Shown here in pieces: positions 1 to 50,643 of a stretch of 50,643 bases of DNA. The DNA is from Gemmatimonadota bacterium (lineage in GTDB: Bacteria > Gemmatimonadota > Gemmatimonadetes > Gemmatimonadales > Gemmatimonadaceae): positions 1 through 50,643 of the forward strand of contig QHVE01000016.1 in NCBI GenBank assembly GCA_003223455.1, in the 5' to 3' direction. The notes beneath the pieces were generated by a model. It was given only the letters and a program-made list of their open reading frames with translations, was not told the DNA's origin and searched no databases. Both the position numbers and the translations under genes were made by a program. The first letter of the stretch is position 1; every line of letters begins with the position of its first letter.

Positions 1-146
1 AGCTCTTTCATGAGCGCGATCGAGTCCCGAATCGCTTTCGCGATCGAGTCCTGCCGCGCCTTTGCCCGCGCGGCCGCGTCGTCCTGTGCGCCGGCGGTCG
101 GCGCGACAAGGAGGAGCGCGGCCATGCAGAGTGCGAGGATGCGCAT
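1..146 (-). CDS. N-terminal fragment of an exported protein (cut by window edge)
   Basis: Reading leftward from the ATG at 146, 48 codons are visible before the window ends. They encode a basic start (MRIL), a hydrophobic core and a signal-peptidase I type site (PTAGA then Q, cut after about residue 20), so the protein is exported. The mature start is charged and repeats QDSIA/RDSIA-like units, which suggests a helical or coiled-coil segment. No domain can be recognised in what remains. The gene is 5'-complete and 3'-truncated by the left edge. Its start lies about 140 bp downstream of the end of the next leftward gene. Confidence 0.6.
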   Translation of the reverse strand, partial: MRILALCMAALLLVAPTAGAQDDAAARAKARQDSIAKAIRDSIALMKE

Positions 147-283
147 GGATGAGTACGTGAAGTGAGCACGCGTGACGCAGCGCTCGGGCCGGGCGACCCA
201 AAGCGTTGCGAATATCGATGACGGCGGGTACTGCCGGGATCGACCCGGAGTGATGTCGCCGGCGGCACGCCGCCAGCTGCCGA

Positions 284-628
284 TCAGGCGATCGCTGGCG
301 GTGCTCGTGGAAGCTCGGCCGTCGTCACCGCGCGGCTCGCGAAACCCGCGATTGGCTGTGTCGACGACGGTCGGACGACAGCGGCGATGTCCGGGAGGGA
401 CGTAGCCTCCGCAGGCGGCGCCGCGCGTGACAGCACCTGGCAGAGTGCGCACTCGTCCGCGTGGACGGGGCGGCACGCCCTGGTGGAGCCGAACTCGATG
501 TGCGCGCCAGGTGCCTGCACACTGTCGCGCTCGAGCCGGACGTCGGCGAGCAACGCGACGGAAGGCAGTGCGAACTGCAGCACCGCCCACAGCAGCGCGA
601 AACTCCGCCACGTCACGTTACGACCCAT
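284..628 (-). CDS. Small exported protein with HxxECxxC motif
   Basis: This encodes 114 residues. An N-terminal hydrophobic stretch (about residues 8-28) looks like a signal peptide or anchor. In the middle is a His/Cys cluster, HADECALCQ (about residues 56-64), that could bind a metal or haem-like ligand. The C-terminal third is rich in Ala and Pro. The layout (short exported protein, H and CxxC in the middle, no conserved tail) resembles small DUF2946-type exported proteins, but I cannot assign a family firmly. It stands alone: about 100 bp separate it from the DUF421 gene upstream, and an approximately 140-bp gap follows it. Confidence 0.6.
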   Translation of the reverse strand: MGRNVTWRSFALLWAVLQFALPSVALLADVRLERDSVQAPGAHIEFGSTRACRPVHADECALCQVLSRAAPPAEATSLPDIAAVVRPSSTQPIAGFASRAVTTAELPRAPPAIA

Positions 629-730
629 GTTCGCAACGTAGGCTAGGCCTCACCGAGGAGCAACGCCGGGCTCGCTCCGGTCGGACGTCCGGGATGGCCG
701 GCGGCTCCGCGAGGCTGTCGGTAGCCGCGA

Positions 731-1312
731 TCAGGGCAGGCGGTGCGGCTCGACGGGCTCGGCTCGGTCCGAGTCGCTGCCCGGGGCGTTCGAAGGACGG
801 TCGGGGATGGGGAGCCCGAAGAACGCCGATTCATCGCTTTCCCCCTCGCGCTTGGCGACCACCGACCATTCGCCATCATTCTCGAGAACGACCACCTGCG
901 CGTCCGACAGCGATCGGAGCCCAGCCTTGCGCACCGCGGCGCGGATCTCGTCGGCGCTCACGCTGCTGGCCCGGAGGCGGTCCTCGAGCAGCATGCCCTC
1001 CCACAGCAGCACGCGTGGCGGCTGTCGCACGGCGTGGTGCACAGGCAGGAACCGCGACTGAAAGAACCGTGTGACCTCCTGGAGACCCAGCAGCGTGACC
1101 AGCGCGGCGATCCCGTCGGCGATGGCGATGTCGCGCGTGACCACCACAGTGGCGATCACGGAGCCGAGCGTCACGGCGAACACCACGTCGAAGCCGGACA
1201 TCTTGGCGAGTGCCTGCTGCCCGACGATCCGCAGGAGCGCCACGATCATGAGGAACACGATCACCGATGCGAGCATGACGCGGCCAATGCTCGCCCACGA
1301 ATGGAAGAACAT
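731..1312 (-). CDS. DUF421/YetF-family membrane protein
   Basis: The first half of the 193-residue protein has three membrane-compatible stretches (about residues 10-30, 38-58 and 63-83). These are followed by the typical DUF421 soluble part: PRVLLWEG, then an L.ASSVS..EIRAAVRKAGL segment and a strand-rich VVVLENDGEWSVV. YetF-like proteins are inner-membrane proteins of unknown biochemical role whose soluble domain faces the cytosol. I chose the ATG at 1312 because family members begin with MxFxSW. A TTG at 1330 would add six residues. The acidic and proline-rich tail after about residue 165 is not part of the domain. The gene is divergent from the small membrane gene at 1399. Confidence 0.85.
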   Translation of the reverse strand: MFFHSWASIGRVMLASVIVFLMIVALLRIVGQQALAKMSGFDVVFAVTLGSVIATVVVTRDIAIADGIAALVTLLGLQEVTRFFQSRFLPVHHAVRQPPRVLLWEGMLLEDRLRASSVSADEIRAAVRKAGLRSLSDAQVVVLENDGEWSVVAKREGESDESAFFGLPIPDRPSNAPGSDSDRAEPVEPHRLP

Positions 1313-1398
1313 GTGCTGGGTGCGGGGCAAAGCGCGCGCCCGGAGCGAAACCCGTGGCGCGTCGCCCCCCGTAGGGGATCACAACAGCGGAGGTCCCA
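1313..1398. promoter_or_regulatory. Divergent intergenic region with ribosome binding site
   Basis: This 86-bp spacer separates the leftward DUF421 gene from the rightward gene at 1399, so it must hold the promoters for both. A clear Shine-Dalgarno (GGAGG, about 1388-1392) sits seven bases before the ATG at 1399. I see no convincing sigma-70 -35/-10 pair. Confidence 0.35.
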
Positions 1399-1719
1399 AT
1401 GAGCAGAGGCATCGGAATGTGGAAGGCGGCCGCAGCAGTGTTCACGGTGGTGAACCTGGTAGGACTCGGGATGGCCATGGCGGCGCAGGAGCAGATGCAC
1501 AGCGGCATCCACGTCGCGCTGTCGATCGTCGGCGCCTGCGCGCTGTGGTGGCTGTCGGGGCGGGGGGCAGGCCTCGACTCGTCGTACGGCGCACAGAATC
1601 CACGACTGGAGCAGCTCCAGCAGTCGGTGGACGCGATCGCGCTCGAGGTGGAACGGATCGGTGAAGCGCAGCGCTTCCACACGAAGCTCCAGGCCGAGCA
1701 GAACGAGTCGGCGCGCTGA
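1399..1719 (+). CDS. Small two-helix membrane protein with C-terminal coiled coil
   Basis: This encodes 106 residues. Two hydrophobic helices (about residues 8-28 and 36-54) are joined by a short loop and form a membrane hairpin. An amphipathic segment follows, with a leucine/valine heptad (LEQLQQSVDAIALEVERI), and should form a coiled coil in the cytosol. The GGAGG ribosome binding site is close to ideal, which supports this start. I do not recognise a named family. A self-assembling envelope protein would fit, but that is inference. Confidence 0.7.
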   Translation: MSRGIGMWKAAAAVFTVVNLVGLGMAMAAQEQMHSGIHVALSIVGACALWWLSGRGAGLDSSYGAQNPRLEQLQQSVDAIALEVERIGEAQRFHTKLQAEQNESAR

Positions 1720-1848
1720 CACCGGAGCCGGCCCACGATCGCCACCGGCGGAGCCCCGCTTCGCTGGCTGGCTCGGATCGAGCCCGCTAGCTTCTCGCCC
1801 TTCAATGCTGTTCCGTCGTCACCGTGAATTCCCGAAGGCCGCGAATCA

Positions 1849-2391
1849 TTGACTGAGACCACGTCGGCGCGGTTCGATCTCGCCAACGCCATGGAGGTGC
1901 TCGAGAGGACGCCCGGCGTGTTCCGTGCGCTCCTCGGCGGGCTCTCGGATGCCTGGATCGTCCCCGACGAAGGACCGGACACGTTCAGCGCGTTCGACAA
2001 CCTCGGTCACGTGATCCACGGGGAGCGCACCGACTGGATCCCTCGGGCGCGCATCATCCTGGAGCACGGGCGGGCGCGCCCCTTCGACCCATTCGACCGC
2101 TTCGCGCAGGCGCGCGAGAGCGAAGGGAAGCAGATCCACGATCTGCTCGACGAGCTGACCCGCCTTCGTGCCGAGAACCTCGAGACGCTGCGAAGCTGGC
2201 GATTGACCGCGCGGGAGCTCGCGCTCGAGGGAGAGCATCCAGCGCTGGGACGCGTCACGCTCGCGCAGCTGCTCGCGACCTGGGTGGTGCACGACCTCGG
2301 GCACATCGCGCAGACGTCCCGCGTGATGGCGAAGCAGTACCGCGGCGAGATCGGGCCCTGGCGGGCCTATCTGCCGATCGTCGACCGTTGA
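1849..2391 (+). CDS. DinB-superfamily protein (TTG start)
   Basis: The 180-residue helical protein matches the DinB/YfiT four-helix-bundle superfamily. The order is an N-terminal A.EVLERTPGVFRALLGGL helix, then NLGHVIHGERTDW with the first metal-ligand His, and a late helix VVHDLGHIAQTSRVM with the remaining His residues. In this superfamily three His bind a divalent metal, and several members are thiol transferases (bacillithiol, mycothiol). The substrate cannot be told from sequence. The TTG at 1849 is the start that keeps the conserved first helix. The first in-frame ATG (1891) would cut into it. A second DinB protein lies at 4939. Confidence 0.85.
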   Translation: MTETTSARFDLANAMEVLERTPGVFRALLGGLSDAWIVPDEGPDTFSAFDNLGHVIHGERTDWIPRARIILEHGRARPFDPFDRFAQARESEGKQIHDLLDELTRLRAENLETLRSWRLTARELALEGEHPALGRVTLAQLLATWVVHDLGHIAQTSRVMAKQYRGEIGPWRAYLPIVDR

Positions 2392-2455
2392 CGCGTCGCC
2401 GGGCTCGAACGCATCCGCGCGCCGCCCCGTCGACGCGCGCGCTTACATTCCCACG

Positions 2456-3256
2456 ATGAGCTCATCGATGCGCCAGAGCGCCACGCCGCGCCCCTACGTT
2501 CTCGCCGAGACCACCTGGAAGGCGGTGTCGAGCACCCGCTTCGACGTCGCCGTACTGCCATGGGGTGCGACGGAGGCGCACAACTATCACCTGCCGTACG
2601 CCACCGACGTGATCCAGTGCGATCACATCGCCGCCGAAGCGGCGCGCCTCGCGTGGGAGCGCGGTGCTCGCGTCGCGGTGCTCCCCACGCTTCCCTTCGG
2701 CGTGCAGACGGGGCAGCTCGACATTCCCTTCTGCATCAACGTGAACCCGAGCACGCAGCTCGCCATCCTCGAAGACATCGCGCGTGCGCTCGGCGGTCAG
2801 GGGATCCCGAAGCTCGTCGTGCTGAATGGTCACGGTGGAAACGATTTCCGCGCGATCATCCGCGATCTGCAGCCACGCGTGCCCGACGTGTTCCTCTGTG
2901 TGATCAACTGGTGGAACTGCGTGGATCCCAAGCCGCACTTCGATGCGCCGGGGGATCACGGCGGCGAGCTCGAGACCAGTGTCATGATGCACGTCGCGCC
3001 CGAGCTCGTGCGGCCGCTGTCGGAGGCCGGTCCGGGCAGCGAGCGAAAGGCGCGCATCACCGGATTGCGCGACGGCTGGGCGTGGGCGCCGCGTCGGTGG
3101 ACTGCGATCACCGACGACACGGGAGTCGGCGATCCAGCGAAAGCCACGGCTGCAAAGGGTGAGAAGTTCTTCGGGCTCGTGACGGAGCGGATCGGCGGGT
3201 TCCTCGTCGAGCTCGCGGGGGCGGACGTCGCCACGCTGTACGCGACGCCAAGCTGA
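2456..3256 (+). CDS. Creatininase-family amidohydrolase
   Basis: The 266-residue protein has the creatininase fold signatures: a first metal motif, PWGATEAHNYHLPYATD (E40, H42, H45, D51), then LNGHGGN, and DHGGELETS supplying the last Glu. Family members are cytosolic Zn/Mn enzymes that open cyclic amides or cleave formamides (creatininase, MftE, FAPy deformylase). The usual first motif has GxxEqHGPHLP. Here NY replaces GP, so creatinine itself is not the obvious substrate. The ATG at 2456 is the only sensible start. The NUDIX gene follows after 23 bp, and the two may be cotranscribed. Confidence 0.9.
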   Translation: MSSSMRQSATPRPYVLAETTWKAVSSTRFDVAVLPWGATEAHNYHLPYATDVIQCDHIAAEAARLAWERGARVAVLPTLPFGVQTGQLDIPFCINVNPSTQLAILEDIARALGGQGIPKLVVLNGHGGNDFRAIIRDLQPRVPDVFLCVINWWNCVDPKPHFDAPGDHGGELETSVMMHVAPELVRPLSEAGPGSERKARITGLRDGWAWAPRRWTAITDDTGVGDPAKATAAKGEKFFGLVTERIGGFLVELAGADVATLYATPS

Positions 3257-3279
3257 CGACGCACGGCACGACGCACGCG

Positions 3280-3771
3280 ATGATGTTCGACGAATCGCAG
3301 CGGCTGCGCGACAACGCCGCCTACCGCTTTCCCGTCTCCGTGAAAGGGGTCGTCGTCCGCGACGGCGCCGTGGTGCTGCTGCGCAACCGCCGCGACGAGT
3401 GGGAGCTGCCGGGCGGCAAGCTCGAGCTGGGCGAATCCCCCGAGCGGTGTGTCGCGCGCGAGATCGAGGAGGAGCTCGGACTCGACGTGGAACCTGCGGC
3501 GATGATCGATGCGTGGGTATACACCATCGTGTCCGACATCCACGTGCTCGTACTGACGTATGGGTGCACCGAGCGCGCGCGGCGACCGGCGGTCCTGAGC
3601 GGCGAGCACACTCGTCTCGAATGGATCGGGCTGGACGACGTCGCGGGACTGCGCATGCCGGACGGGTACAAGACATCGATCGCTCGCTGGTCGGCGCAGG
3701 TGCGATCGTCTTTGGTGACGACCGATGTTCCGGCGCAGTCGCTCGCCCACGGCCAGCCGTGCCGCGTGTAG
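3280..3771 (+). CDS. NUDIX hydrolase
   Basis: The 163-residue protein has a complete Nudix box. G-x5-E-x7-RE-U-x-EE-x-G-U is satisfied by GGKLELGESPERCVAREIEEELG (in sequence order, about residues 46-68). The fold binds Mg2+ and hydrolyses nucleoside diphosphates linked to another moiety X, often as house-cleaning of oxidised nucleotides. Flanking strands (VVRDGAVVLLRN before, TYG and LEWIGLDD after) fit the family. Two adjacent ATGs (3280, 3283) are possible starts. The last 20 residues are not conserved. The substrate is unknown. Confidence 0.9.
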   Translation: MMFDESQRLRDNAAYRFPVSVKGVVVRDGAVVLLRNRRDEWELPGGKLELGESPERCVAREIEEELGLDVEPAAMIDAWVYTIVSDIHVLVLTYGCTERARRPAVLSGEHTRLEWIGLDDVAGLRMPDGYKTSIARWSAQVRSSLVTTDVPAQSLAHGQPCRV

Positions 3772-3826
3772 CGGCGACTCTAGCCGGCGCTGGCGCACGC
3801 ATGGCTCCGAGCCTAGTCTGACGGCC

Positions 3827-4297
3827 ATGCTCCGAATCGGCCTCGCCATCCTCCATCTCCTGGCGCTCGGGATCGGGCTTGGCGCGGTGTGGGCGCGTGC
3901 CCGCGCACTCGGCGAGCTCCCGCTCGATCGCAATTCGGTTCGACGTGCCTTCGCCGCGGACGGCTGGTGGGGGTTCGCCGCGGTGTTGTGGATCGGCACG
4001 GGATTCTGGCGACTGCTCGCCGGGACCGAGAAGGCGACGAGCTACTACCTCGCGAACCATCTCTTTCTGGCGAAGATGGGATTCCTCGTTGCGATCCTGC
4101 TCCTCGAGCTCTGGCCGGCGCTGACGCTGATACGCTGGCGGCGTCTGGCCGCGCGAAGTGGCGCCTCATGGACGCCCGACGCCTCGCTCGCGGCGCGGAT
4201 CCGGGCGATCAGCTACGTGGAGGCCGCGCTCGTCATCGCGATGGTGTGTGCGGCCGCGTCGATGGCGCGCGGCGTCGGGGCACGGGCCTCCCGGTAA
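3827..4297 (+). CDS. DUF2214-family integral membrane protein
   Basis: The 156-residue protein has four predicted membrane helices: the start (LRIGLAILHLLALGIGLG), WWGFAAVLWIGTGFWRLL, the LFLAKMGFLVAILLLELW segment and the C-terminal VEAALVIAMVCAAASMA. The conserved middle (GFWRLLAGTEKATSYYLANHLFLAKMG) is the DUF2214 signature. Function is unknown; the family sits in the inner membrane. I chose the ATG at 3827 because the upstream in-frame stretch back to 3725 is Arg/Ser-rich and overlaps the end of the NUDIX gene. Confidence 0.85.
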   Translation: MLRIGLAILHLLALGIGLGAVWARARALGELPLDRNSVRRAFAADGWWGFAAVLWIGTGFWRLLAGTEKATSYYLANHLFLAKMGFLVAILLLELWPALTLIRWRRLAARSGASWTPDASLAARIRAISYVEAALVIAMVCAAASMARGVGARASR

Positions 4298-4445
4298 CTT
4301 TGGCTCTGGCGGGTTCCCGGCTTTACGCATATGTTTCCCGGCCGTTCCCCCGGCCGCGGACGTCCTGGTTCGCGGCTCCTTCCAAGTCATTGTCGGGCAT
4401 CGCACTGGCGAGCGCTCGGCCGAGCCCATCCTAGAGAGGGCCGAG

Positions 4446-4874
4446 ATGACGCAGCGATCTTCCGACGGCAGCAACCGTTCGCCGCACGATGAGGGATCGT
4501 TGGCTCGCCGCGAGCGGCGTCTCGCCGTGCTGTCTCGTGCGTCCCAGGCCATCCGGTGTGCCCACGCGACCGCCGAGAATGCGGAGAGGGCGCGCGCGAG
4601 CGCCGATGCGGTGAGGATGACCTCGCTGGAGAACCAGGCGCTGCGCGAGGCGGAGCGGGACGCGCTGCGCGCACTCGAGGCGGACGTACGCTGGTTCGCG
4701 AATCTTCTCCGCACGGAGGGGACGCCTCCGGAAGTCGCGGTGCGCCGACTCAAATCGGCCGTGGAGCCGGTCGTGTTCTCGATGCGCGAGCATGATGCCG
4801 GCGACGTGGAATGGCGACGCGCGGTCGCGGGCGACGTCGTGCGCTGGTTCGTCGAGGCGTACTACGCCGCCTGA
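4446..4874 (+). CDS. Helical hypothetical protein
   Basis: The 142-residue protein is almost wholly helical and charged. A disordered Ser/Arg start (about 1-25) is followed by an Ala/Arg/Glu-rich coiled coil (about 30-90). The C-terminal domain (about 95-142) is more ordered and contains VRWFANLLRTEGTPPE and DVVRWFVEAYYAA. The Shine-Dalgarno-like GAGAGGG just before the ATG at 4446 sets the start. The 3' half, with its conserved Trp/Tyr, resembles small proteins found near response-regulator genes in related bacteria, but there is no such neighbour here and I do not assign a function. Confidence 0.6.
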   Translation: MTQRSSDGSNRSPHDEGSLARRERRLAVLSRASQAIRCAHATAENAERARASADAVRMTSLENQALREAERDALRALEADVRWFANLLRTEGTPPEVAVRRLKSAVEPVVFSMREHDAGDVEWRRAVAGDVVRWFVEAYYAA

Positions 4875-4938
4875 GCGGCGGGCGGATACCGCGACGTAGA
4901 CTGGCGCCGTACCCACCGATCGACGATCGTGCGGCACG

Positions 4939-5445
4939 ATGCACAATCCCGACGCGGTGATCGAAGCGCTCGCACGCGCGCCCGAGATCGTGGTCCCTCT
5001 CGTTCGCGAGGTCCCTCGAGCGATCCTCACGCGCCGACCCGCACCGGCACGGTGGTCGGCGCACGAGCATGCCTGTCATCTCGCGCACGTTCATGCGCTC
5101 TTCTTCGACCGGCTCGACCTGATGCTGCGCGAACCGCAGCCGTTCATCGGTGGTTATCAACCCGGCGCGCAGGACCCGGACGACATGCTGCTGCGAATGG
5201 ACCTCGAGGAAGCGCTCGCGCGCTTCGTTGCCGATCGCGGGCGGCTCGTAGCTCGATTGCGTGCGCTGAGCGAGACGGACTGGGCCCGCACCGCGCGGCA
5301 CAACGAGTACCGCGCGTACTCCGTGTTCATCATGTTCCGCCACGTCGCGCTGCACGACTTCCTGCACGGCTATCGGATCGAGGAGCTGCTGCTTCGCCCC
5401 GATTGGAATGCCGGCGCCGCCGCGACCTCCGCGCCCAGAGGATGA
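4939..5445 (+). CDS. DinB-superfamily protein, second copy
   Basis: The 168-residue four-helix-bundle protein has the DinB_2 layout: WSAHEHACHLAHVHALFFDRL carries the first His ligands, and MFRHVALHDFLHGYRIEEL carries the C-terminal HxxxHDxxH helix. Metal-dependent thiol transfer or DNA-damage-linked roles are known for some relatives. Here no substrate can be assigned. It is only distantly similar to the DinB protein at 1849. The last four bases overlap the start of the next gene (ATGA), so the two are probably cotranslated. Confidence 0.85.
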   Translation: MHNPDAVIEALARAPEIVVPLVREVPRAILTRRPAPARWSAHEHACHLAHVHALFFDRLDLMLREPQPFIGGYQPGAQDPDDMLLRMDLEEALARFVADRGRLVARLRALSETDWARTARHNEYRAYSVFIMFRHVALHDFLHGYRIEELLLRPDWNAGAAATSAPRG

Positions 5446-5972
5446 TCGCAATGGCTGGACGATGGTTCAGGGTCGCGCTGGCGATCTCGCTGTCGCTCGT
5501 GCTCGTCCGGCGAGCCGGCGCTCAGGGAAGCGAGACTCCTCGCACCCTCGGCGTGGGCACCGGCTGCTCGTATCGCGACTGTGCGCTGAGCATCGCGCCG
5601 GCGTGGAATGGACTCAGGGTCGTTCGCGGAAGCGACGAGCGCCCTGTCGCGAACCTCAACTTCTTCCTTCCGCGCGACATCGGGCTGGCGCTTCGCGGTG
5701 AGAGCATGGCGGTCGGCGCGGACTCCGCGCTCGCGCACGCCGAGCGCGCCGTCGCTCTGCGCCGGGCAGCGGCGGTGCTGACCGATGCGGGCGCCATCGC
5801 GGTAGTGGTGGCGCTCGCGCGCGCGGCGAGCGAGGGACGCGCGAGTCGAGCGGACCGCGTCGTGGGCGGGGTGGGGCTCGTGGCGCTGCTGGCGAGCGTG
5901 CCGCTGCAGTTCGCAGCGGACGGCGCGCTCAGTCGCGCGGTGTGGTGGCACAACGTCCGCTACGCGCGCTGA
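5442..5972 (+). CDS. Exported/membrane protein with CxxxxC motif
   Basis: The 176-residue protein starts at the ATG of an ATGA overlap with the DinB gene. Residues 1-27 form a signal peptide (basic WFR, hydrophobic core, RRAGAQ cleavage site). The mature start has a CSYRDCAL motif that could form a disulphide, followed by a short strand-rich unit (LRVVRGSDERPVANL). The C-terminal half has two hydrophobic stretches (about 105-125 and 135-155). I do not recognise a named family. An envelope location is well supported, the role unknown. A second in-frame ATG at 5451 is also possible. Confidence 0.65.
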   Translation: MIAMAGRWFRVALAISLSLVLVRRAGAQGSETPRTLGVGTGCSYRDCALSIAPAWNGLRVVRGSDERPVANLNFFLPRDIGLALRGESMAVGADSALAHAERAVALRRAAAVLTDAGAIAVVVALARAASEGRASRADRVVGGVGLVALLASVPLQFAADGALSRAVWWHNVRYAR

Positions 5973-6134
5973 GTCGCGTCCGAGAGTCGCTCGCGGGCGG
6001 TCGAGGCCAATGCCATCGGCATCGCGGGCATGCGCTCGATCGGTCCGCCTGCGCCCTCTGGCGCGGGGAAGCGGCAAGGTTCAGCTTCTCGCCAAGGCAG
6101 CTCGCGTCGAACCGCCGAGGGGATGATGCCGACC

Positions 6135-6590
6135 ATGGAAACGCAATCGTATCACATCTCGCTGCCGCTCCTCGCCGATGCACGCGCCGAGGCCAGCAGG
6201 CTCGGACACTCGTTCGTCGCACCCGAGCACCTGCTGCTCGCCGTCGCCGCGAACGGCGATCCGTCGACGCAGGGATTCTTCCAGCGCCACGCGATGAGCA
6301 TCGACGCACTTCGCGCCGCGGTCGCGGAGCTGCTCGGGCCCGAGCGTCTGCTGGCGCGCATCGACCAGCCGCCGGCCATCGCGCAGCGGGCGATCATCGC
6401 GCTCGGCCGCGCGCTGTCGGCGGGACGCGGGTGGCTCCACCCGTATTCGGACCGCGATCTCCTCCTCGCGCTGGTGGCCGACGGGGTGGCCGCCAACGCC
6501 GTCGTCGGCGCAGTGCTCGAGCGCTTCGGTGTGAGCCCGGCCGATGCACGCCGCGAGATCGCCTCGCTCGCGACGGAGCCGCAGTATTGA
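6135..6590 (+). CDS. Stand-alone Clp N-terminal (Clp-R) domain protein
   Basis: The roughly 150-residue protein is built only of the double Clp-repeat found at the N-terminus of ClpA/ClpB/ClpC. Repeat 1 is ADARAEASRLGHSFVAPEHLLLAV. Repeat 2 is IIALGRALSAGRGWLHPYSDRDLLLALV. Each is followed by a helix with the usual G(V/A)D..R. spacing. No AAA+ module follows. In ATP-driven unfoldases this domain binds substrates or adaptors, so a lone copy may compete for or present clients, by inference. A GAGGGG at 6117-6122 serves ATGs at 6123, 6126 or 6135. 6135 has the best spacing. The stop overlaps the next start (TTGA). Confidence 0.8.
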   Translation: METQSYHISLPLLADARAEASRLGHSFVAPEHLLLAVAANGDPSTQGFFQRHAMSIDALRAAVAELLGPERLLARIDQPPAIAQRAIIALGRALSAGRGWLHPYSDRDLLLALVADGVAANAVVGAVLERFGVSPADARREIASLATEPQY

Positions 6591-7165
6591 CGACGTCCAA
6601 CGCCCGCACTTCTCGCCGACCTTTCACTCTCACCGCCGTGGCCGCGCTGGAGACCGCTCGCCTTCGGCTGGCCCCGTGGGCGCCCGAGCACCTGCTGGCG
6701 ATGATCGAGGGCGACGAGCGGTTCGAGGTGGAGGCGGGGCTGCCGCTCGCCGACGGGCTGCGCGAGTTCTTCGTCTCCGACGAGGTATCGCCGGTCTGGC
6801 TCGCGCATCTGCGCGACGCGGCCGGCCCCGATCCGTGGACACTCGGCTTCGCGATCGTTCATCGGAAGGACAATCGTGTGATCGGCAGCGCCGCATTCAA
6901 GGGCGCTCCCGACAGCGACGGCGTGGTGGAGATCGCGTACGGGATCGCGCCGGGCTATCAACGGCAGGGCTTCGCGACGGAAGCAGCGAGAGCGCTGGTT
7001 TCGTTCGCGCTCGAGCGCGTCGACGTCACGTCGATCCGCGCACACACGAAGCCGGACAACGGCGCATCGGGTGGCGTGCTCGCCAAGAGCGGATTCCAGC
7101 ACGTGGGAGAGGTCGACGATCCGGAGGATGGGCTCGTGTGGCGGTGGGAGCGACGGGTCGGCTGA
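6587..7165 (+). CDS. GNAT-family N-acetyltransferase (RimJ/RimL-like)
   Basis: This is a GNAT-fold acetyl-CoA transferase. It begins with the typical LETARLRLAPWAPEHL segment. A strand (NRVIGSAAFKG) and EIAYGIAPGYQRQGFATEAARALVSFAL follow, holding the acetyl-CoA pyrophosphate loop Q-R-Q-G-F-A. The end is NGASGGVLAKSGFQHVGE. The acceptor is unknown; relatives act on ribosomal-protein N-termini or small amines. The TTG at 6587 overlaps the upstream stop as TTGA and fits translational coupling. A GTG at 6638 would give a start right at the domain boundary and is the main alternative. Confidence 0.85.
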   Translation: MTTSNARTSRRPFTLTAVAALETARLRLAPWAPEHLLAMIEGDERFEVEAGLPLADGLREFFVSDEVSPVWLAHLRDAAGPDPWTLGFAIVHRKDNRVIGSAAFKGAPDSDGVVEIAYGIAPGYQRQGFATEAARALVSFALERVDVTSIRAHTKPDNGASGGVLAKSGFQHVGEVDDPEDGLVWRWERRVG

Positions 7166-7177
7166 CGGCAGCTCGTC

Positions 7178-8452
7178 ATGCCCGATCGTCATCTTCCCGT
7201 TCGTCCCGATCTCCAGCAGCTGAAGCGCGAGGCGAGGGCACTGCTCGCGGGCATCCGCGCTCATGAGGCCGAGGCGCTGGCCGACCTCGCGGCGTTTCAT
7301 CGGAAACCGATCGATCCCGATACCGCGACGCTGGCCGACGCGCAACTCGTCCTGGCTCGCAGCTACCAGGCGCCGAGCTGGAACCGCCTCGTCCTGGCGT
7401 GTCGGCTGACCGACGCGATCTGGCGCGACGATCTCGACGCGGTGCACGCGCTGATCGAGCGCCATCCCAGGCTGCTGCACGAGTCGGCACTCGTCCGCCC
7501 CAGCAACTGGGGACCGCCGATGTCGTACGCGGCGAACCTCGGTCGCGACCAGATCATCCGGATGTTGTACGAGCAAGGTGCAAGAGATCTCGAGTCGGCG
7601 ATGGACCGCGCAGCGCTTCAGAGCGAGGTGCGCACCGCGGAGATGCTCTATGACCTGATGGGACGACCGCCTCTTCCGGAGGGAATACTCGCCGGCCCCG
7701 CCTACACGCTGAGCGCGTCCGGCACCGAGTTCGCGCTCCGAGTCGGCGCGCGTGTGACGGACGAGCAGGGCAAGCGCCTGGCAGCGCCGGACGTCGTGCT
7801 CGAGACGGACAGCCGGGACCCCGCGGCAAAGCACGCGATCCTCGAGATGTACGTCGCGCACGGGCTCGCGCTCCCCGACACGCCGACGATGGCGCTGCAC
7901 CGCGGGCGGCTCGATCTCCTCGAGGCGCATCTCCAGCGCGATCCCGCCCTGCTGCGACGTACCTTCTCGCACAAGGAGATCTATCCGCCGGAGATCGGAT
8001 GCCACGACGAGGTGCAGGCGACACATGGGACGCCGCTCGCCGGCACCACGCTGCTGCACATGTGCGTGGACTACGACGAGTACGAGATCGCGCAGTGGCT
8101 GCTGGAGCGCGGCGCCGAGGTCGACAGGCCCGCCGAGGTCGATCGCGACGGGTTCGGCGGGCACTCGGCGCTGTTCGGGGCCGTCGTGTCCCAGCCGAAC
8201 TTCTGGATGAATCACGGCGACCGACCGGTGCAGGCCAGATTCGCCCAGCTCCTGCTCGACCACGGTGCGAATCCCAACGCGAAGGCGTCGATCCGGAAGC
8301 GGATGCATCCAGGGTACGGAGACGACGCGCTGTACGAGTACCGTGACGTCACCCCGGTCGAGTATGGCATGCGGTTCAGCCATCGCCTGTTCGTCAACGA
8401 GCGGGCGATGGAGCTGATCCTCCTGCACGGCGGCGGGCGCGTCGAGTCCTGA
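7178..8452 (+). CDS. Ankyrin-repeat protein
   Basis: The 424-residue, probably cytosolic protein opens with a helical DLQQLKREARALLAGI segment of the kind that precedes ankyrin arrays in many bacterial proteins. It then carries degenerate ankyrin repeats at about 95-130 (GPPMSYAANLGRDQIIRMLYEQGA), 230-255, and 285-345 (TTLLHMCVDYDEYEIAQWLLERGAEV; HSALFGAV...LLLDHGANPNAKA). The inter-repeat DGFGGHSALFGAV loop and the late NPNAKASIRKRMHPG are typical. Ankyrin repeats bind proteins; the partner is unknown. It follows the GNAT gene after 12 bp, and a hairpin lies just beyond the stop. Confidence 0.85.
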   Translation: MPDRHLPVRPDLQQLKREARALLAGIRAHEAEALADLAAFHRKPIDPDTATLADAQLVLARSYQAPSWNRLVLACRLTDAIWRDDLDAVHALIERHPRLLHESALVRPSNWGPPMSYAANLGRDQIIRMLYEQGARDLESAMDRAALQSEVRTAEMLYDLMGRPPLPEGILAGPAYTLSASGTEFALRVGARVTDEQGKRLAAPDVVLETDSRDPAAKHAILEMYVAHGLALPDTPTMALHRGRLDLLEAHLQRDPALLRRTFSHKEIYPPEIGCHDEVQATHGTPLAGTTLLHMCVDYDEYEIAQWLLERGAEVDRPAEVDRDGFGGHSALFGAVVSQPNFWMNHGDRPVQARFAQLLLDHGANPNAKASIRKRMHPGYGDDALYEYRDVTPVEYGMRFSHRLFVNERAMELILLHGGGRVES

Positions 8453-8460
8453 GCGCCGAA

Positions 8461-8480
8461 CGCTGGCTGGACAGCCAGCG
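8461..8480 (+). terminator. Short hairpin after the ankyrin gene
   Basis: A perfect 8-bp stem (CGCTGGCT / AGCCAGCG) with a four-base loop starts eight bases past the stop at 8452. No T-run follows. It could end transcription or stabilise the mRNA between the ankyrin and SIMPL genes. Confidence 0.45.
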
Positions 8481-8544
8481 CGCGGCGGTGCATCGTCCGC
8501 CCGCGCCGACTCACACGGACTCACGCGAACATTCGATCGACTGC

Positions 8545-9282
8545 ATGGCCACTCTCGACCGGACGCTGCTCTCCGCCGCCGTGATCGCGCTCGGGCTCAC
8601 GATCGGCGGATTTGCCGTCGGCAACGGTTTCGCCCGAGCGAGGTCGGCGGATCGCTACGTGACGGTGAAGGGGGTAGCCGAGCGCGAGGTACGGGCGAAC
8701 CTCGCGATCTGGCCCCTCCGCGTGGTCGGCGCAGACAACGATCTCACCGCGGCCAACGCGAAAGTCGCGAAGAACCTCGCCGGAGTGCGCGAGTTTCTCG
8801 TGCGGCACGGTGTCGACACGACCCAGGTGCAGCTCGCCGAGTTCACGGTCCACGATGCGTACGCGAACGAGTACGCGCCCGAGCGCCAGCCGGCGAATCG
8901 GTACATCGTCCGGCAGACGATGCTGGTCCGCTCGAATCAGCCGGACAAGGTGCTCGCGGCGAGCCAGCAGGTGAGCGAGCTCGCGGCGATCGGTGTCGTG
9001 GTCTCGTCGGGAGGGAATGGCGAGATGGGTGGAGGGCCGACGTTCGTGTTCTCGGGCCTCAACCAGCTCAAGCCGGCGATGATCGCCGACGCGACGGCAC
9101 GCGCACGCGAGGCGGCCGCGCAGTTCGCGCGCGACTCGGACACCGAGCTCGCCGGGATCCGGCAGGCCAATCAGGGCGTGTTCGAGATTCTGGCGCGCGA
9201 CCAGGCACCTGGGATCTCGGAGGAAAGCCAGATCGCCAAGACGGTGCGGGTGGTGTCCACGATCGACTACTACCTTCGTTGA
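8545..9282 (+). CDS. SIMPL (DUF541) domain envelope protein
   Basis: The 245-residue protein has an N-terminal signal anchor (about residues 6-28). A SIMPL domain follows: RYVTVKGVAEREVRANLAIWPLRV, NDLTAANAKV, then QLAEFTVHDAYANEYA, and the C-terminal ARAREAAAQFARDSDTELAGIRQ segment. SIMPL proteins (YggE, BP26 relatives) lie in the periplasm and form ring-like oligomers. Some limit oxidative stress, others act in signalling. The ATG at 8545 gives the usual start; upstream in-frame codons are not protein-like. The DUF3565 gene follows three bases after the stop. Confidence 0.88.
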   Translation: MATLDRTLLSAAVIALGLTIGGFAVGNGFARARSADRYVTVKGVAEREVRANLAIWPLRVVGADNDLTAANAKVAKNLAGVREFLVRHGVDTTQVQLAEFTVHDAYANEYAPERQPANRYIVRQTMLVRSNQPDKVLAASQQVSELAAIGVVVSSGGNGEMGGGPTFVFSGLNQLKPAMIADATARAREAAAQFARDSDTELAGIRQANQGVFEILARDQAPGISEESQIAKTVRVVSTIDYYLR

Positions 9283-9285
9283 CCG

Positions 9286-9522
9286 ATGCCGGACGTGGCG
9301 CCGGATGATCGAGTGCCCGGCAATCGCGGCATCGCGCGCCGAATCGTCGGCTACCACCTCGACGACGAGGGCGACTGGGTGGCCGAGCTGGAGTGCGGGC
9401 ACGGCCAGCACGTGCGCCACGATCCACCGTGGCAGGTGCGCGCATGGGTGACGACCGAAGAGGGGCGCGCCGCGCGCCTCGGCACGACGCTCGACTGCGT
9501 GCGCTGCACCGAGGCACGGTGA
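9286..9522 (+). CDS. DUF3565 small Cys/His protein
   Basis: The 78-residue cytosolic protein has the DUF3565 pattern: RRIVGYHLDDEGDWVAELECGHGQHVRHDPPWQ and a terminal LDCVRC (in sequence order). The ECGH...H and CxxC pairs could bind one Zn2+. The role of the family is unknown. The gene sits in a dense run: the preceding SIMPL stop is three bases away and the thioesterase ATG is seven bases after its stop, so cotranscription is likely. Confidence 0.85.
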   Translation: MPDVAPDDRVPGNRGIARRIVGYHLDDEGDWVAELECGHGQHVRHDPPWQVRAWVTTEEGRAARLGTTLDCVRCTEAR

Positions 9523-9529
9523 CGTCGCC

Positions 9530-9982
9530 ATGACCGTCCAGCCACGCGACCCGAACTTCGAGACGCGCGTGCGCGACAGCTTCGCACGCCAGCGCTTCAT
9601 GGCGACGCTCGGCGCGTCGCTCGAGCTTGTCGCGCCCGGCGAGATCACGATCGTCTTCGCGCACCGCGCGGAGCTCACCCAGCAGCACGGGTTCCTGCAC
9701 GCGGGCGTGATGACGTCCGTCGTCGACAGTGCGTGCGGCTACGCGGCGCTCAGCCTGATGGAGCCGGGTGTCGGCGTGCTCAGCGTGGAGTTCAAGGTGA
9801 ACATGCTCGCGCCGGCGGTCGGCGAGCGCTTCGTGGCGACCGGCCGTGTCGTACGGTCGGGACGTACGCTGACCGTGTGCAGCGGCGAGGTGACGACGGA
9901 GCGCGACGGCGCGACGGTCGCGGTGCTGCTCATGCAGGCGACGATGATGGCGGTGCGGGGCAGGGAGGGAGTCGCGGATTGA
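9530..9982 (+). CDS. PaaI-family hotdog thioesterase
   Basis: The 150-residue protein has the single hotdog fold of PaaI/YigI-type acyl-CoA thioesterases. The active-site helix appears as QQHGFLHAGVMTSVVDSACGYAAL, with H and D in the expected places. The following strands are VLSVEFKVNMLAPAVGERFVATGRV and a C-terminal VAVLLMQATMMAV. It would hydrolyse aryl- or short acyl-CoA, probably as a tetramer. The exact substrate cannot be told. Its stop overlaps the TTG start of the next GNAT gene. Confidence 0.88.
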   Translation: MTVQPRDPNFETRVRDSFARQRFMATLGASLELVAPGEITIVFAHRAELTQQHGFLHAGVMTSVVDSACGYAALSLMEPGVGVLSVEFKVNMLAPAVGERFVATGRVVRSGRTLTVCSGEVTTERDGATVAVLLMQATMMAVRGREGVAD

Positions 9983-10497
9983 GCGTCGTGGTGCCGCGCC
10001 TCGAGACGCTGCGATTGGTGCTTCGCGCGTTCTCGCCATCGGACGTCGAGCCCTACGCGCGAATGATGGCCGATCCCGAGGTCTGCCGGTTTCTTGGCGA
10101 TGGCAAGCCGCTCGATCGCGCGGACGCGTGGCGTCAGCTGACGCAGATCATTGGTCACTGGGAGCTGCGCGGCTTCGGACTTTGGGCCGTCGAAGAGCGA
10201 GAGACGCGCCAGCTGGTCGGTCGCATCGGCTGTTACGAGCCCGAAGGGTGGCCCGGCTTCGAGATCGGCTACGCGTTGGCGCGAGAGGCCTGCGGACGCG
10301 GATTCGCGCGCGAGGGGGTTGCAGCGGCGCTCGCGTACGCGCGACGGGAGCTGGGGCGGGACGACATCATCAGCCTCATCCGGCCCGCCAATCGCGCGTC
10401 GATCGCGGTCGCCGAGCACTTCGGCGCGCGTCGTACGGGCGACGTGGAGCTCTTTGGCGCGATGACCGACGTCTACACGTACCCGCTCAGTGCGTGA
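9979..10497 (+). CDS. GNAT-family N-acetyltransferase (RimL-like)
   Basis: The 172-residue protein starts with LETLRLVLRAFSPSDVEPYARMM and continues with GFGLWAVEERETRQLVGRIGCYEPEG. The acetyl-CoA loop lies in EIGYALAREACGRGFAREGVAAALAYA (C-G-R-G-F-A), and the C-terminal region is ANRASIAVAEHFGARRTGDV. It resembles Rim-type or small-molecule acetyltransferases; the target is unknown. The TTG at 9979 overlaps the PaaI stop (TTGA). Its 3' end overlaps the convergent DUF4159 gene by 11 bp. Confidence 0.85.
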   Translation: MSVVVPRLETLRLVLRAFSPSDVEPYARMMADPEVCRFLGDGKPLDRADAWRQLTQIIGHWELRGFGLWAVEERETRQLVGRIGCYEPEGWPGFEIGYALAREACGRGFAREGVAAALAYARRELGRDDIISLIRPANRASIAVAEHFGARRTGDVELFGAMTDVYTYPLSA

Positions 10498-11257
10498 GCG
10501 CGTAGACGACGTAGTTCGTGGCCAGCTTGTACGCATCGTTGGAGAAATTGATCGCGTAGTAGCCCTGCCCGGACCACTCCATGTAATCGCCGATGTCGTT
10601 GTTGTAGTTGATGACGACCATCAGCCGCTTCGACGGGTCGTTGTCCTCGTAGATCCCCTTGTACTCGGCGGGCCAGCGGCCGGGCTGGTCGGGGTGGCTC
10701 ATTCCCACGAGGGTAGGGATCTGGAAGAACGAGTTGAACACCGGGTTCGAGACGTCGAGTGGGACGATGCGGCCGTTCGGCAGAACCTTCCTCATCGACT
10801 GCTCGAAGTTCTGCCACTGGTACGGGCCGTAGAAGTCGTCGACGATGAGAAAACCGCCCTTCGCGATCCAGGTGCGAAGTCCGGCGGCCTGACTGTCGTC
10901 GGGATGCCACCATCCGGGCTCGGAGAGATAGGCCACCGGATAGCGGCCGAGCTCCGGATCGTCCATCGCGTGGATGTTGCTCTCGTGAACGTGCGGATGG
11001 ACGCTGGTGAGATCGTTCAGGATGGTCATGAAGTTACGCTCCATGGCCGGATAGTCGAACTCCCACCCGCTGTGCCCCTCCACGGTATAGCTGAGTCGCA
11101 CGAAGGTGAACTTCCCGTCGTACGCGGCGTTCGGCTCCTGGAAGATTCGGCGCCGCCACTGCGCGTAGCCGTGGGTGGCCGACAGCGTGCCTCCGATGAC
11201 GAGCGCCGCGGCGCACGACGCGACGATCGCGGAACGGCGAAGGGCAGGGATGCGCAC
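10487..11257 (-). CDS. Exported DUF4159 protein, paralogue A (last gene of envelope operon)
   Basis: The protein has about 256 residues. An N-terminal signal peptide (RIPALRRSAIVAS then a hydrophobic run ending HGYAQ) exports it. The rest is a DUF4159 domain: AAYDGKFTFVRLSY, DYPAMERNFM, ELGRYPVAYLSEPGWW, KGGFLIVDDFYG, then VVINYNNDIGDYMEWSGQG and NDAYKLATNYVVYALTH. The domain has a flavodoxin/amidotransferase-like fold and unknown activity. GTG at 11257 gives the best signal peptide; a TTG at 11263 would overlap the upstream stop. It is close kin of paralogue B next door, clearly a tandem duplicate. Confidence 0.85.
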   Translation of the reverse strand: MRIPALRRSAIVASCAAALVIGGTLSATHGYAQWRRRIFQEPNAAYDGKFTFVRLSYTVEGHSGWEFDYPAMERNFMTILNDLTSVHPHVHESNIHAMDDPELGRYPVAYLSEPGWWHPDDSQAAGLRTWIAKGGFLIVDDFYGPYQWQNFEQSMRKVLPNGRIVPLDVSNPVFNSFFQIPTLVGMSHPDQPGRWPAEYKGIYEDNDPSKRLMVVINYNNDIGDYMEWSGQGYYAINFSNDAYKLATNYVVYALTH

Positions 11258-11259
11258 GC

Positions 11260-12030
11260 TCAATGGGTCAGCCCGTACACGATGTAGTTCGTGGCCAGCT
11301 TGTACGCGTCGTTGGAGAAGTTGATCGCGTACACACCCTGACCCGACCACTCCATGTAGTCGCCGATGTCATTGTTGTAGTTGATGACGACGAGCAGCCG
11401 CTTCGCCGGATTGTTGTCCTCGTAAATGCCGAGGTACTGCGCCTTCGCGGTGGCGTCGTCGGGGTGCGTCATCCCTTCGAGCGTCTCGATCTTGAAGAAC
11501 GAGTTGAAGATCGCGTGCGAGACGTCGAGCGGGACGATGCGCGCGTCGGGGAGCACCTTCTTCATCGCGCGCTCGAAGGTATCCCACTGGCGATGGTAGA
11601 AGTCGTCGACGATGAGGAAGCCGCCCTTGCCGATCCACTGCCGGAGTGCGGCGGCTTCCTCGTCGGTAGGCGTCCAGAACCCCGGCTCGCACACGTACGC
11701 GACCGCGTAGCGCGAGAGCGCAGGATCGTCCATCGTGAGGATGTTGCTGTGCCCGACCCGCGGGTGGACCGTCGTGAGATCGTTGAGGATCGTCATGAAG
11801 TTCCGTTCCATCGCCGGGTAGTCGGCGATCCAGCGGTTGGACCATCCGGTGTAGCGCAGCCGCACGAAAGTGAACTGGCCGTCGTACTCGGCGTTCGGTT
11901 CGATGCTCGGGCGGAAGTAGCCGCGCTGGGCGCCCGCCCGCGCCGCGGCGAGCGTGGCACCCAGCGCGAGCGCGATGGCCAGCGCGCGCCGATGGGCGCG
12001 CGCACCGTGAAGCAGGCCGGCGATCGACAT
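11260..12030 (-). CDS. Exported DUF4159 protein, paralogue B
   Basis: The 256-residue protein starts at the ATG at 12030. A signal peptide (about residues 1-35, arginine-rich start, core ALAIALALGATLAAARAGA) precedes the DUF4159 domain. Matching blocks with paralogue A are GQFTFVRLRY, YPAMERNFMTILNDLT, PALSRYAVAYVCEPGFW, GKGGFLIVDDFY and INYNNDIGDYMEWSGQG. The ends of the two genes are also nearly identical in DNA, for example 11286-11330 against 10519-10563. It lies 13 bp downstream of the DUF4175 gene in the leftward operon. Function unknown; location periplasmic or membrane-bound. Confidence 0.85.
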   Translation of the reverse strand: MSIAGLLHGARAHRRALAIALALGATLAAARAGAQRGYFRPSIEPNAEYDGQFTFVRLRYTGWSNRWIADYPAMERNFMTILNDLTTVHPRVGHSNILTMDDPALSRYAVAYVCEPGFWTPTDEEAAALRQWIGKGGFLIVDDFYHRQWDTFERAMKKVLPDARIVPLDVSHAIFNSFFKIETLEGMTHPDDATAKAQYLGIYEDNNPAKRLLVVINYNNDIGDYMEWSGQGVYAINFSNDAYKLATNYIVYGLTH

Positions 12031-12043
12031 GCTCCGAATCGCG

Positions 12044-15654
<3,611 letters not shown>

Positions 15655-15658
<4 letters not shown>

Positions 15659-17730
15659 GAGCCATCTCCGGAAGACGGAACGGTCGTGAGTGGATTGGCG
15701 ACGCCGCGCCATCCGCGGCTCGCCATCAGCATCTCGAGCAGAAGGAGCAGGGCGAGCACGCCGATGACGATACGCCACAGCCCCTGCCGACGCTCGATCT
15801 CGGCCGGTGCGGGAGGCGTGTCGGACGTCATCGCGCTCGCATCGCCACGGCGCACGCCAGCGAGGAGCTCGGCTTCGGAGATCGCCGAGAGGTCGGATTC
15901 CGCCGGCGGTGTGTTCACGGCGAGCTCGGCGACTGGCGCGCTGCGGGTCTGTCCGTCATGCAGCACGTAGATCCCCGACTCGCGCAGGGGCACGCTCGCG
16001 GCGCGACTGTCGCGCGCCGGCCGGACGATCGAGCCGTCCGGCGTGGAGACGACGGGCTCACGCGCCGCAGCGGGGAGCACCCAGCTCTCGCCCGTGGTGC
16101 GGGCGAGCGGGGTCGCGGCGCGGCCGGTCGCGTAGAGCACGAGCCGCCGCACGAAGGGGAGATATGCCGGCTGAAGCGGAAAATCGCCCGCGCGCGCGTC
16201 GAGCGGCATGCCCAGCTCGATCACGCGTCCGGTTCCCTCGGTCCGCTCGATGATCGCCGCCGAGCCGTCGTCGAACCGCGCGACGATCTCACCGCCGTTC
16301 GCCGGCTCGAGCCGGGCGTGACGGAGAAACCGCGGCGCGACGAGCGCGGCGGGCGTCTCGCGAAACGGCGCCAGCAAGGGATGATCGATCCGTACGTCAC
16401 CGAGCGAGCCGCCTCGGTCGTCGGAGCGGTCGGCGTAGTTCTCGATGGAGGCTGGAAGGATCGCTGCGGTGGACGAACGTCTGGCCAGCCGCCGACCGGC
16501 GAGCTGCACGAGTCCTCCGCCGCGCGTGGTCCACGCGCGCAGCGCCTCGCCGGCGCTTCCGCTCGGCGGCGGTGCGTCCCAGAGCAGCACGAGCGCGACG
16601 TCGCGCAGCTCGTCCGCGTCGATGGCCGATGGGCGCACACGCTGCAGCCGCACCGACGGCGCACGGCCCACGGCGAGCGCGCGCTCGATGTACAACGTCT
16701 CGTCGCGCTCCGCGTCGTCTGGGGCGACGAGCAGCACGCGCACCTCGTCGTTCGACGTGAGCGTGAAGCGCGTCGTATCGTCGGCGGCGAGCGAGTCGGC
16801 ATCGATCGTGACTTCGCCGCGCACGAGGCCAGCGGGGATCGGTACCGGATCGAACGCGACCTTGGTGTCGCCCGCGGCGTTCACGGACAGCATGCGCGTG
16901 CCGCTCGGTCGGCCGTTGAGCCGGAGCATCACCGTCATCGGCCGAGCGACGCTGGCCGAGCGCGAGGTGACGTGCGCGGTGACGGCAAGCTGCTCGCGGG
17001 CGCCGCCGGTGATCGGGCGCGCCTCCGTCACGGCGACGCTGGCATTCGGGCGTGACGTCGCTGACGACGACAGCCCGACGGTGCGCACGCGCATCGTGGC
17101 CGGGATCTCGAGACCGGCGAGACCGGCGAGACCGCTGCGCTGCATGTCGGTCACGAGCACGACGTCCACCGGCGCGAGGCCGGTGCGTGCGTCGGCGGCA
17201 ATCTGCCGCGCCGTCCGGAGGCCCGCCGCGTAGCGCGTGCCGGCCGCGCCGGGCTTGGCGTTCGCCAGCGCGGCCAGCGCGAGACCCTTGTCCGTCGTGA
17301 GCGGCTGGGCGACGTACGCCTCGTCGTCGAACAGCACGAGTGCGACGCGATCCGTCGCGCCGAGACCGGCGATGGCGCGTCTCGCCTCGTTCACCGCCCG
17401 CTCCCACACCCCACGGTGGCCCATGCTCATGGAGCGGTCGAGCAGCACGATCACGGTGCGGTCGGATACCGAGGCGTGCGTCACGCCGGGCCGCGACCAG
17501 AGCGGCCGAGCGAACGCGAGCACCAACAGCACGATCGCGAGCGCGCGCAGCAGGAGCAGCGGCCAGTCCGTGATGCGCCGACGCTGCGCCGTGCGGATCG
17601 GCAGCCGCTCGACGAACATCAGCGACGGGAAGCGGTGCGGCGTGTCCTTGTCGCGATGCCTGAGATGCAGCACGATCGGCACGACCACGGCCGCGAAGCC
17701 GGCGAGGAACGCGGGGACGAGGAAGCCCAT
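15655..17730 (-). CDS. BatA-like membrane protein with VWA domain
   Basis: The 691-residue protein has the BatA N-terminal region (FLVPAFLAGFAAVVVPIVLHL, about 1-22, followed by FPSLMFVERLP and a second helix at about 56-79). A von Willebrand A domain begins at RTVIVLLDRSMSMGHRG with the MIDAS motif DxSxS. A large region follows that includes an amidotransferase-like fold (about 330-560). A C-terminal helix (LWRIVIGVLALLLLLEML) is near 660-682. VWA proteins of this kind pair with MoxR ATPases. Its stop TGA overlaps the DUF4175 ATG, and its ATG overlaps the DUF58 stop by one base. Confidence 0.88.
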
Positions 17731-18629
17731 CAGCGCACCCGGCTCCGCGCGAGGCGGCGGTCGAGGTACGCGTGGAGCGCACGGTCGAGCGGCTGGTCGG
17801 TATCCACGCGAACGTAGTCCGCTCCGGAGGCGGCGAACCGTTTCGCCACCGCGGCGAAGTGAGTCTTCGACTGCTCGAGGTAGCGCTTGCGCAGGTCGTC
17901 GGGGCGCACGGCGATGCGCGTCTTCGACTCGGAATCCTCGAACGTGGCCGCGGCGGTGAAGGGGAAGTCCCGCTCCGCCGCATCGACGACGTGGAAGATG
18001 ATCAGGTCCTGCCCGCGCATGCGCAGCGCATCGGCGCTGCGACCGAGCTCCTCGGGCGATTCGTAGCAGTCGGTGACGAGTACGGTGATGCCGGCGCGCC
18101 TCGTCATGTGCGCGAGCCGCTGCACGGGCGTGGCGAGCGTGCCGGCGCCCGTCGCCTTCGAGCGCGCGAGCGTGTGGAGCAGCAGCTGGAGATGTCGCGC
18201 CGAGGGGGGCACCACGTCGACGATGTCGCCCGTGAACGTCGCGAGCCCGACCCGATCGCCCTGCTGCTGCGAGAGCCACGCGAGCGACGCGATGAGGAAT
18301 CGGCCGTAGTCGTACTTGGTCACGCCGTGACTGCCGTAGTCCATCGACGCCGAGGAGTCGAGCGCGAAGATCACGCTCGCGTTGGTGTCGGCCTCGAACT
18401 CCTTCATGTAGAAGCGGTCGGTGCGGCCAAGCAGGCGCCAGTCGATGCGCCGGAGATCGTCGCCCGGCTGATACGCGCGATGCTGCGCGAAGTCCGTCGA
18501 CGAGCCCTTTCGCATCGAGCGATGCTGCCCGTGCATGAAGCCATCCACCACCGTCCTCGCGAGCAGCGCGAGATCGGAGATCCGCGCCAGCAGCGCGGGG
18601 TCGAGGAAGGAGGCGGGGGCGGTCGGCAC
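17730..18629 (-). CDS. DUF58 domain protein (VWA-like)
   Basis: The 299-residue DUF58 protein has the family signature SSTDFAQHRAYQPGDDLRRIDWR followed by YMKEFEADTNASVIFALDSSASM, which is a MIDAS-like DxSxS. It lacks membrane helices, so it is probably a cytosolic or peripheral partner of the MoxR ATPase encoded just upstream. In known MoxR systems a DUF58 protein and a VWA protein work with the ATPase in metal insertion or complex assembly. The start is GTG at 18629, one base after the MoxR stop, which points to coupled translation. Confidence 0.9.
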   Translation of the reverse strand: MPTAPASFLDPALLARISDLALLARTVVDGFMHGQHRSMRKGSSTDFAQHRAYQPGDDLRRIDWRLLGRTDRFYMKEFEADTNASVIFALDSSASMDYGSHGVTKYDYGRFLIASLAWLSQQQGDRVGLATFTGDIVDVVPPSARHLQLLLHTLARSKATGAGTLATPVQRLAHMTRRAGITVLVTDCYESPEELGRSADALRMRGQDLIIFHVVDAAERDFPFTAAATFEDSESKTRIAVRPDDLRKRYLEQSKTHFAAVAKRFAASGADYVRVDTDQPLDRALHAYLDRRLARSRVR

Positions 18630-18630
18630 G

Positions 18631-19665
18631 TCAGATCGCGGCGCGCGGTGTGGGGACGGCGGTGATCAGCTTGGAGATCAGCGTCTCCGTCGTGACCTTC
18701 TCCGACTGCGCCTGGAAGTTGAGCAGGATGCGATGCCGCATCACGGGCAGCGCGAGGGCGCGCACGTCGTCGAACGTGACGTGGGTACGACCCTGCAGCA
18801 GCGCGCGCGCCTTGGAGCCGAGGATGAGCGCCTGCGCGGCGCGAACGCTGGCCCCGTACGATACCCAATCCCTGATGAAGCTCGGCGCACCGGGCTCCGT
18901 CGGCCGACTGAGCCGGACGAGCCGGACGGCGAACCGCGTGACCTCGTCCGCGACGGGTACGCGGCGTACGACGCGCTGGAAGGCGAGGATCTCTTCGCGC
19001 GTGACCACGGACTTCACGGCGTCCACCGGCACCGTCGTCGTCGAGCGGACGACGTCGACCTCCTCGTCCTCGGGCAGATAGCCGAGCACGATCTCGAACA
19101 TGAACCGGTCGAGCTGCGCCTCGGGGAGGGGATACGTGCCTTCGAGCTCGATCGGGTTCTGCGTCGCGAAGACGAAGAACGGCGGCTCGAGGTCGTACGT
19201 CCTCCCCTGCACGGTCACGCGCCGCTCCTGCATCGCCTCGAGCAGCGCCGCCTGCGTCTTCGGCGGCGTGCGGTTGATCTCGTCGGCAAGCAGCACGTTG
19301 GCGAACACTGGCCCCGGCATGAAGATCAGTCGCCGCCGTCCGGTTTCCGGATCGTCCTGGATGACGTCGGTCCCCGTCACGTCCGACGGCATGAGATCGG
19401 GGGTGAACTGGATGCGCGAGAAGGTGAGCGCGAGCGCCCTCGACATCGTCGAGATGAGCAGCGTCTTGGCGAGGCCGGGCACCCCGACCAGGAGGCAATT
19501 GCCACCGGCGAACAGCGCGATGAGCGCCTGCTCGACGATGTCCTCGTTGCCGACGATCACCTTGCGAATCTCCGTCGAGATGCGGCTGCCCGCCTCGGTG
19601 AGGCGGTCGGCCAGCTCGGCGTCGTCGAGCCGATCCAGGTCGGTGGGAGTGGCGGTTGCGGTCAA
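18631..19665 (-). CDS. MoxR-family AAA+ ATPase (TTG start)
   Basis: The 344-residue protein has the MoxR AAA+ core: Walker A (GVPGLAKT), the QFTPDLMPSDVTGTD loop, Walker B (VLLADEINRTPPKTQAALLEAMQE), sensor 1 (FATQNPIELEGTYPLPEAQLDRF) and a C-terminal AAA_lid region. MoxR proteins are chaperone-like hexamers that act on VWA partners. The TTG at 19665 is supported by a strong GAGGAG about five bases upstream and by the 14-base gap to the preceding stop. It is the energy source of this operon; its clients are probably the membrane VWA and DUF4175 proteins (inference). Confidence 0.92.
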   Translation of the reverse strand: MTATATPTDLDRLDDAELADRLTEAGSRISTEIRKVIVGNEDIVEQALIALFAGGNCLLVGVPGLAKTLLISTMSRALALTFSRIQFTPDLMPSDVTGTDVIQDDPETGRRRLIFMPGPVFANVLLADEINRTPPKTQAALLEAMQERRVTVQGRTYDLEPPFFVFATQNPIELEGTYPLPEAQLDRFMFEIVLGYLPEDEEVDVVRSTTTVPVDAVKSVVTREEILAFQRVVRRVPVADEVTRFAVRLVRLSRPTEPGAPSFIRDWVSYGASVRAAQALILGSKARALLQGRTHVTFDDVRALALPVMRHRILLNFQAQSEKVTTETLISKLITAVPTPRAAI

Positions 19666-19679
19666 GCGGCTCCTCGTGG

Positions 19680-20459
19680 TCAGCGGGTGAGTGCGTACAC
19701 CAGATAGTTGACGCCCAGCTTGTAGGCTTCGTTGGTCTCCTTGATGGGATAGAATCCCTCGTCGGAGAACTCCCAGTACTCTGAGATGTCGTTGTTGTAG
19801 TTGATGACGGCCAGCAGCCGGCCGTTGCGATCGTTGTTCTCGTAGAGTCCCCAGAACTCCGACGGCAGGCCGTAATACGGATGCGTGTACTCCAGCGACG
19901 TGATGTGATAGAACGCGTCGAAGACGCGATCGTCCGGTGTGAGTCGCATCGGGTGGAGGTCGGGGAGCACGCGGTGCATCTGCTGGACGAAGTTCTCCCA
20001 GTCGCTGCGCGCGAAGTCGTCGAAGATGATGAACCCGCCCTTGAGCAGATAATTGCGCATACCGGCCACTTCGGCGTCCGAGGGCCGCCAGTAGCCTGCC
20101 TCGCACAGATAGGCGACGGGGAACTTCATCAGCTCGGGGTCGTCGAGCGTGAAGATGTTGCTCGCCTCGGTGCGCGTCGTGATCGACGTGATCTCCTGAA
20201 TGATCTTCGGGAAGTGGCGGTCGCTGCGCGGATAGTCGTGATCCCACTTCACGTCCTGGCGGAAGCCGCGGAAACCGCCGAACTCCGGCGGCGCGTAGCG
20301 GATGCGGGCGTAGGTGTACCGACCGTCGTACGGCACGTTCGCCTCGTACGACACGGGTCCACCGAACCGTCCCTGCGCCCAGGCGAGCAGCGGCGCGCCG
20401 AGGCTCGCGAGCCCCAGCATGCCGACGATGCCGGCGACGGTTCGGCGGCGGGACCTCAC
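19680..20459 (-). CDS. Exported DUF4159 protein, paralogue C
   Basis: The 259-residue protein starts at the GTG at 20459, which overlaps the upstream TGA (GTGA). A signal peptide (RRRTVAGIVGMLGLASLGAP, ending LLAWAQ) is followed by a DUF4159 domain. Its blocks match paralogues A and B but are clearly diverged: RYTYARIRYAPPEF, PVAYLCEAGYWRPSD, KGGFIIFDDFARSDWENFV, VINYNNDISEYWEFSDEG and NEAYKLGVNYLVYALTR. The NYNNDI and GGFxIxDDF motifs persist in all three copies. It separates the peptidase MA gene from moxR. The activity of the family is unknown. Confidence 0.85.
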   Translation of the reverse strand: MRSRRRTVAGIVGMLGLASLGAPLLAWAQGRFGGPVSYEANVPYDGRYTYARIRYAPPEFGGFRGFRQDVKWDHDYPRSDRHFPKIIQEITSITTRTEASNIFTLDDPELMKFPVAYLCEAGYWRPSDAEVAGMRNYLLKGGFIIFDDFARSDWENFVQQMHRVLPDLHPMRLTPDDRVFDAFYHITSLEYTHPYYGLPSEFWGLYENNDRNGRLLAVINYNNDISEYWEFSDEGFYPIKETNEAYKLGVNYLVYALTR

Positions 20460-22945
20460 GGCGGGCTCTTTTGCTGTGCGGCGCGCAGCTCGAGCAGCAG
20501 CGCCTGGCCCTTCTCGAACGACGGTGCCTGCTCGAGCACGGGGAGCAGCTCGCGCCGCGCGGCGGCGATGTCGCCCGATTCGGCGAGCGCGCGCGCGAGC
20601 TGGTACCGCGCATCGATCGGATCGGGCGGGTTGAGTGCGACGATCGCCCGTCGCTCGCGCAGGGCAGTGCGGTGGTCTCCCGCCCGCGTCGCGAGCTCGG
20701 CCAGCTTGCCATGGAGCTCGACGTCGTATGGCGAGATCCACAGGAGCCGCTCGAGCGCCGCGCGCGTCCCCAGCGTGTCACCGAGCTTCTCGCGAAGCTG
20801 GACCTCCATCATGTTCGCGTCCCACGCCGTCTCGTAGCGCGTCGTGATGCGGGTGATCTGCGCCAGCGCTTCCTTGTAATCGCCGCGGTCCGCCGCGAGG
20901 CCGGCGAGATACTGCGCCGGCGAGCTCGCTCCCGCGTACTCGGGAAAGAGTGCCTCCGCGCGCTCGAGCGCGACGCGCGCCGAGTCCGGCTGCTTCCGCG
21001 ACAGATACTCCGCGCCGCGCCGCATCGCCGCGACGAACTCGCCCCCCAGCACCCTTCCGCTGTCCGTCGCCGTGATGGCGCGCAGAGGCGACGCGAACCG
21101 CGCGCGCACCCAGGCGTAGAACTTCGCGTCGAGCTGCGCCGGCGTCAGCTTGAGCACGCGCGCGAACACCGCCGGCGACGTCAGCCCTTCCTTGTACGCC
21201 GCGAGCATGTCGGTGACCGCCTTCGGCCCGAACTCCTTCTCGATCATCTCGCAGACGAGCGAGGCCTCATAGTAGCTGAGCTGGACTTCGCCCGACGAGC
21301 GCGGCCGCACGAAGCCGTCGTTGAGCTGGCTCACGGGGCGCAGGTGATGCGAGCCGTACGCCGCGATGAATTCCGCGGTCGGTCCGGCGCCCCAGCCGGC
21401 GCGTGCACGACGCTCCTCGAGCACCGACAGCCCTTCCGAAAGCCAGCGCGGTACACGGTGCTCGCTCGAGCCCAGCGTGAACGCGTGCGTGAGCTCGTGC
21501 CACGCCGTCGAGCCCCAATTGAACTCACCGCGCTGCCTCGCCGACGGTGCGTCCATCGCGAGGAAGTTGCCGAAGCTGACGCCGAGCGCGCCGAGCCCCG
21601 CGATTCCCATCGTACGAACGGAGAAGTCCGCGTGGTGCGGGTACAGCTCGATCCGGATCGGACCCTGCGGCTTGTAGTGGTACCGCGCCGAGAGCGAGTC
21701 GTACGCTTCGTCCAGCAGTGGCACGAGATACGTGGCCAGGAGCGCGGATTCCTCGCGGGGCGCGACGATCCGGAACCGCGGTGTCTCGATCGTCGTGAAC
21801 GTCTTCAGGCTGTCGAGGAGGTCGAGCGTGTTCTTGTGCCAGAGGTTGAAGGGATCGATCGCGAAGGCGCGCTCGAGCAATGCGCGCCCCTGCTCCATGC
21901 TCCCGGTACGAAGCTCGTTGTTGCCGAGAATCCCGAGCGCCCGAAGGGAGGTGGAATCGAGGGCGAGCGCTTCACGCGCCAGCGTGATGCCATCCGAGTA
22001 TCGGCGGTGCGCGACCGCCGCCTCCGCGAGCTCGGCGTAGAAGTCGGCGGGACGCGGATTGAGGCGCTTGACCGCCTCGCGCACCTGCACGAACTGTGGC
22101 TGCTCGCCCTGCAGCCACGCGATCGCGCCGAGGAGCGACCACGCGGCGATCGACGACGAGTCCACGGCGAGCGCGGCTCGCACGGCGATCGCGGCCGAAT
22201 CGTATGCCTCCGCGCTCAGATGCAACCGCGCCAGCGCCAGGTGCGCCGGCACGAGCGACGGATTCTTCTCCAGGCTGCGGCGGAGCAGGGGCATCGACGG
22301 CGCGTCGCTCGCGAAGATCGCGACGCGGGCCAACCCGAGGAGCGCCCGCGCGTCGTCGGGCGACTTGCGCAGCACTTCCTCGAACGACGCCTTCGCGTCC
22401 GGCGCGTTGTACTTGTCGAGAAACAGCTCGCCGGCGCGCAGCCGCGCGTCGAGGTTGGATGGGTCCGCGGCGAACGCCGCGTCGAAGGCAGAGAGTGCGC
22501 TCCGTACCGCGGCCGCCTTGCCGCGAGTCTGAAGGAGATACGCGCGTCCCGCCGCGACGCGGTCGGTGGACGACCAGCCGCTCGCGCCCTGCTCGTACGC
22601 CGACGTCAGCGCCTGGGCGCGACGTGTCGCGTCGGCGTGATCGCCCCGACGCTCGGCGAGCTCCGCGAGGGTCACTGCGGCCGAACGCCAGCCGGGCGCC
22701 TTGCGTGCGACGGCGTCCTGGAGCGCCGAATCGGCCGACGCGAGCCGTCCGCGCAGCACGAGCGTCTCGCCGAGCATCGAGGCGAGGTCCGGGCCGGCGG
22801 CGCGCGCGGCGGCGATCGCGTCGTCGAGCTTGCCCGCGTCGACGAGCGCGCGCACCCTGGCGCGCGGATCGGCGTCCTGCCACGCGCCGAGGCACGCCGG
22901 CAGCGCGACGAGTCCGAGCAGCGCGAGCAGACGGCGCCGCCTCAT
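20456..22945 (-). CDS. TPR protein with peptidase MA (HExxH) domain
   Basis: The 829-residue protein begins with a lipoprotein-type signal (LALLGLVALPAC). Tetratricopeptide-like helical repeats run from about 30 to 370 and again from about 645 to the end. Between them is a gluzincin metalloprotease core: WHELTHAFTLG (HExxH) and RWLSEGLSVLEERRA, whose Glu is the usual third zinc ligand. It is therefore likely an active, membrane-tethered zinc protease with repeats for substrate binding. Both ends overlap neighbouring genes (ATGA at the start, GTGA at the end), so it is part of the leftward operon. Protease activity is inferred from the motif. Confidence 0.88.
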   Translation of the reverse strand: MRRRRLLALLGLVALPACLGAWQDADPRARVRALVDAGKLDDAIAAARAAGPDLASMLGETLVLRGRLASADSALQDAVARKAPGWRSAAVTLAELAERRGDHADATRRAQALTSAYEQGASGWSSTDRVAAGRAYLLQTRGKAAAVRSALSAFDAAFAADPSNLDARLRAGELFLDKYNAPDAKASFEEVLRKSPDDARALLGLARVAIFASDAPSMPLLRRSLEKNPSLVPAHLALARLHLSAEAYDSAAIAVRAALAVDSSSIAAWSLLGAIAWLQGEQPQFVQVREAVKRLNPRPADFYAELAEAAVAHRRYSDGITLAREALALDSTSLRALGILGNNELRTGSMEQGRALLERAFAIDPFNLWHKNTLDLLDSLKTFTTIETPRFRIVAPREESALLATYLVPLLDEAYDSLSARYHYKPQGPIRIELYPHHADFSVRTMGIAGLGALGVSFGNFLAMDAPSARQRGEFNWGSTAWHELTHAFTLGSSEHRVPRWLSEGLSVLEERRARAGWGAGPTAEFIAAYGSHHLRPVSQLNDGFVRPRSSGEVQLSYYEASLVCEMIEKEFGPKAVTDMLAAYKEGLTSPAVFARVLKLTPAQLDAKFYAWVRARFASPLRAITATDSGRVLGGEFVAAMRRGAEYLSRKQPDSARVALERAEALFPEYAGASSPAQYLAGLAADRGDYKEALAQITRITTRYETAWDANMMEVQLREKLGDTLGTRAALERLLWISPYDVELHGKLAELATRAGDHRTALRERRAIVALNPPDPIDARYQLARALAESGDIAAARRELLPVLEQAPSFEKGQALLLELRAAQQKSPP

Positions 22946-23901
22946 GGCTTCGCTCCCGAGCCGAGCGCGCGGATCGCCTGGGTCTTCTGCGCGACGAGCA
23001 CGAGCAGTCGCTCCAGCTCCGCGTCGTATGCCGCTGGCGTCATCGACTCCTTTTTCCCTCGGAGCGCGGCAACCTGCGACTCCAGCTCGGACCGTTCGGC
23101 GACGAGCGCCGCGGCACGGGGGTCGGTCGGTGCGCTCCGCGGCGCGCCGAACGTCACCGAGCGCGCCAGCGTGCTGTCGCTGATCGTCGCGTGCTCGGTG
23201 AGCAGCCGGTGGTCCGCTTCGTAGACCCGCGCGACCTCCTTCTTGGCGTACGCGAAGGCCTCGAGCACGGAGACGCGGCCATCCTTGTCGGCGTCGGCCT
23301 CGTCGGTCGTGAGCGCGCGCACGAACGGCGTGGCGAAGCGCGTCTCGTTCCGCTCCAGTGCGGTGCGCGTCGCCGTGACGATCACTCGGCGCGGGCCCGC
23401 GAGCGCCGCGCCGAAGTCACCGCTGCCGCTCGCGGCGTTGACGAAGACGACGTTCTGACGCGCCAGGCCGGCCAGCCAGCCGGCGAAATCCGCCGCCGTC
23501 GCATCGGGGCCCGGCAGACTCACGCGCGAGTCCGTGCCCTCACCCGACCCGTGCCCGACGAGGAACACGAGCACGATGTCGCCGGGCGCGACGCGACGCG
23601 ACAGCGCGAGGAACGACTGCTCGAGCTCCTTGCGCGTGGCGCGTCCCGTCGCGCGCATCCGCGTGCCGTTCGTGTCCTCCGCCAGCGCGAACAGGCTCGA
23701 GTCGGCGACGTGCCACCGCGCTCGCGCGCTGTCCACGAGCGTCGACACCGCGGCCTCGAACAGCAGTCGGAACGCCGGCTCGCCGGATAGACCGGCCGCC
23801 GCGATCACGTGCACGCGTTGCGCACGCGCGGCGCTCGGGAGGGCGAGCGCGAGCCCGAGGGCGCACGACTGGGCGATGAGACGCGGCACGCGGCGCGACA
23901 C
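22942..23901 (-). CDS. Exported caspase/C13-fold protein lacking the catalytic Cys
   Basis: The protein has about 319 residues with an N-terminal signal peptide (core CALGLALALPSAARAQ). The body follows the caspase/legumain (C13) layout: VHVIAAAGLSG, then DIVLVFLVGHGSG with the catalytic-type His and Gly. Where an active family member has a Cys, the strand NVVFVNAASGSGDFG has Ala-Ala-Ser. An EF-hand-like loop, DADKDGRVSVLEAF, follows. The C-terminal part is a coiled coil. The start is uncertain: GTG at 23901 shares a base with the upstream TAG; GTG at 23889 and ATG at 23934 are also open. It may be a pseudo-protease. Confidence 0.7.
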   Translation of the reverse strand: MSRRVPRLIAQSCALGLALALPSAARAQRVHVIAAAGLSGEPAFRLLFEAAVSTLVDSARARWHVADSSLFALAEDTNGTRMRATGRATRKELEQSFLALSRRVAPGDIVLVFLVGHGSGEGTDSRVSLPGPDATAADFAGWLAGLARQNVVFVNAASGSGDFGAALAGPRRVIVTATRTALERNETRFATPFVRALTTDEADADKDGRVSVLEAFAYAKKEVARVYEADHRLLTEHATISDSTLARSVTFGAPRSAPTDPRAAALVAERSELESQVAALRGKKESMTPAAYDAELERLLVLVAQKTQAIRALGSGAKP

Positions 23902-26243
23902 TAGGCGAGCCCGCGGCGGCGTCGATAGAACCATTCTGCGCCCAGCAAGGTCACGAGCAGCAGAAAGACGATGGGCATGTCCCACAGATCGTGTGCATCG
24001 CGTTGAGTGACGCCGCTCTCCGTGTAGTTCACGTCCTCGGCGAGCCGCGCCGCCTGGGAGAGCGGGTAGTAGTGGCCGCCGGTCTCGTTGGCCACCTGAC
24101 GCAAGAGGCCGGTGCGAAGCTCCGCCTGCTCGACGTCCGCACCCTGATCGTCCGCGAGGAGCGCGCCAGTCGAAGAGTGCAGCGAATCGCGGCCGAACCG
24201 CGCCGACGCGTTCACCGCGAACGCGCCGCGGTCCGTCGGGACGTAGCGGCCGGTATAGGTGCCGTCCGCCGTCGGCGATCGCTCGAGCGGCACATCCACG
24301 ATCCCGCCGGTCGGCGTGGTGACGCGAGCCACGACGGATGCCTGGCTCACCGGCGCGAACGTCGAGTCCACCACGCGCGCCCGCAGCTCGACCGGCTCCC
24401 CGGGCGCGACGCGCGCCGGCACCGCGGCGATCTCGACCTGATCCGGCACACCCTCCACCATCCAGCGAAGCGTCTGCCGCCAGAGCGTCGCGTGCGTGGC
24501 GTCCTCGATCGGGATGCTCGCGTGCATCCTCCACAGCCAGGTGTCCTGCACGCCGAGCACGACACCCATCCCGCGACCGTATCGCTGAAAGGCGAGCACG
24601 GGAATCTCCGCCTCGTCGCGGTCCGTGCCGGTGCGCCCGGCCAGCAACGTCGTGGCGCCCGGTCGCAGCGTGCCGAGTCGGTTCACCGACGTCAGCTTGG
24701 GGAGCGAATCCCACCGCGCGAGATTCGCCTCGTCTTCGTCGCGAAGCCGGAGCGCGGCGTGCGTCCGCCCCGCCGACGTCGGTCGAATGGAGAGCTCGAC
24801 CGGTGCGGCCCCGGTGTCGGCGCGTGGCGCGTTGAGAGTCACGGGAAGCACCTGGGCGGCCGGCGTCCCGGCGTAGCCGCCCTCCGCCAGCGCCGCGCGG
24901 CCGCCGAGCGCGAGCAGCGTCCCGCCGCGCTGGCTCACGAACTCCTGCAGCATCCGGAGCTGATCACCGGTGAAGAACGACGACTCGACGCTGCCGAGGA
25001 TGATGCCCCTGAATTGGAACAGCTCTTCGCGCCGCGTCGGGAAGCCATTGATCAGCTCCATGCTGTCGCGCACGCCGAGCCGAAGGAACTTGTGCTCGGC
25101 GCTTCGCATCAGCCCCACGACCTGCACCGCGCTGTCGCCGGCGACGGCCCGCCGAAGGAAGGCGAACTCGGGTCTCGGCTCCCCTTCGACATAGAGCACC
25201 CGCGCCGGCCCCGGGCGAACGTCGAGCACCGAGCTGTATTCGTTGTTCTCCGCCACGAGCTCACCCTTGATCGGTCGGGCTCGCACCGTGAGCCGGTAGC
25301 TGCCGGCAGGCATCGGGGGCACGCGCAGCCGCGTCCGCACCACGTCGCCGCGCCGCGGGAGGGAAATCTCTTCGCTCGCGACGATCTTCCCGTCTGCCTC
25401 CGCCGTCAGCGTCGTCTTCTCACCACCGGCGCCGCGAACACCGATCGCCGCGTCGATCAGCACCGTCGAGCCCGCGAGCACGCTCGGCGGCGCCGAGACG
25501 CTGATGATCGAGAGATCTCGGCTGAACCGCTCCTGGCCCACGCCAACGGTGTAGACGGGAATCCGTCTCGCCTTGAGTCCGAGGATCGACGCGCCGAGGT
25601 CGCCACCGGCGTTGTCTGCGCCGTCGGTCACCACGATGACCCCCGCGACCGGCAGGCCGCCGAGGTCGGAGCGCACGCCGTTGAGCGCGGCGGCGAGATC
25701 GGTGCGCCCGCCGCTCGCCTCGAGCCGGGTCCGCGGCGGTGCGACGGAGGGTTCGGCGGCGAATCGGAACGTCCGCACCGCGTAGCGCGCGGCCAGTCGC
25801 CGGACGAGCGCGCTCGAGTCGGAGAATTCGCGCTGCATCGCGCTCGTACGGCTCGTTCCAGCCACGTCGGCCACGCGCATGCTGCGCGAGTCGTCGAGCA
25901 GGATCGCCAGCACGTTGCGCTGCGGCACGGCGCTGGACAGCACCTCGGTCGGGCGCAGCAGGCAGGCGAGCACGGTCACGATGGCGAGCGCGCGCGCCAT
26001 CCCGAGCACCACCCGGTCGATGCGGCTGATTCCCCGAAGCTGCCGGTACGCCAGCACGATCAGCGCGAGGGCAGCCAGCACCGCGAGGCCGAGGAGCCAG
26101 ACGGGGACGACCGGCGCGAGCACGAGCTCGCCTCGACCGAAGAACCGCGGCGGGTACTTGAACAGGAAGGTGAAGACGGACTCGAGCGCTGCTTCCAATC
26201 GCACCCCGATCGATGGACGTGCCCGACTACAGGGGTGGTTCAC
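23901..26243 (-). CDS. Membrane VWA-domain protein, first gene of the operon
   Basis: The 780-residue protein has the same plan as the BatA-like protein at 15655. Two N-terminal helices (about 45-68 and 80-100) are followed by a VWA domain with a MIDAS-like LDDSRSMRVAD and VIVVTDGADNAGG. Beta domains come next, then an amidotransferase-like region (about 395-585, GGTLLALGGRAALAEGGYAGTP). A C-terminal helix (WDMPIVFLLLVTLLGAEWFY) ends the protein. The start is uncertain: GTG at 26243 lies in an inverted repeat; GTG at 26204 and TTG at 26198 are alternatives. It heads the leftward ten-gene block and probably partners the MoxR ATPase. Confidence 0.85.
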   Translation of the reverse strand: MNHPCSRARPSIGVRLEAALESVFTFLFKYPPRFFGRGELVLAPVVPVWLLGLAVLAALALIVLAYRQLRGISRIDRVVLGMARALAIVTVLACLLRPTEVLSSAVPQRNVLAILLDDSRSMRVADVAGTSRTSAMQREFSDSSALVRRLAARYAVRTFRFAAEPSVAPPRTRLEASGGRTDLAAALNGVRSDLGGLPVAGVIVVTDGADNAGGDLGASILGLKARRIPVYTVGVGQERFSRDLSIISVSAPPSVLAGSTVLIDAAIGVRGAGGEKTTLTAEADGKIVASEEISLPRRGDVVRTRLRVPPMPAGSYRLTVRARPIKGELVAENNEYSSVLDVRPGPARVLYVEGEPRPEFAFLRRAVAGDSAVQVVGLMRSAEHKFLRLGVRDSMELINGFPTRREELFQFRGIILGSVESSFFTGDQLRMLQEFVSQRGGTLLALGGRAALAEGGYAGTPAAQVLPVTLNAPRADTGAAPVELSIRPTSAGRTHAALRLRDEDEANLARWDSLPKLTSVNRLGTLRPGATTLLAGRTGTDRDEAEIPVLAFQRYGRGMGVVLGVQDTWLWRMHASIPIEDATHATLWRQTLRWMVEGVPDQVEIAAVPARVAPGEPVELRARVVDSTFAPVSQASVVARVTTPTGGIVDVPLERSPTADGTYTGRYVPTDRGAFAVNASARFGRDSLHSSTGALLADDQGADVEQAELRTGLLRQVANETGGHYYPLSQAARLAEDVNYTESGVTQRDAHDLWDMPIVFLLLVTLLGAEWFYRRRRGLA

Positions 26244-26249
26244 ACCCCT
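26231..26249. promoter_or_regulatory. 19-base inverted repeat at the operon head
   Basis: The plus strand reads AGGGGTG-GTTCA-CACCCCT, a perfect 7-bp inverted repeat with a five-base centre. It covers the possible GTG start of the first operon gene (26243). It could be an operator, or an mRNA hairpin that hides the start. No protein gene for a matching regulator is next to it. Confidence 0.45.
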
Positions 26250-26629
26250 CGTGAGTTACGCAATCCCCGACAAAATGGTTCGCGTCGCGCGAGCCCGCTG
26301 CAGGAGTTACCGCGTGGTGCGAGCGAATGTTGGCGGCGACCTGACAGCCGAGACCTGCCATCGCGAGCTCTACCTCGAGAATCGCTCCCCCGATCGACCA
26401 GATCGAAGCGAGTCGCGGCTACGCTGAACCGGTGTTCGACGTCGCAACGCGTGCGGAAGGTTTCCGCTGGCGCTTGGGGATCGGGTTGTGATCGCACGAG
26501 GACGGAGAGGTCGCCGGCCGCGCTGTCGGCCCGTTGCTCGTGCTGGGGGCGGCGCGCAGCTTCCGGCTCGCGCCGTCCAGCGACTCGGTGGCGATTCACC
26601 CGCGGCATGGAGCCCTGGCCGATGACGCG
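26250..26629. other. Divergent intergenic region
   Basis: This 380-bp spacer separates the leftward ten-gene block from the rightward rsmD, so promoters for both must lie here. Open frames in it have Arg-rich, non-protein-like translations. Apart from the inverted repeat at its left edge, I see no clear promoter, RNA gene or repeat. Confidence 0.4.
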
Positions 26630-27145
26630 ATGAGAATCGTGAAAGGCAGGTTCGAAGGGCGCGATCTCGTCTCGCCGAACGACGCGCGCGTCCGGCCGAC
26701 GGCCGAGCACGTACGCTCCGCGCTGCTCGATGCGCTCGAGCCGCATCTGCGCGACGCGCGGGTGCTCGACCTGTTCGCCGGTACGGGCGCCCTCGGACTC
26801 GAGGCCATCTCCCGCGGTTCGGCGACGGCGGATTTCGTCGAGACGCGCCCCTCGAGCCTTCACGCCCTCCGGGCCAACGTGGCGCTGCTCCGGCTGCGCG
26901 ACCGTACGCGCATCTTCAAGCGCGACGCGCTCCCGTTCGCGGGCGCCCTCGATGAGGATGCCTACGACATCGCGTTCGCCGACCCGCCGTACGGATCCCG
27001 CATGCTGGACCGCGTGCTCGACGACTGGCGTGCGCGACGCTTCTCGCGCCTCATCGCCGTGGAGCACGCGGCGTCGCACGACCTGCCACGCCCCGACCGG
27101 CGTCTCGTGTTCGACGAGACCGTGGTCGCGATCTACTCACGCTGA
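26630..27145 (+). CDS. rsmD: 16S rRNA guanine-N2 methyltransferase RsmD
   Basis: The 171-residue protein shows the RsmD pattern: MRIVKGRFEGRDL, then RVRPTAEHVRSALLDAL, the SAM motif DLFAGTGALGLEAISRG, and the N6/N2-type catalytic ADPPYGS. RsmD methylates guanine 966 (E. coli numbering) of 16S rRNA using SAM. The ATG at 26630 is the canonical start; the preceding 32 in-frame codons are not conserved. In many genomes rsmD precedes coaD (phosphopantetheine adenylyltransferase), but here a PPK2 gene comes next instead. Confidence 0.92.
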   Translation: MRIVKGRFEGRDLVSPNDARVRPTAEHVRSALLDALEPHLRDARVLDLFAGTGALGLEAISRGSATADFVETRPSSLHALRANVALLRLRDRTRIFKRDALPFAGALDEDAYDIAFADPPYGSRMLDRVLDDWRARRFSRLIAVEHAASHDLPRPDRRLVFDETVVAIYSR

Positions 27146-27247
27146 CGTGGCAGCCGGCGATCCCGCGCGGAGCTTGCGGAGCGGCTAACCCGCGACGACT
27201 ATCCGCGCCGGCCTGCCGCCAATCCGCACCATCATCCGAGCAACGTC

Positions 27248-28048
27248 ATGAAGCTCAAGCCGGTCGAGTCGAAGAAGGACATCAAGCTCGGCGACGCGCA
27301 CGCACGTGTGCCCGACCACGGGAAGAGCGAGGAGGAGCTCGAGCGGCTGAGCGCGAAGGAATCCGCGCGGATCGCCGATCTCCAGCGCGTGCTCTACGCC
27401 GATGCGAGTCGCGCGCTGCTCATCGTGCTGCAGGGCAGGGACGCCTCGGGGAAGGACGGCACCATTCGAAAAGTCTTCTCCTCGGTCAACCCGCAGGGGT
27501 GCACGGTCTCGTCCTTCAAGCAGCCGACCGACCTCGAGCTGCGGCACGACTATCTCTGGCGCATTCACAGCCAGATTCCGCCGAAGGGGATGATCGGGAT
27601 CTTCAATCGCTCGCACTACGAGGACATCCTCGTGCCGCGCGTTCGCGGCCTCTTTCCGAAGAAGGTCTGGTCGGCCCGCTACGATCAGATCAACGAATTC
27701 GAGCGAATGCTCGCCGACAATGGCGTTGTGCAGCTCAAGTTCATGCTGCACATCTCACGAGACGAGCAGAAGGCGCGGTTCGAAGAGCGCATCACCGACG
27801 CGACGAAGAACTGGAAGTTCCGCGTCGGCGACCTCGACGACCGCAAGCGCTGGGACGATTACACCAAGGCCTATCGCGCCATCCTCGAGCGGACGAGCAC
27901 CGCCTGGGCACCGTGGTTCATCGTGCCCGCCGACGACAAGGACGTGCGCAATTACCTCGTCGCGCGCTGCATCGCCGACACGCTCGAGTCGCTCGACCTG
28001 CGCTATCCGCCAGCTGATCCCGCGCTGGCCGAACTGGAGATTCAATGA
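27248..28048 (+). CDS. ppk2: Polyphosphate kinase 2 family protein
   Basis: The 266-residue PPK2 protein has a Walker A, LQGRDASGKDGTIRKVF (about 62-78), and the conserved block FKQPTDLELRHDYLWR. The Walker B-like GIFNRSHYEDILVPRV and the lid region (KARFEERI...WKF) follow. PPK2 enzymes use inorganic polyphosphate to phosphorylate nucleotides (AMP, ADP or GDP, by class). The class cannot be decided safely by eye; the single-domain length fits class I or III. The stop overlaps the SGNH lipoprotein start (ATGA). Confidence 0.93.
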   Translation: MKLKPVESKKDIKLGDAHARVPDHGKSEEELERLSAKESARIADLQRVLYADASRALLIVLQGRDASGKDGTIRKVFSSVNPQGCTVSSFKQPTDLELRHDYLWRIHSQIPPKGMIGIFNRSHYEDILVPRVRGLFPKKVWSARYDQINEFERMLADNGVVQLKFMLHISRDEQKARFEERITDATKNWKFRVGDLDDRKRWDDYTKAYRAILERTSTAWAPWFIVPADDKDVRNYLVARCIADTLESLDLRYPPADPALAELEIQ

Positions 28049-28752
28049 AAGGCGTCGCGAAGTACGTCCTGCTCCTGGCGCTCGGCGTCGCGTGTTCGCG
28101 GACGTCCCCCGCGCCTGCGTCGGCGTCACCGCAGTCATCCAGCGCGACGCCGGCGCCCATCGCGCTCGAGCGGTACGAGTCGGAGATCCGCGCCTTCGAG
28201 AGTGCCGATCGCGCGTCGATGCCCGCGCCGGGCGGCATCGTGTTCTACGGAAGCTCGTCGATCCGGCGGTGGACTTCGCTCGTGGCTGATTTCCCCGATC
28301 TGCCCGTGCTGAACCGCGGCTTCGGCGGCTCGACGTTTCCGGAAGCGAACCATTACGTGTCGCGCGCCGTGCTCCCCTATCGGCCCCGTACCATCGTGGT
28401 GTACGAGGGCGATAACGACATCGCGGCCGGCCGGACTCCGCAGCAGGTGCTGGCCGACTATCGCCAGTTCCTGCGACTCGTCCGCGACTCGCTCCCGCGT
28501 GCGCGCATCGTGTTCATCGGCATCAAGCCCAGTCCGTCGCGCTGGGCACAGGTCGATCGGCAGCGCGAAGCGAACCGTCTCGTGCGCGAGGTCGTCGCGA
28601 CGGACTCGCTACAGTCGTACGTCGACGTGTTCACTCCCATGCTCGATGCGAGCGGACGCCCACGGCCAGCGCTCTTCGTCTCGGACAGTCTTCACATGAC
28701 GCCCGCCGGCTACGCGATCTGGCGCACGCAGGTCGCACCGCACCTGCGGTGA
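28045..28752 (+). CDS. SGNH/GDSL-hydrolase lipoprotein
   Basis: The 235-residue protein has a lipoprotein signal (LLLALGVACS, Cys at about residue 17) and a Ser/Pro/Ala linker to about residue 40. The SGNH domain blocks are FYGSSSIRRW (nucleophile Ser), NRGFGGS (Gly), YEGDNDI (Asn) and DSLHMTPAGY (Asp-His). It is thus an envelope-bound esterase or lipase-type hydrolase of the family typified by platelet-activating-factor acetylhydrolase relatives. The substrate is unknown. Overlap with the ppk2 stop implies coupled translation, but a functional link is not evident. Confidence 0.88.
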   Translation: MKGVAKYVLLLALGVACSRTSPAPASASPQSSSATPAPIALERYESEIRAFESADRASMPAPGGIVFYGSSSIRRWTSLVADFPDLPVLNRGFGGSTFPEANHYVSRAVLPYRPRTIVVYEGDNDIAAGRTPQQVLADYRQFLRLVRDSLPRARIVFIGIKPSPSRWAQVDRQREANRLVREVVATDSLQSYVDVFTPMLDASGRPRPALFVSDSLHMTPAGYAIWRTQVAPHLR

Positions 28753-28777
28753 GCAACCCGCGCCGCGGAGCCGCGCC

Positions 28778-29230
28778 GTGACCGCGAGCGATCACGGCGC
28801 GCGTTCAGTCGACATTCGTCCCGCGGTCGACGCCGACGCGCCGGCGTTGGCCGCGCTGCTCGCGCATCTGGGCTATCCCGCCGACGCAGCCGAGCTGCCG
28901 GACCGACTCCGGCGGTTGCGCGAAGCGGGCGACGATGCGTTCGTCGCCGACGTCGACGGCGCGACGGTTGGTCTCGCCACCGTACACTCTCGGGCCGTGC
29001 TGCACGTCGCGCGGCCAGTCGCGCAGCTCACGGCGCTCGTCGTGCCCCCCGAGATGCGTGGCCGCGGAGTCGGACGCGCGCTCGTCGACGCGGCGGAGCG
29101 CTGGGGAAGGGCTCACGGCGCGGATCGGCTCGTCGTCACCACCGCCCTGCATCGCGCCGACGCACCGCTCTTCTACGAGCGGCTCGGCTTCGAGCACACG
29201 GGCCGGCGCTACGTGAGGAAATTCTCGTAG
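28778..29230 (+). CDS. GNAT-family N-acetyltransferase
   Basis: The 150-residue single GNAT domain starts at a GTG (28778). Blocks are VDIRPAVDADAPALAALLAHLGYP, FVADVDGATVGLATVH, and the acetyl-CoA site AQLTALVVPPEMRGRGVGRALVDAAERW with the Q/R-x-x-G-x-G/A motif (RGRGVGRA). The end is LHRADAPLFYERLGFEHTGRRYVR. The pattern is that of small amine or amino-acid acetyltransferases; the acceptor is not known. It stands 25 bp after the SGNH gene. Confidence 0.88.
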   Translation: MTASDHGARSVDIRPAVDADAPALAALLAHLGYPADAAELPDRLRRLREAGDDAFVADVDGATVGLATVHSRAVLHVARPVAQLTALVVPPEMRGRGVGRALVDAAERWGRAHGADRLVVTTALHRADAPLFYERLGFEHTGRRYVRKFS

Positions 29231-29329
29231 ACGGCCAGACGATCGTACCGCGCGCCGCCGCGTTGCTGGCCACATCGAACACCGGCATATTGCGCGCGCC
29301 TTCATTCCCATCACTTGCCGGAGCGCCAC

Positions 29330-29839
29330 ATGCGGCTCGCCCTCGTTCCTCTCCTCGCGGCCCTCTCGGCCTGCGCGACGTCCGTGGCGCTCGCGCAGAC
29401 CCCAGCGGCGTCTGCCTCATCGGCGCCGCAAGCGTCCAACGCCGTGCAGATCCTCTCCACGAGCCGCCTCGCTGCCCTTGCCGACTCGCTCCCGCCCGGT
29501 GCGTCCACCTCGCATCAGATCACGAGCTGGGACGGATTGTCGAACATGATCTCGCGCCGCGACACGTCGGGGATCCACGAGCGCCACGAAGGCTTCACCG
29601 ACATCTTCGTCGTGCAGCGCGGCCACGCGCGGCTCCGCTACGGCGGCACCGCCGAAGGCGAGCGAAGCTCCTCACCGGGCGAGTGGCGCGGCGGCACGAT
29701 CCGCAACGGCACCGAAGCCGAGATCAACGCAGGTGACATCGTCGTGATCCCCGCCGGCATCCCGCATCAACTCCTGCTCCCGCCTGGCGAGAGCTTCTAC
29801 TACTTCGTCTTCAAGGTGGCGAAGCATCCCGCCCGATAG
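29330..29839 (+). CDS. Exported cupin-domain lipoprotein
   Basis: The 169-residue protein starts at the ATG at 29330 behind a GGAG seven bases upstream. The signal ends in LLAALSACATS, a lipobox-like site, though a signal-peptidase I site (ALAQ) follows and could be used instead. The mature part carries a small cupin: IHERHEGFTDIFVVQRGHARLRYGG for motif 1 and EINAGDIVVIPAGIPHQLLLPPGESFYYFVFKV for motif 2. The His/Glu residues could hold a metal. It is an exported or membrane-bound enzyme or sugar-binding protein; its substrate is unknown. Confidence 0.82.
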   Translation: MRLALVPLLAALSACATSVALAQTPAASASSAPQASNAVQILSTSRLAALADSLPPGASTSHQITSWDGLSNMISRRDTSGIHERHEGFTDIFVVQRGHARLRYGGTAEGERSSSPGEWRGGTIRNGTEAEINAGDIVVIPAGIPHQLLLPPGESFYYFVFKVAKHPAR

Positions 29840-29900
29840 CGCCGCGCCAAGGCGCGCGCCGAGCGCGCGCGCGTCGACGGAATTCCTCGGCTTCGAGCAC

Positions 29901-30242
29901 GTGCAGATCGTCATCCCGGATGGCGAGGAGCGCCGCGCCCGCGAGTTCTACGTCGACGTGCTGGGCTTCACGGAGATCGTTCGCCCCGAATCGCTCGGTG
30001 GGACCGGCGGCGGCTGGTTCCGCAACGGCGCCGTCCAGCTTCATCTCGGCGCCGCGCGCGACTTCCACCCCGCGAGCAAGGCGCATCCGGCGTGGATCGT
30101 CCCCGATCTCGCGGACCTCGTCGCGCGCTGCGAGACCGCCGGCCGTACGATCGAATCCGCCGTCCCGCTCCCCGGCTTCGAACGGGTGCACGTGTACGAT
30201 CCGTTCGGGAACCGGCTGGAGTTGATGGAAAGAACGGCTTGA
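29901..30242 (+). CDS. VOC (glyoxalase-like) protein
   Basis: This encodes at least 113 residues from GTG at 29901. The vicinal-oxygen-chelate fold is seen as EERRAREFYVDVLGFTEIVRPE, then GGWFRNGAVQLHLGAARDF, then HPAWIVPDLADLVARCETAG and VHVYDPFGNRLELME. The in-frame codons just upstream (LGFEH) look like the first strand, so the true start could lie before 29901, but no start codon is available there. Members bind a metal and act as lyases, dioxygenases or resistance proteins; the role here is open. A strong palindrome follows the gene. Confidence 0.82.
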   Translation: MQIVIPDGEERRAREFYVDVLGFTEIVRPESLGGTGGGWFRNGAVQLHLGAARDFHPASKAHPAWIVPDLADLVARCETAGRTIESAVPLPGFERVHVYDPFGNRLELMERTA

Positions 30243-30273
30243 CAGTTGGTCCGTGTGACGGTTGGACGGTAAG

Positions 30274-30315
30274 ACGGCCGGCCTCGGGACGCTCCCGCGT
30301 CCCGAGGCCGGCCGT
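30274..30315. terminator. 19-bp perfect palindrome between converging genes
   Basis: Two perfectly complementary 19-base arms (ACGGCCGGCCTCGGGACGC and its complement) flank a TCCC loop. There is no T-run on either side. It sits between the rightward VOC gene and the convergent lipoprotein gene, so a two-way terminator is likely. Outside the stem, ACGGT/ACCGT words continue the pairing imperfectly over about 30247-30357, including AACCGTC and GACGGTT at 30333-30356. Confidence 0.7.
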
Positions 30316-30367
30316 GAACCGTGAAACCGTCTCACCGTCAGACGGTTAGCTCGTCAGCCGCGCCGCC

Positions 30368-30982
30368 CTAGTAAAACTGCCTCAGCTCCACTCGCGCGTT
30401 GTTCAGATACACCCCCGCGATCCGCACGTAATCTCCCGAGCGCAGGCTCTGGAACTTCGCGACGTCCGTGCGTCGCGGCGAGTATGGCATCGCGACGGTG
30501 AGTCGTGTGCCGTTGCTGACGTCCATCGTGAACAAGCCGTTCTGCTGATCGATCTGGCGCACGGTGCCCTGGAGCGACTGCACGGTGCCCGAGGTCGACG
30601 AGGTCGCCCCGCCCGAGCCCTGCACCGGCTGGTCGACCTGTACGAGGTCGGTGTAATAGCCGTTGTTCGTGTTCTGGATGCGAGCCGTCACCTGGTCGCC
30701 GCGGTCGAGCGACGTCACCGGGTAGCTCTGATTGTTGAACACGACCTTCGTCTGGTTGTCGAACAGCAGGTTGACCGGCTGCCCATTCGGCTGCTGCAGC
30801 GCGATGATCTGCGAGCGCGTGTCGACGCCGGACACGTATCCCGACACCTGGCTCCCCTGAGACCCGCCTCGGCCAAGCACGCCGCCCAGGACGTTGCCCA
30901 GGCTGCCCACGGTGGAGCATGCGCCGAGGGCGGCCAGCATCGCCGCGGCGGCGGCGTGGCGCCCGATTCGGTGCATATTCAT
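30368..30982 (-). CDS. OB-fold-like lipoprotein
   Basis: The 204-residue protein begins with a lipoprotein signal (MLAALGACST, Cys at about 22) and a Gly-rich linker. Two similar strand-rich units follow: QVSGYVSGVDTRSQIIALQQPNGQ (about 45-68) and GTVQSLQGTVRQIDQQNGLFTMDV (about 132-155). The pattern resembles exported OB-fold or DUF5666-like proteins. The start at 30982 is set by GGGAGA eight bases upstream; a second ATG lies two codons in. The name of the family is not certain. The protein is probably anchored in the envelope and modular. Confidence 0.75.
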   Translation of the reverse strand: MNMHRIGRHAAAAAMLAALGACSTVGSLGNVLGGVLGRGGSQGSQVSGYVSGVDTRSQIIALQQPNGQPVNLLFDNQTKVVFNNQSYPVTSLDRGDQVTARIQNTNNGYYTDLVQVDQPVQGSGGATSSTSGTVQSLQGTVRQIDQQNGLFTMDVSNGTRLTVAMPYSPRRTDVAKFQSLRSGDYVRIAGVYLNNARVELRQFY

Positions 30983-31098
30983 GTGATGTCTCCCGTTGAA
31001 TTCGCTGACCTTAAGGCAATGGCGATGCCGCGCGATCTCCGCCCCGCCACCTCGCCGTCCACCGAGCCCATCCGTAGGGGTCCCGAAGGAGCCTGACC

Positions 31099-31641
31099 GT
31101 GTCCCGATACGTCGCGTTGCTCCGCGCCATCAATGTGGGCGGGCGGACTGTGAAAATGGCCGACCTCTGCGCGCTGTTCGAGCACGCGCGGCTCACCGAT
31201 GTGCAGAGCGTGATCGCGAGCGGCAACGTGCTCTTCTCGTCGAGAGGCGGCGACACCGCGGCGCTCGAGCAGCGCATCGAGGGAGCGCTGCGGGCTGGAC
31301 TCGGTTACGACGTCGCCACCTTCGTCCGCACCGCCGACGACCTGGACGCCGTCGTCGCGCACGATCCGTTCGACGCACGCGACCCGGTGATCGAGTCGGA
31401 TACCGTGCACGTGATCTTCACTCGCACGTCGATCGACCGCGCGCGGGCCGAGCGGATCGTCGCGCTCGGCACCGACTACGACGAGCTCCACGTGTTCGGG
31501 CGTGAGATCTTCTGGCGCACGCGCGGTCGAAGCAGTGATTCGAAGATCAAGCCGGCCGCCTTCGCACGCGCCGTCGGCGATCCAGGCACCGCGCGCAACA
31601 TCACGACCGTGCGGAAGCTCGCCGCGAAGCTCCGCGTCTAG
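31099..31641 (+). CDS. DUF1697 family protein
   Basis: The 180-residue protein opens with the DUF1697 hallmark YVALLRAINVGG and continues LFEHARLTDVQSVIASGNVLFSS, ending with ITTVRKLAAKL. Start is GTG at 31099. The family is cytosolic, of unknown activity, and often occurs as a single gene, as here. Its 3' end faces the glycoside hydrolase gene with 13 bp between the two stops. Confidence 0.92.
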   Translation: MSRYVALLRAINVGGRTVKMADLCALFEHARLTDVQSVIASGNVLFSSRGGDTAALEQRIEGALRAGLGYDVATFVRTADDLDAVVAHDPFDARDPVIESDTVHVIFTRTSIDRARAERIVALGTDYDELHVFGREIFWRTRGRSSDSKIKPAAFARAVGDPGTARNITTVRKLAAKLRV

Positions 31642-31648
31642 TCCGGCG

Positions 31649-31665
31649 CGACGCTCAGCGCGTCG
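31649..31665. terminator. Small hairpin between converging genes
   Basis: A 6-bp perfect stem (CGACGC / GCGTCG) with a five-base loop overlaps the stop codon of the glycoside hydrolase and follows the DUF1697 stop. It is a candidate bidirectional terminator, but the stem is short and there is no T-run. Confidence 0.3.
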
Positions 31666-33358
31666 TCCCCCACTCCAGCACCACGAGCGACACGCCCTGG
31701 CGCGGAAGGCGGAACGTCAGCGTGCTGCCGCCGTTCGTGGCCTGCGCTGCGACCGGCTCGATCGTCGCGAGCTTCGAGGCGTCGAGCAGCCGCGCATACT
31801 GCGCATCGTTCGGCGCGATCGGACTTCCCATGCGCTTCCATTCACCGTACGCGTTGCTGTGCGTCTCGTCGATGCGATAGTGTGTGACGTGCGCCGCCGA
31901 TGCCGCGGGAGGCAGCCCCGCGAGCGCGAGAGTGACGTCCGCATCGGGACCCGCGACGTCGTCGTCATGATAGTGCCAGACCAGGACGGCGAGCGTCGAG
32001 CCGTCGAGGCTCGCCAGCGCCGACACATCCGGTCGCTCGCGCACCCCCGCGGCGACGATGCGCTCCAGTGGCACCTCGGCCGAGCTCTCCGTCGCGATGC
32101 GCGCGCCGCCCATCTTTGAGAACATCCGGAAGACGTTCAGCACCGGCAGGTCGATCCCGTTCGTCGCGAGCGCACGAAAGCCGGCGAAGTACGGCTGGTC
32201 CTCGAACTCGAACGCCCACGTGAGTGCACCTTCCAGGTGTACGCCGTGCTTCGCCGCGAGCAATTGCTTGCGCGCGAACACTGCCGCGGTGTAACTCGAG
32301 TACATCGTGCCGTTTCGATACCCGAGCGAGGCGCCCTGACACGCCGCGCACCCTTCGGGGTCGGACTCGCCGATCACGATCGGCTTCGCACGCAGCTCGG
32401 GCACGGCGGCGATCATCTGGAAGCCGCGGTCGATCGTCGCGAGCTGATTCGCGATCCCCATGCGCACGTGACCGTCGACGTATGTCGGCGAGCCCTTGGC
32501 GTGGAATGAGAGGAAGTCCGTCGGGGTGCCCACGGCCCCCGTCGCATAGTTCCTCCCGTTGACGACGTGCCGGAGAAAGCCTTCCATGAAGGCGCCGCCG
32601 TGACTCGCGACGTCCGGCCCTCCCACGCGCGCCGTCGGCAGCGCACGCCGCACCGCCGCGACCGCGAAGTCGTGCAGCTTGTAGAAATCCTCGGGGCTTC
32701 CGCGCCAGTACGCCGGAATGTTCGCCTCGTTCCACACCTCCCAGTACCAGTACTCCACCTCGGCGCGACCGTAGCGCTCGACGCAGTGCTTCGTCCACCG
32801 GTACACGAGCTCCCCCCACTTTGCGTAGTCCTTCGGCGGGTACGCCCATCCGGTGGTGATCAGATCGTAGCGCATTCCCGGCCGCCACTCGTGCTGATAC
32901 GGCTCCGGCTTCGTCGACAGCGCCTTCGGCATGAACCCGATCTGCACGTACGGTCTGACGCCGCGAGCGAGATAGGTATCGATGATCCGGTCGAGCACTG
33001 TCCAGTCGTACACGGCGCGTCCGTGCGCGTCCTCGGTGTAGACGTTGGTGCTCCCCCACTTCAACGCCGGAGTGCCGTCCCCCGTGGTCAGCAGGTTGTG
33101 CGTGCGGAAGTACACTTGCTTCGGACGCAGCGCGCCCAGCTCGCCGATCAGCTTCCGCCCGTCCTTCATCGTCGCGTAGTTCGGCTCGTCGGCGCCGAAG
33201 AAGCGCCAGATCGGTTCGAGCGGGCCGAGCGTCCGGCTCGCGTCGACGCGGATCGTGACGGGGAAGGGCGCAGCACTCGCGTCGTTCTGCCCACTGGCAG
33301 CGCTCGCGATCGAGACGCACGCCAGGAGCGAGAGCGGAAGGATTGCGAGTCGCGGCAT
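31655..33358 (-). CDS. Exported GH39-like glycoside hydrolase
   Basis: The 567-residue protein has a signal peptide (RLAILPLSLLACVSIASAASGQ). A TIM-barrel of the GH39/beta-xylosidase type follows, with the acid/base motif YWEVWNEANIPAYW and a likely nucleophile strand KPIVIGESDPEGC. DEPNYATMKDGRKLIGELG and YPPKDYAKWGELVYRW are typical of the barrel. The C-terminal part (after about 430) is a beta-sandwich. It probably removes xylose, iduronate or a similar terminal sugar outside the cytosol. A CAAC pair right after the nucleophile is unusual. No sugar transporter or other CAZyme is adjacent. Confidence 0.82.
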   Translation of the reverse strand: MPRLAILPLSLLACVSIASAASGQNDASAAPFPVTIRVDASRTLGPLEPIWRFFGADEPNYATMKDGRKLIGELGALRPKQVYFRTHNLLTTGDGTPALKWGSTNVYTEDAHGRAVYDWTVLDRIIDTYLARGVRPYVQIGFMPKALSTKPEPYQHEWRPGMRYDLITTGWAYPPKDYAKWGELVYRWTKHCVERYGRAEVEYWYWEVWNEANIPAYWRGSPEDFYKLHDFAVAAVRRALPTARVGGPDVASHGGAFMEGFLRHVVNGRNYATGAVGTPTDFLSFHAKGSPTYVDGHVRMGIANQLATIDRGFQMIAAVPELRAKPIVIGESDPEGCAACQGASLGYRNGTMYSSYTAAVFARKQLLAAKHGVHLEGALTWAFEFEDQPYFAGFRALATNGIDLPVLNVFRMFSKMGGARIATESSAEVPLERIVAAGVRERPDVSALASLDGSTLAVLVWHYHDDDVAGPDADVTLALAGLPPAASAAHVTHYRIDETHSNAYGEWKRMGSPIAPNDAQYARLLDASKLATIEPVAAQATNGGSTLTFRLPRQGVSLVVLEWGTTR

Positions 33359-33431
33359 CGGAGTTGGATGAAGGGTCTTGCCGAAGGACAGCCAGGGCCG
33401 ACTGATTCTATCCACTCTCGGAGGACTGCAC

Positions 33432-33836
33432 ATGGCCATTCGCGTCGTCCGCCTCGGCACGCCCCGCGCCCCGGGTGAGGGTGTCCGCCTGGGCACCGTC
33501 CGTCGTCCGCCGCGTGGGGTGCCCAAGCGCGACTTCGCCCGGCGGGACTTCTATGACGTCTGGCTCCCCGAGCTCGCCCCGTCCGCGCCGACGGTCTCTT
33601 GGGCGCTCGCGGACCCGTGGACTGACGCCCGGTGGCGGCGCTACGAGCGCATCTATGTAAAGGAGATGGCGACTCCCGCCGCCCGCCACCTCATCGACCT
33701 GCTCGCCGTCCTGTCGAAGACGACGAATTTTTCCGTGGGCTGCTACTGCGAGGACGCGAGCCGATGCCATCGCAGCCTGCTCGCCCGGCTGCTCGAGGAG
33801 GCGGGGGCCACGATGACCGGCGCGCCCGAGGCGTAG
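33432..33836 (+). CDS. DUF488 family protein
   Basis: The 134-residue DUF488 protein has RRPPRGVPKRDFARRDFYDVWLPELAPS, WRRYERIYVKEM, and a C-terminal FSVGCYCEDASRCHRSLLARLL with the conserved Cys/His cluster (CYCxxxxxCHR). The start at 33432 follows GGAGG eight bases upstream. The function is unknown; the CYC...CHRS motif may bind metal or form a redox pair. It diverges from the GH39-like gene, whose start is 73 bp away, so the small gap must hold both promoters. Confidence 0.88.
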   Translation: MAIRVVRLGTPRAPGEGVRLGTVRRPPRGVPKRDFARRDFYDVWLPELAPSAPTVSWALADPWTDARWRRYERIYVKEMATPAARHLIDLLAVLSKTTNFSVGCYCEDASRCHRSLLARLLEEAGATMTGAPEA

Positions 33837-33937
33837 CTGACGATGGAGTGCCTGGTGCGCCAGCAAGGCACGGGCAGGGCTGACCGCTGTTGCAGAACCC
33901 GCCTGCGCGCGTCGTTATTCGACGCTCACCCTTTCAA

Positions 33938-36900
33938 ATGTTGCCTCGCAGCTCCGCCTCTCGCGTCGATGCCGACGCGCCGCCGGCCCTCCGGCGTTTC
34001 AGTTCGCGACTCGGGCGCATGTCGCTCCTCATCGGCGCGACCGTCCTCACGGCTGCCCAGGCGGGTGCTCAGAAGCTGCAGTTCCGGGCGCTCACCCCCG
34101 ACGACGGCCTCTCCAGCTCGCGCGTTCAGTCCATCGTGCAGGACAGCCGTGGCTTCATGTGGTTCGGCACGACGAAGGGCCTGAACCGGTATGATGGCTA
34201 CGGCTTCGCGGTCTACCGCCATCGCGCCGGCGAGGAAGCGTCGCTCGCTGGCAACGAGGCGCTCACGATCTACGAGGACGCGCAGAAGACCCTCTGGATC
34301 GGTACGCCCGCCGGCCTCAGTCGCTACGACCGCGAACGCGACGCATTCCAGAATTTCAGCGTCGTCGCGGGCGACACCGTCCAGGTCAGCGCCATCCTCG
34401 AAGCGGAAGGCACGCTGTGGCTCGGGACCGCGCGGGGACTCTACAAGTTCGATCGGGCGACCGGCAAGGCGAGCTCATACGGCGGGCAGCTGGCCGGCTT
34501 CGATGTCCAGGGGCTGTTCGAGGACTCGGGCAAGCATCTCTGGATCGGCACGAAGGGCAACGGCGCCTGGGAGCTCGATCCGCGAGCCGGCACGCTGAAG
34601 GCCTGGGTCGTCGACCCCGAGAGCTCCGACTCGCCCACGCTCTACAAGGCGAAGGACGCGCGCGTGTTCGTCGAGGATGCGGACGGTGCCATCTACATGG
34701 CGTTCGCGGACGGCGGTCTCGCGAAGATCAATCGCGCGAGTGGCGGTGTCACGCTGTTTCAGCACGACGCCGATGATCCCTATAGCATCGCGATCAATGC
34801 GGTGTACTCGCTCCTCCTCGACGGCAGGCGCGGACTCTGGATCGGCACGGAGAACGGTGGACTCGACTACCTCGACTTCGCCACTCGGCGCTTTTCGCAC
34901 AACCAGTTCGACCCCAACAACCCCACGGGGCTGAACAGCAATTCGATCTGGGCCATCCATCGTGATCAATCCGGCACGCTCTGGCTCGGGACCTTCGCCG
35001 GCGGCGTCAACATCTCGCTGCAGAACGGCAACGCGATCCGCCGCTTTCGCTCCGTCGCCGGTGACGCGACGAGCCTGAGCTTCAACTCCGTCATGGCGTT
35101 CCTCGACGACTCGCGTGGTGGCACCTGGGTCGCGACCGACGGGGGAGGGCTGAATCGCTTCGACCGCACCACCGGAAAGTTCCAGCGTTTCAGCAAGGCG
35201 ACGAGCAACCTGAACTCCGACGCCGTGCTGTCGCTCACGGAGGACCGTTTCGGCAAGATCTGGATCGCGACGTGGGCGGGCGGCGTCAGCCGCTTCGATC
35301 CGCAGACCGGACGATTCACGCCGTACACGCCGAAGACGAGCGCGATGGCCGACGACCACGCCTTCGCCGTCCACGCTGACCGCGGGGGCCGTGTCTGGAT
35401 CGGTACCTACCAGAAAGGCTTGCAGCGCGTCGATCCTGCGACGGGCACATTCGCCGCGCCGATCCCCCTCGGCAAGGGCAAGCAGAGCCAGATCCGCGTC
35501 ATCACCGAGGTCGCCGACGGGAGACTCCTGCTCGGCACGATCGGTGGAGGCATGTACCTGTACGATCCGAGCACCGGGCGACAGCGCGCGTACCCCATCG
35601 GCAAGGACGGCATCAGTGGCAACGCCGTTCAGGCGATCGTCGAGACCGAACCCGGCATCGTGTGGATCGGCACCTCGAACGGGCTCGATCGGCTCGATCG
35701 CGGCACCGACAAGATCGAGCACTACACCGAGGCCGACGGGCTGCCCGGCACGGCGGTGAACGGGATCGCCCCCGACGGCTCCGGCCAGCTCTGGCTCAGT
35801 GGCGATCGCGGCGTCGCCCGCTTCAACCCCGCGACCAAGCGGGCGAAGACGTACACCGTTGCCGACGGACTGCAGGGCAGTGAGTTCAACTCCGGCTCGT
35901 ACTACAGAGCGCGTGACGGCGCGATCTTCTTCGGAGGCGCCAAGGGCTTCAACATGATCGAGCCCGAGCGAATCGCCGAGAACACGCACGCGCCGCCGAT
36001 CGCGCTGACGGGCTTCCAGCTGTACAACAAGCCGGTCGGCATCGGCGTCGACGGCTCGCCCCTCGAGCAGAGCATCACCGTCGCGAGGAAGCTCGTGCTG
36101 CACCACGATCAGAGCGTCTTCACGATCGAGTTCGCGGCGCTCGACTTCGTGGCGCCCGAGAAGAATCAGTACGCCTACAAGCTCGAAGGGCTCGACGACG
36201 ACTGGAACGCCGTTGGCACGAAGCGGGTCGCCTCCTACACGAACCTCCCCGCCGGCAACTACGTCTTCCGTGTGAAGGGCACGAACAACGACGGACGCTG
36301 GAACCAGGAAGGCGCCTCGTTGGCGATCAGGATCGTGCCGCCCTTCTGGGCATCGTGGTGGTTCCGCGCCATCGTCCTCCTCGCGGCGGCGTGGGGCATC
36401 CGCTACGCGCTGCGCATCCAGCGCGAGCGCCGCGAGAGCCTCGAGCGCATGAACGCGACGCTCGCCGAGGCGGCGGACCGCGATCGCAAGGCGCAGCAGT
36501 ACCTCGAGCGCAACGTGCTCGAGGTGCTCGATGCGATGGAGCGCTTCTCGGAGGGCGATCTCTCCGTCGGCCTGGTCGTCGAGCGCGACGACGCCATCGG
36601 GCGACTCCGACTCGGTGTGAACAAGGCGGTGCTCAACATCCGGTCGATGGTGCAGCAGGTTCGCGAGGTGCTCGACTCCACGGTGGTGACGAGCCGTCAG
36701 ATCCAGATGGAGACGAACGAGCTGGCGCGCGGCGCGGAGGAGCAGATCAATCAGACGCTGCTCGTCGCCGGTGCCGCTCAACAGATGGCCCAGACGGTCT
36801 CGGCGAGCAACACCAGCATCGCCGAGGCGTCCGACATCGCGCAGCGATCAGGGACGGAGGCACACGAAGGCGGCCGCATCGTCCGCGACACCTTCGCCGG

Positions 36901-37582
36901 GATGGACGAGATCGTGACGACCGTCGGCATCTCCGCGCGGACCGTGCAGTCCCTCGGCCGAAGCAGCGAGCAGATCGGCGCGATCACACGCGTGATCGAG
37001 CAGATCGCCGACCAGACCGAGCTCCTCTCGCTCAACGCGGCGATCGAGGCGGCGCGCGCCGGTCGCCACGGCCGCACCTTCGCCGTCGTCGCGCAGGAAG
37101 TGCAGCGCCTGGCCGAGCGCACGGCTCAGGCGACGAGCGAGATCGCCAAGGTCATCGAGCACAACCAGCGCGAAGTGGAGACCGCCGTCGAGGCGATGTC
37201 GCGCGTCGGCGGACAGGTGGAGAAGGGCAAGGAGCTCGTCGACAAGGCGGGCAGCGCCCTCGACGCGATCATCGACAACGCCGAGCGGATGCTCGCCTGC
37301 ATCCAGCAAGTCCGTGCGTCGAGCGAGGAGCAGTCGTCCACCACCGCGCACATCAGCGAGAACGTCGAGACGATCTCGCGCGTGACGCACTCGGCCGTGC
37401 GAGGCAATCAGTCGGTGGCGACCTCGGTGCAGGAGCTCAGCACCATGATCGAGGACCTGCAGCAGCGGGTCGCACGATTCCACCTCGAGGGCATCGAGCT
37501 GCAGCCCCCGCTTCCCGAGATCAAGGTGGACGTCGCCAGGCTCCCGTCGGCCCCCCGCGAGCTGGTCTCCCTCGACTCCTGA
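33938..37582 (+). CDS. Two-propeller/Y_Y_Y sensor fused to a chemotaxis (MCP) output domain
   Basis: The 1214-residue protein has an N-terminal signal or anchor. Then come two-component-type beta-propeller repeats (about 40-700, repeated LWIGT and WFGT units) and a Y_Y_Y domain (about 744-802). One transmembrane helix ([19 protein letters not shown], about 806-825) follows. A HAMP-like region ([19 protein letters not shown], about 862-908) leads to an MCP signalling domain with the hairpin tip [19 protein letters not shown] (about 1020-1063). The usual output after such propellers is a histidine kinase; here it is an MCP. The start could be ATG 33938 or ATG 34019. It probably senses a carbohydrate-like ligand outside. 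Confidence 0.88.
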
Positions 37583-37591
37583 TCCCGTCCG

Positions 37592-37633
37592 ACGAGCGCG
37601 ACACCCGCGGTGATCGGCCGGTGTCGCGCTCGT
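37592..37633 (+). terminator. Hairpin after the sensor-MCP gene
   Basis: Two perfect 14-base arms (ACGAGCGCGACACC / GGTGTCGCGCTCGT) at 37592-37605 and 37620-37633 enclose a 14-base loop, starting ten bases after the stop. There is only a weak T-containing tail (TGCGTTC). This is very likely the end of the sensor transcript. Confidence 0.7.
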
Positions 37634-37961
37634 TGCGTTCACCGGTAATATTCCGGACGAGATCGCCGCGAACGTCGGGCAGGCTTCGGCCGTAGACATC
37701 TAGCGCCTGTCCAACGACGGAACGCGGATCTGGAACGGCGATGACGCGGAGTCGGCCGGATCCCAGGCGCACAGATTCATGCGCCGCAGCCTGAAAAAAG
37801 ACCTTGGGGTCGTGGATCGAGAGGAGTGGGGCACCGCTCCCGGCATCTCGATCCGGAGAGCGGTCGATCCGGCGTTTTCCCCGTCATCCGTCGTTTCCGC
37901 GTTCCGTCGTTGGAAGGGCAAATAGCGTCAGCCAGCAGTCCCACTTCGACCATCGACCCAG
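37634..37961 (+). other. Intergenic region before the molybdenum hydroxylase genes
   Basis: This 328-bp gap has no convincing gene. Its only notable stretch is an A-run (CTGAAAAAAGACC, about 37789-37801). It must carry the promoter for the two hydroxylase genes, though I cannot place one with confidence. A 73-codon leftward open frame here has no protein-like features. Confidence 0.35.
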
Positions 37962-38483
37962 ATGAAGGTCTCCCTCACGGTCAACGGCAAGCCGACGTCC
38001 ATCGACGCACCACCCGACATGCCGCTGCTGTGGGTGCTGCGTGACGTGCTCGACCTCAAGGGCGCCAAGTACGGATGCGGTGTCGGCCAGTGCGGCGCCT
38101 GTACGGTGCATCTCAAGGGCTCGCCGGTGCGCTCCTGCCAGCTCCCCGTCTCCGCTCTCCAGGGCGCCGAGGTGACCACGATCGAGGGTCTCTCCCCCGA
38201 CGGTTCGCATCCAGTGCAACGCGCCTGGGACGAGATCGACGTGCCGCAGTGTGGCTACTGCCAGGCGGGACAGATCATGAGCGCCGCGGCGCTCCTCGCG
38301 AGGAATCCTTCGCCGACGGACGCGCAGATCACCGCCGCGATGAACGGCAATCTGTGCCGCTGCGCCACGTACCATCGGATCCGCGACGCGATCCACGCGG
38401 CCGCGGCCACGTCGGCCGTGACCCCGAGTGCTCCTGCTGCCACCACTGCCCGGCCGCGGCAGGCCGGTACCCCGCGCAACTGA
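37962..38483 (+). CDS. iorA: (2Fe-2S) small subunit of a molybdenum hydroxylase
   Basis: The 173-residue protein has the two Fe-S clusters of xanthine-oxidase-type small subunits. A plant ferredoxin type is at [12 protein letters not shown]...C (about 43-60), and the [2Fe-2S]-binding helical domain is at [10 protein letters not shown]...NLCRC (about 96-137). The 20-residue Ala/Thr/Pro tail is an add-on. It transfers electrons from the molybdenum cofactor subunit. The large subunit follows ten bases later with the same direction. The IorA name is by similarity; aldehyde and isoquinoline oxidoreductases have the same layout. Confidence 0.9.
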
Positions 38484-38493
38484 GGAATCGATC

Positions 38494-40737
38494 ATGACAC
38501 TCGATGCGCGCGTCGACCGACGCCAGTTCCTCCGCGTCTCCGCGCTCGCCGGCGGCGGCCTGCTGCTCGGCACCATCCTCGACTTCGGAGCCGGCACGGA
38601 GCTGTTCGCGGCCGATGCGCCGAAGGTGCCCGGAGGCGAATTCTCACCCAACGCGTTCATTCGCCTCTCGCGCGATGGCTCCGTCACGATCATCGCGAAG
38701 AATCCCGAGGTCGGGCAGGGGATCAAGACGATGCTCCCGATGCTCCTCGCCGAGGAGCTCGACGTCGACTGGACGACGGTAAAGATCGAGCAGGCCGGCC
38801 TCGATACCGTGAAGTACACGAACCAGGTCGCCGGCGGCAGCAGTGCCACGCCGAATCACTGGATTCCGCTGCGCCGCGTCGGTGCCGCCGCGCGCGCGAT
38901 GCTCGTCGGCGCGGCGGCGCAGACGTGGAGCGTGCCGACCGCCGAGTGCGAGACCAGCTCCGCGACGGTCACGCATCGCCCGACCGGCCGCACGCTCAGG
39001 TACGTCGATCTCCTCGAGCGTGCCGCGACGATCCCAGCACCGGAGCTCGACAAGGTGACGCTCAAGGATCCGAAGAGCTTCCGCATCATCGGGACGCGCG
39101 TGCGCGGCGTCGACAACCACGCGATCGTGACCGGCAAGCCGCTCTACGGCATCGACGTCGCGGTGCCTGGGATGCTCTACGCCGTGTACGAGAAGAGCCC
39201 CGTCTTCGGCGGCCGAGTGAAGAGCGCCAACCTCGACGTCGTGAAGCGAGAGCCCGGTGTGCGCGGTGCGTTCGTCGTCGAGCCGGCCGGCACGGACCTC
39301 ACTGGTCTCCTCGGTGGCGTCGCCATCGTCGCCGATAGCTGGTGGCTCGCACGCTCGGCGCGGAAGAAGCTGCAGGTGGAGTGGGACGAGGGCGCCGGTG
39401 CGGCATTGAGCAGCACGTCGATCGCATCGAACGCCGCGGCGCTGGCCAAGCAGGCGCCTCAGCGCTCGCTCCGTCGCGATGGCGACATCGATGCGGCGCT
39501 CGCCGGCGCGGCGAAGGTGGTCCGGGCGGAATACTTCTATCCCTTCATCGCCCACGCGCCGCTCGAGCCCCAGAACTGCACCGCGCGCTTCGCCGACGGC
39601 AAGCTCGAGATCTGGGCGCCGACGCAGAATCCGCAGGCGGCGCGCGGGCTGGTCGCGCGGGCGCTCGGCATCGACGAAGCCGCCATCACGATCCATCTCA
39701 CGCGCGGCGGCGGCGGCTTCGGACGCCGGCTGATGAACGATTACGTCGTCGAGGCAGCGCGCATCGCGAAGGAAACGGGAACGCCCGTGAAGCTGCTGTG
39801 GACGCGCGAGGACGACATGCACCACGACTTCTATCGCTCCGCGGGCTTCCACAACTTCACCGGCGCGGTGGATGCGAGCGGCAAGGTCGTCGCGTGGCGG
39901 AACCACTTCGTCTCGTTCGGCGATGCGGAGAAGTTCCCGATCGCAACGGGCAATCCGCCCTTCGCCGCAGGTGCCGGCATCGGCGCAGGAGAGTTCCCCG
40001 CGCGCTTCGTCCCGAACTTCGCACTCGACGCGTCGGTGATGCAGCAGTTCGTCCCGACGGGCTTTCTGCGCGCGCCGGGGAGCAACGGCATTGCATACGC
40101 CACCCAGAGCTTCATCGACGAGCTCGCGCACGCGGCGGGGAAGGATCCGCTGCAGTTCCGCCTCGACCTGCTCGCGGGCGAGGTGCCCGCGCCGTCGCCG
40201 CAGCAGGGTGGGCTCGTCGCGTCGCGCGTGCGCGGCGTGCTGGAGCTCGTGCGCGAGAAGTCGGGGTGGGGCACGCAGAAGCTGCCGCGCGGCACGGGCA
40301 TGGGCGTCGCCTTTCACTTCAGCCATCGCGGCTACTTCGCCGAGGTCGTGCAGGCTACGGTGAGCCGTGTGGGTGCACTCAAGGTCGACAAGGTCTGGGT
40401 CGCCGCCGACGTCGGAAGCCAGATCATCAACCCCAGCGGCGCCGAGAACCAGGTGCACGGCTCCGTGCTCGACGGGATCTCCGAAGCGCTCGCCCAGGAG
40501 ATCACGATCGACAAGGGACGGGCGGTGCAGAGCAACTTCACCGACTTCCCGCTCATCCGCATGGCGCAGTCGCCGCCGGTGGAGCTGCACTGGAGCCTCA
40601 CGGAGTATCCGCCCACCGGACTCGGCGAGCCCGCGCTGCCGCCCGTCGTGCCGGCACTGTGCAATGCGATCTATGCCGCGACGGGCAAGCGCATCCGCTC
40701 CCTCCCGCTCTCGAAGCACGACCTGAGCTGGAGCTGA
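38494..40737 (+). CDS. iorB: Tat-exported molybdopterin large subunit of a molybdenum hydroxylase
   Basis: The 747-residue protein begins with a Tat-type signal, [19 protein letters not shown]. The aldehyde/isoquinoline oxidoreductase (IorB) domains follow: [37 protein letters not shown] (cofactor binding) and, near the C-terminus, [19 protein letters not shown] with the catalytic Glu of the Mo site. Start is ATG 38494 with GAGGA upstream. It oxidises an N-heterocycle or aldehyde in the periplasm with the small subunit, which lacks its own signal and is probably carried along. No cytochrome or XdhC-type maturation gene is close. Confidence 0.9.
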
Positions 40738-40766
40738 CGTTGCACGCGTCCTGAAACGCGAGTCGA

Positions 40767-40793
40767 GCCGCCACGTATTGTGATCGTGGCGGC
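40767..40793 (+). terminator. Hairpin after the molybdenum hydroxylase operon
   Basis: Two perfect 9-base arms (GCCGCCACG / CGTGGCGGC) flank a nine-base loop (TATTGTGAT), 30 bases past the IorB stop. The fit to a terminator is good, though no T-run follows. Confidence 0.6.
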
Positions 40794-40877
40794 CGGCCCG
40801 CACACTTGGGTCGATCGCAGTGCCGGAGCGGCGTCGTTCCGGCTGGGTCTCCGGGTGCGAACACTGGGAACGTGAGC

Positions 40878-41210
40878 ATGCTCCGTCGTTGGCGGGCCAA
40901 GCACCTCCTCCTCGCGTGGGTCGTGTACTGGGTGGCGCTTCTCGCCGTCGCGCTGCATTCCGCGCTGGACGTTGCCGCGCGCGCGTTGAATGCGCCGCAG
41001 GGGCAGGGATCGATCTCGGCAAGCGTGGACAACGGCAACTTCATTCTGAAGGCTGCGGCCAACGGCCAGACGTGGACCGGCACGACGTCGATCACGTCGA
41101 TGGTGCTCTGGTTCGCTGGACCGCCGCTGCTGCTCTTTCTGGTCTGGCTCGCGAGCCGTCGCGCTCCCTTGGTCGAGCCTGATCCCGAGCGCGACTACCC
41201 CATCTCCTGA
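40878..41210 (+). CDS. Small two-helix membrane protein
   Basis: The 110-residue protein has one hydrophobic helix near the start (HLLLAWVVYWVALLAVALHSA) and a second at about 77-95 (SMVLWFAGPPLLLFLVWLA). Between them is a short loop with VDNGNFILKAAANGQTWTGTTS that probably faces the periplasm. The charged tail (PLVEPDPERDYP) lies in the cytosol. ATG at 40878 follows GGGA eight bases earlier; a GTG two codons before is possible. I do not recognise a family. Confidence 0.7.
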   Translation: MLRRWRAKHLLLAWVVYWVALLAVALHSALDVAARALNAPQGQGSISASVDNGNFILKAAANGQTWTGTTSITSMVLWFAGPPLLLFLVWLASRRAPLVEPDPERDYPIS

Positions 41211-41225
41211 CACCGAGGCCGCCGT

Positions 41226-41447
41226 ATGGAAGACGCGCGCGTTCCCGAGACCGAGCCGAGCGGCGCACTCGTGCCACCGCCCACGCATCCGCCGACGGCA
41301 CTCGCGACGGCTGCGCCAGTGCCGCCACGTCGCTGGGCCGACGACGCGATCGAAACGCGCGGGCTCATTGCGCGCGCCGTCGAACGTACGCTCGACGCAC
41401 TCGACCAGGTCGGCGACTCCATCGCCGCCGCGGTCGGACTGCGCTGA
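41226..41447 (+). CDS. Small hypothetical protein
   Basis: The 73-residue protein has a Pro/Thr/Ala-rich first half (about 1-35) that should be disordered. The second half contains one long helix (RRWADDAIETRGLIARAVERTLDALDQVGDSIAAAVGL). GAGG lies before the ATG. No hydrophobic segment and no known motif are seen. It is tucked between two other rightward genes, with 15 bp before it and 2 bp after it, which supports it being real. Confidence 0.5.
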   Translation: MEDARVPETEPSGALVPPPTHPPTALATAAPVPPRRWADDAIETRGLIARAVERTLDALDQVGDSIAAAVGLR

Positions 41448-41449
41448 GC

Positions 41450-41848
41450 GTGGCGGCGCGCACTCCGCTCGAGCGACTGCGGGCGCTCTGCCTCTCGCTT
41501 CCCGAAGCGCACGAGGTGGAGGCGTGGGGCGAGCCCACCTTCCGTGTGAAGAACAAGCTCTTCGCCATGTACGCCACGTCGGAGACGCATCACGGCGCGG
41601 GTCGGCCCGCCGTGTGGATCAAGTCGGCCGCCGTCACCCAGGACATGCTCGTGCGCGCCGAGCCCTCGCGCTACTTCGTGCCTCCGTATGTCGGCAAGAG
41701 CGGCTGGGTCGGTGCGTTTCTCGACAAACGCCCCGACTGGGAGATCGTCGCGGACCTGTTGCGCGACGCCTACCGGCTCACCGCGCCGAAGAAGATCCTC
41801 GCGCAGCTCGACGCCCCACCGCCAGCCAGATCGCGCCGCTCGTCGTAG
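41450..41848 (+). CDS. MmcQ/YjbR-family protein
   Basis: The 132-residue protein starts at GTG 41450. It carries the YjbR fold signatures [32 protein letters not shown], then [27 protein letters not shown] and [20 protein letters not shown]. YjbR is a small DNA-binding-like protein of unknown biochemical role. The tail (after about residue 118) is Pro/Arg/Ser-rich and disordered. The gene follows the previous one after 2 bp. Confidence 0.88.
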
Positions 41849-41879
41849 CTTCCGTCGCACGTCCTCTTTCACCACCCTC

Positions 41880-42209
41880 ATGAACCGCGAGCTGATCACC
41901 ACCGCCTTCGAGTTGCCCAACCACCGCATCACGCGAACACTCGGCGTCGTGCGCGGCATCACCGTGCGCTCGCGATCCGTCCTCGGCACCATTGGCGCTA
42001 CGCTGCAGACGCTGCGTGGCGGAAACATCACGCTCCTCACCGAGCTCTGTGAGACGTCGCGAGAGGAAGCGTACGAGATCATGATCCGACACGCCACCGA
42101 CGTTGGGGCTACGGGCATCGTCGCGGTGCGCTACGACGCTACGGAGCTGATGAGCGGTGTCACCGAGGTGCTCTGCTACGGCACCGCCGTGATCGTCGAG
42201 CCGCAGTAG
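41880..42209 (+). CDS. YbjQ/UPF0145-family protein
   Basis: The 109-residue protein opens with [27 protein letters not shown] and shows the conserved [27 protein letters not shown] and [19 protein letters not shown] blocks. UPF0145 proteins form pentameric rings and are sometimes called heavy-metal-binding, though no Cys/His pair typical of that is seen here beyond isolated residues. The upstream gap is 31 bases. YaeQ follows after 4 bp, so these two are likely cotranscribed. Confidence 0.88.
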
Positions 42210-42213
42210 CGCG

Positions 42214-42750
42214 GTGGCACTCACCGCGACGATCTACAACCTCGACGTCCAGCTGGCGGACACCGACCGCGGCGTCTACGAGACGCTGCCCTTCAGGGTC
42301 GCGCAGCAGCCCTCCGAGTCCGACGAGCACATGATGGCGCGCGTGCTCGCCTACTGCCTCGAGTACACCGAGGGCATCGGCTTTTCCAAGGGAATCGCCG
42401 AGCCGGAGGAGCCCGCGCTGTTCGTGCGCGATCTCACCGGTGCGTTGCGCGTGTGGATCGACATCGGCTCTCCCGACGCGTCCCGTCTGCACAAGGCCAG
42501 CAAAGCCGCCCCGCGGGTCGTCGTCTACACCCACAAGGAACCGGCACAGCTACTCCGCGCGCTCGCTGGCGAACGCATCCACCGCGCCGAGGCCCTAGAG
42601 CTCTACGCCCTCGACCGTGAGCTCATCGGCGAGCTCGTGTCCCGCCGCGAGCGACGCACGAAGTTCGAGCTCACCGTGACCGAAGGCCACCTGTACGTGA
42701 CGATTGACGGCGAGACGCTGGAAGGACGCGTGGACAGAATCATGAGGTGA
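42214..42750 (+). CDS. YaeQ family protein
   Basis: The 178-residue protein begins ALTATIYNLDVQLADTDRGVYETLPFRVAQQPSESDEHMMARVLAYCLEY, the hallmark start of YaeQ, and goes on with EEPALFVRDLTGALRVWIDIGSPDASRLHKASKAA. YaeQ has a PD-(D/E)xK nuclease-like fold. In E. coli it was linked genetically to RfaH-type regulation, but its activity is unclear. Start GTG 42214. Its stop faces endonuclease IV with 26 bp between the two stops. Confidence 0.92.
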   Translation: MALTATIYNLDVQLADTDRGVYETLPFRVAQQPSESDEHMMARVLAYCLEYTEGIGFSKGIAEPEEPALFVRDLTGALRVWIDIGSPDASRLHKASKAAPRVVVYTHKEPAQLLRALAGERIHRAEALELYALDRELIGELVSRRERRTKFELTVTEGHLYVTIDGETLEGRVDRIMR

Positions 42751-42776
42751 TCCGGGCGCACGAGGTACCTCCGGCT

Positions 42777-43634
42777 TCACACAGCGTACCCCCGCAGCCG
42801 CGTCAACATCCGTGCGTCCGTGGCCGTCGCGTCGTCCAGCTTCGGCGTCTCGATCACCTTCGGCACGCGCGCCAGCCGCTCGTCGGTCATGATCCGCCGA
42901 AACGGCCCTTCGCCCAGCGAGCCCTCGGCGATCAGCTCGTGTCGATCGCGCTTCGACGCGAACGGTACCTTCGAGTCGTTCAGGTGCATCACGTACACGC
43001 GTGCCAGCCCCAGCGTATCCTCGAGACGCGCCATCACGCCGTCGTAGTCGTTCACGAGATCGTAGCCGGCCGAGTAGATGTGGCAGGTGTCGACGCAGAC
43101 GCCCACGCGGTCGCGCTGTGATGGATCGATGCGGTCGATGATCGCCGCCAGCTCCTCGAACGTGGCGCCGAGCGCCGTTCCGGAGCCGGCGGTCGTCTCC
43201 AGGCAGAGGATCGTGCGCCCCTCGACGGCGGCGAGCGCCTCGCTGATCGCGTCCGCGTTGCGCAGGATTCCCGCCTCGCGCTCGTCCATGTAGTTGCCAG
43301 GATGGGACACGAGGTAGTCGAGACCGAGCACGCTGCAGCGTCGCAGCTCGGCGACGAACGACGCGATCGACCTGGCGCGCAACGTCGGATCCGGACTCGC
43401 GAGGTTGATGAGGTACGAGTCGTGCGCCATCGTCGCGGTCACGCGCGTTTCGGCCAGACGCTCCCGGAAGAGGCGGCACTCCTCGTTCTCGCAGTCTCGC
43501 TCGGCCCAGCGGTTCGCCATCTTGGTGAACAGCTGCATTGCGGTCGCCTCGATCGCCGCGGCGCGCGGCGGCGCTTCCGGCACGCCACCCGCCGTGCTGA
43601 CGTGCGCACCGAGCAGCAGCGACGCGGTGCTCAT
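42777..43634 (-). CDS. nfo: Endonuclease IV (AP endonuclease)
   Basis: The 285-residue TIM-barrel enzyme has LLLGAHVSTAGGV at the start and metal-site motifs in order: LVSHPGNYM, CLETTAGSG, VCVDTCHIYSAGYD, VYVMHLNDSK, HELIAEGSLGEG, and IETPK near the end. These match the His/Asp/Glu zinc ligands of Nfo. It cleaves DNA 5' of abasic sites in base excision repair. Start ATG 43634, four bases after the zinc-ribbon stop. It closes the leftward block that begins at the window end. Confidence 0.95.
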   Translation of the reverse strand: MSTASLLLGAHVSTAGGVPEAPPRAAAIEATAMQLFTKMANRWAERDCENEECRLFRERLAETRVTATMAHDSYLINLASPDPTLRARSIASFVAELRRCSVLGLDYLVSHPGNYMDEREAGILRNADAISEALAAVEGRTILCLETTAGSGTALGATFEELAAIIDRIDPSQRDRVGVCVDTCHIYSAGYDLVNDYDGVMARLEDTLGLARVYVMHLNDSKVPFASKRDRHELIAEGSLGEGPFRRIMTDERLARVPKVIETPKLDDATATDARMLTRLRGYAV

Positions 43635-43638
43635 TCCC

Positions 43639-43848
43639 TCATGCGCCGAACTCCGGCGCGCGACCGCGCAGCACCCGACCGCATCGCGGGCAGTGCAGGT
43701 CGCCCGTCTCCGCCAGCGCATACTCGAACGAGCGTCCGCACGTGCACTCCGCTTCGAGGCCCTCGTGCCCGCAGCCGATGCAGAAGTCGTCGTCCGCATC
43801 GTACGAGCGGAACCGTCCGCACACCGGACAGCGCTTCGTCGCCGACAT
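43639..43848 (-). CDS. Small zinc-ribbon protein
   Basis: The 69-residue protein has four cysteine pairs: CPVCGR, CIGCGHEG, ECTCGRSFEY, and CPRCGRV. Two zinc-ribbon knuckle pairs can be made from these, so it probably binds two Zn2+. It lies between the FtsX-EnvC gene (two bases away) and nfo, so it is almost surely cotranscribed. Function unknown; a nucleic-acid or protein-binding adaptor is the usual role. Confidence 0.75.
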   Translation of the reverse strand: MSATKRCPVCGRFRSYDADDDFCIGCGHEGLEAECTCGRSFEYALAETGDLHCPRCGRVLRGRAPEFGA

Positions 43849-43850
43849 CG

Positions 43851-45869
43851 TCAGCGCGCCCCCCGCAGCCAGCTCTCCGGATCCACCGCGCGACCCTGGG
43901 GCCGGATCTCGAAGTGCAGGTGCGGTCGAAGGTCCGGGTCCGAGGTCCCGACCGTGCCGATCATGTCACCCTTCCGCACGGCACCGCCCGTACGTACGCT
44001 CGCGCTGTTCAGCGAGGCGTACACCGAGTAGTCGCCCGCGCCGTGCTGCACGATGACCGTGAGTCCGTACGTGCCGAGCTGTCCCACGCTCACGACCGTG
44101 CCCGGCGCGACCGCCCGCACCCCGGTGCCCGTCGCCGCCGCGATCCCGATGCCGTTCCAGCGCGTCGTCGTGTTGTTCGGGTTCACCACGCGCCCGAAGC
44201 GATAGAGCACGGTGCCCTCGACCGGCCACTCCAGTCGTCCGAGGTCGCTCGTGCGCAGCGTGCTCGTCTCGCGCGGTGCGTTGGGGCGCGTTGCCGCGCT
44301 GCGTCGCCGCTCGCTCTCGATCGCCGCGATCACGTTCGTCAGCCGCGACTCCGACGCGCGCAACGCCGCCAGTCGATCGAGGATCTGCTGCGCCGAGCGC
44401 TGCACCTGCTGGAGGTTGGTCGTGCGCTCGCCCCGCAGACGCGCCAGCCGCTCCTCCTCGAGCTGTTTGTCCATGCGGTTCTCTTCCACCGCGCTGCGCA
44501 GGCGCACGAGATCGGCCCGCTGTCGCGTCACCTGGTCGCGCAGCGTCTGCACGCGCGCCACGAGCGCGCGATCCTGCGTCGCCAGCTCGTGCAGGTACTT
44601 GTACCGCGCCACCAGCTCACCGAACGACCGTGCCGTGAGCAGCGCCTCCGCCGAGTAGAGCGGTCCGCGCTTGTAGATGTCGACGAGTCGACGTTGCAGC
44701 GTGGTGCGTCGGCTCGAGAGCTCCCGTTCCGCCTTGTCGGCGCGCGCTGAAGTCTCGTCGACGTCCTTCGTGATCGCCGTCAGCTGGCGGTCGAGTGTCT
44801 GGATCACGCGCTCGGTCGCCTCGCGCTGCCGGTCGAGGTTCGCGACCTCCTCGCGCAGCTCGTGCACGTTCCCCTGGAGGTTCGCCATGCGGCTCTCCAG
44901 ATCGGCGCGCTCGCGGCGGATGCGGTCCAGCTCCTCGCGCTGTGCGCGAATCCGGGCTTCGGCCGACTGCGCGGTCGCCGGGGCAGGGAGCACGAGCACC
45001 AGTGCCGCCACGAGCGCGCACCACCACGCACGGCGTAGATGCCTCCCGACCGACACCGCACTGCCGAGGAGCCCGATCAGCGCCCCGAACAGCAATCCGA
45101 GTACCGCCACGCGCGCGTCGAAGAAGATCGTGTGGATGACGTACTTGTTGATCAGCGTCTGCGAGATCCACGTCAGCGCCAGCGCGAGCAGCCCCCCCAG
45201 CACACCCTTCGCGAATCCCTCGACCAGGAACGGCCGCCGGATGTAGCCATCCGTGGCCCCCACCAGCCGCATGATCGAGATCTCCTTGGCCCGCGCCAGC
45301 ACAGTCATGCGGATCGTCGCGCCGATGATGATCACCGACACCACGGCGAACACGACTCCCAACACGAGTCCCGCGATCCCCGAGATGTTCCGCAGGCGGT
45401 ACAGCTTCTCGATCCACTCCTCGCCGTAGCGGACGTCGTCGACGAACGAATACGTCTTCACGCGATCGGCGACGCGCTTCACCGTCGCCGGATCGCGCAG
45501 GCCAGGCTTGAGCCGAAGGTCGATCGACGCCGGCAGCACCGCGCCCTCGAACACGTCGCGGAACTCGCCGAGCTCCGACTGCGCGCGCTTGAGCGCCTGC
45601 TCCTGGGTCACGAGGTCGGCGGAGAGGACCTCGGGGAAGGTCGCGATGTCGTTGGCCGCCTGGACCAGATCCTCGGGTGGCGTTCCCTCCGCCACGAACG
45701 CGCGGATCTCCACGCGGTCCTCCAGCCGTTCCAGCGCCTCGCGGATGTTGAGCGCGACCAGTCCGAACAGCCCGAGCGCGAACAGCGAGAACGCGATCGT
45801 CGTCACGCTCAGCGCGCTCAGCAGGGGCGCGCGCTGGAAGGTCTCGAAGGCGTCGCGGATCGGACGCAT
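43851..45869 (-). CDS. ftsX: FtsX fused in one frame to an EnvC-like M23 murein hydrolase activator
   Basis: The open frame codes 672 residues. Residues 1-280 are a full FtsX: a first helix (about 19-40), a periplasmic loop with EDRVEIRAFVAEGT, and three further helices (about 163-187, 222-240, 253-273). At about 281-300 (AWWCALVAALVLVLPAPATAQ) comes what looks like a signal peptide. Then a coiled coil (about 302-520) and a LytM/M23 domain (about 545-668, GTVVSVGQLGTYGLTVIVQHG, RPHLHFEI) follow. EnvC normally is a separate protein. No stop lies between the two parts. An in-frame GTG at 45056 could still start a separate EnvC. LytM zinc ligands are partly lost, as in EnvC. Confidence 0.88.
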   Translation of the reverse strand: MRPIRDAFETFQRAPLLSALSVTTIAFSLFALGLFGLVALNIREALERLEDRVEIRAFVAEGTPPEDLVQAANDIATFPEVLSADLVTQEQALKRAQSELGEFRDVFEGAVLPASIDLRLKPGLRDPATVKRVADRVKTYSFVDDVRYGEEWIEKLYRLRNISGIAGLVLGVVFAVVSVIIIGATIRMTVLARAKEISIMRLVGATDGYIRRPFLVEGFAKGVLGGLLALALTWISQTLINKYVIHTIFFDARVAVLGLLFGALIGLLGSAVSVGRHLRRAWWCALVAALVLVLPAPATAQSAEARIRAQREELDRIRRERADLESRMANLQGNVHELREEVANLDRQREATERVIQTLDRQLTAITKDVDETSARADKAERELSSRRTTLQRRLVDIYKRGPLYSAEALLTARSFGELVARYKYLHELATQDRALVARVQTLRDQVTRQRADLVRLRSAVEENRMDKQLEEERLARLRGERTTNLQQVQRSAQQILDRLAALRASESRLTNVIAAIESERRRSAATRPNAPRETSTLRTSDLGRLEWPVEGTVLYRFGRVVNPNNTTTRWNGIGIAAATGTGVRAVAPGTVVSVGQLGTYGLTVIVQHGAGDYSVYASLNSASVRTGGAVRKGDMIGTVGTSDPDLRPHLHFEIRPQGRAVDPESWLRGAR

Positions 45870-46561
45870 CAGGGGGCCGGCTTCGGCGTCGCCGAAGGCT
45901 CCGCCGAGTCGAAGACGATCTGCCCGCGCGCCATCTCGATCGTGCGAAACTCCTGCCGTCGGATCAGCTCGAGGTTGTGCGTCGCCATGATGATCGCCGT
46001 CCCTGCCGCGTTGATCTCGCGCAGGAGCTGGAAGATGCCGCGCGTTGCGCGGTCGTCGAGATTGCCCGTCGGCTCGTCGGCGATCAGCGCAAAAGGGTCA
46101 TTGACCAGCGCCCGCGCGATCGCGACGCGCTGCTGCTCGCCTCCCGAGAGCTCACGGGGAAAGGCACGACCCTTCGACGCCAGTCCGACCTGCGTCAGCA
46201 CGCGGTTCACCTTCCCGCTGATCACCGCCGTCGGCGCACCGATCACCTCGAGCGCGAAGCTGACGTTCTGTTCCACCGTGCGGTGCTCGAGCAGCCGGAA
46301 GTCCTGGAAGACGATACCCAGCTTCCGGCGCAACTTGGCCACGTCGCGCGCCGTCGCCGTGACCGAGCTCGTGCCCGCAACGCGCACTTCGCCCGATGTC
46401 GGCCGCTCCTCCAGGTACACCATCCGCAGCAGCGACGTCTTGCCAGCGCCGCTCGCACCGGTCAGGAAGACGAACTCTCCCTTGTTCACCGTCAGGCTCA
46501 CGTCCTGGACCGCCGTCCCCGTCCGTGGATACGTCTTCGTGACGCGGGTGAAGCGGATCAT
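45869..46561 (-). CDS. ftsE: Cell-division ATP-binding protein FtsE
   Basis: The 230-residue ABC ATPase has Walker A (GASGAGKTSLL), the Q-loop (IVFQDFRLL), the signature LSGGEQQRVAIARAL, Walker B (ALIADEPTGNLD) and the switch His (ATHNLELI). It matches FtsE of the FtsEX division complex. FtsE powers FtsX, which activates murein hydrolases at the septum. The ATG (46561) overlaps the permease stop (ATGA), and its stop shares one base with the FtsX ATG. The tail (residues 215-230, Pro/Ala-rich) is variable. Confidence 0.95.
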   Translation of the reverse strand: MIRFTRVTKTYPRTGTAVQDVSLTVNKGEFVFLTGASGAGKTSLLRMVYLEERPTSGEVRVAGTSSVTATARDVAKLRRKLGIVFQDFRLLEHRTVEQNVSFALEVIGAPTAVISGKVNRVLTQVGLASKGRAFPRELSGGEQQRVAIARALVNDPFALIADEPTGNLDDRATRGIFQLLREINAAGTAIIMATHNLELIRRQEFRTIEMARGQIVFDSAEPSATPKPAP

Positions 46562-47709
46562 CGGCTCGGGGCGTCGGTGGCGAACTCCTCGTCCTCGAGT
46601 TCGATCAGCTGCCAGCTCGAGCGCGCCGTCACGGTGTCGACGACCGCCTTCAGCAGGCCAATGAGAATCGGGCCGATGAGGATGCCCGCCAGGCCGAAGG
46701 TGTACACGCCGGTCACGAGCCCGACGAACATCCAGTAGAAGTTGAGCACCCGCGAACGGTCCGCGGCGATCTTCGGCCGGAGGTACGTCGAGATGAAGAC
46801 GGTGTTCACGAGCGTGCCGATCACCACCATCGCGATCGCCGCTCCCATCGCGTTGCGGAAGATCGCCAGCCAGATCGCCACCGGGACGTACACGCTCCAC
46901 GATCCGACGATCGGGAAGAAGCCGATGATGAAGCTGACGACGGCCAGCGGCGCCGCGAGCGGCACGTGGAACAGCAGGTTCATGAAGAGGATGATCAGAC
47001 TCTTGAGCGTCTGCGTGACGAGCGTCGAGTAGATCGCGCCGTACAGCACGCCGCGCACGTTCACTTCGAGCGCGCGCCGGAGTTCCTCGTACCGCGGCGC
47101 GATCTTGCTCGCGAGGTACGCGCCGATGTTCTCCGCCTCGATCAGGATGTAGAACGCGGTGAAGATGAAGATCGTCGCCGCGACCGAGAAGCCGGCGAGC
47201 GCTTCGCGCAGAATGAGCGGCAGGCGCGTCCCGTAGGCGGTCGCGTCGATCACCATCTTGCCCGCCGACTGCGACGCATTGGAGTTCTCGAGGAAGGGCA
47301 GCCGCCGCACCGCCTCGTTCACCTTGTGCGCGATCTCGTCCTGGTGCGACGAGACGTACGTGCCGACGCTGGAGAGCTGGCTGTAGCTGTACACGAGTAC
47401 GAGCAGGATCGGCAGGATCACGCCCACCAGCGTGAGGATCGCCGCCAGCGTCGGCCGGCGCGTCCGCAGCATGATCCAGCAGTACAGCGGTCGCAGGTAG
47501 AATCCGATGATCAGCCCGAGGATCGCGGCGATCACCACTGTTCGAACCATCCACAGGAACGCGACCAGCACCACGGCGCCGAGCGTCGTCGTGATCAGGA
47601 TCCGCCGCAGCTCGGGGAGCGTCAGATCGCCCACGCGCGCGTTCGTCCGGCGGTCCAACCGCCGGCGCTCGCTCTCGCTCGACGTCGCGATGAGGATGGG
47701 ATCAGTCAT
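46558..47709 (-). CDS. AI-2E family transporter-like permease
   Basis: The 383-residue protein has about eight membrane helices: pairs at 35-75, 85-110, then a periplasmic or cytosolic segment, and five further helices in the C-terminal part. Motifs are LRRILITTTLGAVVLVAF, GFFPIVGSWSVYVPVAIW and AGILIGPILIGLLKAVV, the last a family signature. Members move autoinducer-2, ions or, in some cases, other small solutes; the cargo is unknown. Its start (47709) shares a base with the PLP enzyme stop, and its stop overlaps ftsE. Confidence 0.88.
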   Translation of the reverse strand: MTDPILIATSSESERRRLDRRTNARVGDLTLPELRRILITTTLGAVVLVAFLWMVRTVVIAAILGLIIGFYLRPLYCWIMLRTRRPTLAAILTLVGVILPILLVLVYSYSQLSSVGTYVSSHQDEIAHKVNEAVRRLPFLENSNASQSAGKMVIDATAYGTRLPLILREALAGFSVAATIFIFTAFYILIEAENIGAYLASKIAPRYEELRRALEVNVRGVLYGAIYSTLVTQTLKSLIILFMNLLFHVPLAAPLAVVSFIIGFFPIVGSWSVYVPVAIWLAIFRNAMGAAIAMVVIGTLVNTVFISTYLRPKIAADRSRVLNFYWMFVGLVTGVYTFGLAGILIGPILIGLLKAVVDTVTARSSWQLIELEDEEFATDAPSR

Positions 47710-48872
47710 CAGTGCAGCGCATGCTCGATGTCCGCGATGAGATCGGCCGCATCCTCGATGCCGACGCTCAAGCGCAGAAAGCCGTCCGGAAGCCCGCGGC
47801 TCGCCCGCTCCTCCGTCGAGAGATGCGTGTGCGACGTGAAGCGCGGCTCGCTCACGAGCGAGTCCACGCCGCCCAGGCTCGGCGCGTGCCGGATCAACCG
47901 CAGCTTTCGCACGAATCGGTCCGCCGCCCGGCCGCCCCCCGCCAGCTCCAGCGCCATCATACCCCCGAAGCCGTCCATCTGCTCCGCCGCCACTTCGTGG
48001 TCCGGGTGCCCCGGCAGCCCCGGGTAGTGCACTGCGCGGACTTCGCGCCGCTCCGTACACCACTGCGCGATCCGCATCGCATTCTCGTTCTGCCGGCGAA
48101 TCCGCACGTCCAGGGTCTTCAGCCCGCGCTCGAGCAGCCAGCACGCGAAGGGGTCCGGCGCCTGCCCCCACAGGATCATCTTCTGCCGCACCTCTTCCAC
48201 GTACGACGCCGTGCCGAGCACCACGCCGCCCATCACGTCGTGATGGCCGTTGAGGAACTTCGTGGTCGAGTGGATCACGACGTCGGCTCCGTGCTCCAGC
48301 GGCCGAAAGTTGATCGGGCTCGCGAACGTCGAGTCGACGACGAGCGCGAGCCCGCTCTCCTGCGTGAGGTAGCTGAGCGGCCGCAGGTCGATCACGCGGC
48401 AGGTCGGGTTCACCGGCGACTCCAGGAACACGGCACGCGTTTCCTTGCGCATCCGCTTGCGCCACCCTCGCGCCTCGAACGGATCCACCAGGGTCACGTT
48501 GATCCCCAGCGACGTGAACTCCTCGGTGAGGAGTCGGGCCGTCCCGCCGTAGATGTCGCGGGAGGCGAGCAGGTGGTCACCCGGCCGGAGCAGGGCCATG
48601 AGCGCACACGCCGTCGCACCCATGCCGCTCGAGAGCACCACGCCGGACTCCGCGCGCTCCAGCGCGGCCAGCTTCTTCTGCACGACGTCCGCGTTCGGCG
48701 TGTTGCCGTAGCGCGGGTAGCGGAGCCCGTCGGCGGTCCCCACTTCGTGCACGAAGCTCACACTCTGCTGCAGCGGCGTGACGACGGGCGCGTCCACGTC
48801 GTGCGCCGGCTCGCCGGCATGGACGGCCAACGTGGGCAGCGAATGGGTGCGCGTGCGTCGGGTCGTGGACAC
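47709..48872 (-). CDS. Cys/Met metabolism PLP-dependent enzyme (cystathionine gamma-synthase/beta-lyase type)
   Basis: The 387-residue protein starts at GTG 48872. Motifs in order: LQQSVSFVHEVG, RYPRYGNTPNADVVQKKLAALE, SSGMGATACALMALLRPGD, DSTFASPINFRPLEHGADVVIHSTTKFLNGHHDVMGG with the PLP-binding Lys, and SLGGVDSLVSEPRFTSH. This is fold type I of the Cys/Met family: cystathionine gamma-synthase, beta-lyase, gamma-lyase and related sulfhydrylases all fit. The exact reaction cannot be told by eye. Its stop overlaps the permease start. Confidence 0.9.
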   Translation of the reverse strand: MSTTRRTRTHSLPTLAVHAGEPAHDVDAPVVTPLQQSVSFVHEVGTADGLRYPRYGNTPNADVVQKKLAALERAESGVVLSSGMGATACALMALLRPGDHLLASRDIYGGTARLLTEEFTSLGINVTLVDPFEARGWRKRMRKETRAVFLESPVNPTCRVIDLRPLSYLTQESGLALVVDSTFASPINFRPLEHGADVVIHSTTKFLNGHHDVMGGVVLGTASYVEEVRQKMILWGQAPDPFACWLLERGLKTLDVRIRRQNENAMRIAQWCTERREVRAVHYPGLPGHPDHEVAAEQMDGFGGMMALELAGGGRAADRFVRKLRLIRHAPSLGGVDSLVSEPRFTSHTHLSTEERASRGLPDGFLRLSVGIEDAADLIADIEHALH

Positions 48873-48895
48873 GTCAGGGAGGGAAGGGCGTCGCG

Positions 48896-49204
48896 TCAGG
48901 CGAAGTGCCCGCGGCGCGTGTGCGAGTCCAGATCGGGCTTCACCACCCGGACGAGCTCCGACGGCGACGCCCCCGCGATGTCGCGGAGCACCACGTCGCC
49001 GCGCTTCACCGATTCGTCGACCACCACCGTCGCCAGCTCCTGCCGTCGGGGCCCGTACACCCACGCGAGCTCCCCATCCACGAGCAGGCGCGCCTGCGCG
49101 TCGACGGGGCTCATTCGCACCTGCGGGCCGCGATCGCTGTCCGTGATTCGAGTGCCGATGAATTGCGTCACTCGCAATTGACGATTGCGATGGTCGTCAG
49201 TCAT
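48896..49204 (-). CDS. Small beta-rich hypothetical protein
   Basis: The 102-residue protein has an N-terminal basic part (about 1-30) and a strand-rich core (VDAQARLLVDGELAWVYGPRRQELATVVVDESVKRGDVVLRD). That core resembles the compact beta fold of molybdopterin-dinucleotide-binding or aspartate-decarboxylase-like domains. I do not assign it to a family. The ATG at 49204 overlaps the upstream gene by eight bases. It is thus part of the leftward block. Confidence 0.6.
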   Translation of the reverse strand: MTDDHRNRQLRVTQFIGTRITDSDRGPQVRMSPVDAQARLLVDGELAWVYGPRRQELATVVVDESVKRGDVVLRDIAGASPSELVRVVKPDLDSHTRRGHFA

Positions 49205-49769
49205 GCCGGACGCCGATGCCCCCCACCGCGATGTACCCGTCCTCCGTCCGCATCACGAGCCGCCGACGGTGCAGGGCGTCGAGCGCTGCCTCGCACTCGG
49301 ACTCCCGCGTGCCGAGCGCGCTCGCCAGATCCGCCGGCCCCGTTCGACCGAGCTCGTACACCTTCTCCCACACCGTCCGCTCGCCGTCGTCGACGATCCC
49401 GACGATGCGGGCGGCGCCGTCGTCCGTCTCCAGGACCAGCGCGAGCCGATGGCGCTCGAGCACCGTCTCGATCGCATCCCAGTGATCGTCCGTCACGCCG
49501 CGGAACAGGAAGTACGCCTCCCGGTCCGTCCGCTCCGCGTTCGCGTAGCGCAGCAACAGTTTGGCGATCACCTCGTCGGCGCACGAGAAGTCGATCATCC
49601 CGACGTGCGAGAAGTCGATCACCGTGAGCGACCGTTCGCGCGAGTCGGCGAGCAGCGCCTCGATCTGTGTGCGCACGGCAGCCCCCGTCGGCCGCGTGAC
49701 CAGATTGGAATACAGCTCGCACGACACTGTCTGTCGCAGCACCGTGCTCACGTCGATATGCATCATCAT
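49197..49769 (-). CDS. STAS-like protein with C-terminal winged helix
   Basis: The 190-residue protein starts at the ATG at 49769, which overlaps the HATPase gene's stop (ATGA). Residues about 1-75 look like a STAS or DUF4325 module (LTVIDFSHVGMIDFSCADEVIAKLLLRY), as in anti-sigma-factor antagonists. The C-terminal part (about 130-185) is a winged helix (YELGRTGPADLASALGTRESECEAALDALHRRRLVMRTEDGYIAVGG). Together with the neighbouring HATPase gene this looks like a partner-switching regulatory pair; the target is unknown. Confidence 0.75.
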   Translation of the reverse strand: MMMHIDVSTVLRQTVSCELYSNLVTRPTGAAVRTQIEALLADSRERSLTVIDFSHVGMIDFSCADEVIAKLLLRYANAERTDREAYFLFRGVTDDHWDAIETVLERHRLALVLETDDGAARIVGIVDDGERTVWEKVYELGRTGPADLASALGTRESECEAALDALHRRRLVMRTEDGYIAVGGIGVRHD

Positions 49770-50643
49770 CGCGGGCCCCCGGAGACCCGCTCTGGTATGG
49801 TGACCTGAACCTGCGACCCCGGAAACGGGGCCAGCTTCTCCTGCAGCGGCACGTCGTCGTCCCAGCTCGGAACGATGGCGATGCGCGCGGTGCCGCTTCG
49901 CACGCTCACCTTTCCGTCCCACCGTCCCACGTACCGGCGTACGCCCGCAAGCCCCTGGCCACGGCCCGGGTCGCGGAAACGGCTGACCCCGCGAACCACC
50001 GCCTCCTCGAGCGCCTCGGCGTCGTCCCATCGATCGGACCGCACCCGGCCGGGCGCGCTTTCCAGCGACTGGCGGAACCCACAGCCCGCGTCGCACACGG
50101 CGATCACGACGACTCGGCGCCCCAGCCGCTTGCGCCACGTGTACGTCTGCACCGCCACCCATCCGCCGCGTCCCGCATGCTCGACGATGTTCTGACAAAC
50201 CTCCGACAGCGTCATCGCGAAACCGACGGTCGCCTTCGCGTCGATGTTCAGCTCCTTCGCGAGGATCTGCTGCGCCTTCTGCTGAATGCGACCCACCACC
50301 TCGTGGACGTCCTCGCTCTTCACGACCGGCGTGATCTCGAGCAGCACGCTCGACTCGCCTCCGCGCGCCTTCGGCACCGAGCCGTGCAGATCGAACAGCT
50401 CCTCGGCATGTCGGAAGAAGCCCGTGCGCGCCCAGTACGACGACGTCTCTTCGTTGTCCGGCGCGGTGAAGCTCGCACGCTCCTCGCGCGTCTGGCCGAG
50501 CGTGAGCAGCGCCGTGAGACCGAACGGCGAAGCCCAGCGAGTATGTCGTGCGTCGACGATGACCTTGGCGTCGGGAGGTACGGCTGCGAGCTGTTCCACC
50601 ACCTGCTCGAACGTGTAATCGTCCAGAGAAGGTGGTACGGTGA
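49766..50643 (-). CDS. HATPase (anti-sigma/histidine-kinase-like) regulator, N-terminus off window
   Basis: At least 292 codons are visible, open to the right edge. The first readable stretch (PPSLDDYTFEQVVEQL then ARHTRWASPFGLTALL) is STAS-like. A GHKL ATPase domain follows with an N-box (LSEVCQNIVEHA), a G1 box (VCDAGCGF) and a G2 box (GRGQGLAGVRR). This set is found in anti-sigma kinases of the RsbW/SpoIIAB type. A GTG at 50602 could be a start, but the coding pattern continues past it, so the gene is probably truncated at its 5' end. Its stop overlaps the STAS gene start. Confidence 0.8.
   Translation of the reverse strand, partial: TVPPSLDDYTFEQVVEQLAAVPPDAKVIVDARHTRWASPFGLTALLTLGQTREERASFTAPDNEETSSYWARTGFFRHAEELFDLHGSVPKARGGESSVLLEITPVVKSEDVHEVVGRIQQKAQQILAKELNIDAKATVGFAMTLSEVCQNIVEHAGRGGWVAVQTYTWRKRLGRRVVVIAVCDAGCGFRQSLESAPGRVRSDRWDDAEALEEAVVRGVSRFRDPGRGQGLAGVRRYVGRWDGKVSVRSGTARIAIVPSWDDDVPLQEKLAPFPGSQVQVTIPERVSGGPR

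Follow-up and report, generated by a model that had tools for sequence, protein, structure and literature searches.

A BT4663-type propeller-Y_Y_Y ectodomain joined to an MCP hairpin in a Gemmatimonadota bacterium

Sensors whose ectodomain consists of two seven-bladed Reg_prop propellers and a Y_Y_Y domain are used by gut bacteria to switch on sugar-degrading genes. Structures of this ectodomain type include 4A2L and 4A2M, those of BT4663, a heparin/heparan-sulphate-sensing hybrid two-component system (HTCS) of Bacteroides thetaiotaomicron, and 3V9F, that of BT3049, another HTCS ectodomain. The protein described here is encoded in a stretch of 50,643 nucleotides of DNA from a soil bacterium of the Gemmatimonadota (hereafter, the window) and resembles BT4663 and BT3049 in its two propellers, its Y_Y_Y domain, its signal peptide, its single transmembrane (TM) exit and its fold. 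However, BT4663 goes on into a histidine kinase and a response regulator, whereas the fusion protein goes on into a coiled coil, a HAMP domain and the hairpin of a methyl-accepting chemotaxis protein (MCP). A scissor-like signalling movement has been reported for BT4663 (PMC8534201).

Gene, domain architecture and neighbourhood

The fusion gene is intact: it forms a single open reading frame on the forward strand that runs uninterrupted from ATG to stop, and its GC content by codon position is that of a genuine gene. The encoded protein contains, in order, a signal peptide, two seven-bladed Reg_prop propellers, a Y_Y_Y domain, one TM helix, a coiled coil, a HAMP domain and an MCP hairpin (Table 1). 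The original prediction had proposed beta-propeller repeats of the hybrid-sensor kind with a Y_Y_Y domain, followed by a C-terminal part with a complete MCP hairpin in place of a kinase, and both halves of that proposal are borne out. The Reg_prop, Y_Y_Y and MCPsignal scores are all far above chance, with MCPsignal reaching 150.4 bits against a curated cut-off of 34.6 and its profile fully covered (1-172), and the hairpin tip quoted in the prediction lies within this match. Pfam finds no kinase domain in the protein, and likewise no histidine kinase, receiver or AraC-type output domain. The alignment with BT4663 (PDB 4A2L; E = 2.7e-120) covers the whole ectodomain from one end to the other. 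Its AlphaFold2 (AF2) model is mostly confident, and a Foldseek search with that model returns 4A2M/4A2L as the best PDB match at a TM-score of 0.86-0.88 by target length. The cytoplasmic part of the model is of low confidence and was used for helicity alone.

The TM region (about residues 803-827), which follows a PPFWxxWWFR motif, is the most hydrophobic segment of the protein, and a long helix of the AF2 model starts there. The signal peptide is the second most hydrophobic segment, and would be shorter if translation began at an internal ATG (34019). Since there is a signal peptide and a single hydrophobic helix after PPFWxxWWFR, the predicted topology is that of hybrid sensors, with a cleavable signal and one TM, and not the classical TM1/TM2 arrangement. 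The HAMP domain gives no Pfam match in the window copy at a cut-off of 25, whereas the paralogue scores 35.7 bits and a homologue from a named metagenome-assembled genome (MAG) scores 19 bits; the window copy does align with the HAMP domain of 3ZX6. Neither this domain nor the coiled coil had been part of the original prediction, which also stopped short of the paralogue, the cheA and cheW loci and the absence of flagella.

Table 1. Features of the fusion gene and its neighbours in the window.
Feature	Position	Strand	Evidence
Propeller-Y_Y_Y-TM-HAMP-MCP fusion protein, 1214 residues	33938..37582, stop included	+	Open reading frame; Pfam; codon-position GC
Signal peptide, residues 1-44	33938..34069	+	Sequence; hydrophobicity; BT4663 homology starts directly after
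Two seven-bladed Reg_prop beta-propellers, residues 45-735	34070..36142	+	Pfam Reg_prop (E = 7.3e-47); full-length 4A2L alignment; AF2/Foldseek against 4A2M/4A2L
Y_Y_Y domain, residues 737-799	36146..36334	+	Pfam (2e-20)
PPFWxxWWFR motif and single TM helix, about residues 801-827	36338..36418	+	Hydrophobicity; start of long helix in AF2 model
Coiled coil between TM and HAMP	36419..36517	+	Homologue lengths differ by multiples of 7 only
HAMP domain	36521..36652	+	Below Pfam threshold here; paralogue and homologue scores; 3ZX6 alignment
MCP four-helix-bundle hairpin, 40H-like length	36653..37492	+	Pfam; arm lengths against Tsr and co-resident MCPs
Pfam MCPsignal core, residues 965-1150	36830-37387	+	Pfam (5.9e-44)
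Hairpin tip of 19 residues, CheA/CheW-contact region, residues 1024-1042	37007..37063	+	Pfam; alignment
Candidate methylation site, helix MH1, 10 residues	36767..36796	+	One position off consensus
Candidate methylation site, helix MH2, 10 residues	37316..37345	+	Exact fit to [ASTG][ASTG]xx[EQ][EQ]xx[ASTG][ASTG]
DUF488 gene, just upstream	33378..33836	+	Pfam; adjoins G363 orthologue too
Glycoside hydrolase family 39 (GH39) gene, divergent from DUF488-sensor pair	31655..33526	-	Pfam (1e-54)

The GH39 gene beside the sensor is a weak hint of a possible carbohydrate ligand, drawn from the neighbourhood in this genome, since the contig of the orthologue ends. In a second genome, G363, a fusion paralogue on contig C27 (L071:11281-14904, minus strand) lies amid genes judged by eye to be copper-resistance-like, namely CopC/CopD-like, CopB-like, CsoR-like and copper P-type ATPase-like genes. 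Because of that setting, ligands may differ within the family, with some members sensing something other than glycans.

Linker and hairpin

The linker between the TM helix and HAMP, measured from WWFR to the start of HAMP (YLxxNV), is 54 residues long in the window protein, the paralogue, L049 and L074, 47 in L051, 40 in L050 and L052, and 82 in the Kapaibacterium protein. All of these lengths are congruent to 5 modulo 7, which places them whole heptads apart; as a rough estimate, the chance that three independent length differences would all be multiples of seven is about 1/343. Since the differences are without exception multiples of seven, the spacing favours a register-preserving coiled coil that would carry the signal across this segment, which is charged in the window protein. 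The fusion shows that a sensor of this type can be connected to an MCP by a coiled coil with heptad spacing, and the natural range of linkers of 40, 47, 54 and 82 residues makes transmission from the ectodomain to HAMP testable.

By alignment, each arm of the hairpin is 14 residues longer in the window protein than in a Tsr chimera, and 14 residues, or two heptads, shorter than in the co-resident MCPs L007, L008 and L009 (138/145 vs. 152/159). The arms of the fusion are symmetric with whole-heptad length differences, and the same 40H-like length is found in every fusion homologue measured. With Tsr taken as 36H, the fusions would be 40H-like and most other MCPs of the genome 44H-like, labels that derive from length and not from a class model. 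The Thermotoga MCP 2CH7 was set aside for this assignment on account of an ambiguous N-arm in phmmer, and Tsr and the co-resident MCPs were used. One further MCP of the genome, L010 on contig C47, carries HAMP-like units in repeat and has a far shorter hairpin (114/124), which adds a third length class to this single-CheA genome.

The tip of the hairpin is conserved with a slight deviation, RHGRT being found where the commonest form has EQGRG. In the G025 protein (L051/L073), an asparagine replaces the usually conserved arginine of the tip. Of the two candidate methylation motifs, the one in MH2 is an exact consensus and the one in MH1 a near match.

PMC9855816, citing Herrera Seitz 2014, reports that receptors of different length class do not form mixed signalling teams and signal independently. 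Because its length class differs from that of most co-resident MCPs, it is doubtful that the fusion shares an array with them. As the genome has a single CheA and most of its receptors are 44H-like, two options are left for the 40H-like fusion: core units of its own that use this same CheA, or no coupling at all. This single-CheA genome with two length classes offers a test case for the length-class rule.

Distribution and origin of the join

The genome (G000; 4.96 Mb in 127 contigs, 96% complete) encodes a paralogue on contig C6 that is 52% identical to the window protein and has the same architecture. Every Reg_prop match that was detected in this genome falls within these two genes, as do its two Y_Y_Y matches, both in propeller-Y_Y_Y-MCP proteins. 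Four of 395 genomes of the phylum contain the architecture: G000 with two copies, G363 with two full copies and a contig-end fragment (L165) that resembles the paralogue, G025 with one copy, and G283 with one copy cut by contig ends. Besides G000, the carriers comprise two sister species, a second family (G283) and one named Gemmatimonadaceae MAG, and all of them keep the MCP. In G363, the orthologue of the window gene retains DUF488 and a molybdopterin-type oxidoreductase as neighbours. The phylum matches of 1200-1300 residues with a partial junction match are, among those read (L053-L059), kinase-bearing, and other homologues read from the phylum carry histidine kinases.

The original prediction had called for a search for orthologues with the same domain order, noting that a kinase in place of the MCP would point to an assembly join. 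That search found no kinase-bearing orthologue among close relatives with the join, all of which carry the MCP, and the kinase proteins of the phylum that were placed in the tree lie outside their clade. The idea that an error of assembly or annotation had fused a kinase sensor with an MCP was rejected: nothing was found in its favour, and its probability is negligible in view of the paralogue, the orthologues in independent assemblies, their grouping in one clade and the synteny in G363. The join is real and rare.

A wider scan covered 84,980 species, of which the best 80 matches, a sample biased towards relatives of the query, were considered. Five of these 80 carry an MCP: L073, a propeller-Y_Y_Y relative from Gemmatimonadetes bacterium 2013_60CM_65_52, and four in which the MCP was confirmed by Pfam, namely L074 (Gemmatimonadaceae GZL_ISSM_2_bin.59), L075 (Candidatus Kapaibacterium), L076 (bacterium Zod_Metabat.1116, an unclassified bacterium) and L143 (Carboxylicivirga). 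The other 75 have HisKA, HATPase, GGDEF, SpoIIE-type PP2C, GAF or HTH ends, or are truncated or unassigned. Among 395 genomes sampled from the phylum of the Carboxylicivirga MAG, the fusion was seen in that MAG alone, which has a second full-length copy (58% identity across the junction query); no MCP was present in the 14 best matches read from the other genomes. In the 4.4 Mb MAG that encodes L076, which may be incomplete, a CheA dimerisation domain was not found.

In a tree of the ectodomains, those of the Gemmatimonadota fusions group together in a single clade (SH-aLRT 100), and L075, L143 and the Gemmatimonadota kinases included all fall outside it. The tree needs four label changes, and since its starred branches force at least two, the propeller-Y_Y_Y-MCP join probably had more than one origin. 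The Kapaibacterium, Carboxylicivirga and unclassified-bacterium fusions are probably independent of the Gemmatimonadota clade. Because most relatives of the ectodomain drive kinases, sensing for gene control was probably its ancestral role.

Chemosensory partners and proposed working

The window contains neither cheA nor cheW, as had been predicted, and both genes are present elsewhere in the genome, where all CheW-domain matches fall on contigs C110 and C45. The single CheA of the genome, with Hpt, P2, dimerisation, ATPase and CheW domains, is encoded on C110 next to cheW, cheY and cheC (the last two named by eye from their translations), and C45 carries cheR, cheB and further CheW-domain frames. 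A DUF4388-TPR gene on C45 (L018:1336-3228) adjoins cheR, cheB and the CheW-domain frames, one of which is broken by a stretch of N. All four genomes with the fusion encode exactly one CheA; none has a match to FliG or flagellin, and PilT is over the cut-off in all four. Movement, should that be the output, is expected to be pilus-based because FliG and flagellin gave no match and PilT is present, and it would be the likeliest output. The suggestion that the protein reports to the chemotaxis array or to a CheA-like path is supported, with two qualifications: a path to CheA is possible because the genome has a single CheA and several CheW genes, but sharing of the array is doubtful on grounds of length class, and the chemotaxis in question would here be pilus-driven.

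Taken together, we consider it likely that the window protein is a transmembrane chemoreceptor that takes its input from an HTCS ectodomain of the BT4663 type and signals via CheA, most likely to type IV pili; the sensor would then probably steer movement rather than switch genes directly. The secreted double propeller and Y_Y_Y domain would dimerise outside the inner membrane and bind a ligand, most likely a glycan fragment. A rearrangement of the dimer, comparable to the scissor-like movement of BT4663, could pass through one TM helix per subunit and be relayed by the in-register coiled coil to HAMP and then to the MCP hairpin, which would alter the activity of the only CheA through CheW. 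CheR and CheB could adapt the receptor by methylation, and the output would most likely be type IV pilus movement because no flagellar genes were found. The shorter hairpin class, the kinase output of most relatives of the ectodomain, the lack of an adjacent che gene and the slight deviation of the tip count against this explanation.

Coupling to CheA could also serve an output other than movement, in an alternative-function pathway acting on gene expression, biofilm or cyclic nucleotides. The absence of flagella is consistent with such a pathway, as is the location of the che genes beside TPR and DUF4388-TPR genes and not beside motility genes, and the relatives of the ectodomain normally control gene expression; however, CheY, CheC, CheR and CheB are all present and three PilT genes of the genome are over the cut-off, and we regard this alternative as unlikely. 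It is also conceivable, if improbable, that the fusion operates outside the main array, either in clusters of its own owing to the shorter hairpin or as a CheA-independent scaffold. Arms two heptads shorter than those of most co-resident MCPs would suit such an arrangement, as would the presence of only one CheA per genome, but the hairpin tip is conserved, the 40H-like length is constant in all homologues measured, and data from Shewanella leave room for core units of unlike class within the same array, served by a single CheA (PMC9855816).

The reading of the protein as a chemoreceptor that signals via CheA can be extended, tentatively, to a small glycan-sensing family that guides the pilus-driven surface movement of non-flagellated soil Gemmatimonadota to polymer sources, with the kinase branch wholly replaced in this genome and a hairpin class unlike that of the other receptors of a single-CheA system. 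A chemoreceptor with such an ectodomain would widen the range of chemoreceptor inputs to the very large double-propeller glycan sensors that in Bacteroides control genes.

Both halves of the protein belong to known families, and their combination through an HTCS ectodomain, one TM and a heptad-spaced coiled coil appears undescribed. No paper on it was found in the open-access library searched, a scope outside which lie most subscription journals and domain-architecture databases, and protein databases may list the architecture. In comparison with propeller-Y_Y_Y proteins that end in HisKA, HATPase, GGDEF, PP2C/SpoIIE, GAF or HTH domains, the input module is alike and the output is not. With transmembrane MCPs (MCPsignal family, 40H-like) such as Tsr and CtpM, the fusion shares the conserved hairpin tip and probably the HAMP domain and the methylation helices. 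It differs from these receptors in that its ectodomain comprises about 760 residues where theirs is a four-helix bundle or a Cache domain, in that a cleavable signal peptide and one TM take the place of TM1/TM2, and in that a coiled coil is present between the TM and HAMP.
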